Positions 1 through 64,000 of a stretch of DNA of 64,000 nt are shown one piece after another. Origin of the DNA: Phaeocystidibacter luteus (lineage in GTDB: Bacteria > Bacteroidota > Bacteroidia > Flavobacteriales > Schleiferiaceae); the NCBI RefSeq assembly GCF_008933115.1, contig NZ_WBVO01000001.1, positions 62,001 through 126,000 of the forward strand, read 5' to 3'. Position 1 is the stretch's first letter. Every line of letters starts with the position of its first letter. The position numbers and the translations under genes are program-made. The notes under the pieces are model-generated. The model saw only the letters and a program-made list of their open reading frames with translations. It made no database searches and was not told the DNA's origin.

Positions 1-3000
1 TTAGATGGTCTAACAGCAAAATGGGAAACAACAAATCAAACGAACCGATTCACATTTACCATTGACTCCGTGGAGCGAAGAGAGGAAGGTTATGAAGTTG
101 AAGCTGACTTCAAAGGAGAGATCCTCGAAACGATGCGGATCCCTGGACTTGCAGAATTCACGGTCATCAATGTGTCCGTTGAGCAAAGTCCGCAACAACT
201 AGTCCGCGTTTCCTTCTCGGACCCGCTAAAGACAGGTCAAGCTACGCAAGGATTATTCACACTAAATGGACAGGATGTAACCAGCGTGAACATTGAAGGT
301 TCTGTCGCTACACTTTATCCTTCATCAAGATTGAATGGTGAAGTGCCGCTCATCATTCGTGAAGGTGTGAAGAATGCGATGGGGTATTCGTTTCCCAAAG
401 ACTTCACTACCACTGTACAGTTCGAAGCACGAAAGCCGGAAATTAAGTTCGTAGATGACGGGAACATCGTTCCTATGACCGGTAAGGTGAGCATTCCTTT
501 TCAAGCCGTTGGACTTAAGGCGGTAGATGTTCGAGTGTATAAAATCTATACTTCGAACGTACATCAGTTCCTTCAAGTGAATAGCCTAGATGGAAGTAAC
601 GAACTTCGCCGTGTTGCCCGACCTATTCATCAACAGCGAGTAGACCTCACGGGTGAGGGTATCAATTATTCAGAATGGACAAGCTTCGCAATCGATTTGG
701 ATAAGATGATTCAACGCGATCCAGGGGCTATCTATCGAATTGAACTGAGCTTCAGAAAGTCGTACAGCCTTTATCCGTGCTCAGAGGATGAAACAAATGC
801 GATGTCGACGTCCGACGATGGCGGGTATGAACCAAACCCTGATCAATTCTACGCCCATTACAATGATTACTACTACGTTCAAGGTTACGACTACCGCGAA
901 CGCGATAATCCTTGCCACGTTTCATACTACAATTCCAGCCGAATCATTCGCAAGAATGTATTGGCGACAGACCTAGGCTTAATCGTGAAGGGAAATGACG
1001 GTGATTACGAGGCGTATGTTACTTCGTTAACGAATGCCACCGGAATCAGCGGAGCCGAAGTTGTGTTCTTCAACTACCAAGGGTTAGAAATTGCAAAAGC
1101 AACCACAAATGGAGATGGAGTCGCCCGAATCAATATGGACGGAGTGCCTTTCCGTGCCGAAGCTCGTAAGGGTGGTCAAAGAGCGTATCTCACTTTAGAA
1201 ACATCACGCGCACTGTCCGTTTCAAACTTTGATGTATCGGGTGTCGATGTTTCAGACGGAATTCAAGCCTTTATGTATGGCGAAAGAGGCGTATGGCGTC
1301 CAGGCGATACAGTTTTCCTCAATGCCATTCTAAATGACAAAGCGAATCCACTTCCAGAGAATCATCCGCTCACTCTAACCGTGTTTAATCCGGAAGGGAA
1401 ACAGATTTACAGAACAACAGCTAGAAGAGGAACGAATACCATCTTTGACTTTCCATTTGTCACAAGCCGCGAGGCACTTACCGGTTCGTATCGAGCTCAG
1501 TTAACCGTAGGAGGGAAGTCTTTTACCAAGTATTTGTCCATTGAGACGATACTGCCCAACCGTTATGATATTGAAGTCGAGGCGACAGACGAGGTGGTTG
1601 TGGCTGGAACCCAATCCTATCTAGACGTTCATGCGGAATGGCTTACGGGAGCTAAAGCATCTGGTGCTAAGGTCACAATGGAGGGACGACTGACGAGAGA
1701 CTATGGTGCCTTCAGTGAGTTTGAAGGCTATACCTTCTTTGATCAAACCCGAGACGTTCCCAACCTGAGCAATCATCAGTTCTTTGATGGAAGCCTGGAT
1801 CAGGAGGGGAATGCACGCGTACTGCCACAGCTGGGCAACCTGCGGTATGCACCGGGAATGCTTCGTTTGAACATCGGAACACGCGTATTCGAACCAGGTG
1901 GTCGATTCAGTATCAACAGCACCAGCGTTCAAGTAGCACCTTTCACCTCATTCGTCGGTGTGAAAATGCCAGAGACAAATGACTACGGGTACCTTGAAAC
2001 AGAGAAGAAACACACATTGCAAATTCGAACGCTTACTCCGAAAGGCGAACTCACAGATGGACGAGTTCGAGTGACAATTTCACGCGTTCATTGGTCGTGG
2101 TGGTGGAGTGCTCGCAGAGGTCGTTCAACCTATCTCAACAGCGATTCGAAGGAGCTCATTCAATCTCAAACAATTGAAGTTGAAGGTGGTAAAGGGCAAA
2201 TGACCTTCGAGATAGCCGATAACTATTGGGGCCGAATGCTCGTTGAGGTTGAAGATTTGAATTCAGGCCACCGAACCACAAGTCTAGCCTATATCGATTG
2301 GGGCTACGGTCGTGATCGCTCCGGAAGAGGCGGTGGAGAGTCCGTTTCAATTCTGAATGTTCAGACTGACAAGGAGAAGTACAACGTTGGGGATGTAGCG
2401 AAGATTTCCGTTCCATCTTCTGCCGGAGGTCGCCTTGTATTGAGTATTGAAGACGGCACACATCAACTCATGGATAAGTTCGTCCAAACCAAGGATGGAA
2501 TGACCGTCTACGAGTTGAAGATTACCGAGGAGATGGCTCCAAACGTCTTCGCACACGCCATGGTTATTCAGCCACATGACCAAACGGCTAACGACCTGCC
2601 CATTCGACTTTATGGAATCGTTCCAATTATGGTCGAAGATCCCGCAACGCATCTTACGCCGGTTATAGAAGCACCTGAAAAGGTTCGACCTGAAAGTACT
2701 TTTGATGTTACCGTTTCAGAAAAGGACGGAAAGGAAATGGAATACACTATTGCGCTTGTTGACGAAGGTTTGCTTGGCCTAACAGGTTTCCAAACTCCTG
2801 ATCCATGGAAGTATTTCTACGCTAAGCGCTCTTTGGGTGTGCGTACATGGGATATGTACGATTTGGTGATGAATTCCTTTAGTGGAAAGATTGCGCGCAT
2901 GTTGGCCGTAGGTGGTGATGCTGCGTTGAATCCTGAAAACGAGCAGAATGCCGATCGATTCAAGCCTGTGGTTATTCACCTTGGACCGTTTAAGCTGAAT

Positions 3001-4947
3001 GCCCGACAAACCGCAAAACACACGGTGACCCTACCAAACTACATCGGAAGGCTCCGTGTAATGGTTGTTGCAGGAAGTGATGAAGAAGCCTATGGACAAT
3101 CATTCGACAACATTCGTGTAGTTCAACCACTAATGGCGCAACTCACACTACCAAGAGTGCTCGGGCCTGGTGAGCACGTGAGCATTCCAGTAACTGTGTT
3201 TGCGATGGAAAACAACATCCGAGATGTTGAAGTTAAGCTCAATACTACAGGTAACTTGAGACTTACAGATGGTACGCAACGTGTGAGGTTTACGGAAACT
3301 GGACAGAAAACAATCTACTTTGAGGCGGATGTACCAGAGGCTCTAGGGCTAGCCAAGGTGACAATGGTAGCAACTTCTGGACGCGAAAGAAGTACGGATG
3401 AGATTGAAATTTCGGTGCGCAGTCCGCTTCAAATGCAAACGCAAGAGTTCATAATTGATGTGGATAAAAATGAAACGGTCGAACATGCCGCCGCACCTTT
3501 TGGAGTGGGGGAAAGTAACTCCTTGGTCGTTGAAATAAGCTCGCTACCGTCTGTCAATCTTGGTGACCGATTGAATTACCTGATTGGATATCCACACGGT
3601 TGTTTGGAGCAAACGACTTCGAAGTGTTTCGCCCAGTTGTATTTGGCGGATTGGGTAGAACTTACAACAGACCAGAAAGGCGATGCGGAACGGTTTATCC
3701 GAGAGGGAATTGCCAAACTTCGCAGGATGCAGATGCCATCGGGCGGTTTCCGCTATTGGCCGAGCTCCAATGGTGCCGATCCTTGGGGAAGTACCTACGC
3801 TGGGCACTTCATTATCGCTGCCGAAAAAGTTGGCTACAATCTACCTGCAGGTATGAAGGATGGATATCTGCGCTTTGCCAGCCAGCAAGCGAAGTCATGG
3901 AATTCATCGTCGTACTACACCTACAACAACGACTTCAATCAAGCCTACCGACTGTATGTTCTTGCCCTTGCCGGCAAGCCAGAAATAGGCGCTATGAACC
4001 GTCTTCGCAACAAGAGTACCGTTTCGCGTCAAGCCGCACTCCGTCTTGCCGCTGCGTTCGCACTTGTAAACGAACCCGACATTGCCAAAGAGATTCTCGC
4101 CAAGGAATGGTCGAGACCAGACGCCAATTACTATTACTACTGCTATGGTAGCTCTACACGTGATTTGGCCATGCAGCTTGAAACTATGAATGCCATTGGT
4201 AACCGTTCAGAGGCACTGCGACTTTCACGTGAGCTGGCGGAGAAGCTAAATGAAGGATACCAGAGCACTCAGTCAATCGCCTACAGTCTATTCTCATTAG
4301 GGCAGATCTACAAAGAGAGCTCGTCAAAGCTTGAAGTAGACGTGACTATAAATGGTGAGTTGAACCAAGTGAACACAGATAACGCTGTGGTTCGAATTCC
4401 AATTGAGGATTTCGAAACCGTTCAGAATATCAAAGTGACGAATCTTCGAGATGCCCCAATCTATACCCGAATTCTGCGGAGCGGTGTTCCACATTACGGA
4501 GAAGAGGTTCCTTACAGCGATAGGGTTGATATGACCATCAGTTACATCGATCCGAATACAAATGCTCCGCTAGACGTGAGCAAATTGAAGATTGGAACAC
4601 CTATCCGTGCTGTCGTTGTGCTCAATAGACAGTATTCATCGAGGGATTACGACAACCTAGCCCTAACCCAGATATTCCCAAGTGGTTGGGAGATTTCAAA
4701 TCAGAGAATGATGGTCACCTCGGGCACAGGTGGAAACAATCTCGATTATCAAGACATCCGTGACGATAGAGTGTTGAGCTATTTCTCTATGTACCGTTCT
4801 TACAACAGTACGGTTACAATCACAGTAGATCTAACCGCTACATACCCAGGTAAGTGGTACTTACCACCAACGACGTTGGAAGCAATGTATAACGACGCCG
4901 TTAAGGCGAGTAATGCCGGAAGGTGGGTAGAGGTCGTGAACGAATAA
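1..4947 (+). CDS. Alpha-2-macroglobulin family protein (5' end outside window)
   Basis: The frame is open from base 1, so the start lies upstream and at least 1,648 residues are present. The thioester motif GCLEQ, with its cysteine codon at 3601, sits in the context YPHGCLEQ. It is followed by an alpha-helical barrel-like region (helices around 3660-4340) typical of the thioester domain of bacterial alpha-2-macroglobulins of the YfhM/MagD type. The preceding ~3.5 kb is beta-rich, as expected for the repeated macroglobulin domains. Family members are periplasmic or envelope-anchored traps that covalently capture attacking proteases. The gene overlaps the pbpC start by 25 bp, which matches the recurrent A2M-pbpC pairing known in many bacteria and suggests coupled translation. 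The signal peptide or lipobox cannot be seen. Confidence 0.93.
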   Translation, partial: LDGLTAKWETTNQTNRFTFTIDSVERREEGYEVEADFKGEILETMRIPGLAEFTVINVSVEQSPQQLVRVSFSDPLKTGQATQGLFTLNGQDVTSVNIEGSVATLYPSSRLNGEVPLIIREGVKNAMGYSFPKDFTTTVQFEARKPEIKFVDDGNIVPMTGKVSIPFQAVGLKAVDVRVYKIYTSNVHQFLQVNSLDGSNELRRVARPIHQQRVDLTGEGINYSEWTSFAIDLDKMIQRDPGAIYRIELSFRKSYSLYPCSEDETNAMSTSDDGGYEPNPDQFYAHYNDYYYVQGYDYRERDNPCHVSYYNSSRIIRKNVLATDLGLIVKGNDGDYEAYVTSLTNATGISGAEVVFFNYQGLEIAKATTNGDGVARINMDGVPFRAEARKGGQRAYLTLETSRALSVSNFDVSGVDVSDGIQAFMYGERGVWRPGDTVFLNAILNDKANPLPENHPLTLTVFNPEGKQIYRTTARRGTNTIFDFPFVTSREALTGSYRAQLTVGGKSFTKYLSIETILPNRYDIEVEATDEVVVAGTQSYLDVHAEWLTGAKASGAKVTMEGRLTRDYGAFSEFEGYTFFDQTRDVPNLSNHQFFDGSLDQEGNARVLPQLGNLRYAPGMLRLNIGTRVFEPGGRFSINSTSVQVAPFTSFVGVKMPETNDYGYLETEKKHTLQIRTLTPKGELTDGRVRVTISRVHWSWWWSARRGRSTYLNSDSKELIQSQTIEVEGGKGQMTFEIADNYWGRMLVEVEDLNSGHRTTSLAYIDWGYGRDRSGRGGGESVSILNVQTDKEKYNVGDVAKISVPSSAGGRLVLSIEDGTHQLMDKFVQTKDGMTVYELKITEEMAPNVFAHAMVIQPHDQTANDLPIRLYGIVPIMVEDPATHLTPVIEAPEKVRPESTFDVTVSEKDGKEMEYTIALVDEGLLGLTGFQTPDPWKYFYAKRSLGVRTWDMYDLVMNSFSGKIARMLAVGGDAALNPENEQNADRFKPVVIHLGPFKLNARQTAKHTVTLPNYIGRLRVMVVAGSDEEAYGQSFDNIRVVQPLMAQLTLPRVLGPGEHVSIPVTVFAMENNIRDVEVKLNTTGNLRLTDGTQRVRFTETGQKTIYFEADVPEALGLAKVTMVATSGRERSTDEIEISVRSPLQMQTQEFIIDVDKNETVEHAAAPFGVGESNSLVVEISSLPSVNLGDRLNYLIGYPHGCLEQTTSKCFAQLYLADWVELTTDQKGDAERFIREGIAKLRRMQMPSGGFRYWPSSNGADPWGSTYAGHFIIAAEKVGYNLPAGMKDGYLRFASQQAKSWNSSSYYTYNNDFNQAYRLYVLALAGKPEIGAMNRLRNKSTVSRQAALRLAAAFALVNEPDIAKEILAKEWSRPDANYYYYCYGSSTRDLAMQLETMNAIGNRSEALRLSRELAEKLNEGYQSTQSIAYSLFSLGQIYKESSSKLEVDVTINGELNQVNTDNAVVRIPIEDFETVQNIKVTNLRDAPIYTRILRSGVPHYGEEVPYSDRVDMTISYIDPNTNAPLDVSKLKIGTPIRAVVVLNRQYSSRDYDNLALTQIFPSGWEISNQRMMVTSGTGGNNLDYQDIRDDRVLSYFSMYRSYNSTVTITVDLTATYPGKWYLPPTTLEAMYNDAVKASNAGRWVEVVNE

Positions 4948-7238
4948 AAAAGGGCTGGGGCCGATTTTACCGCGCCGCCCGACCGTACATCTTTGGAGGA
5001 GGAATACTGCTAACTATTTGGTGGTATTTCTCCATTCCCAAAACGCTCTTTGATACACCGTATGCCACGGTCACCGAGTCAGTAGAGGGAAAGCTGCTCG
5101 GTGCACGAATAGCGTTCGACGGACAATGGCGATTTCCACCACCAGACAGCATACCGGAGAAATTTGCCAAATGCATAATCGCCTTTGAGGATGAGAACTT
5201 CAGATACCACCCTGGAGTGGACCCTTTCGCCCTTGTGCGAGCCATTTATCAGAACGCCAGTTCAGGAAAAGTGATTTCCGGAGCCTCAACCATCTCTATG
5301 CAAGTCATTCGATTGAGTAGAGGAAACCCTTCGCGTACGTATTGGGAGAAAATTACTGAGATGCTACGCGCGACCCGGCTCGAGGCAGAATACAGCAAAG
5401 ATGAGATTCTTTCGATGTACGCTTCGCACGCTCCATTTGGAGGTAACGTGGTTGGACTTGACGCTGCGAGTTGGCGCTATTATCATCGTCCCGCGTACAT
5501 GCTCACATGGGCTGAATCTGCCGCGCTAGCTGTTCTTCCCAATGATCCTTCAGAGATTCGACCTGATCGAAACAGGGATGCCTACCTAGCGAAGCGAAAT
5601 AGACTGCTGTGGCGATTAGTAGAACTCGAACACATCGACTCAACTACTTGCCATCTTTCACTGAGAGAGCCTCTTCCTGATGTGCCTTATGCGCTTCCGG
5701 ACCATGCGCATCACCTCACAGAAAGACAACGAAGAGAGCGGCCGGGAACCCGCGTGAAGACCGCCATCGTTTACGATTGGCAGGTGAGTGTTCAGGAGAT
5801 TGTAGACCGTCAGGCGCGAGCGTGGAGGCAAAATAAGGTGGATAATGCCGCTGCATTGGTCATGGATGTTGAAACCGGACAGGTCGTATGTTACGTAGGC
5901 AACACAACTTCAGATGAATCTGAATCCCATGAAGTCGATATGCTTGTGCATCCAAGGAGTACAGGAAGCATATTGAAACCGCTGTTGTACAGTGAAGCCA
6001 TGCAATTAGGACTTATTACACCGTACGCGTTGTTGGCAGATATCCCGACCCGTATTGGTGATTTTACTCCGAAGAATTTTGACAACCGCTTCAGAGGCGC
6101 AGTGAAGGTTTCAACCGCCTTACAAACCTCAATGAATATCCCTGCGGTGAGGATGCTACGCGAAGTAGGAGTGCCCTACTTTAAAGAGCGCTTGTACAGT
6201 ATGGGTATGACAGATCTTGTGTACTCTGCCGATCACTATGGTCTGTCGTTGATCCTTGGAGGTGCAGAAGTACGGCCCGTTCAAATAGCGGAGTCATATC
6301 GACGATGGATGCACTATTTCTATCAGAATAGAACCGAAAGCAATGTGTGGAATGAAGAGATCGCCTCCGAATTCAACTTTCAGGCCGACCCAGAGTCCGT
6401 TTATAAAACGCTTCAGATGATGGAAGGCGTGGCGCGCCCCGCGGCATGGCGACGATTTGGCGAGGCTCAAGGCCGACGTATTGCCTGGAAGACAGGAACA
6501 AGCTATGGATTTCGAGATGCATGGGCCGTGGGCACCGATGGAAAGTGGATAGTGGTAGCTTGGACCGGCAATGCAACTTCTGAAGGAAGGCCCGGCGTGA
6601 TCGGTGTGGAAACCTCGGCACCGATGTTTTTTCGGATTATGTCGGAATTACCAGCGGGAGAGTTTCCCGAAGAACCATTAGACGAAATCAAGGAAGTCTG
6701 GATATGCTCCGAGAGTGGATACAAGGCACAGGCGAATTGTGCCAATCAGGTGAAAACTTATACGGGTTCGATGGGCGTAAAACCTTGTCCGTATTGTGAG
6801 AATATCTACCTCAACGAACTCGGCCTACGCGTGAATCCCGCTTGCTCTAATTCTTATATTGATACCAGCTGGATGATTCTACCGCCTGGAATGGCGTGGT
6901 ATGCCGTCCATTCCGGTCAAGATTACACCCCAATTCCCAATTGGGCACCAGAGTGTAACGTCGTTCAAGAAGAAACCCTAGAATGGATTTACCCCGAATC
7001 TAGCGGAGAGGTGGTTCGTCGAACTCGAGACTTTGACGGTGATGTGGGTGCGGTAATACTCGAAGCTGGGCATCGAACCCCTGGAACTACAATTTATTGG
7101 TCAGTAGACGGGGTATATCTTGCAGAAACTTCCTCGGAACATCGAATAAAGGCTGAGCTTACACCGGGGAGTCACGAGCTGACAATCACCGATGAAAACG
7201 GAAACACGGCCACCGTAAAAGTGACCGTGTTAGATTGA
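4923..7238 (+). CDS. pbpC: Penicillin-binding protein 1C
   Basis: Bifunctional peptidoglycan glycosyltransferase/transpeptidase of the PBP1C class, 771 aa. A membrane anchor lies at about residues 21-39. The GT51 domain carries EDENF (catalytic Glu about 89) and GASTISMQ at about 120-127. The transpeptidase has S349-I-L-K352, S403-M-N405 and K523-T-G-T526. The C-terminus holds cysteine pairs (CPYC and others) and a final Ig-like BiPBP_C domain, the hallmark that separates PBP1C from PBP1A/1B. The GTG start at 4923 is inside the end of the macroglobulin gene, and no later Met would keep the membrane anchor. PBP1C probably repairs cell wall after envelope damage, in partnership with the macroglobulin. 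Confidence 0.95.
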   Translation: MGRGRERIKKGWGRFYRAARPYIFGGGILLTIWWYFSIPKTLFDTPYATVTESVEGKLLGARIAFDGQWRFPPPDSIPEKFAKCIIAFEDENFRYHPGVDPFALVRAIYQNASSGKVISGASTISMQVIRLSRGNPSRTYWEKITEMLRATRLEAEYSKDEILSMYASHAPFGGNVVGLDAASWRYYHRPAYMLTWAESAALAVLPNDPSEIRPDRNRDAYLAKRNRLLWRLVELEHIDSTTCHLSLREPLPDVPYALPDHAHHLTERQRRERPGTRVKTAIVYDWQVSVQEIVDRQARAWRQNKVDNAAALVMDVETGQVVCYVGNTTSDESESHEVDMLVHPRSTGSILKPLLYSEAMQLGLITPYALLADIPTRIGDFTPKNFDNRFRGAVKVSTALQTSMNIPAVRMLREVGVPYFKERLYSMGMTDLVYSADHYGLSLILGGAEVRPVQIAESYRRWMHYFYQNRTESNVWNEEIASEFNFQADPESVYKTLQMMEGVARPAAWRRFGEAQGRRIAWKTGTSYGFRDAWAVGTDGKWIVVAWTGNATSEGRPGVIGVETSAPMFFRIMSELPAGEFPEEPLDEIKEVWICSESGYKAQANCANQVKTYTGSMGVKPCPYCENIYLNELGLRVNPACSNSYIDTSWMILPPGMAWYAVHSGQDYTPIPNWAPECNVVQEETLEWIYPESSGEVVRRTRDFDGDVGAVILEAGHRTPGTTIYWSVDGVYLAETSSEHRIKAELTPGSHELTITDENGNTATVKVTVLD

Positions 7239-7240
7239 TT

Positions 7241-8722
7241 CTATTCGTCTTCGTCGCGAAGAGTGGAGGATAAGTAGCTGTTAAACAAGTCGTTAAACTG
7301 GAATCCTGAATGGAGGCGATCTCTGCCGAGCTTTGCATGTTCGGCCAATCCCCACAGCACCATTTCCATGTAAAACGGCTTCTCGGCCTCCGAAGCATCA
7401 GAGATTCTCGCATCAATAAAGTGCACTAGTGGACCTACCTTATTCAAGGTTGACGCATATTCTTTGTTGCTTACGTCATCTCCTAAGTCAATCGATTTCC
7501 CTTCTCCAAACCAATTCATAATACCTAAATACGGGTTGTCATCGTCAGATCGACGAAGCTTGGAAATGCCGGGGAAGATTTCAGGGAAGACGCTTTTGAT
7601 CGCATTGCCAATCAGACTTTCTGCCACACCTGCGGCTCCTTCTTGCTCGCCTTCATAAACCAATTCTACTTTCCCAGTGATGGAGGGAACGGTAGCCATG
7701 AAGTCCGACAAACGAATTGTGGTTTCCTTTTCACCGTTGAGGGCCATTCGGCGTTCCGCTGCGGACATCAAATTCTCCATAGCAGTGAGCGTCATCCTTG
7801 CGGAAACACCGCTCTTTGCGTCGATGTACTCAGACTTCCTCGCCTCAAAAGCAATCTGCTCGAGGATATCCATCGCGATTGACGGAACGGAAACATGCTC
7901 GCGCTGAGTTGCGGTGATGCCGGCTTCCTGTGCGGTAATTTGCTTTGCGATATCACGGGTTTCAGGATAGTGAGTAAGAATCTGACTCCCGATTCTATCC
8001 TTGAGCGGGGTCACAATAGAACCTCGGTTAGTGTAGTCCTCTGGGTTAGCGGTGAAGACGAATTGCACATCAAGTGGAAGGCGCAGTTTGAATCCACGAA
8101 TTTGAATATCTCCTTCTTGAAGGATGTTGAAGAGTGCAACTTGTATACGTGCTTGAAGGTCAGGTAATTCGTTGATTACGAAAATGCTGCGATTTGCTCT
8201 CGGAATCATGCCGAAGTGAATCACGCGTTCATCCGCATAACTCAATTTCAAATTGGCTGCTTTTATCGGGTCGACATCACCAATTAAATCAGCCACTGAA
8301 ACATCTGGTGTAGCCAGCTTCTCACTGTATCGGTCATCCCTATGGAGCCAATCAATCGGAGTATTATCCCCTTCTTTTTCTATTAGCTCTCTTGAGTTTG
8401 TTGAAATTGGGTTCAACGGGTCGTCGTTGATTTCGCTTCCCGCTACAATGGGCACCCACTCGTCGAGCAAGCGCGTCATCATTCGGGCAAGTCGGGTTTT
8501 AGCCTGACCTCTCAATCCCAAAAGGTTGATGTTGTGTCGCGATAGAATGGCGCGCTCCAACTCAGGAATTACGGTGTGCTCATAGCCCCAAATGCCTTCG
8601 AACACTTGTACGCCATTGGAAATGTTATTCAGCAAGTTATCGCGAAGCTCATCTTTGATGCTTTTGCTTTTGTATCCAGCTTTTAAGAGTTCGCCTAGCG
8701 TTTTGATTGTCGGTTTTGACAT
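7241..8722 (-). CDS. MoxR/ChlI-type AAA+ ATPase
   Basis: 493 aa. A P-loop-like GLRGQAKT at residues 69-76 (GxxGxxKT, with Ala where Gly is usual), a Walker B-like segment IFVINELPDL, and the sensor-like FTANPEDYTNRG place it among magnesium-chelatase/MoxR-like AAA+ proteins. These act as chaperone-like ATPases that work on a VWA-domain partner. The partner gene lies immediately upstream (5-bp gap) in the same leftward transcript. The family is often described as similar to magnesium chelatase subunit I, but no tetrapyrrole gene is nearby, so a chelatase role is not supported. It is convergent with pbpC, with only 2 bp between the stops. The substrate is unknown. Confidence 0.85.
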   Translation of the reverse strand: MSKPTIKTLGELLKAGYKSKSIKDELRDNLLNNISNGVQVFEGIWGYEHTVIPELERAILSRHNINLLGLRGQAKTRLARMMTRLLDEWVPIVAGSEINDDPLNPISTNSRELIEKEGDNTPIDWLHRDDRYSEKLATPDVSVADLIGDVDPIKAANLKLSYADERVIHFGMIPRANRSIFVINELPDLQARIQVALFNILQEGDIQIRGFKLRLPLDVQFVFTANPEDYTNRGSIVTPLKDRIGSQILTHYPETRDIAKQITAQEAGITATQREHVSVPSIAMDILEQIAFEARKSEYIDAKSGVSARMTLTAMENLMSAAERRMALNGEKETTIRLSDFMATVPSITGKVELVYEGEQEGAAGVAESLIGNAIKSVFPEIFPGISKLRRSDDDNPYLGIMNWFGEGKSIDLGDDVSNKEYASTLNKVGPLVHFIDARISDASEAEKPFYMEMVLWGLAEHAKLGRDRLHSGFQFNDLFNSYLSSTLRDEDE

Positions 8723-8727
8723 ATCTA

Positions 8728-9858
8728 TTATCTGATGTTCTTCTTTCTGTTTCTTTCGTAGTCTTCAAAGATGAAGGAGCCCAGTCCTTGCAATCCGGTG
8801 TAAAATGCCTTGCCCTTGTTTGCCTGGGTAAAGTCTTGAACGAATTGTTGCAAATACGGATCTTGAGCAATCATAAAGGTGGTGATGGGAATGTTGAGCC
8901 GTCTTGCTTGAGCGGCCATATTCAAGCATTTGCCAACGATGTAATCATCCAAGCCAAAGCTGTTCTTGTAATACGAACCATCACGCTCCTTTAAACAACT
9001 CGGTTTACCGTCTGTAATCATGAAAATCTGCTTGTTCGCATTTTTCTTCTTTCGGAGTATGTCCATCGCCAACTCCAGTCCGGCCACAGTATTCGTGTGA
9101 TACGGTCCAACTTTGAGATAGGGGAGTTCACCGATGTCAATTGGCCATGCATCATCACCAAAAACGATGATATCGAGTGTATCTTTAGGATAGCGCGTCG
9201 TAATTAATTCGCTAAGCGCCATGGCCACCTTCTTGGCGGGCGTAATTCTATCCTCACCGTAGAGAATCATGGAGTGGGAGATGTCAATCATCAATACGGT
9301 TGACATCTGAGCTCGATAATGTGTGTCCTCTACCACAAGATCATCCTCGGTAAGTGATGAATCAAATCCACCTTGGTTCACCTGTGCGTTGCGCAGGCTT
9401 TCGGTCATGCTAATGCTCGATAGATCATCGCCAAACTGATACGGTCTATGATCGCCAGTTTTTTCATCTCCCTTGCCACTAAACGACGTCTTGTGGTTTC
9501 CTGAACCGGATTTCTTCAGTTTTCCAAAAATCTGCTCAAGTGCACCTTTACGAATGAGCCGCTCGGTTTTTGCCGTTATGCTCAATCCCGATCCGGTGCC
9601 TTCTCCGGAGCCTTCCCCCATATCACCTGGGTCGATTTCTTGTCGCAAAAAACCTTTCATTTTCAGGTCTTCGATGAAATCGTCGATGGTGTAATCGTCA
9701 TCGGTGAGCTTATACTCTTTGTCGAGTTCTCTCAACCAATCGATGGCCTCGTCTACATCGCCGGAGGTGTGAGTAATCAACTCCTTGAAGATGTCGAGCA
9801 GCTTCTCAAAAGGCGACTTATTTTCTGGAATGTATTCTTTGAATCGCGTTGTGCGCAT
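8728..9858 (-). CDS. VWA-domain protein paired with the MoxR-type ATPase
   Basis: 376 aa with a C-terminal von Willebrand A domain. The MIDAS motif D192-I-S194-H-S196 is intact, and a second metal-site Asp lies in ITDGKP (about 283). The N-terminal ~180 residues are charged, with a Gly/Ser-rich linker around 80-95. No signal peptide or membrane segment is visible, so it is probably cytosolic, unlike BatA/BatB. Together with the downstream AAA+ ATPase it forms the common MoxR-VWA two-gene module, in which ATP hydrolysis remodels a client bound through the metal site. ATG start at 9858. Confidence 0.85.
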   Translation of the reverse strand: MRTTRFKEYIPENKSPFEKLLDIFKELITHTSGDVDEAIDWLRELDKEYKLTDDDYTIDDFIEDLKMKGFLRQEIDPGDMGEGSGEGTGSGLSITAKTERLIRKGALEQIFGKLKKSGSGNHKTSFSGKGDEKTGDHRPYQFGDDLSSISMTESLRNAQVNQGGFDSSLTEDDLVVEDTHYRAQMSTVLMIDISHSMILYGEDRITPAKKVAMALSELITTRYPKDTLDIIVFGDDAWPIDIGELPYLKVGPYHTNTVAGLELAMDILRKKKNANKQIFMITDGKPSCLKERDGSYYKNSFGLDDYIVGKCLNMAAQARRLNIPITTFMIAQDPYLQQFVQDFTQANKGKAFYTGLQGLGSFIFEDYERNRKKNIR

Positions 9859-9912
9859 GTGGAATCAACAAACGGTTATTCTATTTGTTTCTGATGTTTT
9901 GACAGACGTATT

Positions 9913-9955
9913 ACCAAGGTATTCCTTTCTGCGTGAATGAGTGTTGTACCTTGGT
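9913..9955. promoter_or_regulatory. Inverted TACCTTGGT boxes in the VWA/OsmC divergent region
   Basis: ACCAAGGTA (9913-9921) and TACCTTGGT (9947-9955) form a perfect 9-bp inverted repeat with a 25-bp spacer. Each arm is a one-mismatch version of the Bacteroidota -7 box TAnnTTTG and points toward the gene on its own side. It could therefore be two symmetrical promoters or one operator serving both. Function is inferred from position and symmetry only. Confidence 0.4.
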
Positions 9956-9973
9956 GTTCTTAACATCAATGAA

Positions 9974-10384
9974 ATGGAAATAGCACGCATAGATTACGAA
10001 GGGAACCTCCATTGTAACGCCATTCACCTCAAATCGGGTAAGGAGATTGAAACGGATGCACCGACGGATAACAACGGTAAAGGGGAGGCATTTTCTCCAA
10101 CCGATCTAATGTCCACCTCTCTCGGACTTTGTATGATTACAATCATGGGTATAAAGGCGAGAGATATGAATATTGATTTGGCCGGAACTTCGATAAGCGT
10201 TGGTAAGGTCATGGCTTCAAATCCACGAAGGGTGGCTGAAATCCACTTGAGAATTGAGGTGCCTACTGTTGTTTCTGCACGAGATAGGGACATCCTTGAG
10301 GCGGCAGGGAAGGCCTGTCCTGTGGCTAAGAGCCTTCATCCAGATGTGCTCCAGGCGGTTGAGTTTGAATGGGCTTCAGCCTAG
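9974..10384 (+). CDS. OsmC family protein
   Basis: 136 aa. The family-typical two cysteines are present: C53 in SLGLCMITIMG and C115 in GKACPVAKSL. They form the thiol-peroxidase site that reduces organic hydroperoxides. The open frame extends back to a GTG at 9941, but the ATG at 9974 starts exactly at the family's conserved beginning (MEIARIDYEG) and lies 19 nt after a TACCTTGG box, so it is preferred. The protein is cytosolic and stands alone. It precedes pepD by 82 bp and is divergent from the VWA gene. A YhfA-like non-peroxidase role is possible. Confidence 0.85.
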   Translation: MEIARIDYEGNLHCNAIHLKSGKEIETDAPTDNNGKGEAFSPTDLMSTSLGLCMITIMGIKARDMNIDLAGTSISVGKVMASNPRRVAEIHLRIEVPTVVSARDRDILEAAGKACPVAKSLHPDVLQAVEFEWASA

Positions 10385-10414
10385 TATTTCCTTCGCTAGG
10401 GGCATCACATTTTG

Positions 10415-10422
10415 TAGCTTTG
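10415..10422 (+). promoter_or_regulatory. -7 box ahead of pepD
   Basis: TAGCTTTG fits the Bacteroidota consensus TAnnTTTG exactly and lies 44 nt before the pepD ATG. No clear -33 TTG is seen at the expected distance. Confidence 0.5.
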
Positions 10423-10466
10423 CAAACCTAGAATTCACAAGATTACACACGTAAAAATCAGCATAC

Positions 10467-11927
10467 ATGAGCGATATCCGTAACCTCGAACCAAAGTCAG
10501 TATGGGGACATTTCGCAGATCTCAACGCCGTGCCGCGTCCATCAAAGAAAGAAGAGAAGGTCATTGCCTTCATGATGGAGTTCGGTAAGAGCCTCGGACT
10601 TGAAACTGAAAAGGACGAAGTTGGAAACGTGCTCATACGAAAGCCAGCATCAGCCGGAATGGAGGATCGCAGAACGGTTGTTATGCAATCGCATCTCGAT
10701 ATGGTTTGTCAGCAAAACGCCGGCACCAACCACGATTTTGAAACGGAGGGCATCGATATGTACATCGATGGTGATTGGGTGAAGGCTAAGGGTACCACAC
10801 TTGGCGCCGATAACGGAATGGGTGTTGCATCCATCATGGCCATTCTTTCTAGTACTGATATTCCTCACCCTCCAATCGAAGCGATTTTTACTATTGATGA
10901 AGAAACGGGCATGACAGGAGCCCAAGAGCTTCGTCAGAATTGGCTGAAAGGCGATTTGCTTCTGAACCTCGATACAGAGGATGACGATGAGCTAACCATT
11001 GGCTGCGCTGGTGGTATTGATATCACCGGAAAGGCTTCCTACAATGAAGAGGCGACGGGTTCAGGAATGGTTGGTCGTAAGATTTCAGTACGAGGATTGA
11101 GCGGTGGTCACTCCGGAATGGATATCAACAAAGGATTGGGTAATGCCAATAAGATTATGAACCGCATTCTGCTTCATTTGAACGAAGTGGCAGATGTGCG
11201 TGTGGCGAGTATCGACGGTGGCTCGCTCCGCAATGCCATTCCACGTGAGTCGTTTGCGGACGTAGCGATTATCGCGACTGAGGAAGAAGTCGTTGCAAAT
11301 GCTCTAAAATCTGTTACGGAAGAAATCGTGGCCGAGTATGCCACTACAGATCCAAATCTTGCTATCTCCTTCGAAGAAGCGGATATGCCTTCTTCCATTA
11401 TGACGAAAGAGGCACAGACAGGTTTGACCAATGCTATTTACGCGATTCATTCAGGTATCCACAGAATGAGTCCGGATATTGCGGATCTCGTTCAAACTTC
11501 GAATAACCTAGCTCGCGTGAGCGTAGGGGGAGGTGAAATTGAAATTCTTTGCCTTACACGTAGCGCTGTAGATTCTGAGAAAATGGACATGGCGTACGGC
11601 ATCCGTGCGGCGATGCAACTCTGCAGTGCTGAAGTTGAAATGACAGGTAGCTACCCTGGGTGGACGCCAGATCCAACATCGCCGATTTTGGAAACCATGA
11701 GAAACCTTTACACAGAAATGTTTGATGAGCAACCTAATGTTCTCGCTTGTCATGCTGGTTTGGAATGTGGCCTACTGGGTGACAGATACCCGGGAATGGA
11801 GATGATCAGCTTTGGTCCAAACATTCGCGGCGCGCACTCGCCGGATGAGAAGGTTCAAGTGTCTTCAGTACAAAAATACTGGGGCTTCTTACTCGAAACT
11901 TTGAAGAGAACCCCACAGGCTAAATAG
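10467..11927 (+). CDS. pepD: Aminoacyl-histidine dipeptidase (Xaa-His dipeptidase)
   Basis: 486 aa, the normal length for M20 family PepD. The di-zinc site can be traced: H76 and D78 in QSHLDMV, bridging D115 in LGADNG, catalytic E145-E146 in TIDEETGMTGA, the acidic DTEDDDE at about 169-175, and H457 in RGAHSPDE. The lid-domain signature GGHSGMDI is present. It hydrolyses dipeptides, classically carnosine-like Xaa-His, in the cytosol. No signal peptide. The gene appears to have its own promoter (TAGCTTTG box at 10415) and is followed by an exported peroxiredoxin. Confidence 0.95.
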   Translation: MSDIRNLEPKSVWGHFADLNAVPRPSKKEEKVIAFMMEFGKSLGLETEKDEVGNVLIRKPASAGMEDRRTVVMQSHLDMVCQQNAGTNHDFETEGIDMYIDGDWVKAKGTTLGADNGMGVASIMAILSSTDIPHPPIEAIFTIDEETGMTGAQELRQNWLKGDLLLNLDTEDDDELTIGCAGGIDITGKASYNEEATGSGMVGRKISVRGLSGGHSGMDINKGLGNANKIMNRILLHLNEVADVRVASIDGGSLRNAIPRESFADVAIIATEEEVVANALKSVTEEIVAEYATTDPNLAISFEEADMPSSIMTKEAQTGLTNAIYAIHSGIHRMSPDIADLVQTSNNLARVSVGGGEIEILCLTRSAVDSEKMDMAYGIRAAMQLCSAEVEMTGSYPGWTPDPTSPILETMRNLYTEMFDEQPNVLACHAGLECGLLGDRYPGMEMISFGPNIRGAHSPDEKVQVSSVQKYWGFLLETLKRTPQAK

Positions 11928-11965
11928 TCGGATGAACTTTTCCATAACCCAGATGTTCTGACAGC

Positions 11966-12484
11966 ATGCGTAAATACATCGCACTAGTATTACTCTTAAT
12001 TAGCACATCTGTTATGGCTCAACTGGAGGTTGGAGATACAATTCCTTCATTCACTCTTGCTAATCAAAACGGCGAGCAAGTTTCAATTCAAGACTACCTA
12101 GGCAAAGGTCCCTTGGTTATTTATTTCTACCCGAAGGATGACACCCCTGGTTGTACTCGTGAAGCGTGCTCTTTTCGAGACAGTTACGAGGCATTTACGG
12201 ATGCGGGAGCCGTTGTTTTTGGAGTGAGCTCAGATTCACCACAGCGACACAAGGAGTTTGCGGAGAAGTACCGCCTTCCGTTTGCGCTGCTTTCCGATAC
12301 GAGCAATACGGTCAGAAAGCAGTTTGGTGTAAAGGGAGACCTCTTCGGATTGATTCCTGGGCGTGTGACTTTTGTTATAGATAGCAAGGGGATAGTTCGA
12401 CACGTATTTGATAGTCAGACTAGAGCAGAGCGACACATCGACGAAAGTTTGGCCGCAATTGAACGAATTAAGGAAGACGAGTAG
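11966..12484 (+). CDS. Exported PrxQ/Bcp-type peroxiredoxin
   Basis: 172 aa. An N-terminal signal peptide (basic start, hydrophobic 4-17, cleavage after VMA-Q near 19) is followed by an AhpC/TSA thioredoxin fold. The PrxQ motif TPGCTREAC gives peroxidatic C63 and resolving C68, and F/YPKDDTPGC context is the Bcp signature. It reduces hydroperoxides, here predicted in the periplasm, whereas Bcp in many bacteria is cytosolic. It is followed after 12 bp by crtZ, so co-transcription with carotenoid genes is possible. That would group two antioxidant functions, although a promoter-like box also lies in this gap. Confidence 0.9.
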   Translation: MRKYIALVLLLISTSVMAQLEVGDTIPSFTLANQNGEQVSIQDYLGKGPLVIYFYPKDDTPGCTREACSFRDSYEAFTDAGAVVFGVSSDSPQRHKEFAEKYRLPFALLSDTSNTVRKQFGVKGDLFGLIPGRVTFVIDSKGIVRHVFDSQTRAERHIDESLAAIERIKEDE

Positions 12485-12492
12485 TACCTTGA
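12485..12492 (+). promoter_or_regulatory. TACCTTGA box immediately before crtZ
   Basis: TACCTTGA lies 4 nt before the crtZ ATG. A similar TACCTTAG (20452-20459) lies 5 nt before the carotene desaturase ATG. Both are one or two mismatches from TAnnTTTG. If used, transcription would begin at or next to the ATG, giving a leaderless mRNA. Tentative. Confidence 0.3.
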
Positions 12493-12496
12493 ACCT

Positions 12497-12982
12497 ATGG
12501 AAATAGCCTTAATAGTTCTTGTCTTCATTGCCACATTCTTCTTCATGGAATTTGTGGCTTGGGCTGCGCACAAATATGTGATGCACGGATTTTTGTGGAC
12601 GCTGCACAAAGATCATCACGTCAAGGAGCCGGGCTTCTTTGAAAAGAACGATGCGTTCTTCCTCATCTTCGCTATACCGAGCTGGTTATGCATTATGCTT
12701 GGCATGATTTACGGGGCTGATTTGGTCGTTTCAGCCGGCTTCGGGATTTTAGCTTATGGATTTGCGTATTTCCTTGTACATGAGGTTTTTATACATCAAA
12801 GGTTCAAGTGGTTGAGGAACACGGATAATATATATTTCCGAGCCGTTCGTCGCGCACACAAAATGCACCATAAACACCTCACAAAAGAAGATGGCGAGAG
12901 CTTCGGCATGCTCATATTTCCTCTGCGCTACCTTAAAGAGGAACGACGTAAATCGTCTGGCAAGCTCAGCAAAACTGCATAA
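12497..12982 (+). CDS. crtZ: Beta-carotene hydroxylase CrtZ
   Basis: 161 aa integral-membrane di-iron hydroxylase of the fatty-acid-hydroxylase superfamily. The histidine clusters are complete: H25, H30, H37 and H40/H41 (HKYVMHGFLWTLHKDHH), H95 and H100 (HEVFIHQ), H121, H124/H125 and H127 (HKMHHKH). About four hydrophobic helices surround them. CrtZ adds the 3-hydroxyl to beta-ionone rings, for example beta-carotene to zeaxanthin. Its stop overlaps the start of the lycopene cyclase gene by one base (TAATG), so the two are translationally coupled. Confidence 0.93.
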   Translation: MEIALIVLVFIATFFFMEFVAWAAHKYVMHGFLWTLHKDHHVKEPGFFEKNDAFFLIFAIPSWLCIMLGMIYGADLVVSAGFGILAYGFAYFLVHEVFIHQRFKWLRNTDNIYFRAVRRAHKMHHKHLTKEDGESFGMLIFPLRYLKEERRKSSGKLSKTA

Positions 12983-13680
12983 TGGAAACTCCCTATCTGT
13001 ATCTGTATTTGATGGCTTTTACCATCGCGGTGCCACTCATCAGAAGTTTTGAATCGAGGGTAGCATACTACAAGTCCTTCAAAGCACTCTTTTCTGGAAT
13101 TGCGCTTACCATGCTGGTCTTCATACCGTGGGATATTCTTTTCACGATAAATGGCTACTGGGGCTTTAATGACCTTTACCTATCTGGCATTAAGATATTT
13201 CACTTGCCGCTTGGAGAGTGGTTGTTCTTCATCTTTGTGCCGTTCAGCTGCATCTTTATATATCGAGTGCTGAATTACTTCTGGCCGAACGACTGGATTT
13301 CTCAAAAGCAATCGAACACAATCGTACAGTTCCTCACTTGGTTGAGTTTGGCGTTAGCCATCCTAAATTGGGGACACTGGTACACGTTCTCCGCTTTCGG
13401 CGTACTGGGGTTCTTATTAGGAATGCATGTTTACGTGTGGAATGTCGATTGGATGCCGAAGTTTCTACGCGCCTATGCGGTAATTCTCATTCCATTCTTG
13501 ATGGTGAATGGTGTTCTGACAGGCACTGGTCTCGAAGAGGAGGTGGTTTGGTACAATGATGACCACAATTTGGGCTACAGAATACTGACTATCCCGTTTG
13601 AGGATGTCTTCTACGGAATGGCACTTATTCTGATGAATGTGACCTGGTACGAGTACTTTCGCGAGAAATGGAGTAACTAA
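12982..13680 (+). CDS. Lycopene cyclase, CrtYcd-type membrane protein
   Basis: 232 aa with about seven hydrophobic helices and two repeated halves. Each half carries the family pattern: FIPWDILFTINGYWGFN in the first and an acidic EEEVVWYND-like segment in the second. These are marks of the fused heterodimer-type cyclases (CrtYc+CrtYd) used by Bacteroidota and Actinobacteria, rather than FAD-dependent CrtY/CrtL. It closes the psi-ends of lycopene into beta rings. ATG overlaps the crtZ stop. The next gene is convergent, with 7 bp between stops. Confidence 0.88.
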   Translation: METPYLYLYLMAFTIAVPLIRSFESRVAYYKSFKALFSGIALTMLVFIPWDILFTINGYWGFNDLYLSGIKIFHLPLGEWLFFIFVPFSCIFIYRVLNYFWPNDWISQKQSNTIVQFLTWLSLALAILNWGHWYTFSAFGVLGFLLGMHVYVWNVDWMPKFLRAYAVILIPFLMVNGVLTGTGLEEEVVWYNDDHNLGYRILTIPFEDVFYGMALILMNVTWYEYFREKWSN

Positions 13681-13687
13681 GTACGCG

Positions 13688-14005
13688 CTAAGCGTTCGCC
13701 ACAAAGGCGAATGCATTTCTGGCAAGATCTTGCCAATCTTCTTGAAACTCTTCAGGCACCTGAATCCAATCCTTCATAGGACGGCCTTTGCCCGACGGAT
13801 CCCAATTGACCGAACCAGCGTATTTGTCCTTGAGCTGGTCCACTTCAACCTTGCCGAGTTTGAAAACCATTTCACCCTTGAAGAATGCGGCAAAAGCTTT
13901 GTTGCCTGGGGTTTTGAAACATGGTTTACCAAACATTTGTCCAGCTGTGGTGTCGAATTCATCGCTTAAAGCTCGACCAATATTTTGGAAATGGACTTCA
14001 CTCAT
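13688..14005 (-). CDS. TfoX N-terminal-like / YjbR-like small protein
   Basis: 105 aa, no signal peptide. The segment TAGQMFGKPCFKTPGNKAF resembles the MFG-x-x-C/F core of TfoX_N and YjbR-fold proteins, and the rest is a compact alpha/beta protein ending in an Ala/Phe-rich helix. It is too short and too diverged to be a competence regulator with confidence. The start overlaps the end of the preceding SRPBCC gene by 4 bp (ATGA), so the two are one leftward operon. Its biochemical role is unknown. Confidence 0.6.
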   Translation of the reverse strand: MSEVHFQNIGRALSDEFDTTAGQMFGKPCFKTPGNKAFAAFFKGEMVFKLGKVEVDQLKDKYAGSVNWDPSGKGRPMKDWIQVPEEFQEDWQDLARNAFAFVANA

Positions 14006-14520
14006 TTGTTTCCCATGTAGGTCTTTAGGTTCGCTAGCCCCTTCTCGAAGTCTTCGCGGACCGTCTTTTCAAATCCGCTCTTCATAAATCGTGCATAGAA
14101 TGGAAGTTCCCCTTCGATACTCCAGGTTACTTTAGAGCCGGTTTCGATCTTGTCAATCTGAACGTGACTATCGAGCGCATCCAATCCTTGAAGCGAAATC
14201 ATCAAATCGATTTCTGTGGGTTGGGATTTGGTGATTTCCATGCGTCCGCCTGGACCTTCCACCATCTTCCAATTCACCCAAGCACGCTCGCCTATAGATG
14301 GATCGGAAACGTGAATAGTAAGATTTGTGTCACGCGTGAGGTTCTGCGACCATTTTGTCCAGGTAGAGAGGTCGTTCATTTCAGCATAAATCTCATTTGG
14401 ACTTTGTGTGAACTCTAATTCTGCAGAAGTAGAAAATCCGCCTGTGAGAGTGAGATTCCAAATAAGGAATGAAATCATCATCGCCGAAGTGACGAGCATT
14501 ACGATTTTAAGCGTGCGCAT
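14002..14520 (-). CDS. SRPBCC (START-like) protein with N-terminal membrane anchor
   Basis: 172 aa. Residues 5-27 form one hydrophobic helix. The remainder has the SRPBCC/polyketide-cyclase-like pattern: an initial strand ending FTQSPNEIYAEMNDLSTWTKWS, an extended beta sheet, and a C-terminal helix that includes FEKTVREDFEKGLANLKTYM. Such proteins bind lipids or other hydrophobic ligands, and none can be assigned here. It heads a two-gene leftward unit with the small TfoX-like protein (4-bp overlap). ATG start at 14520. Confidence 0.75.
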   Translation of the reverse strand: MRTLKIVMLVTSAMMISFLIWNLTLTGGFSTSAELEFTQSPNEIYAEMNDLSTWTKWSQNLTRDTNLTIHVSDPSIGERAWVNWKMVEGPGGRMEITKSQPTEIDLMISLQGLDALDSHVQIDKIETGSKVTWSIEGELPFYARFMKSGFEKTVREDFEKGLANLKTYMGNK

Positions 14521-14649
14521 ATCTATAGTCTTGTGAGAGCAAAAGTAAGTGATTCAGGCTGAGATGACGAAGGAAACTAGCGGTTGAGATGTTCATTTCG
14601 GATTATTTTCTCTCTATCTTGGTGCTCCTTATTCAACTACAAATTTGCT

Positions 14650-16671
14650 ATGAATTTTAAATGGATACTCCCACTTGCAATGGCCAGTGCGCTAACGGCC
14701 TGCGATTCGGGATCAGAAACAAATACTGAAGATACCATGAGCAGTGAAGATAACTTTGAATACAAAGTTGAACGATTTGCCGATATCGCCATTCTTCGTT
14801 ACCAGGTAGAGGGTTTTGAGAAACTGACACCTAAGCAAAGAATGCTCGTGTACCACCTCAACGAGGCCGGTCTTTCTGGTAGAGACATCATTTACTCTAC
14901 AAATTATCGTCACAACCTCGCCATTCGCGGCGCCCTAGAGGCAATCATTCGCAATTACGAAGGTGATCGAAATTCTTCGCAGTGGGAGTCTTTCCACACC
15001 TATGCTAAGCGCGTGTGGTTTGCAAGCGGTATTCATCACCACTATTCGAACGCGAAATTCGAGCCTGGCTTTTCAAGAGAGTATCTCGATGAATTGCTAG
15101 CGGCCACAAATCAATCACTTTCGGAGGAAGCGCTCAAGGCTATCTTCGATCCGGAGTATGACAAGAAGAAAGTTTCCAAGGACCCTGGTTCTGACGTGCT
15201 ACTTGCTAGTGCGGTTAACTTTTATGATCCGGATATTACCGCTGCCGAAGCGAAAGCTTTCTATGCGGCTAAGGGTGAAACCATCGACTCGCTTCGTCCA
15301 ATTTCATTGGGCCTAAACAGTAAGCTTGTTCGCCTGCCTGATGGGAGTCTTGAAGAACAAGTATATCATGTTGGAGGATTGTATTCTGAAGCTATTGAGC
15401 AAGTTGCGCATCATTTGAGTGAAGCTGCTAAATATGCGGAGAATGAAGCTCAAGCCAAGGCACTGCGTCTATTAGTAGAGTATTACAAAACGGGTGACTT
15501 AGAAACTTGGGATGCGTATAACGTGGCTTGGGTAGAGGCAACCGAGGGCGACATTGATTACATCAATGGATTTGTAGAAGTATACAACGACCCATTGGGG
15601 ATGCGCGGCAGCTACGAAACCATCGTTCAAATTCGTGACTTCGAAGCATCTAAACGCATGGCGCGCGTGAGCGAAGAGGCGCAATGGTTCGAAGACAACT
15701 CACCGATCATGGATGAGCATAAGAAGAGCAATGTAGTAGGTATTACGTACAATATCGTGACGGTTGCTGGGGAGGCTGGAGACGCTTCGCCTTCAACGCC
15801 TATTGGCGTTAACCTTCCCAATGCAAACTGGATTCGTTCACAGCACGGGTCAAAATCTGTAAGCTTGGGTAACATTGAGCATGCGTACGAAAAGGCGAGC
15901 GGAACAGGCTTTGTCAACGAGTTCGCATTTAGTTCAGAAGAGCGCGAAAGAGCAATCAAATACGGAGACATCGCCGGTAAGCTTCACACTGCACTTCACG
16001 AAGTAATTGGCCACGCTAGTGGTCAGCTTAACCCTGGTGTTACCAAAGACAAACTCGAGAACTACGGTAGTACGATTGAAGAGGCGAGAGCCGACTTGGT
16101 GGCCTTGTATTATTTGATGGATGAGCATCTTATTGAAATGGGCTTGGTTGAGAGCCTAGAAGCAGGGAAGGCGGAGTATGACAACTACATCCGCAATGGC
16201 TTGATGATTCAACTACGTCGTTTGAACCCGGGTGAAGACATCGAGGAAGACCACATGAGAAACCGTCAGCTTGTTGCCTTGTGGGCGTATGAAATGGGTA
16301 AGGACGAAAACGTGATTGAGAAGAAGGTAGTCGATGGTAAAACCTATTTTGTAATCAACGATTACGCTAAGCTTCGTGAGCTGTTTGGGGCGCAACTTCG
16401 CGAGATTCAGCGAATCACCTCTGAAGGTGACTTTGCCGCAGCACAGGAATTGGTAGAGCAATACGGTGTGAAGGTTGACAGAGAGCTTCACGCTGAGGTT
16501 CTACGTCGTGCAGAAGCTTTGGACCAAGCTCCTTACAGTGGATTTGTGAATCCAATCCTAACTCCGGTTATGGAGAATGGTCAAATGGTTGATGTAGAAC
16601 TCAACTATGCGGACGATTTCACAGAGCAAATGCTTTACTACTCAGAGAAGTATGGCTTTTTGAGCAAATAG
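14650..16671 (+). CDS. Dipeptidyl-peptidase III (M49) lipoprotein
   Basis: 673 aa from the ATG at 14650. The frame is open back to a TTG at 14584, but only the later start gives a proper signal (MNFKWILPLAMASALTAC) with lipobox LTAC, so it is a lipoprotein. The M49 zinc motif HEVIGH (H450, E451, H455) and the second motif with E477-E478 (EEARAD) are both present. DPP III removes dipeptides from the N-terminus of oligopeptides. Bacteroidota forms are often envelope-located and feed peptide uptake. The gene is monocistronic and ends at a strong terminator. Confidence 0.9.
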   Translation: MNFKWILPLAMASALTACDSGSETNTEDTMSSEDNFEYKVERFADIAILRYQVEGFEKLTPKQRMLVYHLNEAGLSGRDIIYSTNYRHNLAIRGALEAIIRNYEGDRNSSQWESFHTYAKRVWFASGIHHHYSNAKFEPGFSREYLDELLAATNQSLSEEALKAIFDPEYDKKKVSKDPGSDVLLASAVNFYDPDITAAEAKAFYAAKGETIDSLRPISLGLNSKLVRLPDGSLEEQVYHVGGLYSEAIEQVAHHLSEAAKYAENEAQAKALRLLVEYYKTGDLETWDAYNVAWVEATEGDIDYINGFVEVYNDPLGMRGSYETIVQIRDFEASKRMARVSEEAQWFEDNSPIMDEHKKSNVVGITYNIVTVAGEAGDASPSTPIGVNLPNANWIRSQHGSKSVSLGNIEHAYEKASGTGFVNEFAFSSEERERAIKYGDIAGKLHTALHEVIGHASGQLNPGVTKDKLENYGSTIEEARADLVALYYLMDEHLIEMGLVESLEAGKAEYDNYIRNGLMIQLRRLNPGEDIEEDHMRNRQLVALWAYEMGKDENVIEKKVVDGKTYFVINDYAKLRELFGAQLREIQRITSEGDFAAAQELVEQYGVKVDRELHAEVLRRAEALDQAPYSGFVNPILTPVMENGQMVDVELNYADDFTEQMLYYSEKYGFLSK

Positions 16672-16695
16672 GCTATTGACTCAAATAACATTGAG

Positions 16696-16734
16696 AAACC
16701 CTGTACGCTGAGGTGTGCAGGGTTTTTTGTTTTT
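16696..16734 (+). terminator. Terminator of the DPP III gene
   Basis: Stem AACCCTGTAC / GTGCAGGGTT with an 8-nt loop, followed by TTTTTTGTTTTT. Confidence 0.85.
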
Positions 16735-16750
16735 GCAGCTGTGAGGTAGG

Positions 16751-17283
16751 GGAGGCCCAACTAACGGCACGTGCTAAAGCACTGTGCCTAGTACCCTCCC
16801 TTAAGTCCGCTTGTATCAGTATCACCTAAAGGTAGAATTCAAACAAAGCATCTTTCATCCAAAATGAACCTGCTAAAGCATGGTTCATTCTGCCGAAGCC
16901 AGTCCGTGAGTCCATGAGCGGGGAGGCCCGACCAACGGCACGTGCTAAAGCACCGTGCCTAGTGTCCTCCCTTCATTCCGTTCGAAACAAGATCACCTAA
17001 AGGTAGAATTCAAACAAAGCATCTTTCATCCAAAATGAACCAGCTAAAGCATGGTTCATTCTCCTGAAGCGAGTCCATGAGTCTATGAGCTGGAAGGCCC
17101 AACTAACGGCACGTGCTAAAGCACTGTGCCTAGTACCCTCGCTTCATTCCGTTCGAAACAAGATCACCTAAAAGCAGAATTCAATTGCAGCAAATTTCAT
17201 CCAAAATGAACCTGCTAAAGCATGGTTCATTCTCCCGAAGCCAGTCCATAAGTCCATAAGTCTATAAGTCCATGAGTCAATCT
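16751..17283. repeat. Three tandem ~171-bp units with CTAAAG-centred palindromes
   Basis: Units begin at 16751, 16922 and 17092 and are about 85-95% alike by eye. Each holds hairpin A (16766-16788, 16937-16959, 17108-17130; GGCACGTGCTAAAGCAC... type) and hairpin B (16863-16889, 17034-17060, 17205-17231; stem AATGAACC / GGTTCATT around TGCTAAAGCA). Units 1 and 2 also have a short ACCTAAAGGT palindrome (16824-16833, 16995-17004), which is broken in unit 3. Each unit ends in AGTCCATGAGTC-like microrepeats, expanded at 17243-17279. No ORF of substance is present on either strand. Looks like an amplified REP-like element. Confidence 0.85.
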
Positions 17284-17340
17284 CCTCTGCGAACTCTCTC
17301 CACCACGCCAACCTCATATTCTCTGCGAGAGAACTACCCC

Positions 17341-17378
17341 AAAAACAAAACCCCACACATTTCTCAATGCGCGGGGTT
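17341..17378 (-). terminator. Terminator for the leftward response-regulator transcript
   Basis: On the minus strand, AACCCCGCGCATT pairs with AATGTGTGGGGTT around a short loop and is followed by TTGTTTTT. It lies about 20 bp after the stop at 17401. Confidence 0.8.
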
Positions 17379-17400
17379 CTTTCTATCTAGGTTTCCTGAA

Positions 17401-17781
17401 CTATGATGCTTTTACCTGTACGAGTGATTGAAGGGCTCCTACAATTCCCAAAGGGGAGTCCATTTTACTGATGTAAGTCGAAGCGCCGGCAAGTTCGATT
17501 TCCGCGATGGATTTGTCTTCGTCCTTGTAGAGCGACGACAGTACAATAATCGGAGTACTTGGATTGGCTGAGACGTTTCGAATGTGTGAGATGACCTCCA
17601 TGCCGTTTTTGACAGGCATGTCGATGTCGGTAATGACCGCGTCAAACCCACCCTTATCGAACAAATCAATAGCCTCTTGACCATTGATTGCAGTCTCAAA
17701 GGTGTAGCCCTCTTTACTGAGAAGTATAGAGATTGCCTTTAGAAGAAAGACGTGATCATCTGCGATGAGAATGTGGCCCAT
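17401..17781 (-). CDS. Single-domain response regulator (CheY-like)
   Basis: 126 aa, a receiver domain alone. The acidic pocket is D8-D9, the phospho-acceptor is D52 in TDIDMP, a Ser of IVLSS takes the switch Thr/Ser position, and the conserved Lys is in YISKMDS. No output domain is attached, so it must signal through protein contacts, as CheY or Spo0F do. It lies 108 bp after a LytTR regulator and an HPt protein on the same strand. This fits a multistep phosphorelay, but no histidine kinase is adjacent. Confidence 0.9.
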   Translation of the reverse strand: MGHILIADDHVFLLKAISILLSKEGYTFETAINGQEAIDLFDKGGFDAVITDIDMPVKNGMEVISHIRNVSANPSTPIIVLSSLYKDEDKSIAEIELAGASTYISKMDSPLGIVGALQSLVQVKAS

Positions 17782-17889
17782 TAACGTATAATACTCGTAG
17801 TTTCATTAACGAATGTCTGAAACTTACAGGCACACCGTTACTTCATTTCGATGAACGGTAGGGATAATTCGATAAATGGGAAGCTAGGC

Positions 17890-18585
17890 CTATAGGAGGT
17901 TCAAGCGATCCATCAGACCTTGACGGTTCGAGCGGCTGATAGGAATGACCTTCTGATCGATTACTAAAGAATTGTCCTCGATATCTACCACCTTGCTCAA
18001 ATTCACAATGAACGATCTGTGAACCTTATAGAAGTCGTAGGTTGAGAGCTTCTCATCCACGGCGCGCATTGTGTTGTAGGTGATGAAGTTGCCAGAGTTG
18101 GTAACCACTTTCACGTAATCGCCCACATTTTCAATGAAGAGGATATCGGCAATCATGATCTTTACCAAACGGCCATCCGATTTTACAAAAATGTAATTCG
18201 GTTTTTCGCGCATTACCTTCGTTTCGGAGGCGCGCTTCATGGCTTTGGTTACACTCGCTTCGAACTTACCCGTGTTAATTGGCTTCTTCAGGAAGTCTGT
18301 AGCCTCAAACTGAAAGGCATCGAAAGCGTATTCCTTATTCGCAGTTGCGAAGATTACTTGCGGTAGTGCAGGGGAGTTTTCAAGCAGGTCCAGTCCACTT
18401 TCTCCTGGAAGTTCAACATCCAAGAAGATGAGATCGACATCATTAGACGTCATGAAATCTACGGCGTCCTCACTGTTTCCAAATGAGCCGATGAGCTCTA
18501 TTCGGTCATCTTTACTGCAAAGATGTTCGATGTTTCTTTGAGCGAGGGGATCATCCTCAACAATGATTGTTCGTAATGTACTCAC
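17890..18585 (-). CDS. LytTR-family response regulator
   Basis: 231 aa. The receiver domain (1-120) has D11-D12 and phospho-acceptor D56 in LDVELP. The C-terminal LytTR DNA-binding domain (about 135-231) shows IFVKSDGRLVKI, the FIENVGDYVKV core and YKVHRSFIVNLSKV, all typical. LytTR regulators bind direct repeats of about 9 bp and often control envelope or surface genes. A GTG start at 18585 overlaps the HPt stop by 4 bp, giving translational coupling to the HPt gene. Confidence 0.93.
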   Translation of the reverse strand: MSTLRTIIVEDDPLAQRNIEHLCSKDDRIELIGSFGNSEDAVDFMTSNDVDLIFLDVELPGESGLDLLENSPALPQVIFATANKEYAFDAFQFEATDFLKKPINTGKFEASVTKAMKRASETKVMREKPNYIFVKSDGRLVKIMIADILFIENVGDYVKVVTNSGNFITYNTMRAVDEKLSTYDFYKVHRSFIVNLSKVVDIEDNSLVIDQKVIPISRSNRQGLMDRLNLL

Positions 18586-18968
18586 TGGTTCAGGTGTTGC
18601 TTGAGCTGAGCGGTTTCTTCCTTTAGCAATATAAGAGTTTCTTGTATCTCTTCAATAATGCTTTCAATTTCTGGCTTGGCTTGATCAAAATTAATCAATC
18701 CAACTTTGATGTCGCGCTCAATCTTGGTGCAAAATTCAGACAATGGTGAATTGCCTACCATCACAAAATTCGGTTTGATTTTGTGAAGTACTCTTCTGCA
18801 ACCTTCTAAGTCACCTTTTGACAATGCCTCTTGCAACGTGCTGATTTCGAGTGGGATTTGTTCATTGAACAATTCGAACATGCTCAAAGCATAGCCCAAA
18901 TCTCCCTCGTAGAAATCTTCTAATACGCTACTATCAAGTGCCGTCTTAAATGAATATTCTTTCTCCAT
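18582..18968 (-). CDS. HPt (histidine phosphotransfer) domain protein
   Basis: 128 aa, all-helical. It carries the HPt motif HKIKPNFVMVG with the phosphorylatable H62 and the following Lys and Gly in register. HPt proteins shuttle phosphate between receiver domains in His-Asp-His-Asp relays. It is the first gene of the leftward set HPt, LytTR regulator, receiver. An 18-bp dyad (TGTAGG-N6-CCTACA, 19007-19024) lies about 40-55 bp upstream of its start. Confidence 0.85.
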   Translation of the reverse strand: MEKEYSFKTALDSSVLEDFYEGDLGYALSMFELFNEQIPLEISTLQEALSKGDLEGCRRVLHKIKPNFVMVGNSPLSEFCTKIERDIKVGLINFDQAKPEIESIIEEIQETLILLKEETAQLKQHLNQ

Positions 18969-19042
18969 GCGCTGGTCGATGCCACGAATATAGGCCTTTC
19001 ATAACTTGTAGGAAATACCCTACATATTAAATATCCTTCACA

Positions 19043-19074
19043 TTGACACTTGTCCTTTTCAGACCCTAAATTTG
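19043..19074 (+). promoter_or_regulatory. Promoter of the TerC gene
   Basis: TTG at 19043-19045 and TAAATTTG at 19067-19074 (exact TAnnTTTG) are separated by 21 bp, a good Bacteroidota -33/-7 pair. The ATG follows 17 nt after the -7 box. Confidence 0.65.
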
Positions 19075-19091
19075 ACCAAAATCTCTGAACT

Positions 19092-19862
19092 ATGTTTGAT
19101 CCTGAAGCTCTTTTTACACTCGACGCTCTCATTGCCTTTTTAACTCTCGCTTTTTTAGAGGTGGTTTTGGGAATCGATAACATCATCTTCATTTCCATTC
19201 TTTCCAACAAACTTCCCAAAGAGCAACGAGGAAGAGCGCGTACATTGGGTATCATTTTAGCTCTCGTTTTCCGCATCGCTATGTTGCTAGGTATTACGTG
19301 GATTGTTAAACTCACTGATCCACTTTGGGAAGCTGGTCCGATGTTTATCAATGAAATAAGTGGACGAGACCTCGTGCTTATTATTGGTGGCCTTTTCCTA
19401 CTGGCCAAAAGCACCAGGGAGATACATAAGAAGGTTCGAACCGAAGAGCAGCATGAGCCAGGTCAAGTTGAAAAGACTGAAAAGCTGAGCCTTAGCAGTG
19501 TCATTATTCAAATCGCCATCCTAGATGTTGTCTTTAGTTTCGACTCAATTCTGACCGCAATAGGGATGACCCAGCAAATAGCAATTATGATTGCTGCCAT
19601 CGTCGTGTCACTTGTGATTATGCTCGTTTTCGCGAAGAGAATTGCGAATTTCATTGAGAAGCATGTATCACTTCAGATTCTCGCGCTTAGTTTCCTAATC
19701 TTAATTGGAACTCTCTTGGTAACTGAAGGATTCGGCATGGAAGTCCCGAAAGGATACATCTACTTCGCCGTAGCTTACTCATTGGGAGTGGAGTTGTTGA
19801 ACATGCGAGCCGATAAGAAGAAGGCGAAAAAAGCAGCGCTGAATCAAGAGGGAAACGCTTAA
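19092..19862 (+). CDS. TerC family integral membrane protein
   Basis: 256 aa with about seven transmembrane helices. The TerC signature FLEVVLGIDNIIFISIL is at about 20-36 and the second-half counterpart is DVVFSFDSILTAIGM. The paired acidic residues in these helices are the proposed metal-binding site. TerC proteins (Alx, YgdQ, MeeF/MeeY types) are linked to manganese export and metalation of exoenzymes, and some to tellurite resistance. This one is single, with no Ter operon around it. It has a clear promoter and overlaps a convergent gene by 4 bp. Confidence 0.92.
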   Translation: MFDPEALFTLDALIAFLTLAFLEVVLGIDNIIFISILSNKLPKEQRGRARTLGIILALVFRIAMLLGITWIVKLTDPLWEAGPMFINEISGRDLVLIIGGLFLLAKSTREIHKKVRTEEQHEPGQVEKTEKLSLSSVIIQIAILDVVFSFDSILTAIGMTQQIAIMIAAIVVSLVIMLVFAKRIANFIEKHVSLQILALSFLILIGTLLVTEGFGMEVPKGYIYFAVAYSLGVELLNMRADKKKAKKAALNQEGNA

Positions 19863-20416
19863 TCTAGGAAACGAACAAGCGTGAAGTAGTCAGTGAGAAC
19901 GGCCTTTACAGCCTTTACCTCATCCTCGCTCACTTCCAACATTTCTCGACTTTCGTTTAAAATTGAATACGATGCGGTGGTGTCCAAATGCTGATACCAC
20001 CGCATTGCCGTTTCTATGTATGCATCTCTGTCCATTGAACCCTTGTCAATCTTTAGGGTGTCAGCACCGAGCACGAGATACCGGGTTGTGGTGGTGTCTG
20101 TGCCCATCGGACGAAGCATCAGAATGGCTTCATCTCGTTTCCAAAGGGTAATGATTTCTGGACGTAGTCCCGAAGCGATATCCACATCCCATTTCTTGTA
20201 GTCATAACGAACGATTCCTTGTTCAGGTTCTTCTGTTCGGTAGTACCAAAACGAGCGGATATTGTTGAAATGTAATCGACTGTCGGATGTCGTTTCAAAA
20301 CTAAATTCCTCCAGTGATTTGAGTTTTGGCTGATGTGGGAACATGAAGGAAATGGCTAAAAGTATTAGCACAAAAGCCAGTACACCTTTTAAAAGTTTGC
20401 CCTCATTCATATTCAT
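19859..20416 (-). CDS. Membrane-anchored protein of unknown function
   Basis: 185 aa, not recognised. One N-terminal hydrophobic segment (about 9-26) acts as anchor or signal. It is followed by a soluble domain of mixed strands with a Thr run in GTDTTTTRYL and a helical C-terminus. The frame can be read from a TTG at 20419, but ATG at 20416 or 20410 is more likely. It is convergent with TerC (stops overlap) and divergent from the carotene desaturase, 48 bp away. No functional prediction. Confidence 0.6.
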   Translation of the reverse strand: MNMNEGKLLKGVLAFVLILLAISFMFPHQPKLKSLEEFSFETTSDSRLHFNNIRSFWYYRTEEPEQGIVRYDYKKWDVDIASGLRPEIITLWKRDEAILMLRPMGTDTTTTRYLVLGADTLKIDKGSMDRDAYIETAMRWYQHLDTTASYSILNESREMLEVSEDEVKAVKAVLTDYFTLVRFLD

Positions 20417-20464
20417 CAAAACAATAGTTCTACATGCTTGTTCTCTTGCCTTACCTTAGTGAAC

Positions 20465-21934
20465 ATGCAAGCCATTGTTATTGGATCAGGAGTCGCTGGT
20501 ATTGCCACGGCTATCCGACTTTCCCTGAAGGGATATAAAGTTACTGTTTACGAGGCGAATAGCTATCCAGGCGGAAAGCTTACCGTATTCGAAAAAAACG
20601 GGTATCGCTTCGATGCTGGTCCATCGCTTTTTACTCTTCCCACCTTAGTAGAAGATGTTTTCCGAGATGCCGGCGAAAACCCGGAGGATCACTTTCAATA
20701 TATCAAGAAAGATACGGCGTGCCATTACTTTTGGAAGGACGGGACCGAACTATTTGCGCTGGCAGAGCCTGCTAAGTTCGCTGAAAGCGTGGAGGAGGTA
20801 TTGGGAGAGTCGAAGTATAAGGTAATGGAGCATCTCGACGATGTGCGCTTGCTTTACAACAAGACGAAAGGGCTCTTTCTAGAACGCAGCCTGCATAAAG
20901 TGGATACGTACCTATCCTCTGAAGTGTTATCCGCACTAGGCGTTGTTCATAAACTACACCTCACGGAGACCATGCACGAAGTAGCGGCGAAACGATTTAA
21001 TTCGGATAAGCTCATCCAGCTGTTCGACCGCTTCGCGACCTACAACGGGTCGAGTCCATATAAAGCACCGGGAGTACTTGCCATGATCCCTCATTTAGAG
21101 CACAACATTGGCACTTTTCTTCCAAAAGGGGGAATGCATGATATCACTGAGTCACTAGTTTCACTTGCAAAGCGCCGAGGTGTAGCGTTTTCATTTGGAC
21201 AAAAAGTGGAGGAGATACAGGTTGAGAATAAGGTAGCCACGGGAGTACGACTCGAAAATGGGGAAGTTCATACGGCAGACCTTGTTGTTTCCAACATGGA
21301 TATTGTGCCAACCTATCGAAGACTCCTTCCGAATGAGCCCGCACCAGAGAAGACCCTCATGCAAGAAAGAAGCAGCAGTGCATTGATTTTCTATTGGGGA
21401 GTAAAGAGGGAATTTGACAAGCTCAATTTGCACAACATTCTCTTCTCGTCGGATTACAAGAAAGAGTTTGATGAGATTTTTAATCGACAGGTTCCTCCTT
21501 CGGATCCAACGATTTACATCAATATTACTTCTAAGGATGTACCCAATGATGCTCCGGACGGATGCGAGAATTGGTTTGTGATGGTCAACGTTCCATCCGA
21601 CCAAGGCCAGAATTGGGAAGACCTCATTCCCAAAGTTCGTGAATCCGTGGTCAAGCGGGTGAATGCGCAGTTTAACGTAGATATGGATGCGCTCATCGAA
21701 GTTGAAGAACTCTTGACGCCTCAGTTGATTGAATCGAAGACATCTTCTTCTGGGGGAGCATTGTATGGGGCGAGTTCGAACGACCGATTCTCGGCGTTTC
21801 TTCGTCATCCCAACTTCTCACGCAAGCTGAAGAATTTATATTTCGTTGGAGGAAGCGTGCATCCAGGTGGAGGAATTCCATTGTGCTTATTATCCGCTAA
21901 AATTGTAGGTGAACTCGTGCCCGAAGCAACATGA
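20465..21934 (+). CDS. CrtI-family carotene desaturase (CrtD or CrtI)
   Basis: 489 aa FAD-dependent desaturase. The N-terminal dinucleotide site AIVIGSGVAGIATAI, the YEANSYPGGKL motif and the C-terminal FVGGSVHPGGGIPL signature are all present. The ATG at 20465 fits the conserved start, although the frame opens at a TTG at 20438. CrtI converts phytoene to lycopene. In saproxanthin/myxol producers the CruF neighbour is typically the related CrtD, which introduces the 3',4' double bond. Adjacency to a CruF-like gene and absence of crtB make CrtD at least as likely as CrtI. The two cannot be separated without alignment. Its stop overlaps the next start (ATGA). Confidence 0.85.
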   Translation: MQAIVIGSGVAGIATAIRLSLKGYKVTVYEANSYPGGKLTVFEKNGYRFDAGPSLFTLPTLVEDVFRDAGENPEDHFQYIKKDTACHYFWKDGTELFALAEPAKFAESVEEVLGESKYKVMEHLDDVRLLYNKTKGLFLERSLHKVDTYLSSEVLSALGVVHKLHLTETMHEVAAKRFNSDKLIQLFDRFATYNGSSPYKAPGVLAMIPHLEHNIGTFLPKGGMHDITESLVSLAKRRGVAFSFGQKVEEIQVENKVATGVRLENGEVHTADLVVSNMDIVPTYRRLLPNEPAPEKTLMQERSSSALIFYWGVKREFDKLNLHNILFSSDYKKEFDEIFNRQVPPSDPTIYINITSKDVPNDAPDGCENWFVMVNVPSDQGQNWEDLIPKVRESVVKRVNAQFNVDMDALIEVEELLTPQLIESKTSSSGGALYGASSNDRFSAFLRHPNFSRKLKNLYFVGGSVHPGGGIPLCLLSAKIVGELVPEAT

Positions 21935-22560
21935 AAAAATACTTCCCGCATATCCTAATCATCCTGCACACCGTGGGTGTGGTTGGTTTACAAACCGAAT
22001 ACAAAGATTGGTTCCTGGCACTGACGCCTGTCAACTTGATCATCACCTATGTTATTGCGCTCTTGTCCGTTGAGAAGAAGCTTGATGTCAAGTTCTGGAT
22101 TGTGTTTGCACTAGCCTTCGTTGTAGGGTTCGGGGCGGAATGGATAGGTGTTCATACAGGGTATCTCTTTGGCGATTATGAGTATGGAGAGGGACTTGGA
22201 CCAAAATGGCTCGACATTCCATTGGCAATTGGAATGAATTGGGCCTTGCTCATTCTTGTGACGCGAAGCTTGGCAAATCGCTGGGTTAAAAATGAATGGG
22301 GACAAACCTTCATCGCATCGATTCTAATGGTTGTATTAGACTTGTGGATGGAGCCGGTTGCTCCAACTTTGGACTATTGGGAATTTGTTGGAGGTGTAGC
22401 TCCAATGAAGAACTACCTTGGATGGTTTGTAGTCTCGTTTTTCATTCATGCTATTGCATCGTTCCTAGGAGCTTCAAAATGGAAGTGTGGAATGGACAAG
22501 GTCATTTACATCGTTCAATCTATCTTCTTTATCATCTTAGCTATTGCTAGTTTCCTTTAA
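21931..22560 (+). CDS. CruF-like carotenoid hydratase (DUF422 membrane protein)
   Basis: 209 aa with about seven hydrophobic helices. The conserved stretch GFGAEWIGVHTGYLFGDYEY and the acidic DLWMEPVAPTLDYWEF loop are characteristic of the carotenoid biosynthesis protein family that includes CruF (carotenoid 1',2'-hydratase). CruF adds water to the psi end of a carotene, giving a tertiary hydroxyl as in myxol and saproxanthin. It overlaps the desaturase by 4 bp, so the two make one transcription unit that is separate from crtZ-cyclase 7 kb upstream. Confidence 0.82.
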   Translation: MKKYFPHILIILHTVGVVGLQTEYKDWFLALTPVNLIITYVIALLSVEKKLDVKFWIVFALAFVVGFGAEWIGVHTGYLFGDYEYGEGLGPKWLDIPLAIGMNWALLILVTRSLANRWVKNEWGQTFIASILMVVLDLWMEPVAPTLDYWEFVGGVAPMKNYLGWFVVSFFIHAIASFLGASKWKCGMDKVIYIVQSIFFIILAIASFL

Positions 22561-22567
22561 ACGAAAA

Positions 22568-22591
22568 GGCCAGCTTCGTTAGAAACTGGCC
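22568..22591. terminator. Hairpin between convergent cruF-like and PspC genes
   Basis: GGCCAG-c-TTC-gtta-GAA-a-CTGGCC. On the minus strand it is followed by TTTTCGTTT, so it best terminates the leftward PspC transcript. It may also serve the rightward one. Confidence 0.6.
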
Positions 22592-22620
22592 CTCTCAAAG
22601 GTTAGTTGACTTTGGTATTT

Positions 22621-24411
22621 TTAAATGAGCTTCTCTCGAGCTCCATAGTCCGTAATTACCACTGAATCAAAAGCGGCAGCGTTTGCACCTCGCTCAGGTA
22701 GAGAAGGAAGCTCTTCTTCATCAGAAGGGCGCTTCGGAATGTTGCGCTCTTGCTTATCCATTTCTTGAGCGTCTTCAGTCCATTGGTCTTCCCAATCATC
22801 CTGACTTTCAATTTCGCGAGCTTCCCAATCTTCTGGGCAATCTGCGCAGGCTAGTCCGGCTTCAGTCATGATCCAAATTTGATCGATCATGTGGCGGTCG
22901 TGAATGTTGCGAACATTGTCGATGTCATGCACCACCTTCTTAGAAGAGTGTGAAAGGTAAACGCTGTACCCCACTGGGAGGTAAAGAACCACGTCTACTT
23001 CCTGGGCACGGTACTTATCGCCTTTAGCAATCTGAATGTACTCGTCGATGATTAGACGGTTCCCTTCAGATACCACGTCGATTTCGATGTTTCGTGCCAG
23101 CTCCTCGGCTTGGTCGTCAGAAGCGCCTTGCGACTTTCGCACGATTTCGATGTAGGGTTGCTCTCTTGTACGCGTCTGACGCACGTCGAACTCAACCGCT
23201 TTCACAACAATCTTGTCACCATCAATGCCCCATCTAGAGTGTGATTTGATGTCAAAGTTTTGATCAGCAGTAATTACTTCGATGGCAGTTTCTTTATCGA
23301 ACTGAGTGAGGGAATATCCATTCCTCACCGTTTCATGAGAATCGAAGTCGCGAGCTGTGGCGAATCCAAGTACCATCCACATTACGAGACCAACAAAGCT
23401 GGTGACACCGGCAATGGATATGATCATCTTGTTGTGCATGCGGTAGTTGAAGAGGATTCTTCCACCTAGTACTACGAGGCCAACAAGCGGGAAAATCACG
23501 GTGAGCGTCGATGCAATCCACACATAACTAACTCCATATCCTGTAGGGAGGATGAGCGAAAGATACTGAGTGGCTTCAGACAACCCCATGTTTGCCCCGT
23601 TGATGTCTACACCATATCCAACTACCGCTGAGAACATTACTACGAGGAAAATCACACCTCCGAAGAGAAGGGCCACGCCGATTATTTTGAAAACAACTCG
23701 GAAGATGGAACCAATCACTGAGATGATGGCATCTACAATGTCTTCGATGGTTTTGCCAATTCGCTTGCCACCTTTGCGGATTCTTTCATCCTTGCCGATG
23801 TTCTCCATGGCTTTACCCACTCCGCGAAGCTCTTCCTTTACCGATTTTTCGATATTAGAAATATTGATTCGTTCGCCTCGCATTTGAAGCTTTTGAGCGG
23901 TGGTTTTCGCCTCAGGAACTACAATCCATAAGATGATGTAAAGCCAGAAACCAGCACTAGCACCGATGAGTGTAAGTGCGATAAAGGCCAAACGGAACCA
24001 AATGGGATCTGTGCCGAAGTAGTGCGCTAGACCTGCAGCTACACCACCGAGGATGTTATCGTCGCTGTCGCGGTAAAGTCGCTTTGGACCAGCATACTCT
24101 CGGTCGAAGGTGCTTGAGGTAGACTTGGATTGCGTTTCTTCCTCTTCAGCTTCGGCGTAATCTTCGGGCTGGCCCATAATTTCGATGACAGCGTCAACGT
24201 CGGCCATGCTTACAACCTCGCGTTTTCCATCCATGCGAGAGTTGAAGATCTCGGCGATTCTCGCTTCGATGTCCATGAGGATTTCATCGCCGCCATCCTG
24301 GCTTTGGAATTGGGCTTTGAGTTTTCTCAGGTAGGATGTGAGTCGTTCGTAGGCCTCCTCATCCATGTGGAAGATGATTCCTGCTAGATTTATGTTGATT
24401 GTCTTATTCAT
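22621..24411 (-). CDS. PspC-domain envelope-stress membrane protein
   Basis: 596 aa. The N-terminal ~90 residues form an acidic soluble domain (MNKTININLAG start, helices around 15-85). The PspC domain at about 108-170 shows RDSDDNILGGVAAGLAHYFG and LWIVVP. It is followed by four or more transmembrane helices (about 215-355) and a long soluble C-terminal region with beta structure (360-520) and an acidic tail. PspC proteins sense or counter membrane stress. The ATG overlaps the PadR gene by 4 bp. The PadR plus large PspC pairing is common in Bacteroidota. Confidence 0.88.
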   Translation of the reverse strand: MNKTININLAGIIFHMDEEAYERLTSYLRKLKAQFQSQDGGDEILMDIEARIAEIFNSRMDGKREVVSMADVDAVIEIMGQPEDYAEAEEEETQSKSTSSTFDREYAGPKRLYRDSDDNILGGVAAGLAHYFGTDPIWFRLAFIALTLIGASAGFWLYIILWIVVPEAKTTAQKLQMRGERINISNIEKSVKEELRGVGKAMENIGKDERIRKGGKRIGKTIEDIVDAIISVIGSIFRVVFKIIGVALLFGGVIFLVVMFSAVVGYGVDINGANMGLSEATQYLSLILPTGYGVSYVWIASTLTVIFPLVGLVVLGGRILFNYRMHNKMIISIAGVTSFVGLVMWMVLGFATARDFDSHETVRNGYSLTQFDKETAIEVITADQNFDIKSHSRWGIDGDKIVVKAVEFDVRQTRTREQPYIEIVRKSQGASDDQAEELARNIEIDVVSEGNRLIIDEYIQIAKGDKYRAQEVDVVLYLPVGYSVYLSHSSKKVVHDIDNVRNIHDRHMIDQIWIMTEAGLACADCPEDWEAREIESQDDWEDQWTEDAQEMDKQERNIPKRPSDEEELPSLPERGANAAAFDSVVITDYGAREKLI

Positions 24412-24746
24412 GACTCAGAGTTCTTGGCTGTGGTTACTTTGACTGCTTTGACGAGTTCGTCCCATGTGATTTGAAGTTCATCCAGGAACTTAGATCCTTC
24501 GTCGGTAATGCTGTAGTATTTTCTCGGTGGTCCGCTTTTACTCTCTTCCCAGCGATAGGAGAGGAGTTCGGCATTCTTCAAACGAGTTAGGAGTGGGTAG
24601 AGGGTGCCTTCTACAACAATCATCTTTCCCTCTTTGAGTGTGTCGATGATGTCGGAAGCGTAGGCATCCTTCTGCTTCAAGGTTGCCAGGATACACATCT
24701 CTAGCACACCCTTCCGCATTTGGGCTTTTGTATTCTCAATTTTCAT
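24408..24746 (-). CDS. PadR family transcriptional regulator
   Basis: 112 aa winged-helix repressor of the short (subfamily 2) PadR type. The KGVLEMCILATLKQKDAYAS start, the wing segment EGTLYPLLTRLKNAELL and the PRKYYSITDEG motif are diagnostic. It is coupled to the PspC gene (4-bp overlap) and sits 3 bp after an exported DUF4252-like gene. A GGTACT-N11-AGTACC dyad next to the operon promoter is a good candidate for its operator, which suggests autorepression relieved by a ligand or membrane stress. Confidence 0.92.
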   Translation of the reverse strand: MKIENTKAQMRKGVLEMCILATLKQKDAYASDIIDTLKEGKMIVVEGTLYPLLTRLKNAELLSYRWEESKSGPPRKYYSITDEGSKFLDELQITWDELVKAVKVTTAKNSES

Positions 24747-24749
24747 GAT

Positions 24750-25196
24750 TCATCTTTCTGTTACGGTGAATGAACCGTAGAGTGTCACGTAAACCAATCC
24801 GTCGTCATCTCCAGAGATGAGAACATGCAATTCGTCTACTTCTTCATTTAATTCTTCTACCCAAAGGGTCACCTGACCGTCATCTTCCTTCACGGCTAAG
24901 ATTTGCTCCATGCCCGCATTGTACAGCACGTTCACAATCTGATGATAAAGGCTTGATAGGTTGTTGTTCTCCTCAGAGACAATTGAAACTTTGGTTTTGT
25001 GAGCCTCGCCCTGGATGAGTACTCCGGCATCTTCTAAATCGAAGTCACCGTCAATAACATCATCCAAGGATTGGTTCATCGAAAGGCTTAGGCTTCCACT
25101 TTCCTCTGAAAGGCGATCGTGGATTCTGTCACCTACTTGTCCCGAGGCAACCCAGGAAAAGGCACTGATGAGCAGAAGTGTGATGGTTGATTTCAT
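24750..25196 (-). CDS. Exported DUF4252-like protein
   Basis: 148 aa with a signal peptide (MKSTITLLLISAFSWVASGQ, cleavage near residue 19-20). The mature part is acidic with repeated strand-forming segments and ends LVYVTLYGSFTVTE. This resembles the end of DUF4252 proteins, a Bacteroidota family of unknown role. The DUF assignment is tentative. As first gene of the PadR-PspC unit it is probably a periplasmic element of the same stress response. Confidence 0.6.
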   Translation of the reverse strand: MKSTITLLLISAFSWVASGQVGDRIHDRLSEESGSLSLSMNQSLDDVIDGDFDLEDAGVLIQGEAHKTKVSIVSEENNNLSSLYHQIVNVLYNAGMEQILAVKEDDGQVTLWVEELNEEVDELHVLISGDDDGLVYVTLYGSFTVTER

Positions 25197-25221
25197 GGTG
25201 TTTTTGTTTTTGTTGATGGTT

Positions 25222-25229
25222 CAAAGATA
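25222..25229 (-). promoter_or_regulatory. -7 box of the DUF4252-PadR-PspC operon
   Basis: Minus-strand TATCTTTG matches TAnnTTTG exactly and lies 25 nt before the ATG at 25196. The only TTTG upstream (25254-25257) is 24 bp away, slightly long for a -33 element, and falls inside the dyad described next. Confidence 0.6.
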
Positions 25230-25239
25230 TAAAAGATAT

Positions 25240-25262
25240 GGTACTATGTAATACAAAGTACC
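25240..25262. promoter_or_regulatory. Candidate PadR operator
   Basis: GGTACT-N11-AGTACC, a 23-bp dyad directly upstream of the -7 box. A second, related dyad AGTAC-N14-GTACT lies at 25274-25297. PadR proteins generally bind GTAC-containing dyads, and the gene for one is in the operon. Confidence 0.5.
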
Positions 25263-25280
25263 TAGAAAAAGATAGTACCA

Positions 25281-25312
25281 TTTCATGAGGTAGTACTGTA
25301 TGCCTCATGAAA
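25281..25312. terminator. 10-bp perfect inverted repeat downstream of the NRDE gene
   Basis: TTTCATGAGG / CCTCATGAAA with a 12-nt loop. Read leftward it follows the NRDE stop (25337) and is followed after ~10 nt by TCTTTTTC. It may terminate that operon, or act with the overlapping GTAC dyads as an operator. Confidence 0.45.
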
Positions 25313-25336
25313 TCTCAGAAAAATGAATTTCTGTAC

Positions 25337-26023
25337 TTAGAGTTGAACCGTTATATTTTTTCCGGAAAGGATGCTGTGAAAGAAGTAGGAGGTAGGTTTT
25401 CCATCTTCAACTTTCACCTGAGTGATGGCTGTTGTCTGTACACCAGGACGATACATGCAAATGTTGATTTCATTTGCGCCGTCGCCACCGTTAAAATGGA
25501 AGTCGAGGATTTGCTCCGAAGTCGGGTCTGCATGCTCTGCAAGCCACTCTTGAAACCAGAGAGCTCTCATGCTCTGCATGGGCGGCGAGTAAAGTGGGGC
25601 AGACTGAAAGATATGCGGTTGAGAAGGGTCGAATCGCTCTACCCAGAGTTCGCTTGCATCCCATGAGTATCGCGTCACTTCGTCTTTCGAGAAGATGAAA
25701 ACTGAGAATGGCTCTAGTCCTTCGGCGTCCTTTTTAGTAAGTCCAACGGGTATTTGTTCCAACGCTATTGCGGGTAAAAGCCCACGACTATGCCTGTAGG
25801 GAATATGGCGTTCGTGCGGTTCATATGCGCCGTTTAGGACACAGATGACATATTCTCCATCCGTGAGCATCCATGTTCCGTCTCCATCTGGATCCTTCGG
25901 GTAAAGCCAATTTTTCTCTTCAACTCGAAAGGGAAATACAGGCGCTCCACGTAAGGGAGATTCATCGCGGTTTTGGGTAACTGTGAATCCAGTATTACTC
26001 GGCAGGAACGTCAGAGTGCACAT
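25337..26023 (-). CDS. NRDE (TANGO2-like) family protein
   Basis: 228 aa. It begins MCTLTF, with the conserved Cys2, and carries the family-naming motif in TQNRDESPLRG. Further TANGO2/NRDE features are DGDGTWMLTDG, VLNGAYE and SRGLLP. The fold is thought to be Ntn-hydrolase-like with Cys2 at the N-terminus. Its eukaryotic relative TANGO2 is linked to lipid/heme handling, and the bacterial role is unknown. It overlaps the NADH dehydrogenase gene by 29 bp, so translation is probably coupled. Confidence 0.88.
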   Translation of the reverse strand: MCTLTFLPSNTGFTVTQNRDESPLRGAPVFPFRVEEKNWLYPKDPDGDGTWMLTDGEYVICVLNGAYEPHERHIPYRHSRGLLPAIALEQIPVGLTKKDAEGLEPFSVFIFSKDEVTRYSWDASELWVERFDPSQPHIFQSAPLYSPPMQSMRALWFQEWLAEHADPTSEQILDFHFNGGDGANEINICMYRPGVQTTAITQVKVEDGKPTSYFFHSILSGKNITVQL

Positions 26024-27314
26024 TTTCTACTACTTCATCTTTAACCTTGCTAAATGGTCTCACAATCAATCGGATTCCCTTGTCATAAGAGAAGTAGGAT
26101 GACGACCAGTTCACCAAGGCAACAATTCTATTTCGGAATCCCACGAGTTCCATGAGGTGTACAAACATCCAAACGAGCCATGCGAAAAAGCCCGAGAAAT
26201 GCAGTCCGGCAACGTCTACTACCGCTTTATTTCGGCCTATAGTTGCCATGCTTCCTTTGTCAAAATAGGAAAAGGATTTCAGCGGTGCGCCTCGTTTTGT
26301 CCGCAGCAAGTTCTTAGCCAGAAGCTTGCCTTGCTGAACCGCCGCTGGTGCGACCATTGGGTGTCCGTTAGGATGGCTTCCTTGTTTCATTAGGGCAACA
26401 TCACCAATGGCATAAACGGATTTCATGCCTTCCACACGACTGTGTTCATCAACAAGTATCCTACCTCTTTCAACCGAGCTTTCTGGAATTCCTTCGATGG
26501 TAACCCCACGCACTCCGGCTGCCCAAATAAGTGTGGAGGCGGGAAGCTCGCGATTTTCGGTGATCACTGTTTTACCATCGTAATCCTTGACAAGTGTCTT
26601 GGTCCAAACTTGCACGTCTAGTTTTTCAAGTCCTTTTTGTGCCTGTTCTCCTGACTTATCGCTCATTCCATTGAGTAGTCGAGGTGCTGCTTCCAGAAGG
26701 TGAATGGTCATCCTACGAAAGTCGAGATCGGGATAATCTTGAGGTAGGACATGCAGTTTTAGTTCTCCGATGGCTCCGGCGAGTTCTACGCCTGTCGGAC
26801 CACCGCCGACAATCACATAGTTCATCAGTCGCTCACGCTGTTTTAAGTCATCTGTGAGCAGCGATGCTTCGAAGTTTTGTAGGATGAGTGAGCGGAGATC
26901 AAGCGCTTCTGGCAGGCTCTTCATCGGCATGCTATACTTCTCAATGTTCGCATTTCCGAAGTAATTCGTGGTGCTCCCGGTGGCAATAATGAGGTGATCG
27001 AATCGAACTGGACCGTGATCTGTTATGAGCTCGCCTTTCTCTTCGTCGATAGATTCAGCCTTGGCCACCCTAAAGTAGAAGTCGCGTTTCTTGTGGAAGA
27101 TCTTTCTGAGCGGATACGCAATGCTATCGGGTTCTAATCCGGAGGTGGCAACTTGATAGAGAAGAGGCTGAAAAGTGTGGTAGTTGTGTTTATCTATCAG
27201 CACAACTTGAAAATCGCGAGATGAAATTTGCTTCGCTAATTGCAGCCCTCCAAAGCCACCACCAACAATTATGACGCGATCCTTTTTCGATTCGGGGATA
27301 TTGAGTGATGACAT
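25995..27314 (-). CDS. ndh: Type II NADH dehydrogenase (NDH-2)
   Basis: 439 aa flavoprotein. The FAD site VIIVGGGFGGLQLA (about 14-27) and the second Rossmann NAD site VIVGGGPTGVELAGAIGEL (about 167-185) are intact. YHTFQPLLYQVAT and the quinone-pocket-like segment VYAIGDVALM followed by APAAVQQGK are also typical. A C-terminal hydrophobic stretch (FFAWLVWMFVHLMELVGF) fits membrane binding. It oxidises NADH and reduces menaquinone without pumping protons. The stop lies within the NRDE gene, and the next gene upstream ends directly at its start. Confidence 0.93.
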   Translation of the reverse strand: MSSLNIPESKKDRVIIVGGGFGGLQLAKQISSRDFQVVLIDKHNYHTFQPLLYQVATSGLEPDSIAYPLRKIFHKKRDFYFRVAKAESIDEEKGELITDHGPVRFDHLIIATGSTTNYFGNANIEKYSMPMKSLPEALDLRSLILQNFEASLLTDDLKQRERLMNYVIVGGGPTGVELAGAIGELKLHVLPQDYPDLDFRRMTIHLLEAAPRLLNGMSDKSGEQAQKGLEKLDVQVWTKTLVKDYDGKTVITENRELPASTLIWAAGVRGVTIEGIPESSVERGRILVDEHSRVEGMKSVYAIGDVALMKQGSHPNGHPMVAPAAVQQGKLLAKNLLRTKRGAPLKSFSYFDKGSMATIGRNKAVVDVAGLHFSGFFAWLVWMFVHLMELVGFRNRIVALVNWSSSYFSYDKGIRLIVRPFSKVKDEVVENVHSDVPAE

Positions 27315-27836
27315 TTACTGAGCGTTTAGGTAGCGTTCGCGAAGTATGTTCGCATGATGACGAGTGTGCCCCGCAATGATAAATGCGAGGCTTCGAACGG
27401 TGAATTCGGCATTATTGGCTACGACACGGTTCGTGAGCTTTTCTTCATTTACATGATCGAAGAATAGGACCGTATTCTGTCGTTGAATTCGGAACCACTG
27501 TATGATATCGCTCACCGTCTCATCTACAGGTGGATTGTTTACCACCCATGCGTTGTGGTCGAACCCCGGCAATTCATCTACAGCGCCGCGAGCGGCCCAC
27601 AGTGCACGGTTCACAAATACGTTTTCAGAATCAATTAAATGAAGCAAAACCTGCGCAACACTCCACTTGCCCTCCGCGTATCGATAATCCGAAATGGCCA
27701 CGTTGGTTTCATGGTGGCGAAACATTTTCACGAGTTCGGCTCCGGTATCAACAAGCGCGTGACGGAAGTCTACCTCGGGAACAAGTTCAATGTAGTTCTT
27801 GTAGAAGTCGGCGTATTCGTCTGCCTTTGGTTTCAT
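27315..27836 (-). CDS. DinB-family (DinB_2) protein
   Basis: 173 aa four-helix bundle. The metal-binding histidines can be placed in LLHLIDSE and in the C-terminal GHTRHHANIL motif, in the DinB/YfiT arrangement. Bacterial DinB-like proteins include metal-dependent thiol-S-transferases using bacillithiol, and many are uncharacterised. It abuts the ndh start with no gap and overlaps the zinc-ribbon gene by 4 bp, so the chain is one operon. The substrate is unknown. Confidence 0.85.
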   Translation of the reverse strand: MKPKADEYADFYKNYIELVPEVDFRHALVDTGAELVKMFRHHETNVAISDYRYAEGKWSVAQVLLHLIDSENVFVNRALWAARGAVDELPGFDHNAWVVNNPPVDETVSDIIQWFRIQRQNTVLFFDHVNEEKLTNRVVANNAEFTVRSLAFIIAGHTRHHANILRERYLNAQ

Positions 27837-28150
27837 AGGTGTGTTTTATGTGTTTCACGTTGGTAGGTTTCATCATCCCAATCTTCTGCAATAGCCTTTT
27901 GATTGATTTCGGCCTCATTCTGAAAATGGGGTACATCGCTTTCGCGAATGGTCACTTCACCAGAGCAATAGGTGCATCTAGAAACCCAATAGGATTTAAC
28001 TGGAATGATGGGAATGAAAAAGACGGAGAACCACTCGCGAACTTTCAAAAGTATTCGGAAGTGCTTCTGGTGGCAATAGGGACAGTGTTGTTCGTTGAGA
28101 GGACCGTGATCCGAATGCGTTTTTTGCCCGATGCCGAAAAGGAATATCAT
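27833..28150 (-). CDS. Zinc-ribbon protein
   Basis: 105 aa. CPYC and CTYC pairs about 40 residues apart form a zinc ribbon. Between them is a hydrophobic stretch (VREWFSVFFIPIIPVKSYW), as in the zinc_ribbon_15 family. The acidic C-terminus is probably disordered. The role is unknown. It overlaps the DinB gene by 4 bp and follows an exported unknown by 2 bp, so it is transcribed with them. Confidence 0.75.
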   Translation of the reverse strand: MIFLFGIGQKTHSDHGPLNEQHCPYCHQKHFRILLKVREWFSVFFIPIIPVKSYWVSRCTYCSGEVTIRESDVPHFQNEAEINQKAIAEDWDDETYQRETHKTHL

Positions 28151-28152
28151 CT

Positions 28153-28656
28153 TTATTCGTAAGCTTCAACTAACGGTGATAGGAAAGAGAATCTTCTGCG
28201 AACAGCACCAACCATCGAGTCGAGATAGAGTTGCGAACTCTGTTCATCATCTTCATATTCAAAATGAAACTCTAGCCGGATCTCATAAATATTGCGTGTT
28301 CCATCTACCTCCAAGAGCCAAATACTATCCAGCTTCATGGTCGCACCGTTGTTTATCTCGCTGACATAAATACGTTGTAAGGCCTTCAGTCCATCGTAGA
28401 ATTCGGAGGTCTGAGTTTCGTGGATATCATTTACTTCTTGCTTGAAATCTGATTTAGCATCTCGGCTAAGTGGCTGTCTTTCAATAAGTAGATGATATTC
28501 TTCTAGTGAGATGAAGAGGGAGTCGCTAATCGCATAGCTCGTTGTAACGCTAGTAACAATCTCATCTGTGAGTTCTTCTAACGTCCTTGTCTGCGCCCAC
28601 CCCAAAAAGGGAAGTGTAAGCATAAACAAAAGGAGCCAATGTCGTTGGTTTGACAT
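28153..28656 (-). CDS. Exported protein of unknown function
   Basis: 167 aa from ATG 28656. The frame is open further upstream to 28815, but that extension crosses the neighbour's terminator and lacks a signal. From 28656 there is a clear signal peptide (MSNQRHWLLLFMLTLPFLGWAQ, cleavage after GWA). The mature domain has helix-rich and charged segments and an FHFEYEDDEQSS stretch. Not recognised. A TATCTTCG box 6 nt before the ATG is close to the -7 consensus. First gene of the chain leading to ndh and NRDE. Confidence 0.7.
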   Translation of the reverse strand: MSNQRHWLLLFMLTLPFLGWAQTRTLEELTDEIVTSVTTSYAISDSLFISLEEYHLLIERQPLSRDAKSDFKQEVNDIHETQTSEFYDGLKALQRIYVSEINNGATMKLDSIWLLEVDGTRNIYEIRLEFHFEYEDDEQSSQLYLDSMVGAVRRRFSFLSPLVEAYE

Positions 28657-28693
28657 ACCAAACGAAGATACAACATCAACCCTAATAAAGCGC

Positions 28694-28733
28694 AAAAAAA
28701 GAAGGCCTTCGTATGGGAACGAAAAGGCCTTCA
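28694..28733 (-). terminator. Terminator of the 105-aa gene
   Basis: On the minus strand GAAGGCCTTTTCGT pairs with ACGAAGGCCTTC and is followed by TTTTTTTG. Confidence 0.85.
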
Positions 28734-28759
28734 GAGGAACAATGAAACACCAATGAGTC

Positions 28760-29077
28760 TTAGAAATATCGCGAATACTTCGTTTTGAAGCGATATAGGA
28801 TTTCGTTGATAGCAAGGCTTACATTTTGGTTCATAGCAGATGATGCGTAGCCATAGTTGAACCTGCGTACCTTGTGTACGTTTTCTATACGGTGGTAGAT
28901 GTCGTGAATGAGAAGTCTCCTTTCAATTGGGTCATCTACAAGTACTAAATCTGTGGAAAGTTCGTCCACCACTTGCTTGGCAATTCTGTGGACCGGTTTA
29001 GATTCTTGGACGCCTCCCATAATTCTCTTGAAGACGTTATTCCGAATCTGTTTTGAGTCAGGTCTGATGAGCAACAT
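28760..29077 (-). CDS. Small basic protein of unknown function
   Basis: 105 aa, not recognised. Helical, rich in Arg/Lys and Ile/Val, with no signal peptide or membrane segment. It has conserved-looking segments HRIAKQVVDELSTDLVLVDD and RRFNYGYASSAMNQNVSLA. It stands alone with its own terminator, so it is very probably a real gene. Upstream (29080-29199) there is only a TTGGG-repeated stretch (29086-29100). Confidence 0.6.
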   Translation of the reverse strand: MLLIRPDSKQIRNNVFKRIMGGVQESKPVHRIAKQVVDELSTDLVLVDDPIERRLLIHDIYHRIENVHKVRRFNYGYASSAMNQNVSLAINEILYRFKTKYSRYF

Positions 29078-29199
29078 AATTCAGTTCGTTGGGTTGGGTT
29101 GGTTGTGTATCCGTGTAGGAATGCACCTACAAGTATACGCATTTGAACTGAAAATCCAAACAGATTGTAATGTGCTGTTCTGGGAATGAGGGCTTTACA

Positions 29200-29952
29200 T
29201 TACCACCCAGCTTCCGCATCTTCAAGCACTTGCTCTTTTTCCTGATACTCTAAATACTCCTGGTAGCAGTTAAGTAGGCTCACGAGAAGATCATAGTCGT
29301 TGAGCGTGGAAATGGGCTGATCGCCGTACTTACAGAAGTATGCAAATGCTTCCAACTCCTCTGGTGTAAGTCCCGTAATGGCAATGAGAATCTCACGATT
29401 GCTGCCCGACCGAAGTTGCTCGCGGTAGGCATCCTCTTGTTGTAGTCTCCTCAGCTCACGTAACTGCCTTGGTCTACTTCCAAAATACCAATAGAGTAGA
29501 TCTACGGGAGAGCTGAATCCAGGTTTCACGTTTTCTCCATTGGGATACTCCACATCTTCTGCATCGGGAACATTGGGTTCCTCAAGTTTCATTCTCCTTG
29601 GTTTGTTGGTCGTAAGCTTATACGACTCCACGCTAACCTCGTCAATCAAATAGTTCCGGGGTTCCATATCAATAATAGCGATATGTCTATCGTCCGGAAT
29701 TGAATCGGGAATGACGTAATAGGTGAAGCTGAAAGCGAGGTGAGAGAGTAGAAGTGAGTCGCCCGTCTCAATGTCCATGGAGAAGAATCCTAGGTTATTG
29801 GTGAGTACGCTGGTCTCAGTTCTCAAGTTCACAATGTACACTTGCGGAACGGGTTCGCCATTATCTCCGGCTCGTACGAAGCCTTCAAAGACAGGCTGAC
29901 CTGCACATAGGGTAGTGATTGTGAGCGATATGTAGAGGAGTGCAATCTTCAT
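29200..29952 (-). CDS. Exported protein with carboxypeptidase-regulatory-like domain
   Basis: 250 aa. A signal peptide (about 1-18, cleavage after CAGQ) is followed by a CarboxypepD_reg-like beta-sandwich: FEGFVRAGDNGEPVPQVYI, TNNLGFFSMDI and LLLSHLAF. Such domains usually begin TonB-dependent receptors or surface proteins. Here no barrel follows. The remaining ~130 residues are charged and helical (SRPRQLRELRRLQQEDAYRE and onward), with acidic end EDAEAGW. Similar free-standing proteins are common in Bacteroidota and have no assigned role. Divergent from ettA. Confidence 0.75.
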   Translation of the reverse strand: MKIALLYISLTITTLCAGQPVFEGFVRAGDNGEPVPQVYIVNLRTETSVLTNNLGFFSMDIETGDSLLLSHLAFSFTYYVIPDSIPDDRHIAIIDMEPRNYLIDEVSVESYKLTTNKPRRMKLEEPNVPDAEDVEYPNGENVKPGFSSPVDLLYWYFGSRPRQLRELRRLQQEDAYREQLRSGSNREILIAITGLTPEELEAFAYFCKYGDQPISTLNDYDLLVSLLNCYQEYLEYQEKEQVLEDAEAGW

Positions 29953-30074
29953 TTGGTCTTACAAATGAACGAATAATGATTTGTTGTGGTGTGGAATGCG
30001 TTTACTTACACGTAACTTTAACGATATTCGCGTTCCCCTAAATTCAATTTAGAGCTAGACTCAAATCAGAGCTT

Positions 30075-31772
<1,698 letters not shown>

Positions 31773-31778
31773 TATTTG

Positions 31779-31808
31779 CGGCCATGGTTTGGAATCATGG
31801 CCGTTTTT
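31779..31808 (+). terminator. Terminator of ettA
   Basis: CGGCCATG / CATGGCCG stem with a 9-nt loop, followed by TTTTTCTTT. Confidence 0.88.
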
Positions 31809-31834
31809 CTTTCCCAGCGGCGAATCAGAATCGA

Positions 31835-32149
31835 CTATCGACCAAAATATCGCTTGATTTCTTTGTGGACTTTAGCAGGTGACTGCCGAACATCTACGAT
31901 TGAAATTACATAGATGCTATTGCGGTCGAAGGTGTAGTAAGCAGTTGTCTGCTTTGTAATAACAACTTTCCTGATGCCGAGGAACTCTAAACTTTGAGGA
32001 AATGCTAGAGGGTTATTAGCGACCTGATGGAGAACTTTTTTAAACTTGCTTAGGAAGCTCTACTTGGTTCTAAGCGACCAATTTTCTTCCAAGTGAGATA
32101 AGAGTAGTTCGAGTTTGAATGCAGCTAGAGGGGAGAGCCTTATCGTCAT
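31835..32149 (-). pseudogene. ParE/RelE-family toxin interrupted by an in-frame TAG
   Basis: The frame from ATG 32149 overlaps the antitoxin stop by 4 bp (ATGA) and would give 104 codons to the TAG at 31835. Codon 30 is TAG (32062-32060). On either side the protein is ParE-like: MTIRLSPLAAFKLELLL and EENWSLRTK before the stop, then FKKVLHQVANNPLAFPQS, LGIRKVVITKQTTAYYTF and VDVRQSPAKVHKE after it. No Met follows the stop soon enough to restart. The ATGA overlap and intact remaining frame show a recent single nonsense change rather than old decay. The alternatives are a sequencing error or amber readthrough. Confidence 0.85.
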
Positions 32150-32370
32150 GAAACCTTCTTCAGGAACTCCTCGAGTTCGATGGACTCGCCATTTTTAATT
32201 TGATTCAATCCGATTTCTATTTCCGACTTTTGTTCATCTGAAAGTTCATTCCAGAAGTCGACACCCTTACTTTCAGCCTTAAAAGTGGAATACAGTTTAT
32301 CCAGCAGCTCCTTGCTATTCGTTTGAAGAATTCCCTTAACAAGTTCCGCTTTGATGCTCTGAATGTCCAT
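32146..32370 (-). CDS. Antitoxin of the ParE/RelE-like module
   Basis: 74 aa, acidic and helical: MDIQSIKAELVKGILQ, an amphipathic middle and IKNGESIELEEFLKK at the end. This is the usual shape of small Bacteroidota antitoxins paired with ParE/RelE toxins. The C-terminal part would wrap the toxin. Its first codon touches a perfect 20-bp palindrome that overlaps the -7 box, so autoregulation is likely. The antitoxin is intact while the toxin gene downstream has a premature stop. Confidence 0.8.
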   Translation of the reverse strand: MDIQSIKAELVKGILQTNSKELLDKLYSTFKAESKGVDFWNELSDEQKSEIEIGLNQIKNGESIELEEFLKKVS

Positions 32371-32394
32371 TGATTAAAGCTTTAATCAAAGATA
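32370..32394 (-). promoter_or_regulatory. Antitoxin promoter/operator
   Basis: TTGATTAAAGC|TTTAATCAA is a perfect 20-bp palindrome (32370-32389). The minus-strand -7 box TATCTTTG (32387-32394) overlaps its edge. Binding of the antitoxin here would block its own promoter. Confidence 0.65.
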
Positions 32395-32429
32395 ATCAAA
32401 TAGGAAGTTGAGTTCTGATTCTCATAAAC

Positions 32430-32462
32430 TTACTTAACACCTACTTAGCACCTACTTCGTTT
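32430..32462. repeat. Three 11-bp direct repeats
   Basis: TTACTTAACAC, CTACTTAGCAC, CTACTTCGTTT in uninterrupted 11-bp register, about one helical turn apart. They lie between the divergent antitoxin and lipoprotein genes. This resembles an activator or response-regulator binding array. Confidence 0.5.
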
Positions 32463-32513
32463 TTCCAGCGTACATTGGATGATTATTCGGTGTACGCCTT
32501 TTTAGTGGACGAT

Positions 32514-33161
32514 ATGAAAGCCTCTCTCAGACTTCTATTTTTCTCGATTTTTTGCCTCGGTATTCTCGGAGCGTGTTTGCAACAATGTCCGATCGTGCCA
32601 GAATACACCAAAGTAATAGGGGCGCTGAATTACACCTATTCGATAGATCGAGGTGTCTTGAAGAATGGGGATACCGCGAAGAGCTCATACTTCAGAATGC
32701 ACGCTCTAGTGGACACCAGACCTTACGGGGCCATTGCAGGTAGTGGCGGATATGCCGCATATGCTGATGAGCCATGTCGTCAAGCAGGGTGGCGAGGAGT
32801 AGAAGCAGAGATGGTTTCCTTCAATTTTATTTCCGCCTCACAGATTTTTGATTCAATTCAACCTGGATCGAATATCAACCACCTTTTTGCATTTAAGTCC
32901 TCGTACCATGAAGAGATCGACTCAATTCCATTTGAAACATTCACAAGTAGTGATTTACACATTTCGGAGATTTGGATTCAATCCTTCCAAAGAGGGTTGC
33001 TACCGAATCCGGATCATCCAGTGACGTTCAATGAGTTCCGATTTAACTTTCGTCCGCAGCGCGGAGAAGTCATTCGATTGGAATTCTACACTGTAGTTGA
33101 GATGAGTGGTGATTGGGGGAGCTTCACGAGTGATACCTTGTCGTATTACCTAATTCATTAA
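32514..33161 (+). CDS. Lipoprotein of unknown function
   Basis: 215 aa from ATG 32514. The frame opens at 32475, but only the later start gives an SPII signal (MKASLRLLFFSIFCLGILGAC, lipobox LGAC). The mature protein is beta-rich with paired cysteines (QQCPIVPEY and DEPCRQAGW) and a C-terminal strand region ending GDWGSFTSDTLSYYLIH. Not recognised. A 7-bp inverted repeat GCGTACA/TGTACGC (32468-32497) lies in its leader. The start of the following truncated lipoprotein (SAC...ESCPLPTYESV) resembles this one (GAC..QQCPIVPEYTKV). Confidence 0.65.
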   Translation: MKASLRLLFFSIFCLGILGACLQQCPIVPEYTKVIGALNYTYSIDRGVLKNGDTAKSSYFRMHALVDTRPYGAIAGSGGYAAYADEPCRQAGWRGVEAEMVSFNFISASQIFDSIQPGSNINHLFAFKSSYHEEIDSIPFETFTSSDLHISEIWIQSFQRGLLPNPDHPVTFNEFRFNFRPQRGEVIRLEFYTVVEMSGDWGSFTSDTLSYYLIH

Positions 33162-33173
33162 ACCTATTAAAAA

Positions 33174-33440
33174 GTGAAAAGGCGTGTCTTTCTGTTTTTG
33201 ATGTTGATTGGAATTGGCTCAGCTTGCAGCGGAATTTTTGAAAGTTGCCCTCTACCGACGTACGAGTCTGTAAGAATTCGTGGTCATAACTTTTGTTTGT
33301 TCGACCAAGGGTGGACTCCACTCGAAACCGGTGATGTGTGTGAGTTTTATCCATTTTCATCAATAAAAAAAGGGAGCCCATTTCTGGACTCCCTTTTCAA
33401 CTTGGGATGGTTCCCAATACTTCTTTTAATTGTGAACTAG
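33174..33440 (+). pseudogene. Truncated lipoprotein related to the preceding gene
   Basis: 88 aa from a GTG at 33174. It has an SPII-like signal (hydrophobic 5-16, lipobox GSAC) and then CPLPTYESVRIRGHNF, which aligns by eye with the start of the preceding lipoprotein. After about 60 residues the frame runs straight through the terminator hairpin at 33365-33397 (residues IKKGSPFLDSLF) and stops shortly after. A coding region is not expected to contain its neighbour's terminator, so the 3' part of an original gene seems to be missing. It may still be expressed as a short lipoprotein. Confidence 0.5.
33365..33397. terminator. Bidirectional terminator
   Basis: AAAAGGGAG / CTCCCTTTT with a 12-nt loop. 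The minus-strand side is followed by TTTATT and serves the leftward gene ending at 33426. The plus side ends in TTTTC. Confidence 0.8.
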
Positions 33441-33782
33441 CTTTTGCGTATTCGAGAGCTCTTTTGAGTTTCTCGTCATCAAAGCCGTCACCTCGCGCCA
33501 CGGAATGAAGTTGATGGCAGCCATGCGGATAGTGTGAACTTCGATGTTTCGAATCCGTGTGTCGAATATCGCTTGTACCTCAGGCTGACTCATGAAGTCA
33601 TTCAATGCCTCATCTGTTTTCCAGAGGGTCATGAAGTATACTCCGCGAATCGTCCATTTGGTTTGAAGCCCACGATAACCCCGTGAACGGCGAGCGAGTT
33701 GTTTGAGTTTCTTGCGCTGAAGTGCGAGTGGTAAAGCGCTTAGTGGATTGCTCCACGTGTTCTTGCTAATAAATGCAATCAT
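33426..33782 (-). CDS. Small protein, possibly of the DUF3291/ABM-like fold
   Basis: 118 aa from ATG 33782 (a TTG at 33785 is also in frame). The order LARRSRGYRGLQTKWTIRG, VYFMTLWKTDEALNDFM and a following His in IEVHTIRMAAINFIPW resembles dimeric alpha/beta-barrel monooxygenase-like proteins such as DUF3291 or antibiotic-biosynthesis-monooxygenase types. The assignment is weak and no active-site residue can be named. It is transcribed alone toward the bidirectional terminator. Confidence 0.55.
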   Translation of the reverse strand: MIAFISKNTWSNPLSALPLALQRKKLKQLARRSRGYRGLQTKWTIRGVYFMTLWKTDEALNDFMSQPEVQAIFDTRIRNIEVHTIRMAAINFIPWREVTALMTRNSKELSNTQKLVHN

Positions 33783-33895
33783 CAAGTGTACAAATTAGAG
33801 AGAGTTTCGAGTTCTGCAAATTTAGGTTACGGCCCTTATCTAAAGGCACTACTAGTAGTTAAAAGTTATAACGATAACCGTGCCGAAAGGGTTGC

Positions 33896-35350
33896 TTATT
33901 GATTTTCAGTTGCTTCAAGAATGATATTCCTGATCATGCCCTTAAAAATGAAAGCGTGAAAGGGCAAAACTGAGAACCAATAGAGTCTGCCTGCTAGGCC
34001 GGTTGGACGAAATGTGGCGACTTGTTCAATCTCCATCCTATCCTTATCTACGTTTCGTAGGTGAAAAGAGAGCCAAGCTTCGCCCGGCAATTTCATTTCT
34101 GCAAAGAGCAAGAGTGTTCCTTCTTCCTTATCTGCCTTTATTACCCTCCAAAAATCGAGTGCATCGCCCGCTATCAATTCGGTTTCATCACGTCGGCCAC
34201 GGCGAAGTCCAACACCACCCACCACTTTGTCTAGCCAACCTCGAAGCCTCCACAGAGCATTTCCATAGTACCAGCCTCGTGATCCTCCAATAGAGAAGAC
34301 GTTTGTGATGACTTGCTCCTTTTTGTTTGCAGGGAAGGTCATTTTCTTTTCATCAACGAAGCATCCATATTTAGGCACTTCAATAAAATCTGATGTTCGG
34401 ATATCCTTTGCACCCGCTACACGCGAATCTTTCCAGGAGGATAGAACTAGATTTTGGGCAATCTTCGAAAAGGCCAACTCTATACTTTCCTTGTAGGAGA
34501 TGAGATCTAGTGGTATGTGTTTTTGAATTTCTGGATTCTTCACAACCACGGGAACCTTCATGCTGTGAACAAGATTTACAGCCAATGGATAGGTGGTACT
34601 TGTCATGAAATACAACCTATGTGAACTCAGGTTTGGAGTCATCACCGGAATACTGATAATCACTCGTTTTAGTTTCCGCACAGACGCAAAACCCATGAGC
34701 ATTTCCTTGTACGAGAGGATATCTGGACCTCCAATTTCGAAACTCTTCCCTCGGGTATCGGGCACGTCAAGCACTCCAATTAAATATTGAATCACATTGC
34801 GAATGGCAATGGGTTGGCATTTTGTTTTGAGCCATTTGGGTGCAAGCATGATTGGGAGCTTTTCAACCAAATCGCGAATGATTTCAAAAGACGCGCTGCC
34901 AGAGCCTACAATGATACCCGCCTTAAGTTGCGTTACGGGTACTTTGCCTGAGGAGAGAATTTCACCCACAAGCTGACGGCTCTTCAGGTGCTCGGAAAGC
35001 TCTTCGGCATTGTCGATTCCCCCTAAGTAAACAACCTGCTGACAGGAGGTTTTGTCGATGTATTGCACAAAGTTTCGAGCGGTGGCCTCTTCAGACTTGC
35101 TGAATCCGCTGATGGAAGAACGCATCGAATGTATGAGGAAGTAGGCGGCGTCGAATTCAGTCGGAAAATCAGCCGGTACAGGCTGCTTAAAGTCGTGCTC
35201 TAGGATTTCAACTTGTGACTTGGTAGAGTCGGGGAGGGAGAGACGCGATGCATCACGTACTACGCATAGTATGTGGTGACCTTGGTCTAACAAGGCGGGC
35301 ATCAGCCTTCTACCGATATATCCGTTCGCGCCGGTGAGTAAGATTTTCAT
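33896..35350 (-). CDS. SDR-family NAD(P)-binding protein with DUF2867 domain
   Basis: 484 aa. The N-terminal Rossmann domain has ILLTGANGYIGRRLMPAL (about 3-20) and the atypical-SDR YLGGID segment. The C-terminal ~150 residues match the DUF2867 pattern: FSIGGSRGWYYGNALWRLRG, GDALDFWRV and EMKLPGEAWLSFH. This fused architecture is common in bacteria and has no established reaction. The DUF2867 part is SRPBCC-like. Cytosolic with a possible membrane-near C-terminus (LYWFSVLPFHAFIFKGM). Divergent from guaB. A perfect 12-bp palindrome ACTACTAGTAGT lies 36 bp past its stop (33848-33859). Confidence 0.85.
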   Translation of the reverse strand: MKILLTGANGYIGRRLMPALLDQGHHILCVVRDASRLSLPDSTKSQVEILEHDFKQPVPADFPTEFDAAYFLIHSMRSSISGFSKSEEATARNFVQYIDKTSCQQVVYLGGIDNAEELSEHLKSRQLVGEILSSGKVPVTQLKAGIIVGSGSASFEIIRDLVEKLPIMLAPKWLKTKCQPIAIRNVIQYLIGVLDVPDTRGKSFEIGGPDILSYKEMLMGFASVRKLKRVIISIPVMTPNLSSHRLYFMTSTTYPLAVNLVHSMKVPVVVKNPEIQKHIPLDLISYKESIELAFSKIAQNLVLSSWKDSRVAGAKDIRTSDFIEVPKYGCFVDEKKMTFPANKKEQVITNVFSIGGSRGWYYGNALWRLRGWLDKVVGGVGLRRGRRDETELIAGDALDFWRVIKADKEEGTLLLFAEMKLPGEAWLSFHLRNVDKDRMEIEQVATFRPTGLAGRLYWFSVLPFHAFIFKGMIRNIILEATENQ

Positions 35351-35421
35351 TCTGATAATCTAACGCGAAATCTAACAATCAGTTCATATCACCAAGTAGT
35401 ATGCATGTGAACTAAAATGCT

Positions 35422-35429
35422 TATTTTTG
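35422..35429 (+). promoter_or_regulatory. -7 box of guaB
   Basis: TATTTTTG fits TAnnTTTG and lies 32 nt before the ATG at 35462. Confidence 0.55.
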
Positions 35430-35461
35430 CATGCAATTTCAGACCAAAATTGCAGCGTTCT

Positions 35462-36934
35462 ATGTCCAATTCCGGTAAAGTGATTGGTGAATATCTCACC
35501 TACGACGACGTTCTACTCGTCCCAGCATATTCAGAAGTGCTCCCACGCAATGTGGACATCAGCACGAAGTTTACACGCAACATTGAATTGAAAACTCCGA
35601 TTGTTTCGGCTGCCATGGATACGGTAACCGAATCAGCGATGGCTATTGCTATTGCTCAAGACGGAGGCATCGGGGTACTTCACAAGAACATGACCATCGA
35701 GCAGCAGGCCATGGAAGTGCGCAAGGTGAAGCGCGCAGAATCTGGTATGATCCTCGACCCTGTGACGCTCAACGGTGAAGCTACGGTTCAGGATGCCAAG
35801 AACATGATGGCCGAATACAAGATTGGTGGTATTCCTGTAGTTGATGCTTCGCGCAAACTCATCGGTATTATTACCAACCGCGATCTTCGTTTTGAGCGTG
35901 ACAATTCACGTTTGATCAGCGAAATCATGACCAAGGAAAACCTCATCACCACTTCGGAGAATACTTCTATGGAGGAGGCTGAGGACATTCTTCAACGTCA
36001 CAAGATTGAGAAGCTGCCCGTGGTTAAAGAGGATGGAACGCTTATCGGACTCATTACCTACCGCGACATCTCCAAAATGAAGATTAAGCCAAATGCATGT
36101 AAAGATGGGTTTGGAAGACTTCGCGTTGCTGCGGCTGTTGGTGTAACTCCAGACGTTATCGATCGAGTTTCTGCACTCGTAGAATCTCAGGTTGATGCGG
36201 TCATCATCGATACGGCTCACGGACATACTAAAGGGGTGGTTGACGCACTTAAAGCTGTTAAGGAGAAGTTCCCTAATCTCGATGTAGTTGTGGGTAACGT
36301 TGCTACAGCAGAGGCCGCCAAGTATCTAGCTGATGCGGGTGCCGATGCAGTTAAAGTAGGTATTGGTCCAGGTTCGATTTGTACAACTCGTGTCGTTGCA
36401 GGTGTAGGCGTTCCGCAGCTCAGTGCTGTTATGGAAGTTGCCAAGGCCCTCAAAGGAACCGGTGTGCCAGTTATTGCCGACGGTGGTATCCGTTTTACGG
36501 GTGATATCGTTAAAGCCATTGCCGGTGGTGCAGACTGTGTGATGCTTGGGTCACTCCTTGCAGGTACCAAAGAATCTCCAGGTGAAACGATCATCTACGA
36601 GGGACGTCGCTTTAAGTCATACCGCGGTATGGGGTCAGTTGAAGCCATGCAGCAAGGTTCAAAAGACCGTTACTTCCAAGATGTTGAGGACGACATCAAG
36701 AAACTTGTTCCAGAAGGAATTGTTGGTCGCGTTGCCTACAAAGGCGAAGTGACTGAGATGATGTACCAGTTTATTGGTGGTCTAAGAGCCGGTATGGGAT
36801 ACTGTGGTTCTAAGGATATAGAAACAATTAAGGAAAAAGCTCAATTCGTGAGAATTACATCTGCAGGTGTGGCAGAATCGCACCCACACGATGTGACAAT
36901 TACACGTGAGGCTCCAAACTACAGCCGTTCATAA
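35462..36934 (+). CDS. guaB: Inosine-5'-monophosphate dehydrogenase
   Basis: 490 aa from ATG 35462. The frame opens 45 nt earlier, upstream of the likely transcription start. The N-terminus [14 protein letters not shown] is family-typical. Two CBS domains (about 95-215) interrupt the TIM barrel. The catalytic loop [11 protein letters not shown] has the active cysteine C307, and the flap region GMGSVEAM and [10 protein letters not shown] are present. It oxidises IMP to XMP with NAD, the rate-limiting step to GMP. Has its own promoter and a strong terminator, so it is monocistronic. Confidence 0.97.
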
Positions 36935-36955
36935 AATAGGGTTGTAAAAGATATA

Positions 36956-36993
36956 ATCCCCTGTTGGACGAAAGTTCGGCAGGGGATTTTTTT
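36956..36993 (+). terminator. Terminator of guaB
   Basis: ATCCCCTG..GGAC / GTTC..CAGGGGAT stem with a GAAA-like loop followed by TTTTTTT. Confidence 0.9.
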
Positions 36994-37069
36994 GTGCGTA
37001 GGATTACTACGTACATATCTTTAAGCAAGTTAATCTTGATAATGGCAATGCAGAGAATAGTAGGAAACT

Positions 37070-38068
37070 CTATGATTCCGACATCTGGCTCTCGAGAGCA
37101 TCGATCTTCCTATACGCATCCTGGAAAAACTGAAAGCGGCTCTTTTCACCCATTTGGCTGATGAGAGTTGCCTTTCCAACCATGTTCTTAAACCATTGAT
37201 CGGTCTGATTGGCATACCCTTCATGCGTAGTTTCGAGCATATTGAAGGTATGGTGCCCTAAAAACACAGCCTTACGTTCGATGAGGTCCACCGTAGCTGC
37301 ATTCGTCGTAAGCTCGATTTCACTGATGTATAAATCGTACTTACCGGGTTTGTCTTGTTCATCCTTGTAACCACGCACCGCTAAATCTTCAATTCCTTTC
37401 ACAAGCGAACGGATGTCGTTGATTATAGAAAACCCGACTTCAGGCGTTGCGAATAAGCCAGACTCCCAATAGTATTGAACTTGACGAAGCGTGCTGTTTA
37501 TGGTAGAGTAGGACCACAGTTCTTGGCAATCGACCTTGCAGTACTCCTTGTACACCTTCTCGCATAGTTCGATTATGTGGAGGGGAACAACATCTTCATC
37601 CAGTTTTTGCGTCATCAGTTCGCCTACACCCATGATGGAACGCATCCAATAGAAGACCTTGAATTTGGTAAGCATGCCAGCTCTCACGTTGTGGAAGATG
37701 GGAATGTCCTGACTGCAGTACTTAATAGAAGCTCCAGGAATCTTAGAGATGATACGAAGGTTATCCAGCAGTCGCTGAAAGTAACGCTCCATGCCTTCGA
37801 TATCCGCTGTAATAGGCGTATACCCAAAAGATACCATACCTATTGCCTCCTTGGTAAGGCCACCGAGAGAAACATTGTATTTCTCTGATAATATGTAAGA
37901 TTCCTCTAGGGAAATCGGTGTTTCGCCACGTACTCGACGGTATGCACTATCCATGCTAATGCCTAGTGTATCAGATAGTTCCGTAGCGAGAGAGACATTC
38001 GAGGGAAGCACTGCCTTGATCTGACTCAAGAAGGTATCCTGAATGTTTTCGGAATTTTCTTTTCTCAT
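37070..38068 (-). CDS. HTH transcriptional regulator with large C-terminal domain
   Basis: 332 aa from ATG 38068. The frame opens 45 nt upstream, inside a dyad. Residues about 10-60 form a Cro/BetR-like helix-turn-helix (VSLATELSDTLGISMDSAYRRVRGE, with LSEKYNVSL following). The remaining ~260 residues are helical and unrecognised, with YWMRSIM, WSYSTINSTLRQVQYYW and GHHTFNMLETTHEGY. Similar Bacteroidota regulators carry a HTH plus an uncharacterised ligand-binding part. Two 19-bp dyads stand between it and the divergent CsgG-like gene, so it probably controls both. Confidence 0.75.
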   Translation of the reverse strand: MRKENSENIQDTFLSQIKAVLPSNVSLATELSDTLGISMDSAYRRVRGETPISLEESYILSEKYNVSLGGLTKEAIGMVSFGYTPITADIEGMERYFQRLLDNLRIISKIPGASIKYCSQDIPIFHNVRAGMLTKFKVFYWMRSIMGVGELMTQKLDEDVVPLHIIELCEKVYKEYCKVDCQELWSYSTINSTLRQVQYYWESGLFATPEVGFSIINDIRSLVKGIEDLAVRGYKDEQDKPGKYDLYISEIELTTNAATVDLIERKAVFLGHHTFNMLETTHEGYANQTDQWFKNMVGKATLISQMGEKSRFQFFQDAYRKIDALESQMSES

Positions 38069-38091
38069 AGTATGCGAAAGATACAATTGAT

Positions 38092-38140
38092 ATTTGCAAA
38101 ATTCGCAAATCAAGAGCTCCCAGTTGCATTTTTCGCAACT
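38092..38140. promoter_or_regulatory. Twin dyads between HTH regulator and CsgG-like gene
   Basis: ATTTGC-N7-GCAAAT (38092-38110) and AGTTGC-N7-GCAACT (38122-38140). They share the core TTGC-N7-GCAA, and their centres are 30 bp apart, close to three helical turns. They lie 24-72 bp upstream of the regulator start. Likely operators for a dimeric regulator. Confidence 0.6.
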
Positions 38141-38242
38141 GACGACCGTCTTTTTCGCTTTTCTCCTATTTCATTACGGATTTCCGCTACGTAGTTACCG
38201 CAGCATGCCGATATATCGTTATGCAGGGCTAATAAACTGCCC

Positions 38243-38250
38243 TAGGTTTG
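38243..38250 (+). promoter_or_regulatory. -7 box of the CsgG-like gene
   Basis: TAGGTTTG, exact TAnnTTTG, 24 nt before the ATG at 38275. Confidence 0.55.
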
Positions 38251-38274
38251 CCATGTAATCAAAAACAAAGAGCC

Positions 38275-39393
38275 ATGAAACGTATTGCTCTATTTATCGG
38301 TTTGACAATGGTATTTTCAACTATGAATGCCCAAGACAACAGTTCAATGCAAGGGAGTACAGAAACTATTGCCGTATTAAGCATGGATTCCCGAGGCATA
38401 AACATCGACAACATAGCCATGGGAAACCTGGTGCGTCTGGAATTAGAGAAGACACAGCGCTATGAGGTGATGGACAAGTATGACGTCGCACATGAAATGG
38501 AACAGGCAGGTATCGATGCCTCCAAGTGCTTCGGTAAAAATCAGCTCGTAGAGGCTGGGGGAATTCTGAAAGCTCAGAATATGCTCACGGGATCAGTGGA
38601 GAAATTTGGAGATAAGATTATCTACACCCTCAGGTTGATTGATGTAGAGGAAGAGAGAATTGAAAAGACTACCGTGATTGAGTTCGTCTTCCAGATTGAA
38701 GACATTCAAACTATGACCGAACTCACAATCAAAGACTTGCTAGACATTGAGTACGATCAAATGGCGTACGATATGTTGGCAAATTTCGAACGACCAATTA
38801 CCAATGATCGCACTTCGTTGAGTCTGGATGGACCTCGATTCGGCGTGCAATTCTTAGAAGGACGTCTAGGTGAGCGAGTTAGCGATAGCCGCGAAAACGG
38901 CGGATTGGGAATGGCAGTGCCGATGACCTCAGTATTCGGGTATCAATGGGAAACCCAATATATCAGTCGCGGTGAATTCCAAGCGCTTTTCGAGTTCATT
39001 CCTACCATCAATGCGATTGAAACGGGAACGCCATCCTTTAGTCTGACCATTCTCCATGGCATGCGCTACGACGGATGGGAATTGGGCTTCGGTCCGGCCT
39101 TTAGAGTCATGAAACTTGGTCAGGGTTACTTCGACGACAACAACAGATGGACCCTCGCAAACGAGGTGCCTGACGGCAGTAACTACGAGTTAGTCACCAA
39201 CTTCGATGCGCGTGGCGATGTGAAGCTTAACACAGGGTTGATTGTTGCAGTAGGCAAAACATTTCGCAACAGTTATATAAACGTGCCTGTGAACCTGTAT
39301 TGGTCACCGAGCCCACAGCTTGAATCCAACATTATAGGACTAGTGGTAGGATTCAACATCGCAAACTCTCCAGTTCGCAAAACGCCTAACTAA
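38275..39393 (+). CDS. Exported protein with CsgG-like N-terminal domain
   Basis: 372 aa from ATG 38275. The signal peptide is about 1-20 (cleavage after NAQ). Residues ~30-170 have the CsgG/LpoB-type fold pattern: TIAVLSMDSRGI, LVRLELEKTQRYEVMDKYDVAHEMEQ, and ILKAQNMLTGSVEKFGDKIIYTLRLIDVE. The C-terminal ~170 residues are strand-rich with Gly and aromatic residues (LHGMRYDGWELGFGPAF and others), resembling an outer-membrane or surface beta domain. Secretion, adhesion or envelope-sensing roles are possible, but none is shown. It is likely controlled by the divergent HTH regulator. Confidence 0.7.
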   Translation: MKRIALFIGLTMVFSTMNAQDNSSMQGSTETIAVLSMDSRGINIDNIAMGNLVRLELEKTQRYEVMDKYDVAHEMEQAGIDASKCFGKNQLVEAGGILKAQNMLTGSVEKFGDKIIYTLRLIDVEEERIEKTTVIEFVFQIEDIQTMTELTIKDLLDIEYDQMAYDMLANFERPITNDRTSLSLDGPRFGVQFLEGRLGERVSDSRENGGLGMAVPMTSVFGYQWETQYISRGEFQALFEFIPTINAIETGTPSFSLTILHGMRYDGWELGFGPAFRVMKLGQGYFDDNNRWTLANEVPDGSNYELVTNFDARGDVKLNTGLIVAVGKTFRNSYINVPVNLYWSPSPQLESNIIGLVVGFNIANSPVRKTPN

Positions 39394-39441
39394 CGAGCCT
39401 CATACCAAACCAAGCTCGATTTCTCTCTCTTCACTCGGAAT

Positions 39442-39470
39442 AGTCCCGCTTCGGCGGGACTTTCCTCTTT
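39442..39470. terminator. Terminator between CsgG-like gene and acs
   Basis: AGTCCCGC-TTCG-GCGGGACT, a UUCG tetraloop hairpin followed by TTTCCTCTTT on the plus strand. It may also act on the convergent acs transcript. Confidence 0.85.
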
Positions 39471-41370
39471 ATAGCGCCCCAGCTTTTATTTCTTCGACAA
39501 CATCTGGATCGAGTAGAGTGGAGGTGTCACCCAAAGAGGAGGTATCTCCTTCAGCCACCTTTCGAAGAATTCTTCGCATGATTTTCCCCGATCGCGTTTT
39601 GGGTAAGCCGCTCACAAACTGAATCTTTTCAGGTTTGGCAATCTTTCCAATTTCTTCAACAACTGTTTCGACGATTTCAGCTCTGAGAATATCTTCATTC
39701 TCAACGGCGTCGCGAGTAATCACATAAGCATAGATTCCCTGGCCTTTGATGTCATGCGGATACCCAACCACTGCAGATTCAGCTACCTTTTCATTCGCAT
39801 TGATGGCATTCTCAATTTCAGCCGTTCCAAAACGGTGTCCAGATACGTTAATCACATCATCCACCCGCCCGATGATTCGGTACATCCCGTTTGCATCTCT
39901 CTTGGCTCCGTCACCCGTGAAGTAGTATCCTCCATAATGGCTGAAATACGTTACTCTACATCGTTCATGGTCACCATAAGTCGTTCTCAGAATGCTCGGC
40001 CAAGGATGCTTTACGCAGAGGTACCCTTCAACTTCATTCTCTTCAATTACTTTCCCTTCTTGATCGAGCAATACGGGTTGTATTCCCGGTAGCGGGCGGC
40101 CGGCGTGAGCAGGTTTCATAGGACTGTGGCTCCCCAATCCAGAAATCATAATGCCCCCAGTTTCGGTTTGCCACCAAGTGTCTACTACTGGACATCTTTC
40201 CTTTCCAACGTGAATATAATACCATTGCCAAGCCTCTTCATTTATTGGCTCACCAACGGTTCCAATAACCTTTAGCGAGTCGAGGCTATAGCTAAGAACG
40301 TGGTCATCGCCGCAAGCCATAAGGGCACGAATGGCCGTCGGTGCTGTGTAAAATTGGTTTACGCCATACTTGTCACAAACCTGCCAAAATCTTCCTGGAT
40401 CTGGAAAAGTAGGGACGCCTTCAAACATGAGTGTCGTGGCGCCATTTAGTAATGGTCCGTAGACGATATAGGTATGTCCAGTGATCCAACCAATGTCAGC
40501 CGTACACCAGTACACGTCACTTTCCTCATACTGAAAGACGTTCTTAAAGCTGTACCCTGCATAAACCATGTAGCCTCCGCAAGTATGTACGACTCCCTTT
40601 GGTTTTCCGGTTGAACCTGAGGTGTAGAGAATGAAGAGCATATCTTCACTGTCCATAGGTTCTGCGGGGCAATCTTTCTCCGCATCCTTTAACTCTTCGT
40701 GAAGCCAGAAATCGCGCTTATCAACCATGTTGACAGCCCATTTTGTTCGCTCTGCTACGAGCACTGTCTGTACAGATGGACAATTCTGAAGCGCTTCATC
40801 AACAACTCTCTTCACTGGAATTTCTTTTGCACCGCGATAAAGACCATCGCTGGTCAGAACCATCTTAGCTTCTGCGTCATTAATTCTATCGGCTAAGGAG
40901 TGAGCGGAGAATCCAGCAAAAACAACAGAGTGCACTGCACCGATTCGCGCACATGCCAAAACGGAGATGGTCAATTCGGGAATCATAGGCATATAGATTG
41001 CGATTCGATCCCCTTTTTGAATACCATGCTTTTTGAGAACATTTGCCATTTGGCAGACTTTCTCATGCAATTCACGGTACGTATATCGTATGAATCGCTC
41101 TTTTGGGTCATTCGGTTCCCAAATTAGCGCCAGTTTATTTCCGCGCTCTTCCAAGTGTCTGTCTAAACAGTTCTCGGTGATGTTGAGCTTCGCATTCACA
41201 AACCACCTTACACTGGGCTCCTTAAAATTCCATTTACAAACCGTATCCCATTTCTTTTGCCATGTAAAGTTCTCTGCGGCAATATCCTCCCAGAATTTAT
41301 CAGGATTTTCAATCGCTGCTTTTGTAGCGTTTTCGAACTTTTCTGGAGAGTTAATGTGGTAATAGCTCAT
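39469..41370 (-). CDS. acs: Acetyl-CoA synthetase (AMP-forming)
   Basis: 633 aa from ATG 41370. The open frame continues to 41514 through a repeat array and is not credible as protein. Adenylation motifs are complete: YTSGSTGKPKG, the WWQTETGG core, YFTGDGAKRD, and the C-terminal TRSGKIMRR whose Lys is the usual acetylation switch. The N-terminal FWEDIAAENFTWQKKWD is the ACAS_N domain. It converts acetate, ATP and CoA to acetyl-CoA for the TCA cycle. Followed by a terminator and downstream of pckA, but a pckA terminator separates the two. Confidence 0.95.
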   Translation of the reverse strand: MSYYHINSPEKFENATKAAIENPDKFWEDIAAENFTWQKKWDTVCKWNFKEPSVRWFVNAKLNITENCLDRHLEERGNKLALIWEPNDPKERFIRYTYRELHEKVCQMANVLKKHGIQKGDRIAIYMPMIPELTISVLACARIGAVHSVVFAGFSAHSLADRINDAEAKMVLTSDGLYRGAKEIPVKRVVDEALQNCPSVQTVLVAERTKWAVNMVDKRDFWLHEELKDAEKDCPAEPMDSEDMLFILYTSGSTGKPKGVVHTCGGYMVYAGYSFKNVFQYEESDVYWCTADIGWITGHTYIVYGPLLNGATTLMFEGVPTFPDPGRFWQVCDKYGVNQFYTAPTAIRALMACGDDHVLSYSLDSLKVIGTVGEPINEEAWQWYYIHVGKERCPVVDTWWQTETGGIMISGLGSHSPMKPAHAGRPLPGIQPVLLDQEGKVIEENEVEGYLCVKHPWPSILRTTYGDHERCRVTYFSHYGGYYFTGDGAKRDANGMYRIIGRVDDVINVSGHRFGTAEIENAINANEKVAESAVVGYPHDIKGQGIYAYVITRDAVENEDILRAEIVETVVEEIGKIAKPEKIQFVSGLPKTRSGKIMRRILRKVAEGDTSSLGDTSTLLDPDVVEEIKAGAL

Positions 41371-41741
41371 GTGAGAGTTGTTGGGGTTTGTGGAGGAATA
41401 AGGTAAAGTTTTTTCAAAAAAAAAACTCCCTTTGGTCGTAAGTACGCCTTCGGCGAAAATGCTCCTTGCAGTCGCAAGTGCGCCTGCCGGCGCAAAGGCT
41501 CCCTGCGGTCGCAAGCTCCTACCGTCGGAAAGGCTATCCTAGAATGTATAAGACATCCCATCTGGAGGTAAGAGTGAGCTTTGGTTGACGGGTTCCTATC
41601 TTGCTGCCGAAGGCTGCCTTGTTCTCAGCCGTTAGGCTGCAGAGCTTTATCGCCAACGGGCAATTCTTGCGCGAAGCGCATTAAAAAAAGAAACCCCCAC
41701 CTTTCGGTGAGGGCTCCTCAATATCGAATCTTACTCAGGTA
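41371..41741. repeat. Gene-free region with ~18-bp sub-repeats upstream of acs
   Basis: 41426-41535 holds about six related 17-20-bp segments of the type CTCC(C/T)T(g/t)CGGTCGCAAG and CGCCTkCCGGCG-AAA, with register starts at 41426, 41462, 41499 and 41516. They can fold into small hairpins (for example GCGCC-TGC-CGGCGC). 41590-41680 has further small stem-loops (GCTGCCGAAGGCTGC, CAGCCGTTAGGCTG, TGCGCGAAGCGCA). An A-tract of 11 lies at 41416-41426. No gene on either strand; a frame on the minus strand joins acs but is only repeat translation. Confidence 0.7.
41683..41714 (-). terminator. Terminator of pckA
   Basis: On the minus strand CCCTCACC-GAAA-GGTGGGGG followed by TTTCTTTTTTT. Confidence 0.9.
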
Positions 41742-43355
41742 CTAAACCTTCGCAGATACCTTTGGTCCGCCGGCAAGGATTTCCTCGCTAGCGTTACTTT
41801 CAAATTTGGTGAAGTTCTTCTCAAACTTACCGGCAAGCGTAAGGGCAGCTTCGTCATATGCGTCGCCATCAGCCCAAGTTTGCCTTGGATCGAGAATCTC
41901 ATCAGGTACATTCGGACAAGCTGTTGGCATGCTCAAACCGAATACTGAATGCTCCTTGTATTCAACTCCGTCAAGATCACCGGTAAGTGCAGCTGTAATC
42001 ATTGCACGAGTGAACTTGAGTTTGATACGTGATCCTGTGCCGTAGGCACCACCAGACCATCCTGTGTTCACCAACCAAACATTTACACCTACTTCCTGCA
42101 TTTTTGCAGAGAGCATTTCGGCATACTTAGTTGGGTGAAGCGGCATAAAAGGAGCTCCAAAACATGCACTAAATGCAGCTACTGGCTCAGTGATGCCCGC
42201 TTCAGTACCGGCAACCTTAGCGGTGTAGCCAGAGATGAAGTAGTATGCAGCCTGACCAGGCGTTAATTTAGAAATTGGAGGCAATACACCTGTCGCATCA
42301 GCGGTCAAGAAGAAGATGTTCTTCGGATTGTGACCAACAGAAGGAACCTGGATATTGCGGATGTGCTCGATTGGGTAGCTCACGCGAGTGTTCTCGGTGA
42401 TAGACTTATCGTGGAAGTCAACCTCATTCGTGCCATCAATAAATGTAACGTTCTCTAAGAGCGCTCCAGGCTTGATAGCGTTGAAGATGTCTGGCTCTTT
42501 TTCTGCACTTAGGTCAATAACCTTGGCGTAACAGCCACCTTCGAAGTTGAAAATAGCGTTGTCAGATGTCCAACCGTGCTCATCGTCACCAATAAGCTTA
42601 CGGTTCGGGTCTGCAGACAACGTAGTTTTTCCCGTACCTGATAATCCAAAGAAGATTGCCGTATCACCGTCTTCGCCAACGTTGGCAGAGCAGTGCATAG
42701 ACAATGTGTTCTTAGAATGTGGAAGGATGAAGTTTAATGCAGAGAAGATGCCTTTCTTCATTTCGCCGGTATACCCTGTTCCTCCGATGAGGATGGTTTT
42801 TTTGGCGAAACTCATGATGGCAAAGTTGTGCTGACGAGTCCCGTCTACGGCAGGATCTGCTTTAAATCCTGGCGCATTGATAATGGTCCATTCAGCTTCG
42901 AAGTTTTTCAACTCCTCTTCAGAAGGATTGATGAACATGTTGCTTACGAACAAGTTGCTCCAAGGCAATTCGTTGATGGCGCGGATGTTCATTTTGTAGC
43001 GGTCATCGGCACAAGCGTATACATCGCGAGCGTACAATTCCTTTCCAGAAAGGTAATCACACACCTTAGCGTGCAAACGGTCGAATGCCTCTGGGTCAAA
43101 ACCGATGTTGATGTCACCCCACCACACGTGGTCTTCGGTGTGCTCATCGCGAACGATGAATCGGTCTTTAGGCGAACGGCCTGTAAATTCTCCTGTGTTT
43201 ACTGAAATGGCTCCTGAGTCGGCACGTACGGCCATGTTGTTTTCAACACTAATCTCAGCGAGCTTTTCTGTACTTAGATTCCAATGCACTTGCGCATCCC
43301 GGATGCCATAAACTGATAAATCAGCGCTGGCCGGTTTGATGGCTTCGTTATTCAT
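41742..43355 (-). CDS. pckA: Phosphoenolpyruvate carboxykinase (ATP)
   Basis: 537 aa from ATG 43355. An in-frame TTG at 43391 overlaps the -7 box, so it is excluded. The kinase P-loop GLSGTGKTTLSAD, the preceding HCSANVGEDGD, the GRSPKDRF substrate loop and the lid-region ENTRVSYPIEHIRN are all present. It converts oxaloacetate and ATP to PEP and CO2, the entry step to gluconeogenesis, which suits growth on amino acids or acetate. Strong promoter in front and strong terminator behind, so it is monocistronic. Confidence 0.97.
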   Translation of the reverse strand: MNNEAIKPASADLSVYGIRDAQVHWNLSTEKLAEISVENNMAVRADSGAISVNTGEFTGRSPKDRFIVRDEHTEDHVWWGDINIGFDPEAFDRLHAKVCDYLSGKELYARDVYACADDRYKMNIRAINELPWSNLFVSNMFINPSEEELKNFEAEWTIINAPGFKADPAVDGTRQHNFAIMSFAKKTILIGGTGYTGEMKKGIFSALNFILPHSKNTLSMHCSANVGEDGDTAIFFGLSGTGKTTLSADPNRKLIGDDEHGWTSDNAIFNFEGGCYAKVIDLSAEKEPDIFNAIKPGALLENVTFIDGTNEVDFHDKSITENTRVSYPIEHIRNIQVPSVGHNPKNIFFLTADATGVLPPISKLTPGQAAYYFISGYTAKVAGTEAGITEPVAAFSACFGAPFMPLHPTKYAEMLSAKMQEVGVNVWLVNTGWSGGAYGTGSRIKLKFTRAMITAALTGDLDGVEYKEHSVFGLSMPTACPNVPDEILDPRQTWADGDAYDEAALTLAGKFEKNFTKFESNASEEILAGGPKVSAKV

Positions 43356-43388
43356 GATTACAGAATCGACTTTCAATGGGTTATCCTG

Positions 43389-43417
43389 CAAAATTAGACA
43401 CTTATACCTTAAATCAA
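43389..43417 (-). promoter_or_regulatory. pckA promoter
   Basis: Minus strand TTG (43417-43415), 18-bp spacer, TAATTTTG (43396-43389, exact TAnnTTTG). The -33 element lies in the last codons of the upstream gene. It rules out the TTG start at 43391. Confidence 0.6.
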
Positions 43418-43812
43418 CCTCTATTTGCGGACTTTTCGCGGAGAATGTTGATAAACAGCACTATCCATCCTATGATGAGCAGCATTCCGCCGATAGGTGT
43501 CACGGGGCCTAGCGCAGAAAGAGAGACGCTCATCAACTCATCTGTTGTTAACAAATAGATGGATCCAGAGAAGAGAATGACTCCTCCAATGAAGAGATAT
43601 AAAATAGTCTTGTTGAACGACTTGTAGCGGGCCAAAATTAGGAGTGCTAGTCCGTGATAAATCTGGTATCTAACCGCTGTTTCAAAACTGTCGAGTGCAG
43701 CTGGAGTTAACGACTTCTCCAAGGCATGAGCACCCATGGCTCCCAATATCACTCCTAATACCATAAAGATGGTACCTGCCATCATTCCACCTCGCTCTGC
43801 TTTGCTAGCCAT
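43414..43812 (-). CDS. DUF423 family membrane protein
   Basis: 132 aa with four transmembrane helices. It matches the DUF423 (YgdD-like) pattern: GVILGAMGAHALEKSL, RYQIYHGLALLILA and the LGPVTPIGGMLLIIGW end. No biochemical role is established for the family. The gene overlaps the upstream exported gene by 31 bp, so translation is likely coupled. Its own 3' end carries the -33 element of pckA. Confidence 0.9.
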   Translation of the reverse strand: MASKAERGGMMAGTIFMVLGVILGAMGAHALEKSLTPAALDSFETAVRYQIYHGLALLILARYKSFNKTILYLFIGGVILFSGSIYLLTTDELMSVSLSALGPVTPIGGMLLIIGWIVLFINILREKSANRG

Positions 43813-44540
43813 TCTGAAAACTGATTTTTATACTGATTAAAATCGAAGAGGTCTCGCAGTGATCCGAAATTCTCAGCATCTGTACAGAACGGATACAAAC
43901 GCTGGAGAAGCATAAACCGTGAAGGGTCGAACGCCGATAATTCGCCAAACTTTCGAATCTGTGCTACGGTCATATCGTTCTTCCCAGCCCAAGCAATCAT
44001 CGCCTGAGATCTGTCAAACTCCAAGTCAATCTCCGAAATTCTATCCAGTGCCTGATCGAATGTTTCCACCTCAATCTCTAGGGAATCTGGATCCGCTATG
44101 GCAATTACATCTGGTTCTGGTAAATCAGTAAGAGCGGAGTCCATGCGAATCGAATCCTCAATCGATATAAATGCGGTAGATACGGAAGCAACATCGAAAG
44201 TAGAGTTTCCAGAAATCGATGTTATTTCGGTTGTAACAGGACCAGACCGATAGAATAGGCGCTCACTTCCGAGTCCGTCATCCTCTAAGATGTACTTTCT
44301 CTTCTCAGAGATACCCAGTTTAATAGTCTTTGACGTAACAAGAGTGCTATCTCGAATGACATAGAGAATGTGCGGATTCGTATCGGTTTCAAACGCTGCA
44401 GAAGTTAGATTTTCACCGATTTTGACAGAATCGAGTATCAAATCTGCTGACTGTGGAAGATCCACTTGAATAACTTGCGCGGATACGGTCCACGTACTCA
44501 GTAAAATCAGGAAGGTTACTATTCTGACGCTCACTAACAT
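43782..44540 (-). CDS. Exported protein with DUF4476-like C-terminus
   Basis: 252 aa. Signal peptide about 1-21 (cleavage after VSAQ). The mature N-terminal half is beta-rich and of low similarity to anything recognised. The C-terminal ~95 residues are helical: FDQALDRISEIDLEFDRSQ, MTVAQIRKFGELSAFDPSRF, LLQRLYPFCTDAENFGSL. This gives the spacing of DUF4476, a Bacteroidota-specific domain of unknown function. Tentative. It shares its last 31 bp with the DUF423 gene. Confidence 0.65.
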   Translation of the reverse strand: MLVSVRIVTFLILLSTWTVSAQVIQVDLPQSADLILDSVKIGENLTSAAFETDTNPHILYVIRDSTLVTSKTIKLGISEKRKYILEDDGLGSERLFYRSGPVTTEITSISGNSTFDVASVSTAFISIEDSIRMDSALTDLPEPDVIAIADPDSLEIEVETFDQALDRISEIDLEFDRSQAMIAWAGKNDMTVAQIRKFGELSAFDPSRFMLLQRLYPFCTDAENFGSLRDLFDFNQYKNQFSEWLAKQSEVE

Positions 44541-44595
44541 GGCCGAAAGCTAAGAAAAAACACGGCTAGAGATGAGGTGGGAAGTGTTCGATTTA

Positions 44596-44603
44596 TAACT
44601 TTG
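44596..44603 (+). promoter_or_regulatory. -7 box of the saccharopine dehydrogenase gene
   Basis: TAACTTTG, exact TAnnTTTG, 40 nt before the ATG at 44644. Confidence 0.5.
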
Positions 44604-44643
44604 ACTCCCCATGAATGTGAATCGTTCAACGCTTAAATAACCC

Positions 44644-45990
44644 ATGAAGCATATTCTTCTCATCGGAGCCGGAAGGTCAACCAAGAGTTTAGTCGATTAT
44701 ATTGCAAAACACGCAGGAAAGGCAGATTGGACAATGACCATCTGTGATCAGAATACCGCGTTAGCCGAAAAGAGAGCATCTGGCGACGATCGCTTCAATG
44801 CGATCTCTCTCGATATTACGAATGAAGAGGAGCGCCGTGGAGCTATTGAAAAGGCAGATTTGGTGATCAGTATGCTTCCAGCCCACATGCACGTGCCTGT
44901 TGCTGAGGACTGCATTTCTATGAAGAAGCACATGGTTACTGCGAGTTATGTGAGCTCTCAAATGGAAGCGCTCAACGATAAGGCTGTAGAAGCAGGGGTT
45001 ATTTTGATGAATGAGATCGGAGTAGACCCAGGTATCGATCATCTTTCTGCCATGAAAGTCCTCGATGAAATTCGAGCGAAGGGTGGCGAAATGAAGATTT
45101 TCGAATCCTTTACTGGTGGTCTGGTCGCCCCAGAAAGCGACAATAACCCGTGGGGGTATAAGTTTAGTTGGAACCCTAGGAACGTCGTTCTTGCTGGAGC
45201 TGGAGGAGCAGTGAAGTTCATGCAAGAGGGCAAGTACAAGTACATCCCTTATCATCAACTTTTCCGCAGAACCGAATTCATCGACATTCCGCACTACGGT
45301 CGATTCGAAGGATATGCAAATCGAGATTCACTTCGCTATAGAGGGGTTTATGGATTGGAGAATATTCCGACCATTTACCGCGGCACACTTCGCAGACCAG
45401 GCTTCTGCCGAGCATGGGATGTGTTCGTTAAGTTGGGAATGACCGACGACAGCTATCAATTGGAAGGCGTGAAGGATATGACGCACCGCTCTTTTCTGAA
45501 TACCTTCTTGGCTTATAATCCTCAAGATTCGGTAGAACTCAAGTTGATGCACTATTTGCAAATACCTCAGGATTCCGAGTTGATGGAAAAGCTCGAATGG
45601 CTTGATTTGTTTGAAGAGACACCTTTGGGGCTTGACAAGGCAACACCAGCGCAGGCGTTACAACATATCTTGGAAAAGAAATGGGGAATGGACCCTCAAG
45701 ATCAAGATATGATTGTCATGTGGCACAAGTTCGGATTCTCTCTTAACGGTGAGAACAAAATGATTGAGAGTCACATGGTTCGCAAAGGAAAAGACGCCGA
45801 GAATACGGCAATGGCAGAAACGGTTGGCTTGCCGGTTGGTATTGCAACTCGTATGATTCTCGAAGAGAAGATTACCACTCCTGGAGTACACCTCCCGATC
45901 ACTAAGGAAATCTATGAACCGATTCTGGCTGAGTTGGCAGAGGAGGGGATTACATTTGAGGAGAGGGAAGTGGAGTATAAGGGATATTAG
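44644..45990 (+). CDS. Saccharopine dehydrogenase family protein
   Basis: 448 aa. The Rossmann NAD(P) site is ILLIGAGRSTKSLVDYI at about 4-20. VISMLPAHMHVPVAEDCI, the segment MNEIGVDPGIDHLSAMKVLDE and the NNPWGYKFSWNPRNVV motif are close to the saccharopine dehydrogenase (glutamate-forming, LYS9-like) family. It would split saccharopine into lysine-derived semialdehyde and glutamate, in lysine breakdown or the reverse. No other lysine-pathway gene is near. Monocistronic, with a good -7 box. The 78 bp after it contain only short GAGGCAA/GAGACTTGAGG repeats. Confidence 0.88.
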   Translation: MKHILLIGAGRSTKSLVDYIAKHAGKADWTMTICDQNTALAEKRASGDDRFNAISLDITNEEERRGAIEKADLVISMLPAHMHVPVAEDCISMKKHMVTASYVSSQMEALNDKAVEAGVILMNEIGVDPGIDHLSAMKVLDEIRAKGGEMKIFESFTGGLVAPESDNNPWGYKFSWNPRNVVLAGAGGAVKFMQEGKYKYIPYHQLFRRTEFIDIPHYGRFEGYANRDSLRYRGVYGLENIPTIYRGTLRRPGFCRAWDVFVKLGMTDDSYQLEGVKDMTHRSFLNTFLAYNPQDSVELKLMHYLQIPQDSELMEKLEWLDLFEETPLGLDKATPAQALQHILEKKWGMDPQDQDMIVMWHKFGFSLNGENKMIESHMVRKGKDAENTAMAETVGLPVGIATRMILEEKITTPGVHLPITKEIYEPILAELAEEGITFEEREVEYKGY

Positions 45991-46067
45991 GAGGCAACAG
46001 TCGAGAGGCAAGAGACTTGAGGCTTAGGGCGAAGGTCTAGTGGTACAAAAGATGTGAATAGAGAATT

Positions 46068-46529
46068 ATGAAAGCATTGGAGCGTGTGTTTATAATTATT
46101 TTAGGTGTTGGTTTGATGCTTAAAGTTTTGAAACTCCCCTTTGCTACTTACTCGATAATGCTTGGACTTGCCTTATTGGCTTGCTTTTATTTTCTCACCT
46201 CAATGGCATTTTTGAATGGATTGAAATTCTCGGAAGTGTCCGATGCTCGAACAAGAGGTGTAATTTCAAGCAAGCATTTGAGCCTCGCTATTCTAAGTGG
46301 ATTGGGTCTTGCTGAAATTTGCGTTGGACTCTTATTCTCGTCAATACATCTGCCTGGAGGAGATTTCAGTTTACTCATAGGGCTAGTGATCTCGACAGTG
46401 ATGATTGTGCTCATTCTCCTCTTCATAGATTCACCTAGCCCCATGAGGAGACTCGGTTTATACAGGTTGCTCGTTGGAATTGTGGTTGGGGCAGCTGCGT
46501 ATATCTACTACTTCCCGTTCGTGGGTTAG
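46068..46529 (+). CDS. Small integral membrane protein
   Basis: 153 aa with about five hydrophobic helices. The opening segment VGLMLKVLKLPFATYSIMLGLALLACFYF resembles the G-x-x-[FL]K-x-x-x-x-P helix pair seen at the start of GldL and of many Bacteroidota membrane proteins. The likeness is local and no gliding-motility gene is nearby. No signal peptide beyond helix 1. Function unknown. Confidence 0.6.
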   Translation: MKALERVFIIILGVGLMLKVLKLPFATYSIMLGLALLACFYFLTSMAFLNGLKFSEVSDARTRGVISSKHLSLAILSGLGLAEICVGLLFSSIHLPGGDFSLLIGLVISTVMIVLILLFIDSPSPMRRLGLYRLLVGIVVGAAAYIYYFPFVG

Positions 46530-46954
46530 ATCGCTCATTGGACACAGGGTGAACTAGCGAAAGAGTTAAACTGTACCAGGGTAGAGGAAAGGTTGAGAAG
46601 AGGTTTAATTAAGGGGGCTATTCAGCCCCTCCCGGTCTGAAGTTCCAAATCATTTTCGAATAGAAGTCAATTTTCACGGGGACAATTTTGTTCAATTGTG
46701 TGAAGTTGAAAACTACCCGTTTTTAAACGTTTACCATCCGACTAGTGTGCGATGGGAAGTGTAGCTTGAGAACGGGGAGGGGTTTGTAGGCCCCCTATGA
46801 AAACCCATGGTCAAACCGTCCGAATATTCCCGAATTCTACCCTGATTCATAGGAGTCATTCATGAAGAAGACCACTGCATCTATTCGCGAAGACACTCGG
46901 GTTTCAGAATAATATGAAATGTCCCAACGTTAGATTTATCTAACCGCCGCGCTC
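46530..46954. other. Gene-free intergenic region
   Basis: No credible gene on either strand. It holds a GGGGCT-ATTC-AGCCCC hairpin (46615-46630), a dyad ACAATT-N6-AATTGT (46682-46699), and a perfect palindrome GTTAGAT-TT-ATCTAAC (46929-46944) ending 10 nt before the next ATG, which could be an operator. Confidence 0.6.
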
Positions 46955-47752
46955 ATGAACCGTCTTACAGCCTACGCAATTCTCGTTGCGACCTTCATGT
47001 TATCTGCATGTAGCCCCACTACTGATGCTCAACATAAGAAGGCTTTTGAAGAACATATACTGAAGATTTCTACTGATCGGATTAATAAATCAATTCACTT
47101 GCTTAGAAGAGAGCTCCAAGTAACCTATCAAGAAAGAAATTATCCACGTCTGAAGCCTTGGGTTCAACTTTCTGAAAAGACGGTAAGGAGCTTACATCAG
47201 TACTCGAAAATGAGCCATGAATCTGGTAATACGCCTGAATTAGAGGCTGAATACGAACGCTTAGTAGAAGAGTTTTATGAACATCTGCAATATGGAGAAG
47301 ACAGGGATGTTCTCAAAGACTCATTGTTGGCATATGCTCAAGGTTCTAGCGCGGTTCTTAAGGAGTTTATTTTGACCGACTTATGTTTTTCTGTGGTTGA
47401 GGCGATAATGAGCAATCAAAACATCTGTATTTCGATAGTATACCCTGGCTCCACCCTGTGCATTCACGAGACGAGAACAAGTGAAGGTGTCTACTCAAGT
47501 GTAGAGCACACCTTCTGGGATTATCCCAAACGTTGGGAATCCTCACATGAAATATGGCGCGCAGATACCATCATCATTGATAGTCTTTTGTTCAATGGAA
47601 GTGCATATAACCCTGAATGGGTGGACTCCTATTCTAATAGGATAGATATCAGCGTGAGTACGAGTGCTCTGGGTAAATATGACATATATAGCAGGGCGTA
47701 CTTTTCTTACGAAAATCAACGCGATTCGATTTATCAACACCATACATTCTAA
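46955..47752 (+). CDS. Lipoprotein of unknown function
   Basis: 265 aa with an SPII signal (MNRLTAYAILVATFMLSAC, lipobox LSAC). The mature protein starts with helices rich in Lys/Glu (KKAFEEHILKISTDRINKSI...) and continues with two Cys-containing strands (DLCFSVVEAI, NICISIVYPGSTLCIHE) and a C-terminal beta region. Not recognised. Only 4 bp separate its stop from the next lipoprotein gene, which has the same architecture, so they form one operon and may be distant paralogues. Palindrome GTTAGATTTATCTAAC just upstream. Confidence 0.6.
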   Translation: MNRLTAYAILVATFMLSACSPTTDAQHKKAFEEHILKISTDRINKSIHLLRRELQVTYQERNYPRLKPWVQLSEKTVRSLHQYSKMSHESGNTPELEAEYERLVEEFYEHLQYGEDRDVLKDSLLAYAQGSSAVLKEFILTDLCFSVVEAIMSNQNICISIVYPGSTLCIHETRTSEGVYSSVEHTFWDYPKRWESSHEIWRADTIIIDSLLFNGSAYNPEWVDSYSNRIDISVSTSALGKYDIYSRAYFSYENQRDSIYQHHTF

Positions 47753-47756
47753 GATT

Positions 47757-48560
47757 ATGCTTCGAGGAAGAATCACCCTAGTTTATTTGTTGGGTCTGAT
47801 GGTAATCGGAGGATGCCATAGCGACGCTAATCAATCCCTAATAGAGAACCTCGAACGATCTACAGCAATAGTCAAAGAGAACTCTCAATCCTTGCACTAT
47901 TACTTGATGCATGCTGGGGCCGAAAAAATGAGAGCACAGCCGATTGCCCGCCTCTCTAATGCTATATCATACCGAGAAATCCTCTTTGATCAAAGTTGGA
48001 GTAAAGCGACTTCAAAGAACCATCTACTCTTAATCTATCAAGAGTATGAGCACTACATGGATTCTGTTTGCCGTGAAATGGACTGCCAAATTGAATTGGT
48101 AGAAGACTCCGAGTTGGAGGGGCTAGATGATTACGAATTGAAGCAGGTGTTGAGGTATAGAGCATACGAACTGTCATACACCCTGCGTGATCAATTGATT
48201 CGATATGTTGACGTGGGGGTGATATCTTGCGGATTCTCTAGCCTGCATGGAATTGATTCTCTTAGTGTAAAGGGTAATTCAGCGGCTGTTTACATCACCA
48301 CAATGGCAGCTAATTTGGGTGAGAATAACTGGACTGTTGTTCCACGCGAAATAAAAAGAAACGGCAAACCATTCGAGTGTTATCCGATCAAAGGGATTAG
48401 AAATCCCCAGAATGTTTTTCAATTTTCTGAACTACCACCAGGAGATTACGAGGTGGCATTCCATATTGGGAATATTCAACATTTAAGAAATCTTGACTTG
48501 AGGAATGAAGGTGTGCATAATCTCTATATCACCACATTTACCATCCCGAAGAAAGATTGA
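47757..48560 (+). CDS. Second lipoprotein of the pair, unknown function
   Basis: 267 aa from ATG 47757; the in-frame extension back to 47664 overlaps the previous gene and lacks a signal. SPII signal with lipobox GGC (VIGGCHSD). Helical N-terminal part (LIENLERSTAIVKENSQSLHYYL), then a strand-rich C-terminal domain ending LPPGDYEVAFHIGNIQHLRNL and LYITTFTIPKKD. This layout recalls GldM-type envelope proteins only very loosely. No functional assignment is offered. It is co-transcribed with the preceding lipoprotein. No terminator is obvious in the 146 bp that follow, which contain AGTCCATAGGTCC microrepeats (48648-48683). Confidence 0.6.
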   Translation: MLRGRITLVYLLGLMVIGGCHSDANQSLIENLERSTAIVKENSQSLHYYLMHAGAEKMRAQPIARLSNAISYREILFDQSWSKATSKNHLLLIYQEYEHYMDSVCREMDCQIELVEDSELEGLDDYELKQVLRYRAYELSYTLRDQLIRYVDVGVISCGFSSLHGIDSLSVKGNSAAVYITTMAANLGENNWTVVPREIKRNGKPFECYPIKGIRNPQNVFQFSELPPGDYEVAFHIGNIQHLRNLDLRNEGVHNLYITTFTIPKKD

Positions 48561-48706
48561 TCCAAAGAAGTAGGGCGTAAACATTAACTTGGCGTGTGAC
48601 CTGTCAACCAAAATCAGGAAGGGACAAGGGACAAAGCCTGTTCCAATAGTCCGAAAGTCTATTAGTCCATAGGTCCATCATTCCGCTCCTCCATCACTCC
48701 CCAACC

Positions 48707-49411
48707 TTACAACACCACATAAAAATCCCTCAGCAATTCTTTATACTCCTCCGTCCAACTTCTCGGAGCATTCTCTACCGAAATCTCACCCAATTGCGGC
48801 GCTTCGGCAGGATATCGCTTACCGAATTCATATAACCTCCGCTTTACTGGACCACCAACGCGACCTCGAACCTGTACGCTTCTGTGCAAGTGCAGGCTAT
48901 TCTGCTCAGCTAGCTCCGCGAATTCACGAGCTCTATCCTCCGGAATGATTAGCGCGAAGGTTCCCGTGTCGGATAAGAGCCGGGATGCATTTGTTGCCAG
49001 TTCCGAGAAAGAAAGGGTATCGTCGTGGCGCGCCGTATCGCGCGCTCCTTCTCCCGATTTACTACTGCGATTGAAGAATGGAGGATTGCAGACGATTAAG
49101 TCAAATGGCTCATCTTCAAAATCTTGAATCGAAGATTCGACGATTTCGATACGCTGAGCAAAAGGAGAGGATTCCACGTTCTCCCGCGCCTGTCCTAAAC
49201 ACGAACTCTGAATGTCAATGCCAATAATCTCAGCCTCTGGAAACCGTTGAGCAATCATCAAGGCGATTAACCCAGTTCCGGTTCCAATGTCCAATACACG
49301 TAAGGTATGCTGATTGGTTCCTGCCCATGCGCCTAGCAACGATCCGTCCATGCCCACTTTCATGGCGCATTTATCGTGGTGGACGGTGAATTGTTTGAAT
49401 TTGAAGGACAT
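48707..49411 (-). CDS. trmN6: tRNA1(Val) (adenine(37)-N6)-methyltransferase
   Basis: 234 aa class I SAM methyltransferase of the YfiC/TrmN6 family. The start FKFKQFTVHHDKCAMKVGMDGSLLGAW is typical. Motif I is VLDIGTGTGLIALM, and the amino-methyltransferase motif is CNPPFF. It methylates N6 of A37 in tRNA-Val. The family also contains close relatives that methylate other RNAs, so substrate is by homology. The gene is alone. A dense repeat region lies upstream of it. Confidence 0.88.
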   Translation of the reverse strand: MSFKFKQFTVHHDKCAMKVGMDGSLLGAWAGTNQHTLRVLDIGTGTGLIALMIAQRFPEAEIIGIDIQSSCLGQARENVESSPFAQRIEIVESSIQDFEDEPFDLIVCNPPFFNRSSKSGEGARDTARHDDTLSFSELATNASRLLSDTGTFALIIPEDRAREFAELAEQNSLHLHRSVQVRGRVGGPVKRRLYEFGKRYPAEAPQLGEISVENAPRSWTEEYKELLRDFYVVL

Positions 49412-49439
49412 TGGTGGTGGACTTATGGATTGATGTTCC

Positions 49440-49536
49440 GACCGAAGGGAGGAATCCCGAGAAGCGGAGCTGATTCGGGAGAGGGTTAGAGGGTTAGAGG
49501 GTTAGAGTGTTAGAGGGGTGGAGGGTTGGAGGGTCA
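49440..49536. repeat. REP-like inverted repeat followed by (GAGGGTTA)n tract
   Basis: 49441-49480 has GACCGAAGGGAG and AATCCCGA / TCGGGA arms, resembling the elements at 41426-41535. 49483-49533 carries at least five GGG runs with 4-13-nt spacers in a GAGGGTTA-type repeat, a potential G-quadruplex on the plus strand. Noncoding. Confidence 0.7.
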
Positions 49537-49920
49537 GACATGCAATACATAAGGCTTCGGAAAATCTTCAATTGGCACGTGGCTTCAGTTTGTGCATCCA
49601 GGGTTAGATTGTTGGACATGTAATACATAAGGCTTCGGAAAATCTTCGATTGGCACGTGGCTTCGGTTTGTGCATCTAGGGTTTAGAGGGTTAGACATGC
49701 AATACATAAGGCTTCGGAAGATCTTCGATTGGCACGTGGCTTCAGCCCGTGCATCTAGGTTTAGAGGGTCAGACATGCAATACATAAGGCTTCGGAAAAT
49801 CTTCAATTGGCACGTGGCTTCAGCCCGTGCGTATAGGGTTAGATTGTTGTGCATGTAAAACATAGGCTTTCCGAAAATCCTTCAATTGGCACTGGGCTTC
49901 AGCCCGTGCAACTTTAGTCA
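49537..49920. repeat. Five tandem ~78-bp units with a GGCACGTGGC hairpin
   Basis: Units start at 49537, 49615, 49694, 49772 and about 49850. Each has GACATGCAATACATAAGGC, then CTTCGG(A)AAATCTTC, then a hairpin of the type GGCACGTGGCTTCAGCCCGTGC. In units 3-5 the right arm is AGCCCGTGC. In units 1 and 2 it is degenerate (AGTTTGTGC, GGTTTGTGC). The last unit has the better-paired GCACTGGGCTTCAGCCCGTGC. The unit length is 26 codons, which creates a spurious minus-strand frame. Noncoding REP-like array. Confidence 0.85.
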
Positions 49921-49939
49921 GAGGGCTGGACTTTCCAAT

Positions 49940-50041
49940 TCTCCTCGGCTTAGGCCTTTCATCCGCCGAATGGCGGGTGATCCTTTTCTCTCCCGCCAGC
50001 CGGCGGGGAGAATCCTTTCACCGAGGAACGAGGTGATCCTT
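49940..50041. repeat. Run of hairpins separated by ATCCTTTC
   Basis: Consecutive stem-loops: ATCCGCC-gaat-GGCGGGT, TCTCCCGCC-agc-CGGCGGGGAGA, and TCACC-N10-GGTGA, each followed by (A/G)ATCCTTTC or a close variant. It ends at the stop of the leftward gene at 50042, so it may also serve as its 3' processing/termination region. Confidence 0.65.
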
Positions 50042-50464
50042 TCACTCCGTCAGAAAATCAAACAACCTCGGTCTTAACGTTACATAGAAAATGATTTGTG
50101 CTAGGCTTAATAAAATGAAGTAATCGTTTTGTTCTAGGATGGAGAAGACGAGGAGCACGAATGTGCCCACTTGAACCATGACCCACAGCACGATGTAGGC
50201 GCCTTGCAGGTTGTTGACTCGGTCAATCATATCCGCGTTTTCGCCCTCTGTGCTTATGCGACTTTGGAAAGTGTTCCAGGCGATGATGTCGAGACCCAAA
50301 ATTCCAAGTGGCAGTGCCCAATGAAATAGATTGGACAATTCGAAAATGAACTGATTGTCTTCACGAAGGAATAGCAGTACAACTCCTAGAAATGCCATTT
50401 GGGCGAATAGGAGCAGAAAAAATATCGATTGCAGTGATCGCGGATCGAGTGGAGGTTGCTTCAT
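50042..50464 (-). CDS. Four-helix membrane protein downstream of rimM
   Basis: 140 aa with four hydrophobic helices (about 12-32, 47-65, 90-110, 115-133) separated by short loops, one charged (QSRISTEGENADMIDRV). Not recognised. It follows rimM by 8 bp in the rpsP-rimM operon and is the last gene before the hairpin array. Its position suggests co-expression with ribosome-biogenesis genes, but nothing in the sequence links it to that process. Confidence 0.65.
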   Translation of the reverse strand: MKQPPLDPRSLQSIFFLLLFAQMAFLGVVLLFLREDNQFIFELSNLFHWALPLGILGLDIIAWNTFQSRISTEGENADMIDRVNNLQGAYIVLWVMVQVGTFVLLVFSILEQNDYFILLSLAQIIFYVTLRPRLFDFLTE

Positions 50465-50472
50465 GAGTTAAT

Positions 50473-50994
50473 TCATCGATATAAATCGACCAGTCCGTCT
50501 GGAACTTGAAGGTACAAACAACCTTCGGAACGGTCAATTTTCTCAATGAACTCATCCACCATTGGAATAAGAATTTCAGCCTCACCTTCTTCTACTTGGA
50601 GTACGGGTTGACCTGGACGGTCAATCACATCTTTCACAGTTCCAATGAGATGTCCGTTAGCGTGGACTTGAAAACCTGCGATTTCGTGGAAGTAAAAGTT
50701 TTTTCCTTCGAGCGGTGGGAGGGAGGAAAGTGGGAGGAACAACTCCCGGCCCATGAGTGCTTCGGCTTCACGACCACTTTTTACTTCTTCGAAACGAAGG
50801 AGGAGTTGGTCCTTTTTCAGGAGCTGGGCATGGGTAATAAAAAAAGGAATCAGTCCTCCGCCTTCCAGCAATAGGACTGATTCCAAATTTTGGTAGTAGT
50901 CGGGACGATCGGTATCGATCTTCGCTACTACGTCGCCTTTGTAGCCATGTTGACGAGTAATTGTTCCGAGAACGAAACAGTCTTCGGTACGCAT
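50473..50994 (-). CDS. rimM: Ribosome maturation factor RimM
   Basis: 173 aa. The N-terminal RimM domain begins FVLGTITRQHGYKGDVVA, and the C-terminal PRC-barrel part has FYFHEIAGFQV and LIPMVDEFIEKID. RimM binds S19 and helps 16S rRNA head maturation in the 30S subunit. It sits 15 bp after rpsP, the conserved arrangement of the rpsP-rimM-trmD-rplS cluster, but here trmD and rplS are missing and a membrane protein follows. Confidence 0.95.
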   Translation of the reverse strand: MRTEDCFVLGTITRQHGYKGDVVAKIDTDRPDYYQNLESVLLLEGGGLIPFFITHAQLLKKDQLLLRFEEVKSGREAEALMGRELFLPLSSLPPLEGKNFYFHEIAGFQVHANGHLIGTVKDVIDRPGQPVLQVEEGEAEILIPMVDEFIEKIDRSEGCLYLQVPDGLVDLYR

Positions 50995-51009
50995 ATCGTC
51001 AATGTGGAA

Positions 51010-51603
51010 TTACTCGGCAGACTTTTCTTCTTCGCTAGCTTCTTCAGCAGGAGCTTCAGCTTCAGCGGCAGGAGCCTCTTCAGCTGGTGCTTCGGCAGCT
51101 ACTTCTTCAGTAGCCTCTTCAGCAGCTTCCTCTTCGGTTGGCTCAGGAGCGTTCTTGGCGGCGATAGCCTCAGCACGCTTCTTGTTCACCTCAGCTTCAG
51201 CTTCAAGACGAGCCTTGCGGTCAGCGTCTTTAGCGCTAGTCAAAGATTCACGCTTAGATTGGATGCGATTTTCTTTCTCTTCCAACCACGCGTTGAATTT
51301 TTCTTCTACCTGCTCCTCAGTAAGGGCTCCTTTTTTAACACCTTCGAGAAGGTGCTTCTTCATGAGCACTCCTTTGTAAGACAAGATAGCACGAGCAGTG
51401 TCACTTGGTTGAGCACCTTTCATAACCCAATCTACAGCACGATCAAAGTCTAGATCGATAGTTGCAGGGTTTGTGTTAGGATTGTACTGGCCGATCTTCT
51501 CGATGTATTTTCCATCACGCTTAGCTCTTTGATCTGCTACTACGATGGTGAAGATGGCGCGGCGCTTACGGCCGTGACGTTGCAAACGAATTCGTGTTGC
51601 CAT
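51010..51603 (-). CDS. rpsP: 30S ribosomal protein S16 with long acidic tail
   Basis: 197 aa, over twice the usual ~82-90. The S16 core is at 1-85 ([40 protein letters not shown]). Next is a helical extension (about 86-150, [20 protein letters not shown]), and the last ~45 residues are almost only Glu/Ala/Pro. Extended S16 is usual in Bacteroidota. The tail probably projects from the 30S body. First gene of the rpsP-rimM operon, with a promoter at 51663-51692. Confidence 0.96.
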
Positions 51604-51662
51604 GTTTTAATCGGTTAAGGGTCCGAAACCCGGTTGATTAATAAATAATGAATTTGAGGGCG

Positions 51663-51692
51663 CAAATATCGGTACAATATTCCGATATTCAA
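51663..51692 (-). promoter_or_regulatory. rpsP operon promoter
   Basis: Minus strand TTG (51692-51690), 19-bp spacer, GATATTTG (51670-51663; one mismatch to TAnnTTTG). About 60 nt before the rpsP ATG. Confidence 0.5.
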
Positions 51693-51761
51693 CCAACTAC
51701 TTGTAATAAAAGCACGTGTGTACTTTTAGAAACAGGTGTTCAACTCTCATAATTCTCTCTC

Positions 51762-53300
51762 ATGATTCGAAAGGTTATACTCCTATTCATCTTTTCAGTC
51801 CTCACTTTTGTCCATTCCCAAGGTCAGTTCCTGGACAAATACACGCATACTTCTCAGTTTACCGAAACGCGATTCATGGAAATCATGAACGATGAAGTTT
51901 ATTACGTACGATTGGACTATGATTCGGAATTCACAGAAGCTGAAACATGGCTTGTTCGCGCAGACCGTCAGTTGGAGACCATTCATGAAGTAAGCTTGAA
52001 TCAGCAACTAGGTCTACCAGATTCTGTGTCGGTGTATGTTTCCGACATGAAAGTCTATCAATCAAGCTATGTTCATCTTACATACACTACCACCGATTGG
52101 AGAAATTCAAACGGATTGACTCAATCGGGATTTCTTAATTATACTGCAGACCTCACAAACGTTTCAGATTACAGTATTGCCTTGAATGATACGAATGGAG
52201 TTGTCATCCTAGGTAGCCTTGATCACAATTCCGCTCTATATGTTTACTGAAGTGGAACGTATCACGGTCAAAGCTGTGCCGTAATTGCCCCTCCAGGGAA
52301 TCTTGCAGATCGGAGTAGTAGATTTTACTTTCCCAACATACTGCCTTCAGGGTTTAGCGCTTTTTTTGACGCTAAGAGCTTGGGCACTAGTGGAGCAATG
52401 ATGCTTACAACAGACCAGGCGTTCATCCTCGCCGATGTATCGATCTCTTCAGCTTCGGTAATTTCACAGGGGTATCACACCTTTTGGGGACCAGTTACCA
52501 CTTGGCAGCATTTCCTAGTACAAGAATTAATAAGGCGTGACAACAATGAACTTCCTCTTGCGGTAGGCACTGGGAGGTATTGGGACATGCAACAGACTCC
52601 GCCTTATCCCGATGAATATTCCGTTTTTATTTCGGAATCGGATACAGTAAACGAAAAGGGGTTTGCAGATACTCTCTCTTTGGGCACCCTATTACCTCCA
52701 ACTTCTTCTGTACATACCTTACCGCAAGATATGGCCGACGATTCTGATGCTGATAGTGTGATCATGATTTTCGTGAATACTTCTGCAACGACTTTTTCCT
52801 ATGCCTATCTCACGGACTCTGCGAGTCTTTCAATAATTAACTACAATGCAAATCAGAACACAACCAATTGGGTGAAGACCTATTCTACGGGCAATAACCT
52901 TTCTCCCTATGCTGTAGTAAACCGATTCACAAATGGAGATGTATTAATCGGAATCAACGAACATGCAGTTGATACCTTCGGTTTTCAAAGCTCTGCCATT
53001 CACTGGTTGTTGCTCGATTCTGATGTGAGCATTTCCACTCCTGAATTCCATACAACTAACCACAACAACTTTATTTTTCCCAACCCAGCTGCAGATGTTC
53101 TCCATATTCACGGGCTAGTAGCTTCTGAAAGTTATTCCTACTCTATTTTGGATGTAAGCGGACGAGTGGTGTCCAATGGAAGTTTGATAGATGACAGCGT
53201 GGATCTGAATTCCCTTAATCTCACCGCTGGAATGTACTTCATAGCACTGGAGAGTGAAACTTCAGGAAGTGTGCAGACGTTTGAATTTGTAATAGAATAA
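51762..53300 (+). pseudogene. T9SS-secreted protein interrupted by an in-frame TGA
   Basis: Reading from ATG 51762, a signal peptide (about 1-22) starts a beta-rich secreted protein. Codon 163 is TGA (52248-52250). The same frame then stays open for another 349 sense codons to the TAA at 53298. The end is a clear type A T9SS sorting domain: FPNPAADVLHIHG, YSILDVSGRVVSNG, and LTAGMYFIALESE. The two halves were evidently one ~510-residue protein, and a TGG-to-TGA change would fit the context YVY-W-SGTYHG. As read, the C-terminal part could only be made by readthrough or reinitiation, and it lacks a signal peptide. Convergent with the MMPL gene; the stops abut. Confidence 0.85.
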
Positions 53301-55574
53301 TCACCTCTTCCTATAAAACCTCAATAACAACCATGGCAACAGGAATAGGTCGGCAACAAGGGCCGATAAGATTACTCCGCTAGTCACTACAGCAAAGTAA
53401 AACTGCTCCAAAAACGCCGAGAAAAACTGTGGGATAAATGCCGCCAACATCACGCTGGAACTCAAAACGAGCGCACGACCTACTTGTGCGTTCGTTTCTT
53501 TTACCGCAGTCTTAACGTCATTCGTTTCCATCATTTTCAAGCGGAACTTCATCAAGTAATGAATCGTGTCATCAACCGCAATCACAAAGCCAATGGTAAG
53601 AATTAGCGCTGTGCTCGTGCCGAGCGGAATATCCATATAGCCAATAACTCCAAGAGCAATCAAAAGCGGCAGAACATTCGGCAATAGCGAAAGTACAAGC
53701 ATCCGCAAGGATCGGAACAAGAGACTCATGAGAATGGCAATAATGATAAATGCCAAAGCCAAACTCTGGAACATGTTCTCAACGAGCATGTCGTTCGTTG
53801 TGTCCATCAAGACCGAATTGCCCGTGAACTCCAACGAATAATTCTCATCTATCTCCGCCAATTTATTTTTAATTCCTGTTTGAATGGCAATTGCGCTATC
53901 CGTTTTCACATTCGCCAATCTGGCCGAAATTCGCAGCCATTTACCGTCCAGACTAACAAAGCGGTGGTATCCTACAGAATCTGCTAGAAACCACATGTCG
54001 AGGTCTTGTTCCAAATTGCTTTCGCTTTCCGTAAGCTCAAAGTACTCAGGAAGGCCGGCGAATCGAGCCATGTTTAGCGCGGAAGGAATGTCGGAAGCAC
54101 TTAACACCGAACCAATAGCTGGATTACTGCGCATATACTGCGTTAGCTCTTCAACCACACGAAAGTCCGCAGGGCCATCCACGTAATCATCATCCACCTT
54201 TTTTATGCCGATGTCCAAGTAGCGCGCACCACCAAATTCCTCATCAAAGAAGACCAAATCTCTCTTCAAGGTGGCTTCAGGATCGATTTGCCAGTAGTTG
54301 GTAACTCCAGATTCTACACGCAAAGCGCCAACAACACCCAATGTGATGACAACCGACATCGTCAACGGCACCGTCCACCTCTTCGCCGCAATACTACTCA
54401 CATAGTCACCCATCTTGGTCCACGAATCGTTTGTAGCGGCACGTGGTTGCCAAATCTGATTCTTGGCTAGTCTCAAGAAGATGGGAATCACAACTATGCA
54501 AACCCCGAACATCATCACCACCCCCCAAGCAGCTTCCCAACCAAAGTTTCGGATGGGTAGAATCTTAGTGGACAAAAGACTCATAAACCCAATGCCCGTG
54601 GTTAAGGAGGTTAAGAAAGTTGCGTAACCTGTTTCGCTCCATGCTTCTTTCACAGCATCGCGCAAGCTTAGCTTCAGGTGAAGTTTCCACTGAATCTTAG
54701 CATAGAGGTGTACGACATCACTCAGACCAACAATCAGGAGAAGAGGAGGAAAGAGGACCCCAAGAAGGTCAATTGGCCAACCTGCCCATCCCTTCAGGCC
54801 AAAGAAGGCCAGCACTCCTAGAACGATTGCGATTGCGGGGAGGACTATGCTGCCTACTCTTCGAAAGAGGATCCACAGCATGACGATTAGCACAACCACT
54901 GATCCAATGATTCCTTTTACGGTCTCCGTCTGGAGCATGTCGTTGTACTGAACTTCGCCCCAGTACCTACCCGCCATGTGCGAGCTAGCAAACCGGGCAT
55001 GCATGATTTGATCAATCTCCCGAAGTCTTTCATAAACCGAATCCTTGGGATACGTCTCCTCGAATTGCAACACCAAAGCGGGGTATCTGCCTGATTTTGA
55101 AACCAACTGATTGGCGGTAAGGGGTAAAGTCATTACCCTAGTCGAGTCGAATGCAGAGATTGTGTCATTCCTCACCAAACGCTCAGTTTGGTAGCCAAAC
55201 GCATTTCTCAACGGCAGCTCAAGGTTATGAAGAGAAAGCACATTTTCAACGCCTTCGATGTTTCGAAGTGTGTCGTTTAATGCATGCAGTTGCTGGAGCG
55301 TTTTTGGATGAAAAGCATGCTGTTCCGTCTCCGGCATAATCCAAACAGCCTGAGCGTCGCCCGTAAACTGATTCTGAAAGGTCTTGAAGAATGTTGTAAC
55401 CGGGCTATCCTCGGTATAGAAGCGCGTGTAGTCAAGTACGAATTCAAGTCGCGGAAGACCGGCGATCAGAAATCCTAGCACAAGCGCGCTTCCAACAAAC
55501 CATTTTCTGGGGGAATGAAAAATTGAGCGGGCTATTCCCGAGAATATTCTCACATGCCAGCTTTCACCTTTCAT
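53301..55574 (-). CDS. MMPL/RND-family exporter
   Basis: 757 aa. About 12 transmembrane helices in the RND/MMPL plan: one near 27-43, a large soluble domain to ~210, five helices (about 215-370), a second soluble domain, and five more helices at the end (GLKGWAG.. DLLGVLFPPLLLIVGLSDVVHL and GTSTALILTIGFVIAVDDTIHYLMKF are the paired sterol-sensing-like cores). These exporters move lipids, hopanoids or other hydrophobic compounds out of the membrane. The substrate is unknown. It overlaps the upstream metal-receptor-like gene by 4 bp. Confidence 0.88.
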   Translation of the reverse strand: MKGESWHVRIFSGIARSIFHSPRKWFVGSALVLGFLIAGLPRLEFVLDYTRFYTEDSPVTTFFKTFQNQFTGDAQAVWIMPETEQHAFHPKTLQQLHALNDTLRNIEGVENVLSLHNLELPLRNAFGYQTERLVRNDTISAFDSTRVMTLPLTANQLVSKSGRYPALVLQFEETYPKDSVYERLREIDQIMHARFASSHMAGRYWGEVQYNDMLQTETVKGIIGSVVVLIVMLWILFRRVGSIVLPAIAIVLGVLAFFGLKGWAGWPIDLLGVLFPPLLLIVGLSDVVHLYAKIQWKLHLKLSLRDAVKEAWSETGYATFLTSLTTGIGFMSLLSTKILPIRNFGWEAAWGVVMMFGVCIVVIPIFLRLAKNQIWQPRAATNDSWTKMGDYVSSIAAKRWTVPLTMSVVITLGVVGALRVESGVTNYWQIDPEATLKRDLVFFDEEFGGARYLDIGIKKVDDDYVDGPADFRVVEELTQYMRSNPAIGSVLSASDIPSALNMARFAGLPEYFELTESESNLEQDLDMWFLADSVGYHRFVSLDGKWLRISARLANVKTDSAIAIQTGIKNKLAEIDENYSLEFTGNSVLMDTTNDMLVENMFQSLALAFIIIAILMSLLFRSLRMLVLSLLPNVLPLLIALGVIGYMDIPLGTSTALILTIGFVIAVDDTIHYLMKFRLKMMETNDVKTAVKETNAQVGRALVLSSSVMLAAFIPQFFSAFLEQFYFAVVTSGVILSALVADLFLLPWLLLRFYRKR

Positions 55575-56353
55575 TTAATTCTTGAATGAAGTTCTCCAAA
55601 ATACTTCGCACTGTGCAGCAACCTAGTCCCATACCAACTGAATGCCGCGCCATCTACGGTTAACGCACGCAAGCCAAAGTAGTTTTGAAATTCTGCGATG
55701 TGTTCTTCAGAGAAAGGGTAGGGTTCAGATGACAAGAACACCAAGTCAGGCTTCAATGCTTCAATCTCTTCAAACTCCAGTTTTGGATATCGCGATTTCG
55801 GATCACTTAAGACGTTCTCGAATCCTGCTTCTTCTAGCATCGAATGGATGAAGGTGTCTCTACCCGCAGCCATGTATGGGTCCTTCCAAATGAGATAGAG
55901 AACTCTTAGCCCCGTTTTCTCCGGACTATGCTTCTCGAATTGATCGTGGATGTTCGCAATCCACTGTTGCGAGAGATCCTGACGATGCGTCATTTGACCA
56001 ATATCGTGCATCATGGCATAGGCGGTAGACAAGTCTTTCACATCACTTAGCCAAACCGGGTAGCGATGTTCTAGCTCATGAATGGTCTTCTTTGTGTTTT
56101 CTTCGAAGTTACCCAGGATGAGGTCGGGTTTTAATGCCGCAATTCGCTCTAAGTCAGGGTCTTTAGTTCCGCCAACTCGAGCTTTGCTGTAAAACCAATC
56201 ACGAGGGCGTTCGCAGAATCGTGTGATGCCCACCACGCGATCACCGAGCTGTATATCGGCCAAAAACTCAGATTGCGAGGGAACGAGACTCACGATCCTT
56301 TGAGGATCATCAGGAACGTTCACTCGCCGTCCGATTTGGTCGATAATCTCCAT
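55571..56353 (-). CDS. Helical-backbone metal receptor (BtuF/FecB-like) without signal peptide
   Basis: 260 aa with the class III periplasmic-binding-protein fold: RIVSLVPSQSEFLADIQLGDRVVGIT, the helical backbone (TAYAMMHDIGQMT...), and a second lobe with AAGRDTFIHSMLEEAGFENV and KPDLVFLSSEPYPF. BtuF-type proteins bind corrinoids or ferric siderophores in the periplasm. This protein starts MEIIDQIGRRVNVPDDP, with no signal peptide and no lipobox, and no ABC transporter is adjacent. It is probably cytosolic, or secreted by an unknown route. Coupled to the MMPL gene by 4 bp and 3 bp after cystathionine beta-synthase. Confidence 0.8.
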   Translation of the reverse strand: MEIIDQIGRRVNVPDDPQRIVSLVPSQSEFLADIQLGDRVVGITRFCERPRDWFYSKARVGGTKDPDLERIAALKPDLILGNFEENTKKTIHELEHRYPVWLSDVKDLSTAYAMMHDIGQMTHRQDLSQQWIANIHDQFEKHSPEKTGLRVLYLIWKDPYMAAGRDTFIHSMLEEAGFENVLSDPKSRYPKLEFEEIEALKPDLVFLSSEPYPFSEEHIAEFQNYFGLRALTVDGAAFSWYGTRLLHSAKYFGELHSRIK

Positions 56354-56356
56354 GAT

Positions 56357-57730
56357 TTAACTCAATGCTGCAACGAGGTCGTGTCGAGAAAGAATATGGT
56401 GTTCATCTTCTCCAAACTTCACAAGCACTGCACCTGTATTCTTGTTTAGGCGTTTGGCAACGTCTCGTATTTCTTCGGTTGGACTAACAACCGGGAATGG
56501 CGCGTCCATAATTTCCTTGGCTGGTCTTGATGAAACAGCCGGATTGTCAAGAATAACTTGTAGAAGTCTACTATCATCAAGCGATCCAACGTACTTCCCG
56601 CCGTCAACAACAGGCAGTTGCGATACATCGTGCTTGCGCATAAGCTGAATGGCATTCTCTACTGGTTCGTTTGCATTAGCTGTGAGAAGTGGAAGATGAC
56701 GATGCTTGTCTACGAGGTCTTTGGCCATCTTGTTTTTGTGGTTCAAGAAGCCGCGTTCCTCCATCCAATCGTCGTTGAAGATCTTTCCAACATAGCGCGA
56801 GCCGTGGTCGTGGAAGAGAACAACAACTACCGAATCTTCGTCTAATTCGTGCTTGAGCTGACGAATTGCTTGGAAGGCAGAGCCGGCGGACCAGCCCAGT
56901 AGTAGACCCTCTTTGCGGGCGAGCTCACGTGTAGCGAGAGCGCCGTCTCGGTCCGTTACCTTCTCGAATTTATCGATGAGACTGAAATCAACATTCTTTG
57001 GAAGGATGTCTTCACCGATGCCTTCAGTGATGTATGAATAGATTTCGCTTTCGTCGAATTCGCCCGTTTCGTGGTATTTCTTGAATACTGAACCGTAGCT
57101 ATCGACGCCCCAGATTTTCACATCCGGATTCTTCTCTTTCAAATACTTCGCTACGCCTGAAATGGTTCCTCCTGTTCCAACGCCAACTACGAAGTGTGTA
57201 ATCTTTCCATCGGTTTGTTCCCAGATTTCTGGACCGGTAGACTCGTAATGCGCTTCGCGGTTCGAGAGGTTGTCGTATTGATACGGGTAGAAGCTATTTG
57301 GAATTTCTTTGGCTAGACGAGTAGCCACGCTGTAGTAGCTCTCAGGGTGCTCTGGAGCAACGTTTGTCGGACAAACGTAAAGCTCGGCACCCATGGCGCG
57401 TAGGATATCCATCTTCTCTTTGCTCTGCTTATCGCTGAGCGTACAGATGAGTTTGTATCCTTTTACGATTGCAGCGAGGGCTAGGCCCATGCCCGTATTT
57501 CCAGATGTGCATTCGATGATGGTGCCGCCAGGTTTGATGTCGCCTCGCTTCTCGGCATCCTCAATCATTTTGAGGGCCATGCGGTCTTTAACAGAATGAC
57601 CAGGGTTGAAGTATTCCGTTTTGGCGAGAACCACTCCTGGAATGTCTTCTGCGATTTTATTGAGTTGAATCATCGGGGTATTGCCGATGGTCTGAAGGAT
57701 ATTGTCGTAAACCTTTGGGAGATCTTTCAT
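56357..57730 (-). CDS. Cystathionine beta-synthase
   Basis: 457 aa. The PLP fold of the cysteine synthase family covers about 1-330: Schiff-base Lys K48 in GHSVKDR, TSGNTGMGLA, the phosphate loop VGTGGTISG, and GLLLGWSAGSA. The C-terminus (about 340-457) is a CBS-domain pair, as in eukaryotic CBS and its bacterial counterparts. It condenses serine with homocysteine to cystathionine, or acts as a cysteine synthase. The missing heme-binding N-terminus is normal for bacteria. Second gene of the operon that begins with the META lipoprotein. Confidence 0.9.
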   Translation of the reverse strand: MKDLPKVYDNILQTIGNTPMIQLNKIAEDIPGVVLAKTEYFNPGHSVKDRMALKMIEDAEKRGDIKPGGTIIECTSGNTGMGLALAAIVKGYKLICTLSDKQSKEKMDILRAMGAELYVCPTNVAPEHPESYYSVATRLAKEIPNSFYPYQYDNLSNREAHYESTGPEIWEQTDGKITHFVVGVGTGGTISGVAKYLKEKNPDVKIWGVDSYGSVFKKYHETGEFDESEIYSYITEGIGEDILPKNVDFSLIDKFEKVTDRDGALATRELARKEGLLLGWSAGSAFQAIRQLKHELDEDSVVVVLFHDHGSRYVGKIFNDDWMEERGFLNHKNKMAKDLVDKHRHLPLLTANANEPVENAIQLMRKHDVSQLPVVDGGKYVGSLDDSRLLQVILDNPAVSSRPAKEIMDAPFPVVSPTEEIRDVAKRLNKNTGAVLVKFGEDEHHILSRHDLVAALS

Positions 57731-57747
57731 GAAATGTGCTTAGCGAA

Positions 57748-58200
57748 TTACTTCTTCTCTTCTGGTTCAATTTCTCTGATGTATTCAAAGCGTAGAACCT
57801 CGTTACCAACATCGTTGGAGAGAATCAGTTCATTGTCGGAGTTGATTTGCCATGAATTAACCATGGTCATATTTTGAAGGAAAACATCTTCCACTTCCAT
57901 AACTACTGGTGGACACATTTTGCGTGTCACAGCAAATTCAGAAGCATTGAACTTTAAGGTATTGTTCAGCATGGTGAACCTTCCCTGATACTCGTTGCAC
58001 CCTGCATTGCCATGTACGTTGGCCAGTACCATTCGAAGCGTGGGTGAGTGGTCTGCCGGAAGTTCACCTTCGTATCCAGCCATCGAGATGATGGACCATT
58101 CGGCGTGAATCGGAAGCTCGATTTTCTCGGAATTCGATGAACAGGAAGCCAAGAAGAACAAGGCTCCTAATGTCAATAGGGAAAGAGTTTTACGCAACAT
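57748..58200 (-). CDS. META-domain (HslJ-like) lipoprotein
   Basis: 150 aa from ATG 58200; the frame opens at 58275, but only the later start gives a lipoprotein signal (MLRKTLSLLTLGALFFLASC). The META domain motifs are GNAGCNEYQGRF and the downstream TRKMCP. Cys pairing in these two motifs is typical. HslJ-type proteins are heat- or stress-induced envelope proteins of uncertain role. First gene of a leftward unit with cystathionine beta-synthase (17-bp gap). Confidence 0.85.
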   Translation of the reverse strand: MLRKTLSLLTLGALFFLASCSSNSEKIELPIHAEWSIISMAGYEGELPADHSPTLRMVLANVHGNAGCNEYQGRFTMLNNTLKFNASEFAVTRKMCPPVVMEVEDVFLQNMTMVNSWQINSDNELILSNDVGNEVLRFEYIREIEPEEKK

Positions 58201-58302
58201 AAAATATCCAATTGATGGCGTTAATCGTCGCAATTTACAACGTTTGAGCTGCCTTACCCAGAAAGGATGGCGCAATTAATGTTGAGTTGATATTGCGGCG
58301 GC

Positions 58303-58776
58303 TTAGTTGTCCTCTGAACGGCGAGGCTGACGTGTCATTCTTTCACCGTCGCGGAGCTCGTTTTCCCGGTTCAAGATATCTTCCAGAGATCTTGCTTTGA
58401 GGAAGTTCACGGTTTGGTTTCGGAGCTCTACAATGGCATCACGAATCCCACACGTTTCTTCGTCTCTGCACTCTTCGCATTTCTCGAAGAATTTGTAGGT
58501 AGCGCAGGGGAGAAGGGCAATGGGGCCATCAAACAAGCGCATGATATCCGCGAGGTTGATTTCATTTGGCCGCTGTAAGAGATAGTATCCACCACCCTTG
58601 CCTTTTTTGGAACCTAGAATTCCGTTCCGCTTCAAATCGAGAAGTATAGCTTCTAGAAATTTGCGCGGAATGTGCTCTTCCTCCGCAATTTCTTGAACGA
58701 CCACCATTCTATTGTCCTCCTGTTTAGCGAGGTAAACAAGCGCATTGATGGCGTACTTCGACTTTTTAGATAGCAT
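58303..58776 (-). CDS. Rrf2-family transcriptional regulator
   Basis: 157 aa. The winged helix begins MLSKKSKYAINALVYLAKQ, with recognition region IPRKFLEAILLDLKRNGILGSKKGKGGGYYL. Four cysteines, C91, C100, C103 and C109 (C-x8-C-x2-C-x5-C), lie where IscR/NsrR-type members bind an Fe-S cluster. Their spacing is not the classical IscR one. A redox or nitric-oxide sensing role is plausible. The charged C-terminus is probably disordered. It shares one base with the preceding response-regulator gene (TAATG). Confidence 0.9.
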   Translation of the reverse strand: MLSKKSKYAINALVYLAKQEDNRMVVVQEIAEEEHIPRKFLEAILLDLKRNGILGSKKGKGGGYYLLQRPNEINLADIMRLFDGPIALLPCATYKFFEKCEECRDEETCGIRDAIVELRNQTVNFLKARSLEDILNRENELRDGERMTRQPRRSEDN

Positions 58777-59249
58777 TAAGACAAGAGGCGTTGGCGAAGG
58801 AGGAACTCGAGTTGATCGTTCGCGATTTCCAGTTTTTTGAGAAGTTCTTTGTTTTCTTTTCTGAGAGCGAAGACTTCGTAGGCTGATTCAATTGCAGAGC
58901 GAAGTTCATTTTCATTCCATGGCTTGGTCAAGTAGCGGTAAACCTCACCCTTGTTGATAGAATCGATTACCGCGTTGATGTCAGAGTAACCCGTTAACAA
59001 CATGCGCATAGGCTCTTTCTTAAAGTCGAGAACCTTGGTCAGGAATTCGATTCCCGTCATTTCCGGCATGCGTTGGTCGGTAATGATAATCTGGATTTCG
59101 TTGTTCTTCAATACTTCCAATCCCTCTTCACCTGAGATTGCAGTATGAACCTTGTAGATCTTTCTAAAGGTTGCTTTAAAAGATCTGAGGTTGTTTTCTT
59201 CGTCGTCTACGTAGAGAACAGAAATCTTATCCGTTTCTTGATTTGTCAT
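58776..59249 (-). CDS. Response regulator with C-terminal coiled coil
   Basis: 157 aa from ATG 59249 (the frame is open to 59351, but the extra part is unlike the family). Receiver domain with D15-D16, phospho-acceptor D58 in TDQRMPEMTG, LLTGYSD as the switch region and KPWNENELR with the conserved Lys. The last ~40 residues are a coiled coil (ALRKENKELLKKLEIANDQL). The sequence closely resembles the receiver of the hybrid protein at 63348. Coupled to the Rrf2 gene and divergent from the ThiF operon. Confidence 0.85.
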   Translation of the reverse strand: MTNQETDKISVLYVDDEENNLRSFKATFRKIYKVHTAISGEEGLEVLKNNEIQIIITDQRMPEMTGIEFLTKVLDFKKEPMRMLLTGYSDINAVIDSINKGEVYRYLTKPWNENELRSAIESAYEVFALRKENKELLKKLEIANDQLEFLLRQRLLS

Positions 59250-59373
59250 AAATGGTTGTGTCCTGCCGATAAAATTATTTAAACAAATCAAATTCTTGTA
59301 ACTTCGGCAGCATTGATTGCGGAAATAATTGGGAACACCGCATGAAACCATCTACTAACGCTAATGAACATCT

Positions 59374-60456
59374 ATGGCCGCCGGTAACATGAGTCCGGAG
59401 GTTGGCCCTGAGTCATATCGACCTCTTATTGAGAGAGTTGTCGATGCAGATTCATTGCCAGACTCCATTGCACAGGAAACCCCGCTTCATGTTTTTGATA
59501 CCTACAAACAGCAGGTAGGCGAGTGGCTAAAAATTCGTCGTCCACAGCAACCATATTCGCCAGAAGAGCTCGATTCTGCCGTTGATGCCTTTATTGCAGA
59601 CGCCAGTAACAGCCGTGGAAATTGGGTGTATTACCCTTGGATGGATACCGTTGTGCGAATTCTAGATGAGGAGATGTTCGCAGAACTTAGGACCTCACGA
59701 AATCAGTATAAGATTAAACCGGAAGAGCAGAAAGCGCTTGCCGGAAAGACCATTGGAATAGTTGGACTTAGTGTGGGGCAGTCTGCTGCCGTTACACTAG
59801 CCATGGAAGCTGTTGGAGGTGTGCTGCGAATAGCGGACTTCGACACGCTGGACTTGAGCAACTTGAATAGATTGCGAGCGGGATTACATCAGCTCGGATT
59901 GCCTAAAACGGTTATCGCCGCTAGGGAAATTGCTCAGATTGATCCATACATCAAAATAGAAGTCTTCCACGAAGGCGTTCAGCCAACGAACGCAGTGGAA
60001 TTCATGACTGGCCTGGATATACTCGTTGAAGAGTGTGATTCACTTCCCATCAAAATAATGTTGCGAAAAATCGCCCAGCAGATGAAAATGCCGGTGATTA
60101 TGGATACTTCGGATAGAGGAATGGTTGACGTGGAAAGGTTTGATATTGAACAGAATAGACCTATCTTTCACGGGAGACTACAACCATTCGAGGGAAAAGA
60201 TCCGGCATCATTTACCGAGGAAGACAAAAGGAATTTGTTATTTGCGCTTGTCGATTACGAAAAGGCAAGTGACAGAGCAAAAGCCTCTTTTGCTGAAATA
60301 GGTAAGAGTATTACCACTTGGCCACAGCTGGCTTCAGCCGTGAACTTAGGTGGAGCCATGATGACAGATACAGCTCGAAGAATACTATTGGGCCATGATG
60401 TTAAGTCAGGCAGATATTATGTTGATTTAGAACAGTTGATTGGAGGAGATGAGTGA
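59374..60456 (+). CDS. E1/ThiF-family adenylyltransferase-like protein
   Basis: 360 aa. An N-terminal ~120-residue helical region is followed by a ThiF/MoeB nucleotide-binding domain: KTIGIVGLSVGQSAA (ATP loop 131-136), ADFDTLDLSNLNRLRAG (D155, N165-R166), and later EECDSLPIK. The zinc CxxC pairs and the catalytic Cys of MoeB/ThiF proteins are not seen, so thiolation or ubiquitin-like transfer is uncertain. Bacterial relatives exist with N-terminal extensions and unknown substrates. It overlaps the next gene by 8 bp. This operon continues with an acyltransferase-like protein and a kinase. Confidence 0.8.
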   Translation: MAAGNMSPEVGPESYRPLIERVVDADSLPDSIAQETPLHVFDTYKQQVGEWLKIRRPQQPYSPEELDSAVDAFIADASNSRGNWVYYPWMDTVVRILDEEMFAELRTSRNQYKIKPEEQKALAGKTIGIVGLSVGQSAAVTLAMEAVGGVLRIADFDTLDLSNLNRLRAGLHQLGLPKTVIAAREIAQIDPYIKIEVFHEGVQPTNAVEFMTGLDILVEECDSLPIKIMLRKIAQQMKMPVIMDTSDRGMVDVERFDIEQNRPIFHGRLQPFEGKDPASFTEEDKRNLLFALVDYEKASDRAKASFAEIGKSITTWPQLASAVNLGGAMMTDTARRILLGHDVKSGRYYVDLEQLIGGDE

Positions 60457-61222
60457 GGAGTTGAATCAACCTGAGGTAAGAATTCGCGCATTTCGCGCTA
60501 TCGACGACCCTGAGAGCTCTCAGCGGTTTATCGATGGCCATAGGAAAGTGCTAGAAGTGCATGGTGTCAAGAAAGTTACATCTGCAAATAACTCATGGGC
60601 AGAGAATCCTGCCGTGTTCGTGGTGATCGTGGAATCACTCGACAGAAAGAAAGTTTACGGAGGTGCCCGTGTGCACGCCGCTGGTGGCACACAACCGTTG
60701 CCTATCGAGGAAGCAACGGGCTTCATGGATCCGAAAATTCACGAATTGGTCAAGGAACTTTCAATTGAAGGTACAGGTGAGCTATGTGGACTTTGGAATA
60801 GTGTAGAGGTTGCAGGTCTCGGCGTAGGTAGCTTTTTCGCCACCAGAGCAGGGGCGGTTATTACCAAACAGCTTGGCATAAAGTCGCTGTTTGCCTTATG
60901 TGCACCCTACACTGTGCGCTGGGCGGAAAGAGTAGGTTGTAAAATTATTACCGACTTAGGGAACCAAGGCACCTTCTACTATCCTAAGCTCGACCTACTA
61001 GCTACCGCCGTATTATTAGAAGACACCACCACACTTGAGCATGCCCGTGGAAGCGAGCAACGCAAAATCGAAGAATTGAGAAAGAATCTTCAGCAAGTGA
61101 CCACGGAAGTTTCCCCAGGAAGAAGAATTGAAGTTGAGGTAGAGTACGATCTACTTGTAGAAGGGATTGACCCACAGGAGTTTAAAAACCCATTCAACCT
61201 AAACCTCAGCAATCAACAATAG
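60449..61222 (+). CDS. GNAT-fold acyltransferase-like protein
   Basis: 257 aa from ATG 60449 (a TTG at 60440 is also in frame). The order RIRAFRAIDDPESSQRFIDGH, KKVYGGARVHAAGG, PIEEATGFMDPKIHELVKEL, the segment ELCGLWNSVEVAGLGVGSFF and FALCAPYTVRWAERVGC looks like a GNAT or FeeM/LuxI-like N-acyltransferase core with the acyl-donor loop replaced by GLGVGS. No acetyl-CoA-binding Q/R-x-x-G-x-G/A is fully conserved. It is coupled to the ThiF-like gene upstream and lies 1 bp before a sensor kinase. The substrate is unknown. Confidence 0.6.
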   Translation: MSEELNQPEVRIRAFRAIDDPESSQRFIDGHRKVLEVHGVKKVTSANNSWAENPAVFVVIVESLDRKKVYGGARVHAAGGTQPLPIEEATGFMDPKIHELVKELSIEGTGELCGLWNSVEVAGLGVGSFFATRAGAVITKQLGIKSLFALCAPYTVRWAERVGCKIITDLGNQGTFYYPKLDLLATAVLLEDTTTLEHARGSEQRKIEELRKNLQQVTTEVSPGRRIEVEVEYDLLVEGIDPQEFKNPFNLNLSNQQ

Positions 61223-61223
61223 C

Positions 61224-63338
61224 ATGAGCCGTCTGCTACTCCTCCTCTCATTATGGACGTTTGCGCTGAACTTGCACGGACAAGAAGCATGGGTAATCAA
61301 CAGTGAGAAATCCTTGGGTTACATCGCTGAATCTGCCTCTTATTGGCGCGATACCACGGCTCAGGCCGACATTAGCCAAGCGAAGACCGCAACATTTACC
61401 CCAGGTGAGCAGAAGGTGCTCAATTTCAATAGAGATAAAGCGGCTTATTGGATTCGAATTCCCGTTGTCAACAACAGTGAGAATTCTCAGTTCTACCTTC
61501 AGCTTGAGCATCCAATGATCGATTCCTTGGAGGTTTATTTTGGCAATAGTGATGTACCCACCTACGTCACCGGTGACCGATATCATTTTTCCGAGCGCCC
61601 CGTAGAACATCCAACTTTTCTCTTCCCTTTTGAATTGAATGCAGGCGATAGCACGCTGATATACGTTCGTGCGAAAAGCCAAGATCAGATTTTCCTGCCC
61701 TTGAGAATTGGTTCCAGAGAGGATATCATCGTGGACAATTCGCGAAAAGGTGTATTTCTTGGTATCTACATAGGTGTCATTTTCGTGATGTTCTTCTACA
61801 ATCTCTTCGTGTATATCACCACGAAGGATGTGAGCTACCTGTACTACATCTTGTACATCTTGTTCATCGGTTTAGCTCAGGCCTCCTTAGAAGGACTTAC
61901 GTTTCAGTACATGTTCCCTACATCACCGGCTTGGTACAATGCCAGCTCGGTATTTTTCTCGGCCTTCGCCGGTTTCTCTGCAATCGCATTTGCAAAGGTG
62001 TTCGTGAAGACGAAAGAGTTTACGCCTCGAATGCACAAGGGGCTTATCATCTTCCAGGTCATTTATGGAGCATCCATTGTAACCTACCTCTTTGGTGCCG
62101 TTGCACTGAGCTACACATTGGTGGATACAGGCGCGCTTACCGTCAGCATTTACGCCTTGATCTTCGTTTCAATTATTGCCAGAAAGGGCTATCGTCCGGC
62201 TAAGTTCTTCTTGTTAGCATGGACCGTTTTCTTGTCGGGCTTATTCGTATTCGCCTTGAGGAACTTTGGCGTCATTGAGTACTCCTTCTGGTCGAAGAGT
62301 ATCCTCGAAATAGGCTCTGGGTTGGAGGCCATTTTGCTATCGATTGCCTTGGCAGACCGCATCAATACGCTGAAGAAGGAGAAAGAGGCCTCTCAGGAAG
62401 AAGCCTTGAGAGTGTCTGTGGAAAACGAAAGAATCGTTCGCGAACAGAACGAAATATTGGAGCAGATGGTCCGAGAGCGAACTCAGAAGTTGGAGGACAC
62501 CCTCAACAACTTGAAGGAAGCTCAAAGTCAACTTGTGGATGCCGAAAAGATGGCATCACTCGGTCAGCTTACCGCGGGTATTGCCCACGAGATCAACAAC
62601 CCAGTAAACTTCATTTCGGCGAATATTGGTCCGTTGAGACGAGATATGGACGATATCAAAGAGTTGCTTGAATGGCTTGAGAACAAACTACGTGAGAGCG
62701 AGAAGGCCGAGACGGTGGAAGAACTCGAGAAATTCAAGGAGGATATTGAATTCGATTATATCATTGATGAGGTAGATGACCTTCTCCAAGGTATGCAAGA
62801 CGGTACGGAGAGAACGGTTGAGATTATCAAAGGATTGAAGGTATTCTCTCGAGTAGATGAGCAGGACATCAAGTTTGTTGACCTCCACGAAGGGTTGGAC
62901 AGCACGCTAATCCTACTAAACAACAGCATTAAAGATTTGATGGACTTGGAAAAGGATTACCAGCCACTTCCAAAGGTGGAGTGCTATGCGGGTAAGCTGA
63001 ATCAAGTCTTTATGAACATTCTTAACAACGCCGCACAGGCCATTAAGAGTAACCCAGAACAGAAAGAAAGAGGCAAGATTGTTATTGCTACACGGAAGCT
63101 ATCAGATACGCATGTTGAAGTGCGTATCACGGACAATGGACCTGGTATGCCGGATAGTGTGAAAAAGAAAATCTTTGAGCCATTCTTCACTACCAAACCG
63201 GTAGGAGAAGGAACAGGTTTGGGATTGTCGATCGTGTACAATATCGTGAAGAGCCACAATGGAGAAATCGAAGTAGAGTCTGAGAAAGGAGTAGGTACGT
63301 CCTTCATCATCACTCTACCAATACAACACATTCAATAG
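61224..63338 (+). CDS. 7TMR-DISM sensor histidine kinase
   Basis: 704 aa. Signal peptide about 1-20. An extracellular 7TMR-DISMED2 beta-domain (about 30-165) is followed by a seven-helix DISM transmembrane unit (about 175-375), then a coiled coil (QEEALRVSVENERIVREQNE). The dimerisation domain has H455 in TAGIAHEINNPVNF, and the HATPase has NILNNAAQAIK, DNGPGMP and GTGLGLSIV. DISMED2 resembles carbohydrate/ligand-binding folds, so an external small-molecule signal is expected. No receiver is fused; the next gene supplies it. Confidence 0.92.
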   Translation: MSRLLLLLSLWTFALNLHGQEAWVINSEKSLGYIAESASYWRDTTAQADISQAKTATFTPGEQKVLNFNRDKAAYWIRIPVVNNSENSQFYLQLEHPMIDSLEVYFGNSDVPTYVTGDRYHFSERPVEHPTFLFPFELNAGDSTLIYVRAKSQDQIFLPLRIGSREDIIVDNSRKGVFLGIYIGVIFVMFFYNLFVYITTKDVSYLYYILYILFIGLAQASLEGLTFQYMFPTSPAWYNASSVFFSAFAGFSAIAFAKVFVKTKEFTPRMHKGLIIFQVIYGASIVTYLFGAVALSYTLVDTGALTVSIYALIFVSIIARKGYRPAKFFLLAWTVFLSGLFVFALRNFGVIEYSFWSKSILEIGSGLEAILLSIALADRINTLKKEKEASQEEALRVSVENERIVREQNEILEQMVRERTQKLEDTLNNLKEAQSQLVDAEKMASLGQLTAGIAHEINNPVNFISANIGPLRRDMDDIKELLEWLENKLRESEKAETVEELEKFKEDIEFDYIIDEVDDLLQGMQDGTERTVEIIKGLKVFSRVDEQDIKFVDLHEGLDSTLILLNNSIKDLMDLEKDYQPLPKVECYAGKLNQVFMNILNNAAQAIKSNPEQKERGKIVIATRKLSDTHVEVRITDNGPGMPDSVKKKIFEPFFTTKPVGEGTGLGLSIVYNIVKSHNGEIEVESEKGVGTSFIITLPIQHIQ

Positions 63339-63347
63339 TAAAGAAGC

Positions 63348-64000
63348 ATGGGTAGTACAAATAAACCACGCGTCCTTTACGTAGACGACGAGCAGAACAA
63401 CCTCAATTCGTTTAAGGCGAATTTTAGAAGAGAATACGTAGTGCACACTGCCATCTCTGCTAAAGAGGGTATGGAGGTATTGGCCAAAGAGCCAATTGAA
63501 ATTATTGTGGCTGACCAACGCATGCCTGGCATGACGGGGGTTGAGTTCTTCGAAAGCGTGGTGGATGATTATCCGGATTGTATTCGAATCCTTTTGACGG
63601 GATATGCGGATATCGAAGCGGTGATTAATGCGATTAACAAAGGGCAGATTTACAAATTCATCTCCAAACCATGGAATGAGGAAACCCTACGCGTGGCAAT
63701 CAACAATGCCAAAGACATCTACGAGGCGAGAAGAGAACTCAAGGAAAAGAACCAGTCGCTTCAGAAGGCGTACGACGAGCTAGACCGCTTCGTGTACAGT
63801 GTTTCGCATGATCTTCGTGCACCGTTGGTGAGTATTCAAGGGGTAATTTACCTGGCGAACCAAGAGGTGAAAGACGAAAAGGCGCTTGAGTATTTCAAGA
63901 TGACCAAAGAGATGGTAGATAAGCTGGATGAATTCATTCACAACATCATCGATTACTACAAGTCGACGCATAGCGGAAACCTTCTCGAGGAGATCAACTT
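63348..64000 (+). CDS. Receiver-histidine kinase hybrid (3' end outside window)
   Basis: ATG 63348, 9 bp after the kinase stop; the frame is still open at 64000. The receiver domain (1-125) has D13-D14, phospho-acceptor D56 in ADQRMPGMTG, LLTGYADIE and SKPWNEETLR. A linker helix follows, then a HisKA domain with H154 in YSVSHDLRAP. It would take phosphate from the upstream 7TMR kinase and tune its own kinase. The receiver is a close relative of the regulator at 58776-59249, on the far side of the operon start. Confidence 0.88.
   Translation, partial: MGSTNKPRVLYVDDEQNNLNSFKANFRREYVVHTAISAKEGMEVLAKEPIEIIVADQRMPGMTGVEFFESVVDDYPDCIRILLTGYADIEAVINAINKGQIYKFISKPWNEETLRVAINNAKDIYEARRELKEKNQSLQKAYDELDRFVYSVSHDLRAPLVSIQGVIYLANQEVKDEKALEYFKMTKEMVDKLDEFIHNIIDYYKSTHSGNLLEEIN

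Follow-up and report, generated by a model that had tools for sequence, protein, structure and literature searches.

The locus lies in a 64,000-nt stretch of the Phaeocystidibacter luteus genome (contig NZ_WBVO01000001.1, positions 62,001 to 126,000), here called the window, in whose numbering coordinates are given unless another contig is named. An M49-family peptidase gene (14584-16671, + strand) and a response regulator receiver gene (17401-17781, − strand) converge on an intergenic region of 729 nt. Both genes are syntenic in two congeners, G001 and G002, in which the pair is separated by 79 nt and 73 nt, respectively. Terminator-like sites, identified by consensus match only, follow the peptidase gene (16692-16729, + strand) and the response regulator gene (17347-17380, − strand). 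Between these sites, and including neither, is an array of three tandem 171-bp units (16749-17261, + strand) delimited by repeat comparison and by TRF (score 801, 0% indels). The units occupy 16749-16919, 16920-17090 and 17091-17261, and the second and third are 89% and 86% identical to the first. The intergenic stretches of G001 and G002, compared by eye, lack the array. Judged from these sequence comparisons, the array is a putative REP/BIME-like insertion whose site is empty in both congeners examined.

Each unit contains two hairpins, identified by hairpin scan and DNA folding, that point in the same direction with a start-to-start spacing of 97 bp. Hairpin 1 (16766-16788, 16937-16959 and 17108-17130 in units 1 to 3, + strand) has the form GGCAC-GTGC-TAAA-GCAC-[T/C]-GTGCC, with GGCAC as lower stem, an unpaired base on the 3′ side (T in unit 1) and the apex GTGC-TAAA-GCAC. 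In unit 1 the 5′ foot on the opposite strand is CTAG, the G being the first stem base, and the foot is CTAG in all three copies. Hairpin 2 (16863-16889, 17034-17060 and 17205-17231, + strand) has the form AATGAACC-TGC-TAAA-GCA-T-GGTTCATT, with an unpaired T on the 3′ side and, in unit 2, AGC in place of TGC. All six hairpins are built alike, with a lower stem that varies, a single base left unpaired on the 3′ side, a short upper stem and a constant GC-TAAA-GC tip. DNA folding gives them energies of −8.1 to −8.5 kcal/mol (z −3.3 to −5.7), and for each of them none of 200 shuffles was as stable. A preliminary description of this DNA had reported a triplicate 171-bp unit with two longer hairpins and, in two of the units, a short third one; the tandem unit and the longer hairpins are confirmed, and the short one is rejected. 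In units 1 and 2 the latter (ACCTAAAGGT) folds at −0.4 kcal/mol (z about +0.3), with 96 and 99 of 200 shuffles equally stable, and it is absent from unit 3, which gives no fold there.

Between units the hairpins vary less than the spacers do, with 48 of 50 hairpin columns identical across the three units compared with 90 of 121 spacer columns (Fisher p 0.0006). Across the window the core GCTNAAGC is found 21 times where 7.5 would be expected, a count that none of 100 shuffles reaches; the 171-bp array accounts for six of these occurrences, and another array, at 49.7-49.9 kb, for three. The second array holds three hairpins of the same design with a TGAA loop (GCACG-GGC-TGAA-GCC-A-CGTGC type; 49732-49909, − strand) within a tandem array at 49522-49910, and over 49480-49910 a run of 8-bp repeats (AGAGGGTT) gives way to a 78-bp tandem repeat bearing these hairpins. 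A separate 8-bp tandem repeat (AGTCCATA; 17243-17278, + strand, TRF) marks the end of the 171-bp array, and elsewhere in the genome, arrays read by eye show similar AGTCNNNN runs after hairpin 2. Directly after the array, at 17284-17335, comes a CTCTGCGAACTCTC...CTCTGCGAG stretch that by eye recurs in similar form at other array ends (L034, L035 and L037), as if it belonged to a composite element.

With one unit as blastn query, the P. luteus genome (3.21 Mb, 27 contigs) gave 39 places at E ≤ 10 on many contigs, the weakest of them chance-like. Using a covariance model built from 11 hairpin types of this genome, we identified at least 148 matches at E ≤ 1 and at least 142 at E ≤ 0.01, both lower bounds because the search scored 150 of 1472 first-look candidates. 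Hairpin 1 of unit 2 is one of 16 identical best matches, two of which, letter for letter the same, adjoin a Y1 transposase gene on contig C11. Hairpins in the arrays are mostly 21-31 nt long, and 82 of the 84 core-bearing hairpins in the window and in the fetched stretches lie outside ORFs of at least 150 aa. Several contigs begin or end in or near a hairpin (e.g. C1:11-33, C2:19-41, C7:52-74, C23:197004-197026, C26:162372-162394); it is therefore likely that assembly was interrupted at the arrays and that the copy count is too low.

Selection of the 11 model types required the core GCTNAAGC and four or more of the five outer pairs; it therefore accounts for the constancy of the core and for some of the pairing, and favours the pairing result. 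Across the 11 types, 94.3% of stem cells are paired, with changes on both sides at six of eight pairs. Stem covariation is 0.577 compared with 0.134 in shuffled stems (0/500 as high), 17 cells are changed on both sides compared with 4.1 in shuffles, and slid structures pair only 23-33%. The same model found no match at E ≤ 0.01 among the 150 candidates scored in each of G001 and G002. In ten other genomes a single stem pattern yielded 0 to 12 copies each, 34 of the 48 inside the fetched Y1 gene locus; high copy number is thus not general, and the total of at least 142 looks special to this lineage. Set against the absence of matches in the two congeners, it looks like a lineage-specific burst.

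Three genes in the genome match the Y1_Tnp family (PF01797) at E ≤ 0.001, on contigs C1, C11 and C23. The C1 and C11 genes each lie inside an array of hairpins of the window's design, and the window array itself has no Y1 gene. The C1 gene (135 aa) is surrounded by 14 hairpins of the GGCATG and GGTCA types, and the C11 gene (143 aa) by 11 of the GGCAC and CTACCTCC types. In both surroundings the hairpins alternate in direction, in contrast to the two hairpins of the window unit. The stem type of hairpin 2 does not occur in the arrays directly around the three Y1 genes, its nearest known copy being about 3 kb off (C11:9885). The C23 gene (C23:163193-163642) is accompanied by other palindromes (CCCGGGGTTTGAAACCCCGGG, TGA loop) and by GGCCCCGCTGGGGCC-type repeats, a further REP-like set within this genome.

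The C11 protein is 40% identical to the C1 protein and 32% to the C23 protein. All three score 76-84 bits with the IS200 model NF033573 (cut-off 55), and the C11 protein matches transposases of known structure, including ISHp608 TnpA (best E 1.5e-8). With REP_Tyr_transpos NF047646 (cut-off 80 bits), two of the proteins score 33.1 and 30 bits and the third has no match at E ≤ 0.001. The motifs read EHVH, WQ and YVKNQRNHH in C1, DHIH, WQ and YVRDQWCKH in C11 (K replacing the first of two H), and NHVH, WQ and YIENQVKHH in C23. The NF047646 scores below cut-off, together with a Y---Q rather than a Y---NP motif, rule out canonical RAYT/TnpA_REP identity. By sequence, the three proteins resemble IS200-like TnpA_Y1 enzymes of subclass 1.2. 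No TnpB match was found among the six neighbours of the Y1 genes tested, one of which has no match of any kind. At E ≤ 1e-6, the C11 gene has no relative in G001 and one with an internal stop in G002, a state in keeping, for these two genomes, with the absent hairpins there.

The preliminary description had judged the design to fit a REP/BIME-type element spread by a RAYT-like transposase, with structured RNA as an alternative and with local duplication as the likelier course if the units occurred only here and were not transcribed. The genome-wide copies and the Y1 genes, two of three inside arrays of the same design, bear out a REP-like array with a Y1 link, and the canonical RAYT gives way to IS200-like enzymes. 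Local duplication, in which slippage would have multiplied an old palindromic intergenic stretch without a transposase and the hairpins would merely be slippage-prone, is improbable. The exact-length tandem units without indels could be three copies made from one, and the 8-bp tail is also slippage-like. Slippage could account for the tandem number but not for the dispersal; with same-design hairpins on many contigs and flanking Y1 genes, and with the site empty in two congeners, the dispersed copies largely refute it. We consider it very unlikely that the hairpins make up a structured RNA, an mRNA-stabilising element or a terminator, with transposition as past history: the array does lie between convergent genes and adjoins their terminator-like sites, and such host functions have been hypothesised for REPs (discussed in PMC3733652), but both neighbour genes are followed by a terminator-like site of their own beyond the array, the Rfam 15 covariance models gave no match at E ≤ 0.1 in 14000-20000, and neither congener has a model hairpin among its 150 scored candidates. 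The hairpins may nevertheless play such a part secondarily.

To survey hairpins beside related Y1 genes, relatives were found with six subclass 1.2-like proteins, five of which had previously been seen with TNAA hairpins; the C1, C11 and C23 proteins are only 31, 26 and 33% identical to one of the six. The best 80 of 434 relatives were kept, of which 78 were readable (L136 and L146, without motif, were dropped). At 45 of the 78 loci, two or more related hairpins with a TNAA/TTNA loop lie within 700 bp of the gene, on both sides in 29, and such hairpins are missing at 33. Repeated TNAA/TTNA hairpins were found at none of the 78 loci at a distance of 1200-1900 bp, and in none of five shuffles per locus. 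Among repeated near hairpins with 4-nt loops, the only loop length scanned, 151 of 153 have a TNAA/TTNA loop. When hairpins with 4-nt loops are counted singly, the TNAA type makes up 206 of 234 in the near windows, compared with 4 of 36 in the far windows, 7 of 33 at control loci and none of 14 in the rest of the P. luteus window once its two arrays are set aside.

Less selected samples show a weaker association and agree with this one. In a sample drawn with the IS200 family model, TNAA hairpins occur at 5 of 9 Y...Q..[HQR]H (Q..HH-type) genes and in none of the far windows, and the controls have none (0/7 Y[SGA]xSQ, 0/2 NP and 0/2 IS200-like genes). For 5/9 compared with 0/11, Fisher p is 0.008; this test excludes L105 (the C11 gene itself, with hairpins), L110 and L125, whose motifs are of other types; many relative loci are related, e.g. 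the Flavobacterium cluster, and the p-values treat them as independent, which is untrue. L110 has TGAA hairpins in a looser scan and none under the stricter rule. Rows without motif (L046, L047, L053, L059, L073, L086, L104, L108, L111, L128) and rows with identical proteins (L075, L107, L109, L115) were dropped from these samples; adding L107 (with hairpins) and L109 and L115 (without) changes 5/9 to 6/12. Among loci sampled for their likeness to the C1 gene, TNAA hairpins are present at 9 of 25 loci, and also at L080, and absent at 16; one far window is positive, that of L079, whose array continues. Near relatives of the C11 gene have them at 4 of 15 loci, with the C1 gene of the same genome included, and lack them at 11. 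The looser scans also admit 3- and 5-nt loops, and loci were read on both strands.

Repeated hairpins with other loops (TGC, GCC, GTT, TAGC) flank some Q..HH Y1 genes (L095, L050, L054, L120); which loop accompanies a gene may depend on its branch in the enzyme tree. In the P. luteus genome the hairpins typically carry the unpaired base; elsewhere perfect palindromes predominate. At L143, L171 and L173 a perfect double-foot palindrome, e.g. CATAGCCCACGG-TTTAAA-CCGTGGGCTATG, stands on each side of the gene and could equally be read as the ends of a small IS-like unit. A plasmid search for cyanobacterial members returned 15 records; the sole cyanobacterial match adjoins a TnpB gene and is annotated IS200/IS605, and a Bernardetia plasmid was also matched.

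We see little chance that the array consists of remnants of an ordinary IS200/IS605 insertion sequence, its hairpin ends without the transposase gene. The Y1 proteins do pass the IS200 model, the ends of IS200/IS605 elements are hairpins (as described in PMC6006769), and at some relatives the gene stands between two perfect palindromes, one per side, as it might in an IS. However, the ratio of hairpins to genes is at least 142 to 3, the three Y1 genes are divergent rather than copies of one another, the six neighbours gave no TnpB match, and the arrays have multiple units and multiple stems.

The foot of the hairpins was read on the TTNA strand. At the named relatives, the four bases before the 8-bp stem are ATAG in 28 of 78 (hairpins with a non-TTAA loop), and by position A occurs in 55, T in 67, A in 52 and G in 51 of the 78. 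Taking three flanking bases plus the first stem base, the GGCA-type hairpins of the P. luteus genome (n = 42) have ATAG (12), CTAG (8), CCAG (7), GTAG (5) and others (10). The 5′ foot by which REPs were recognised in the method of Quentin et al. 2018 is the tetranucleotide GT[AG]G (PMC6006769); the foot found here is related but different. By analogy with work on IS608 and RAYTs (PMC6006769, PMC8266576), an NTAG-like foot may guide cutting by pairing with the cut site.

In a tree of 142 core sequences, the TNAA label (65 rows) takes 28 changes, compared with 47.3 when shuffled (0/500 as low), and thus tends to follow descent. The tree, which contains no reference sequences of subclass 1.2, joins the C1 and C11 genes (support 92/89), with the C11 gene and the outgroups on long branches. 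A branch of 32 rows that includes the C23 gene has no TNAA hairpins (support 89/78), and the Y[SGA]xSQ controls fall inside it, so they are not an independent outgroup. The association of TNAA hairpins with these genes extends across the Bacteroidota, and the label also occurs in one record labelled Balneolota and in one labelled Calditrichota.

Taken as a whole, we consider it probable, with good confidence, that the window array is a BIME-like cluster of REP-type hairpin elements on which Y1 (HuH) nucleases act in trans. The elements would be non-autonomous and hairpin-forming in single-stranded DNA. A small HuH/tyrosine (Y1) nuclease encoded elsewhere in the genome would recognise the constant GC-TNAA-GC tip and the adjoining unpaired base, and perhaps also read the short NTAG foot. 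Acting on DNA in its single-stranded state, e.g. on the lagging-strand template, it would cut one strand, and the cut hairpin DNA would be rejoined elsewhere or copied in tandem by the enzyme. The lower stem could then vary as long as it pairs, so that several stem types coexist, as they do in the window array. We infer that the Y1 proteins bind, cut and move the hairpins, reading them at the tip. With the tip as the recognised feature, the stems would be free to diverge, so that one enzyme could mobilise several hairpin families at once, such as the two in the window unit. We regard as evenly balanced the proposition that a separate REP superfamily, marked by its TNAA tip and by an NTAG in place of a GTAG foot, belongs to IS200-like Y1 proteins of the subclass 1.2 type.

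The TNAA tip and NTAG-like foot offer a concrete candidate substrate for an enzyme group that was listed in 2018 as having no REPs (PMC6006769), a candidate present in many Bacteroidota and in the single examples labelled Balneolota and Calditrichota. If this is correct, the group listed as REP-less would become, among REP systems, the one closest to an IS, and might connect IS200 elements with domesticated RAYTs. It would open the question of how a self-moving transposase becomes a spreader of short repeats. In our searches of the open-access literature we found no paper linking enzymes of the subclass 1.2 type to such hairpins; the RepRanger paper (PMC12306157) gives counts for Flavobacterium, and its main text does not contain the words transposase, IS200 or RAYT.

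Compared with known systems, the hairpins are like REPs in general in being short extragenic palindromes with many similar copies in one genome, and like a REPtron in their linkage to cognate HuH/Y1 genes, seen at the two of three Y1 genes that lie inside arrays and not at the window array. With the REP/BIME elements of TnpA_REP (RAYT), as in E. coli group 2 (subclass 2.2 of Quentin et al.), they share extragenic position, irregular stems, mixed clusters, dispersal and a HuH/Y1 link. In E. coli REPs a bulge in the stem is required for cutting (PMC8266576). Unlike the REPs of the E. coli RAYT, the hairpins here have a mostly NTAG foot (GTAG in only 5 of 42; CTAG in the window) and a fixed GC-TNAA-GC tip, and the enzymes are IS200-like with Y...Q, not Y...NP. 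The CGTC-tagged repeats described in PMC3733652 are similar in their 8-9 bp stems, 4-5 nt loops and presence in Bacteroidetes among other phyla, but they carry a CGTC tag and an A-T stem start, whereas here most hairpins start with G-C and the foot is NTAG-like; these differences in foot and stem start rule out membership of that family.

The likeness to IS200/IS605 (TnpA_IS200, subclass 1.1) lies in the family-level protein match and in hairpin substrates of similar size. Unlike those elements, with one left and one right hairpin, near-identical copies and often tnpB, the three divergent genes here include no near-identical tnpA copies, have no TnpB match among the six neighbours tested and are associated with arrays rather than single end hairpins. 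Subclass 1.2 is defined by DH[IV]H, WQ and Y---Q--HH and occurs mostly in Cyanobacteria and Bacteroidetes (Quentin et al. 2018, PMC6006769). In that survey it is described as IS200-related, yet without IS properties or REPs; Table 1 enters REP as 'no', and the text states that its members are generally without typical IS200 terminal structures. The proteins described here are like this subclass in their HuH, WQ and Y---Q--HH motifs, with small departures in each, and in being small, of low copy number and from Bacteroidota. Unlike the subclass as published, they have repeated TNAA hairpins flanking their genes, both in this genome and at 45 of the 78 relatives.
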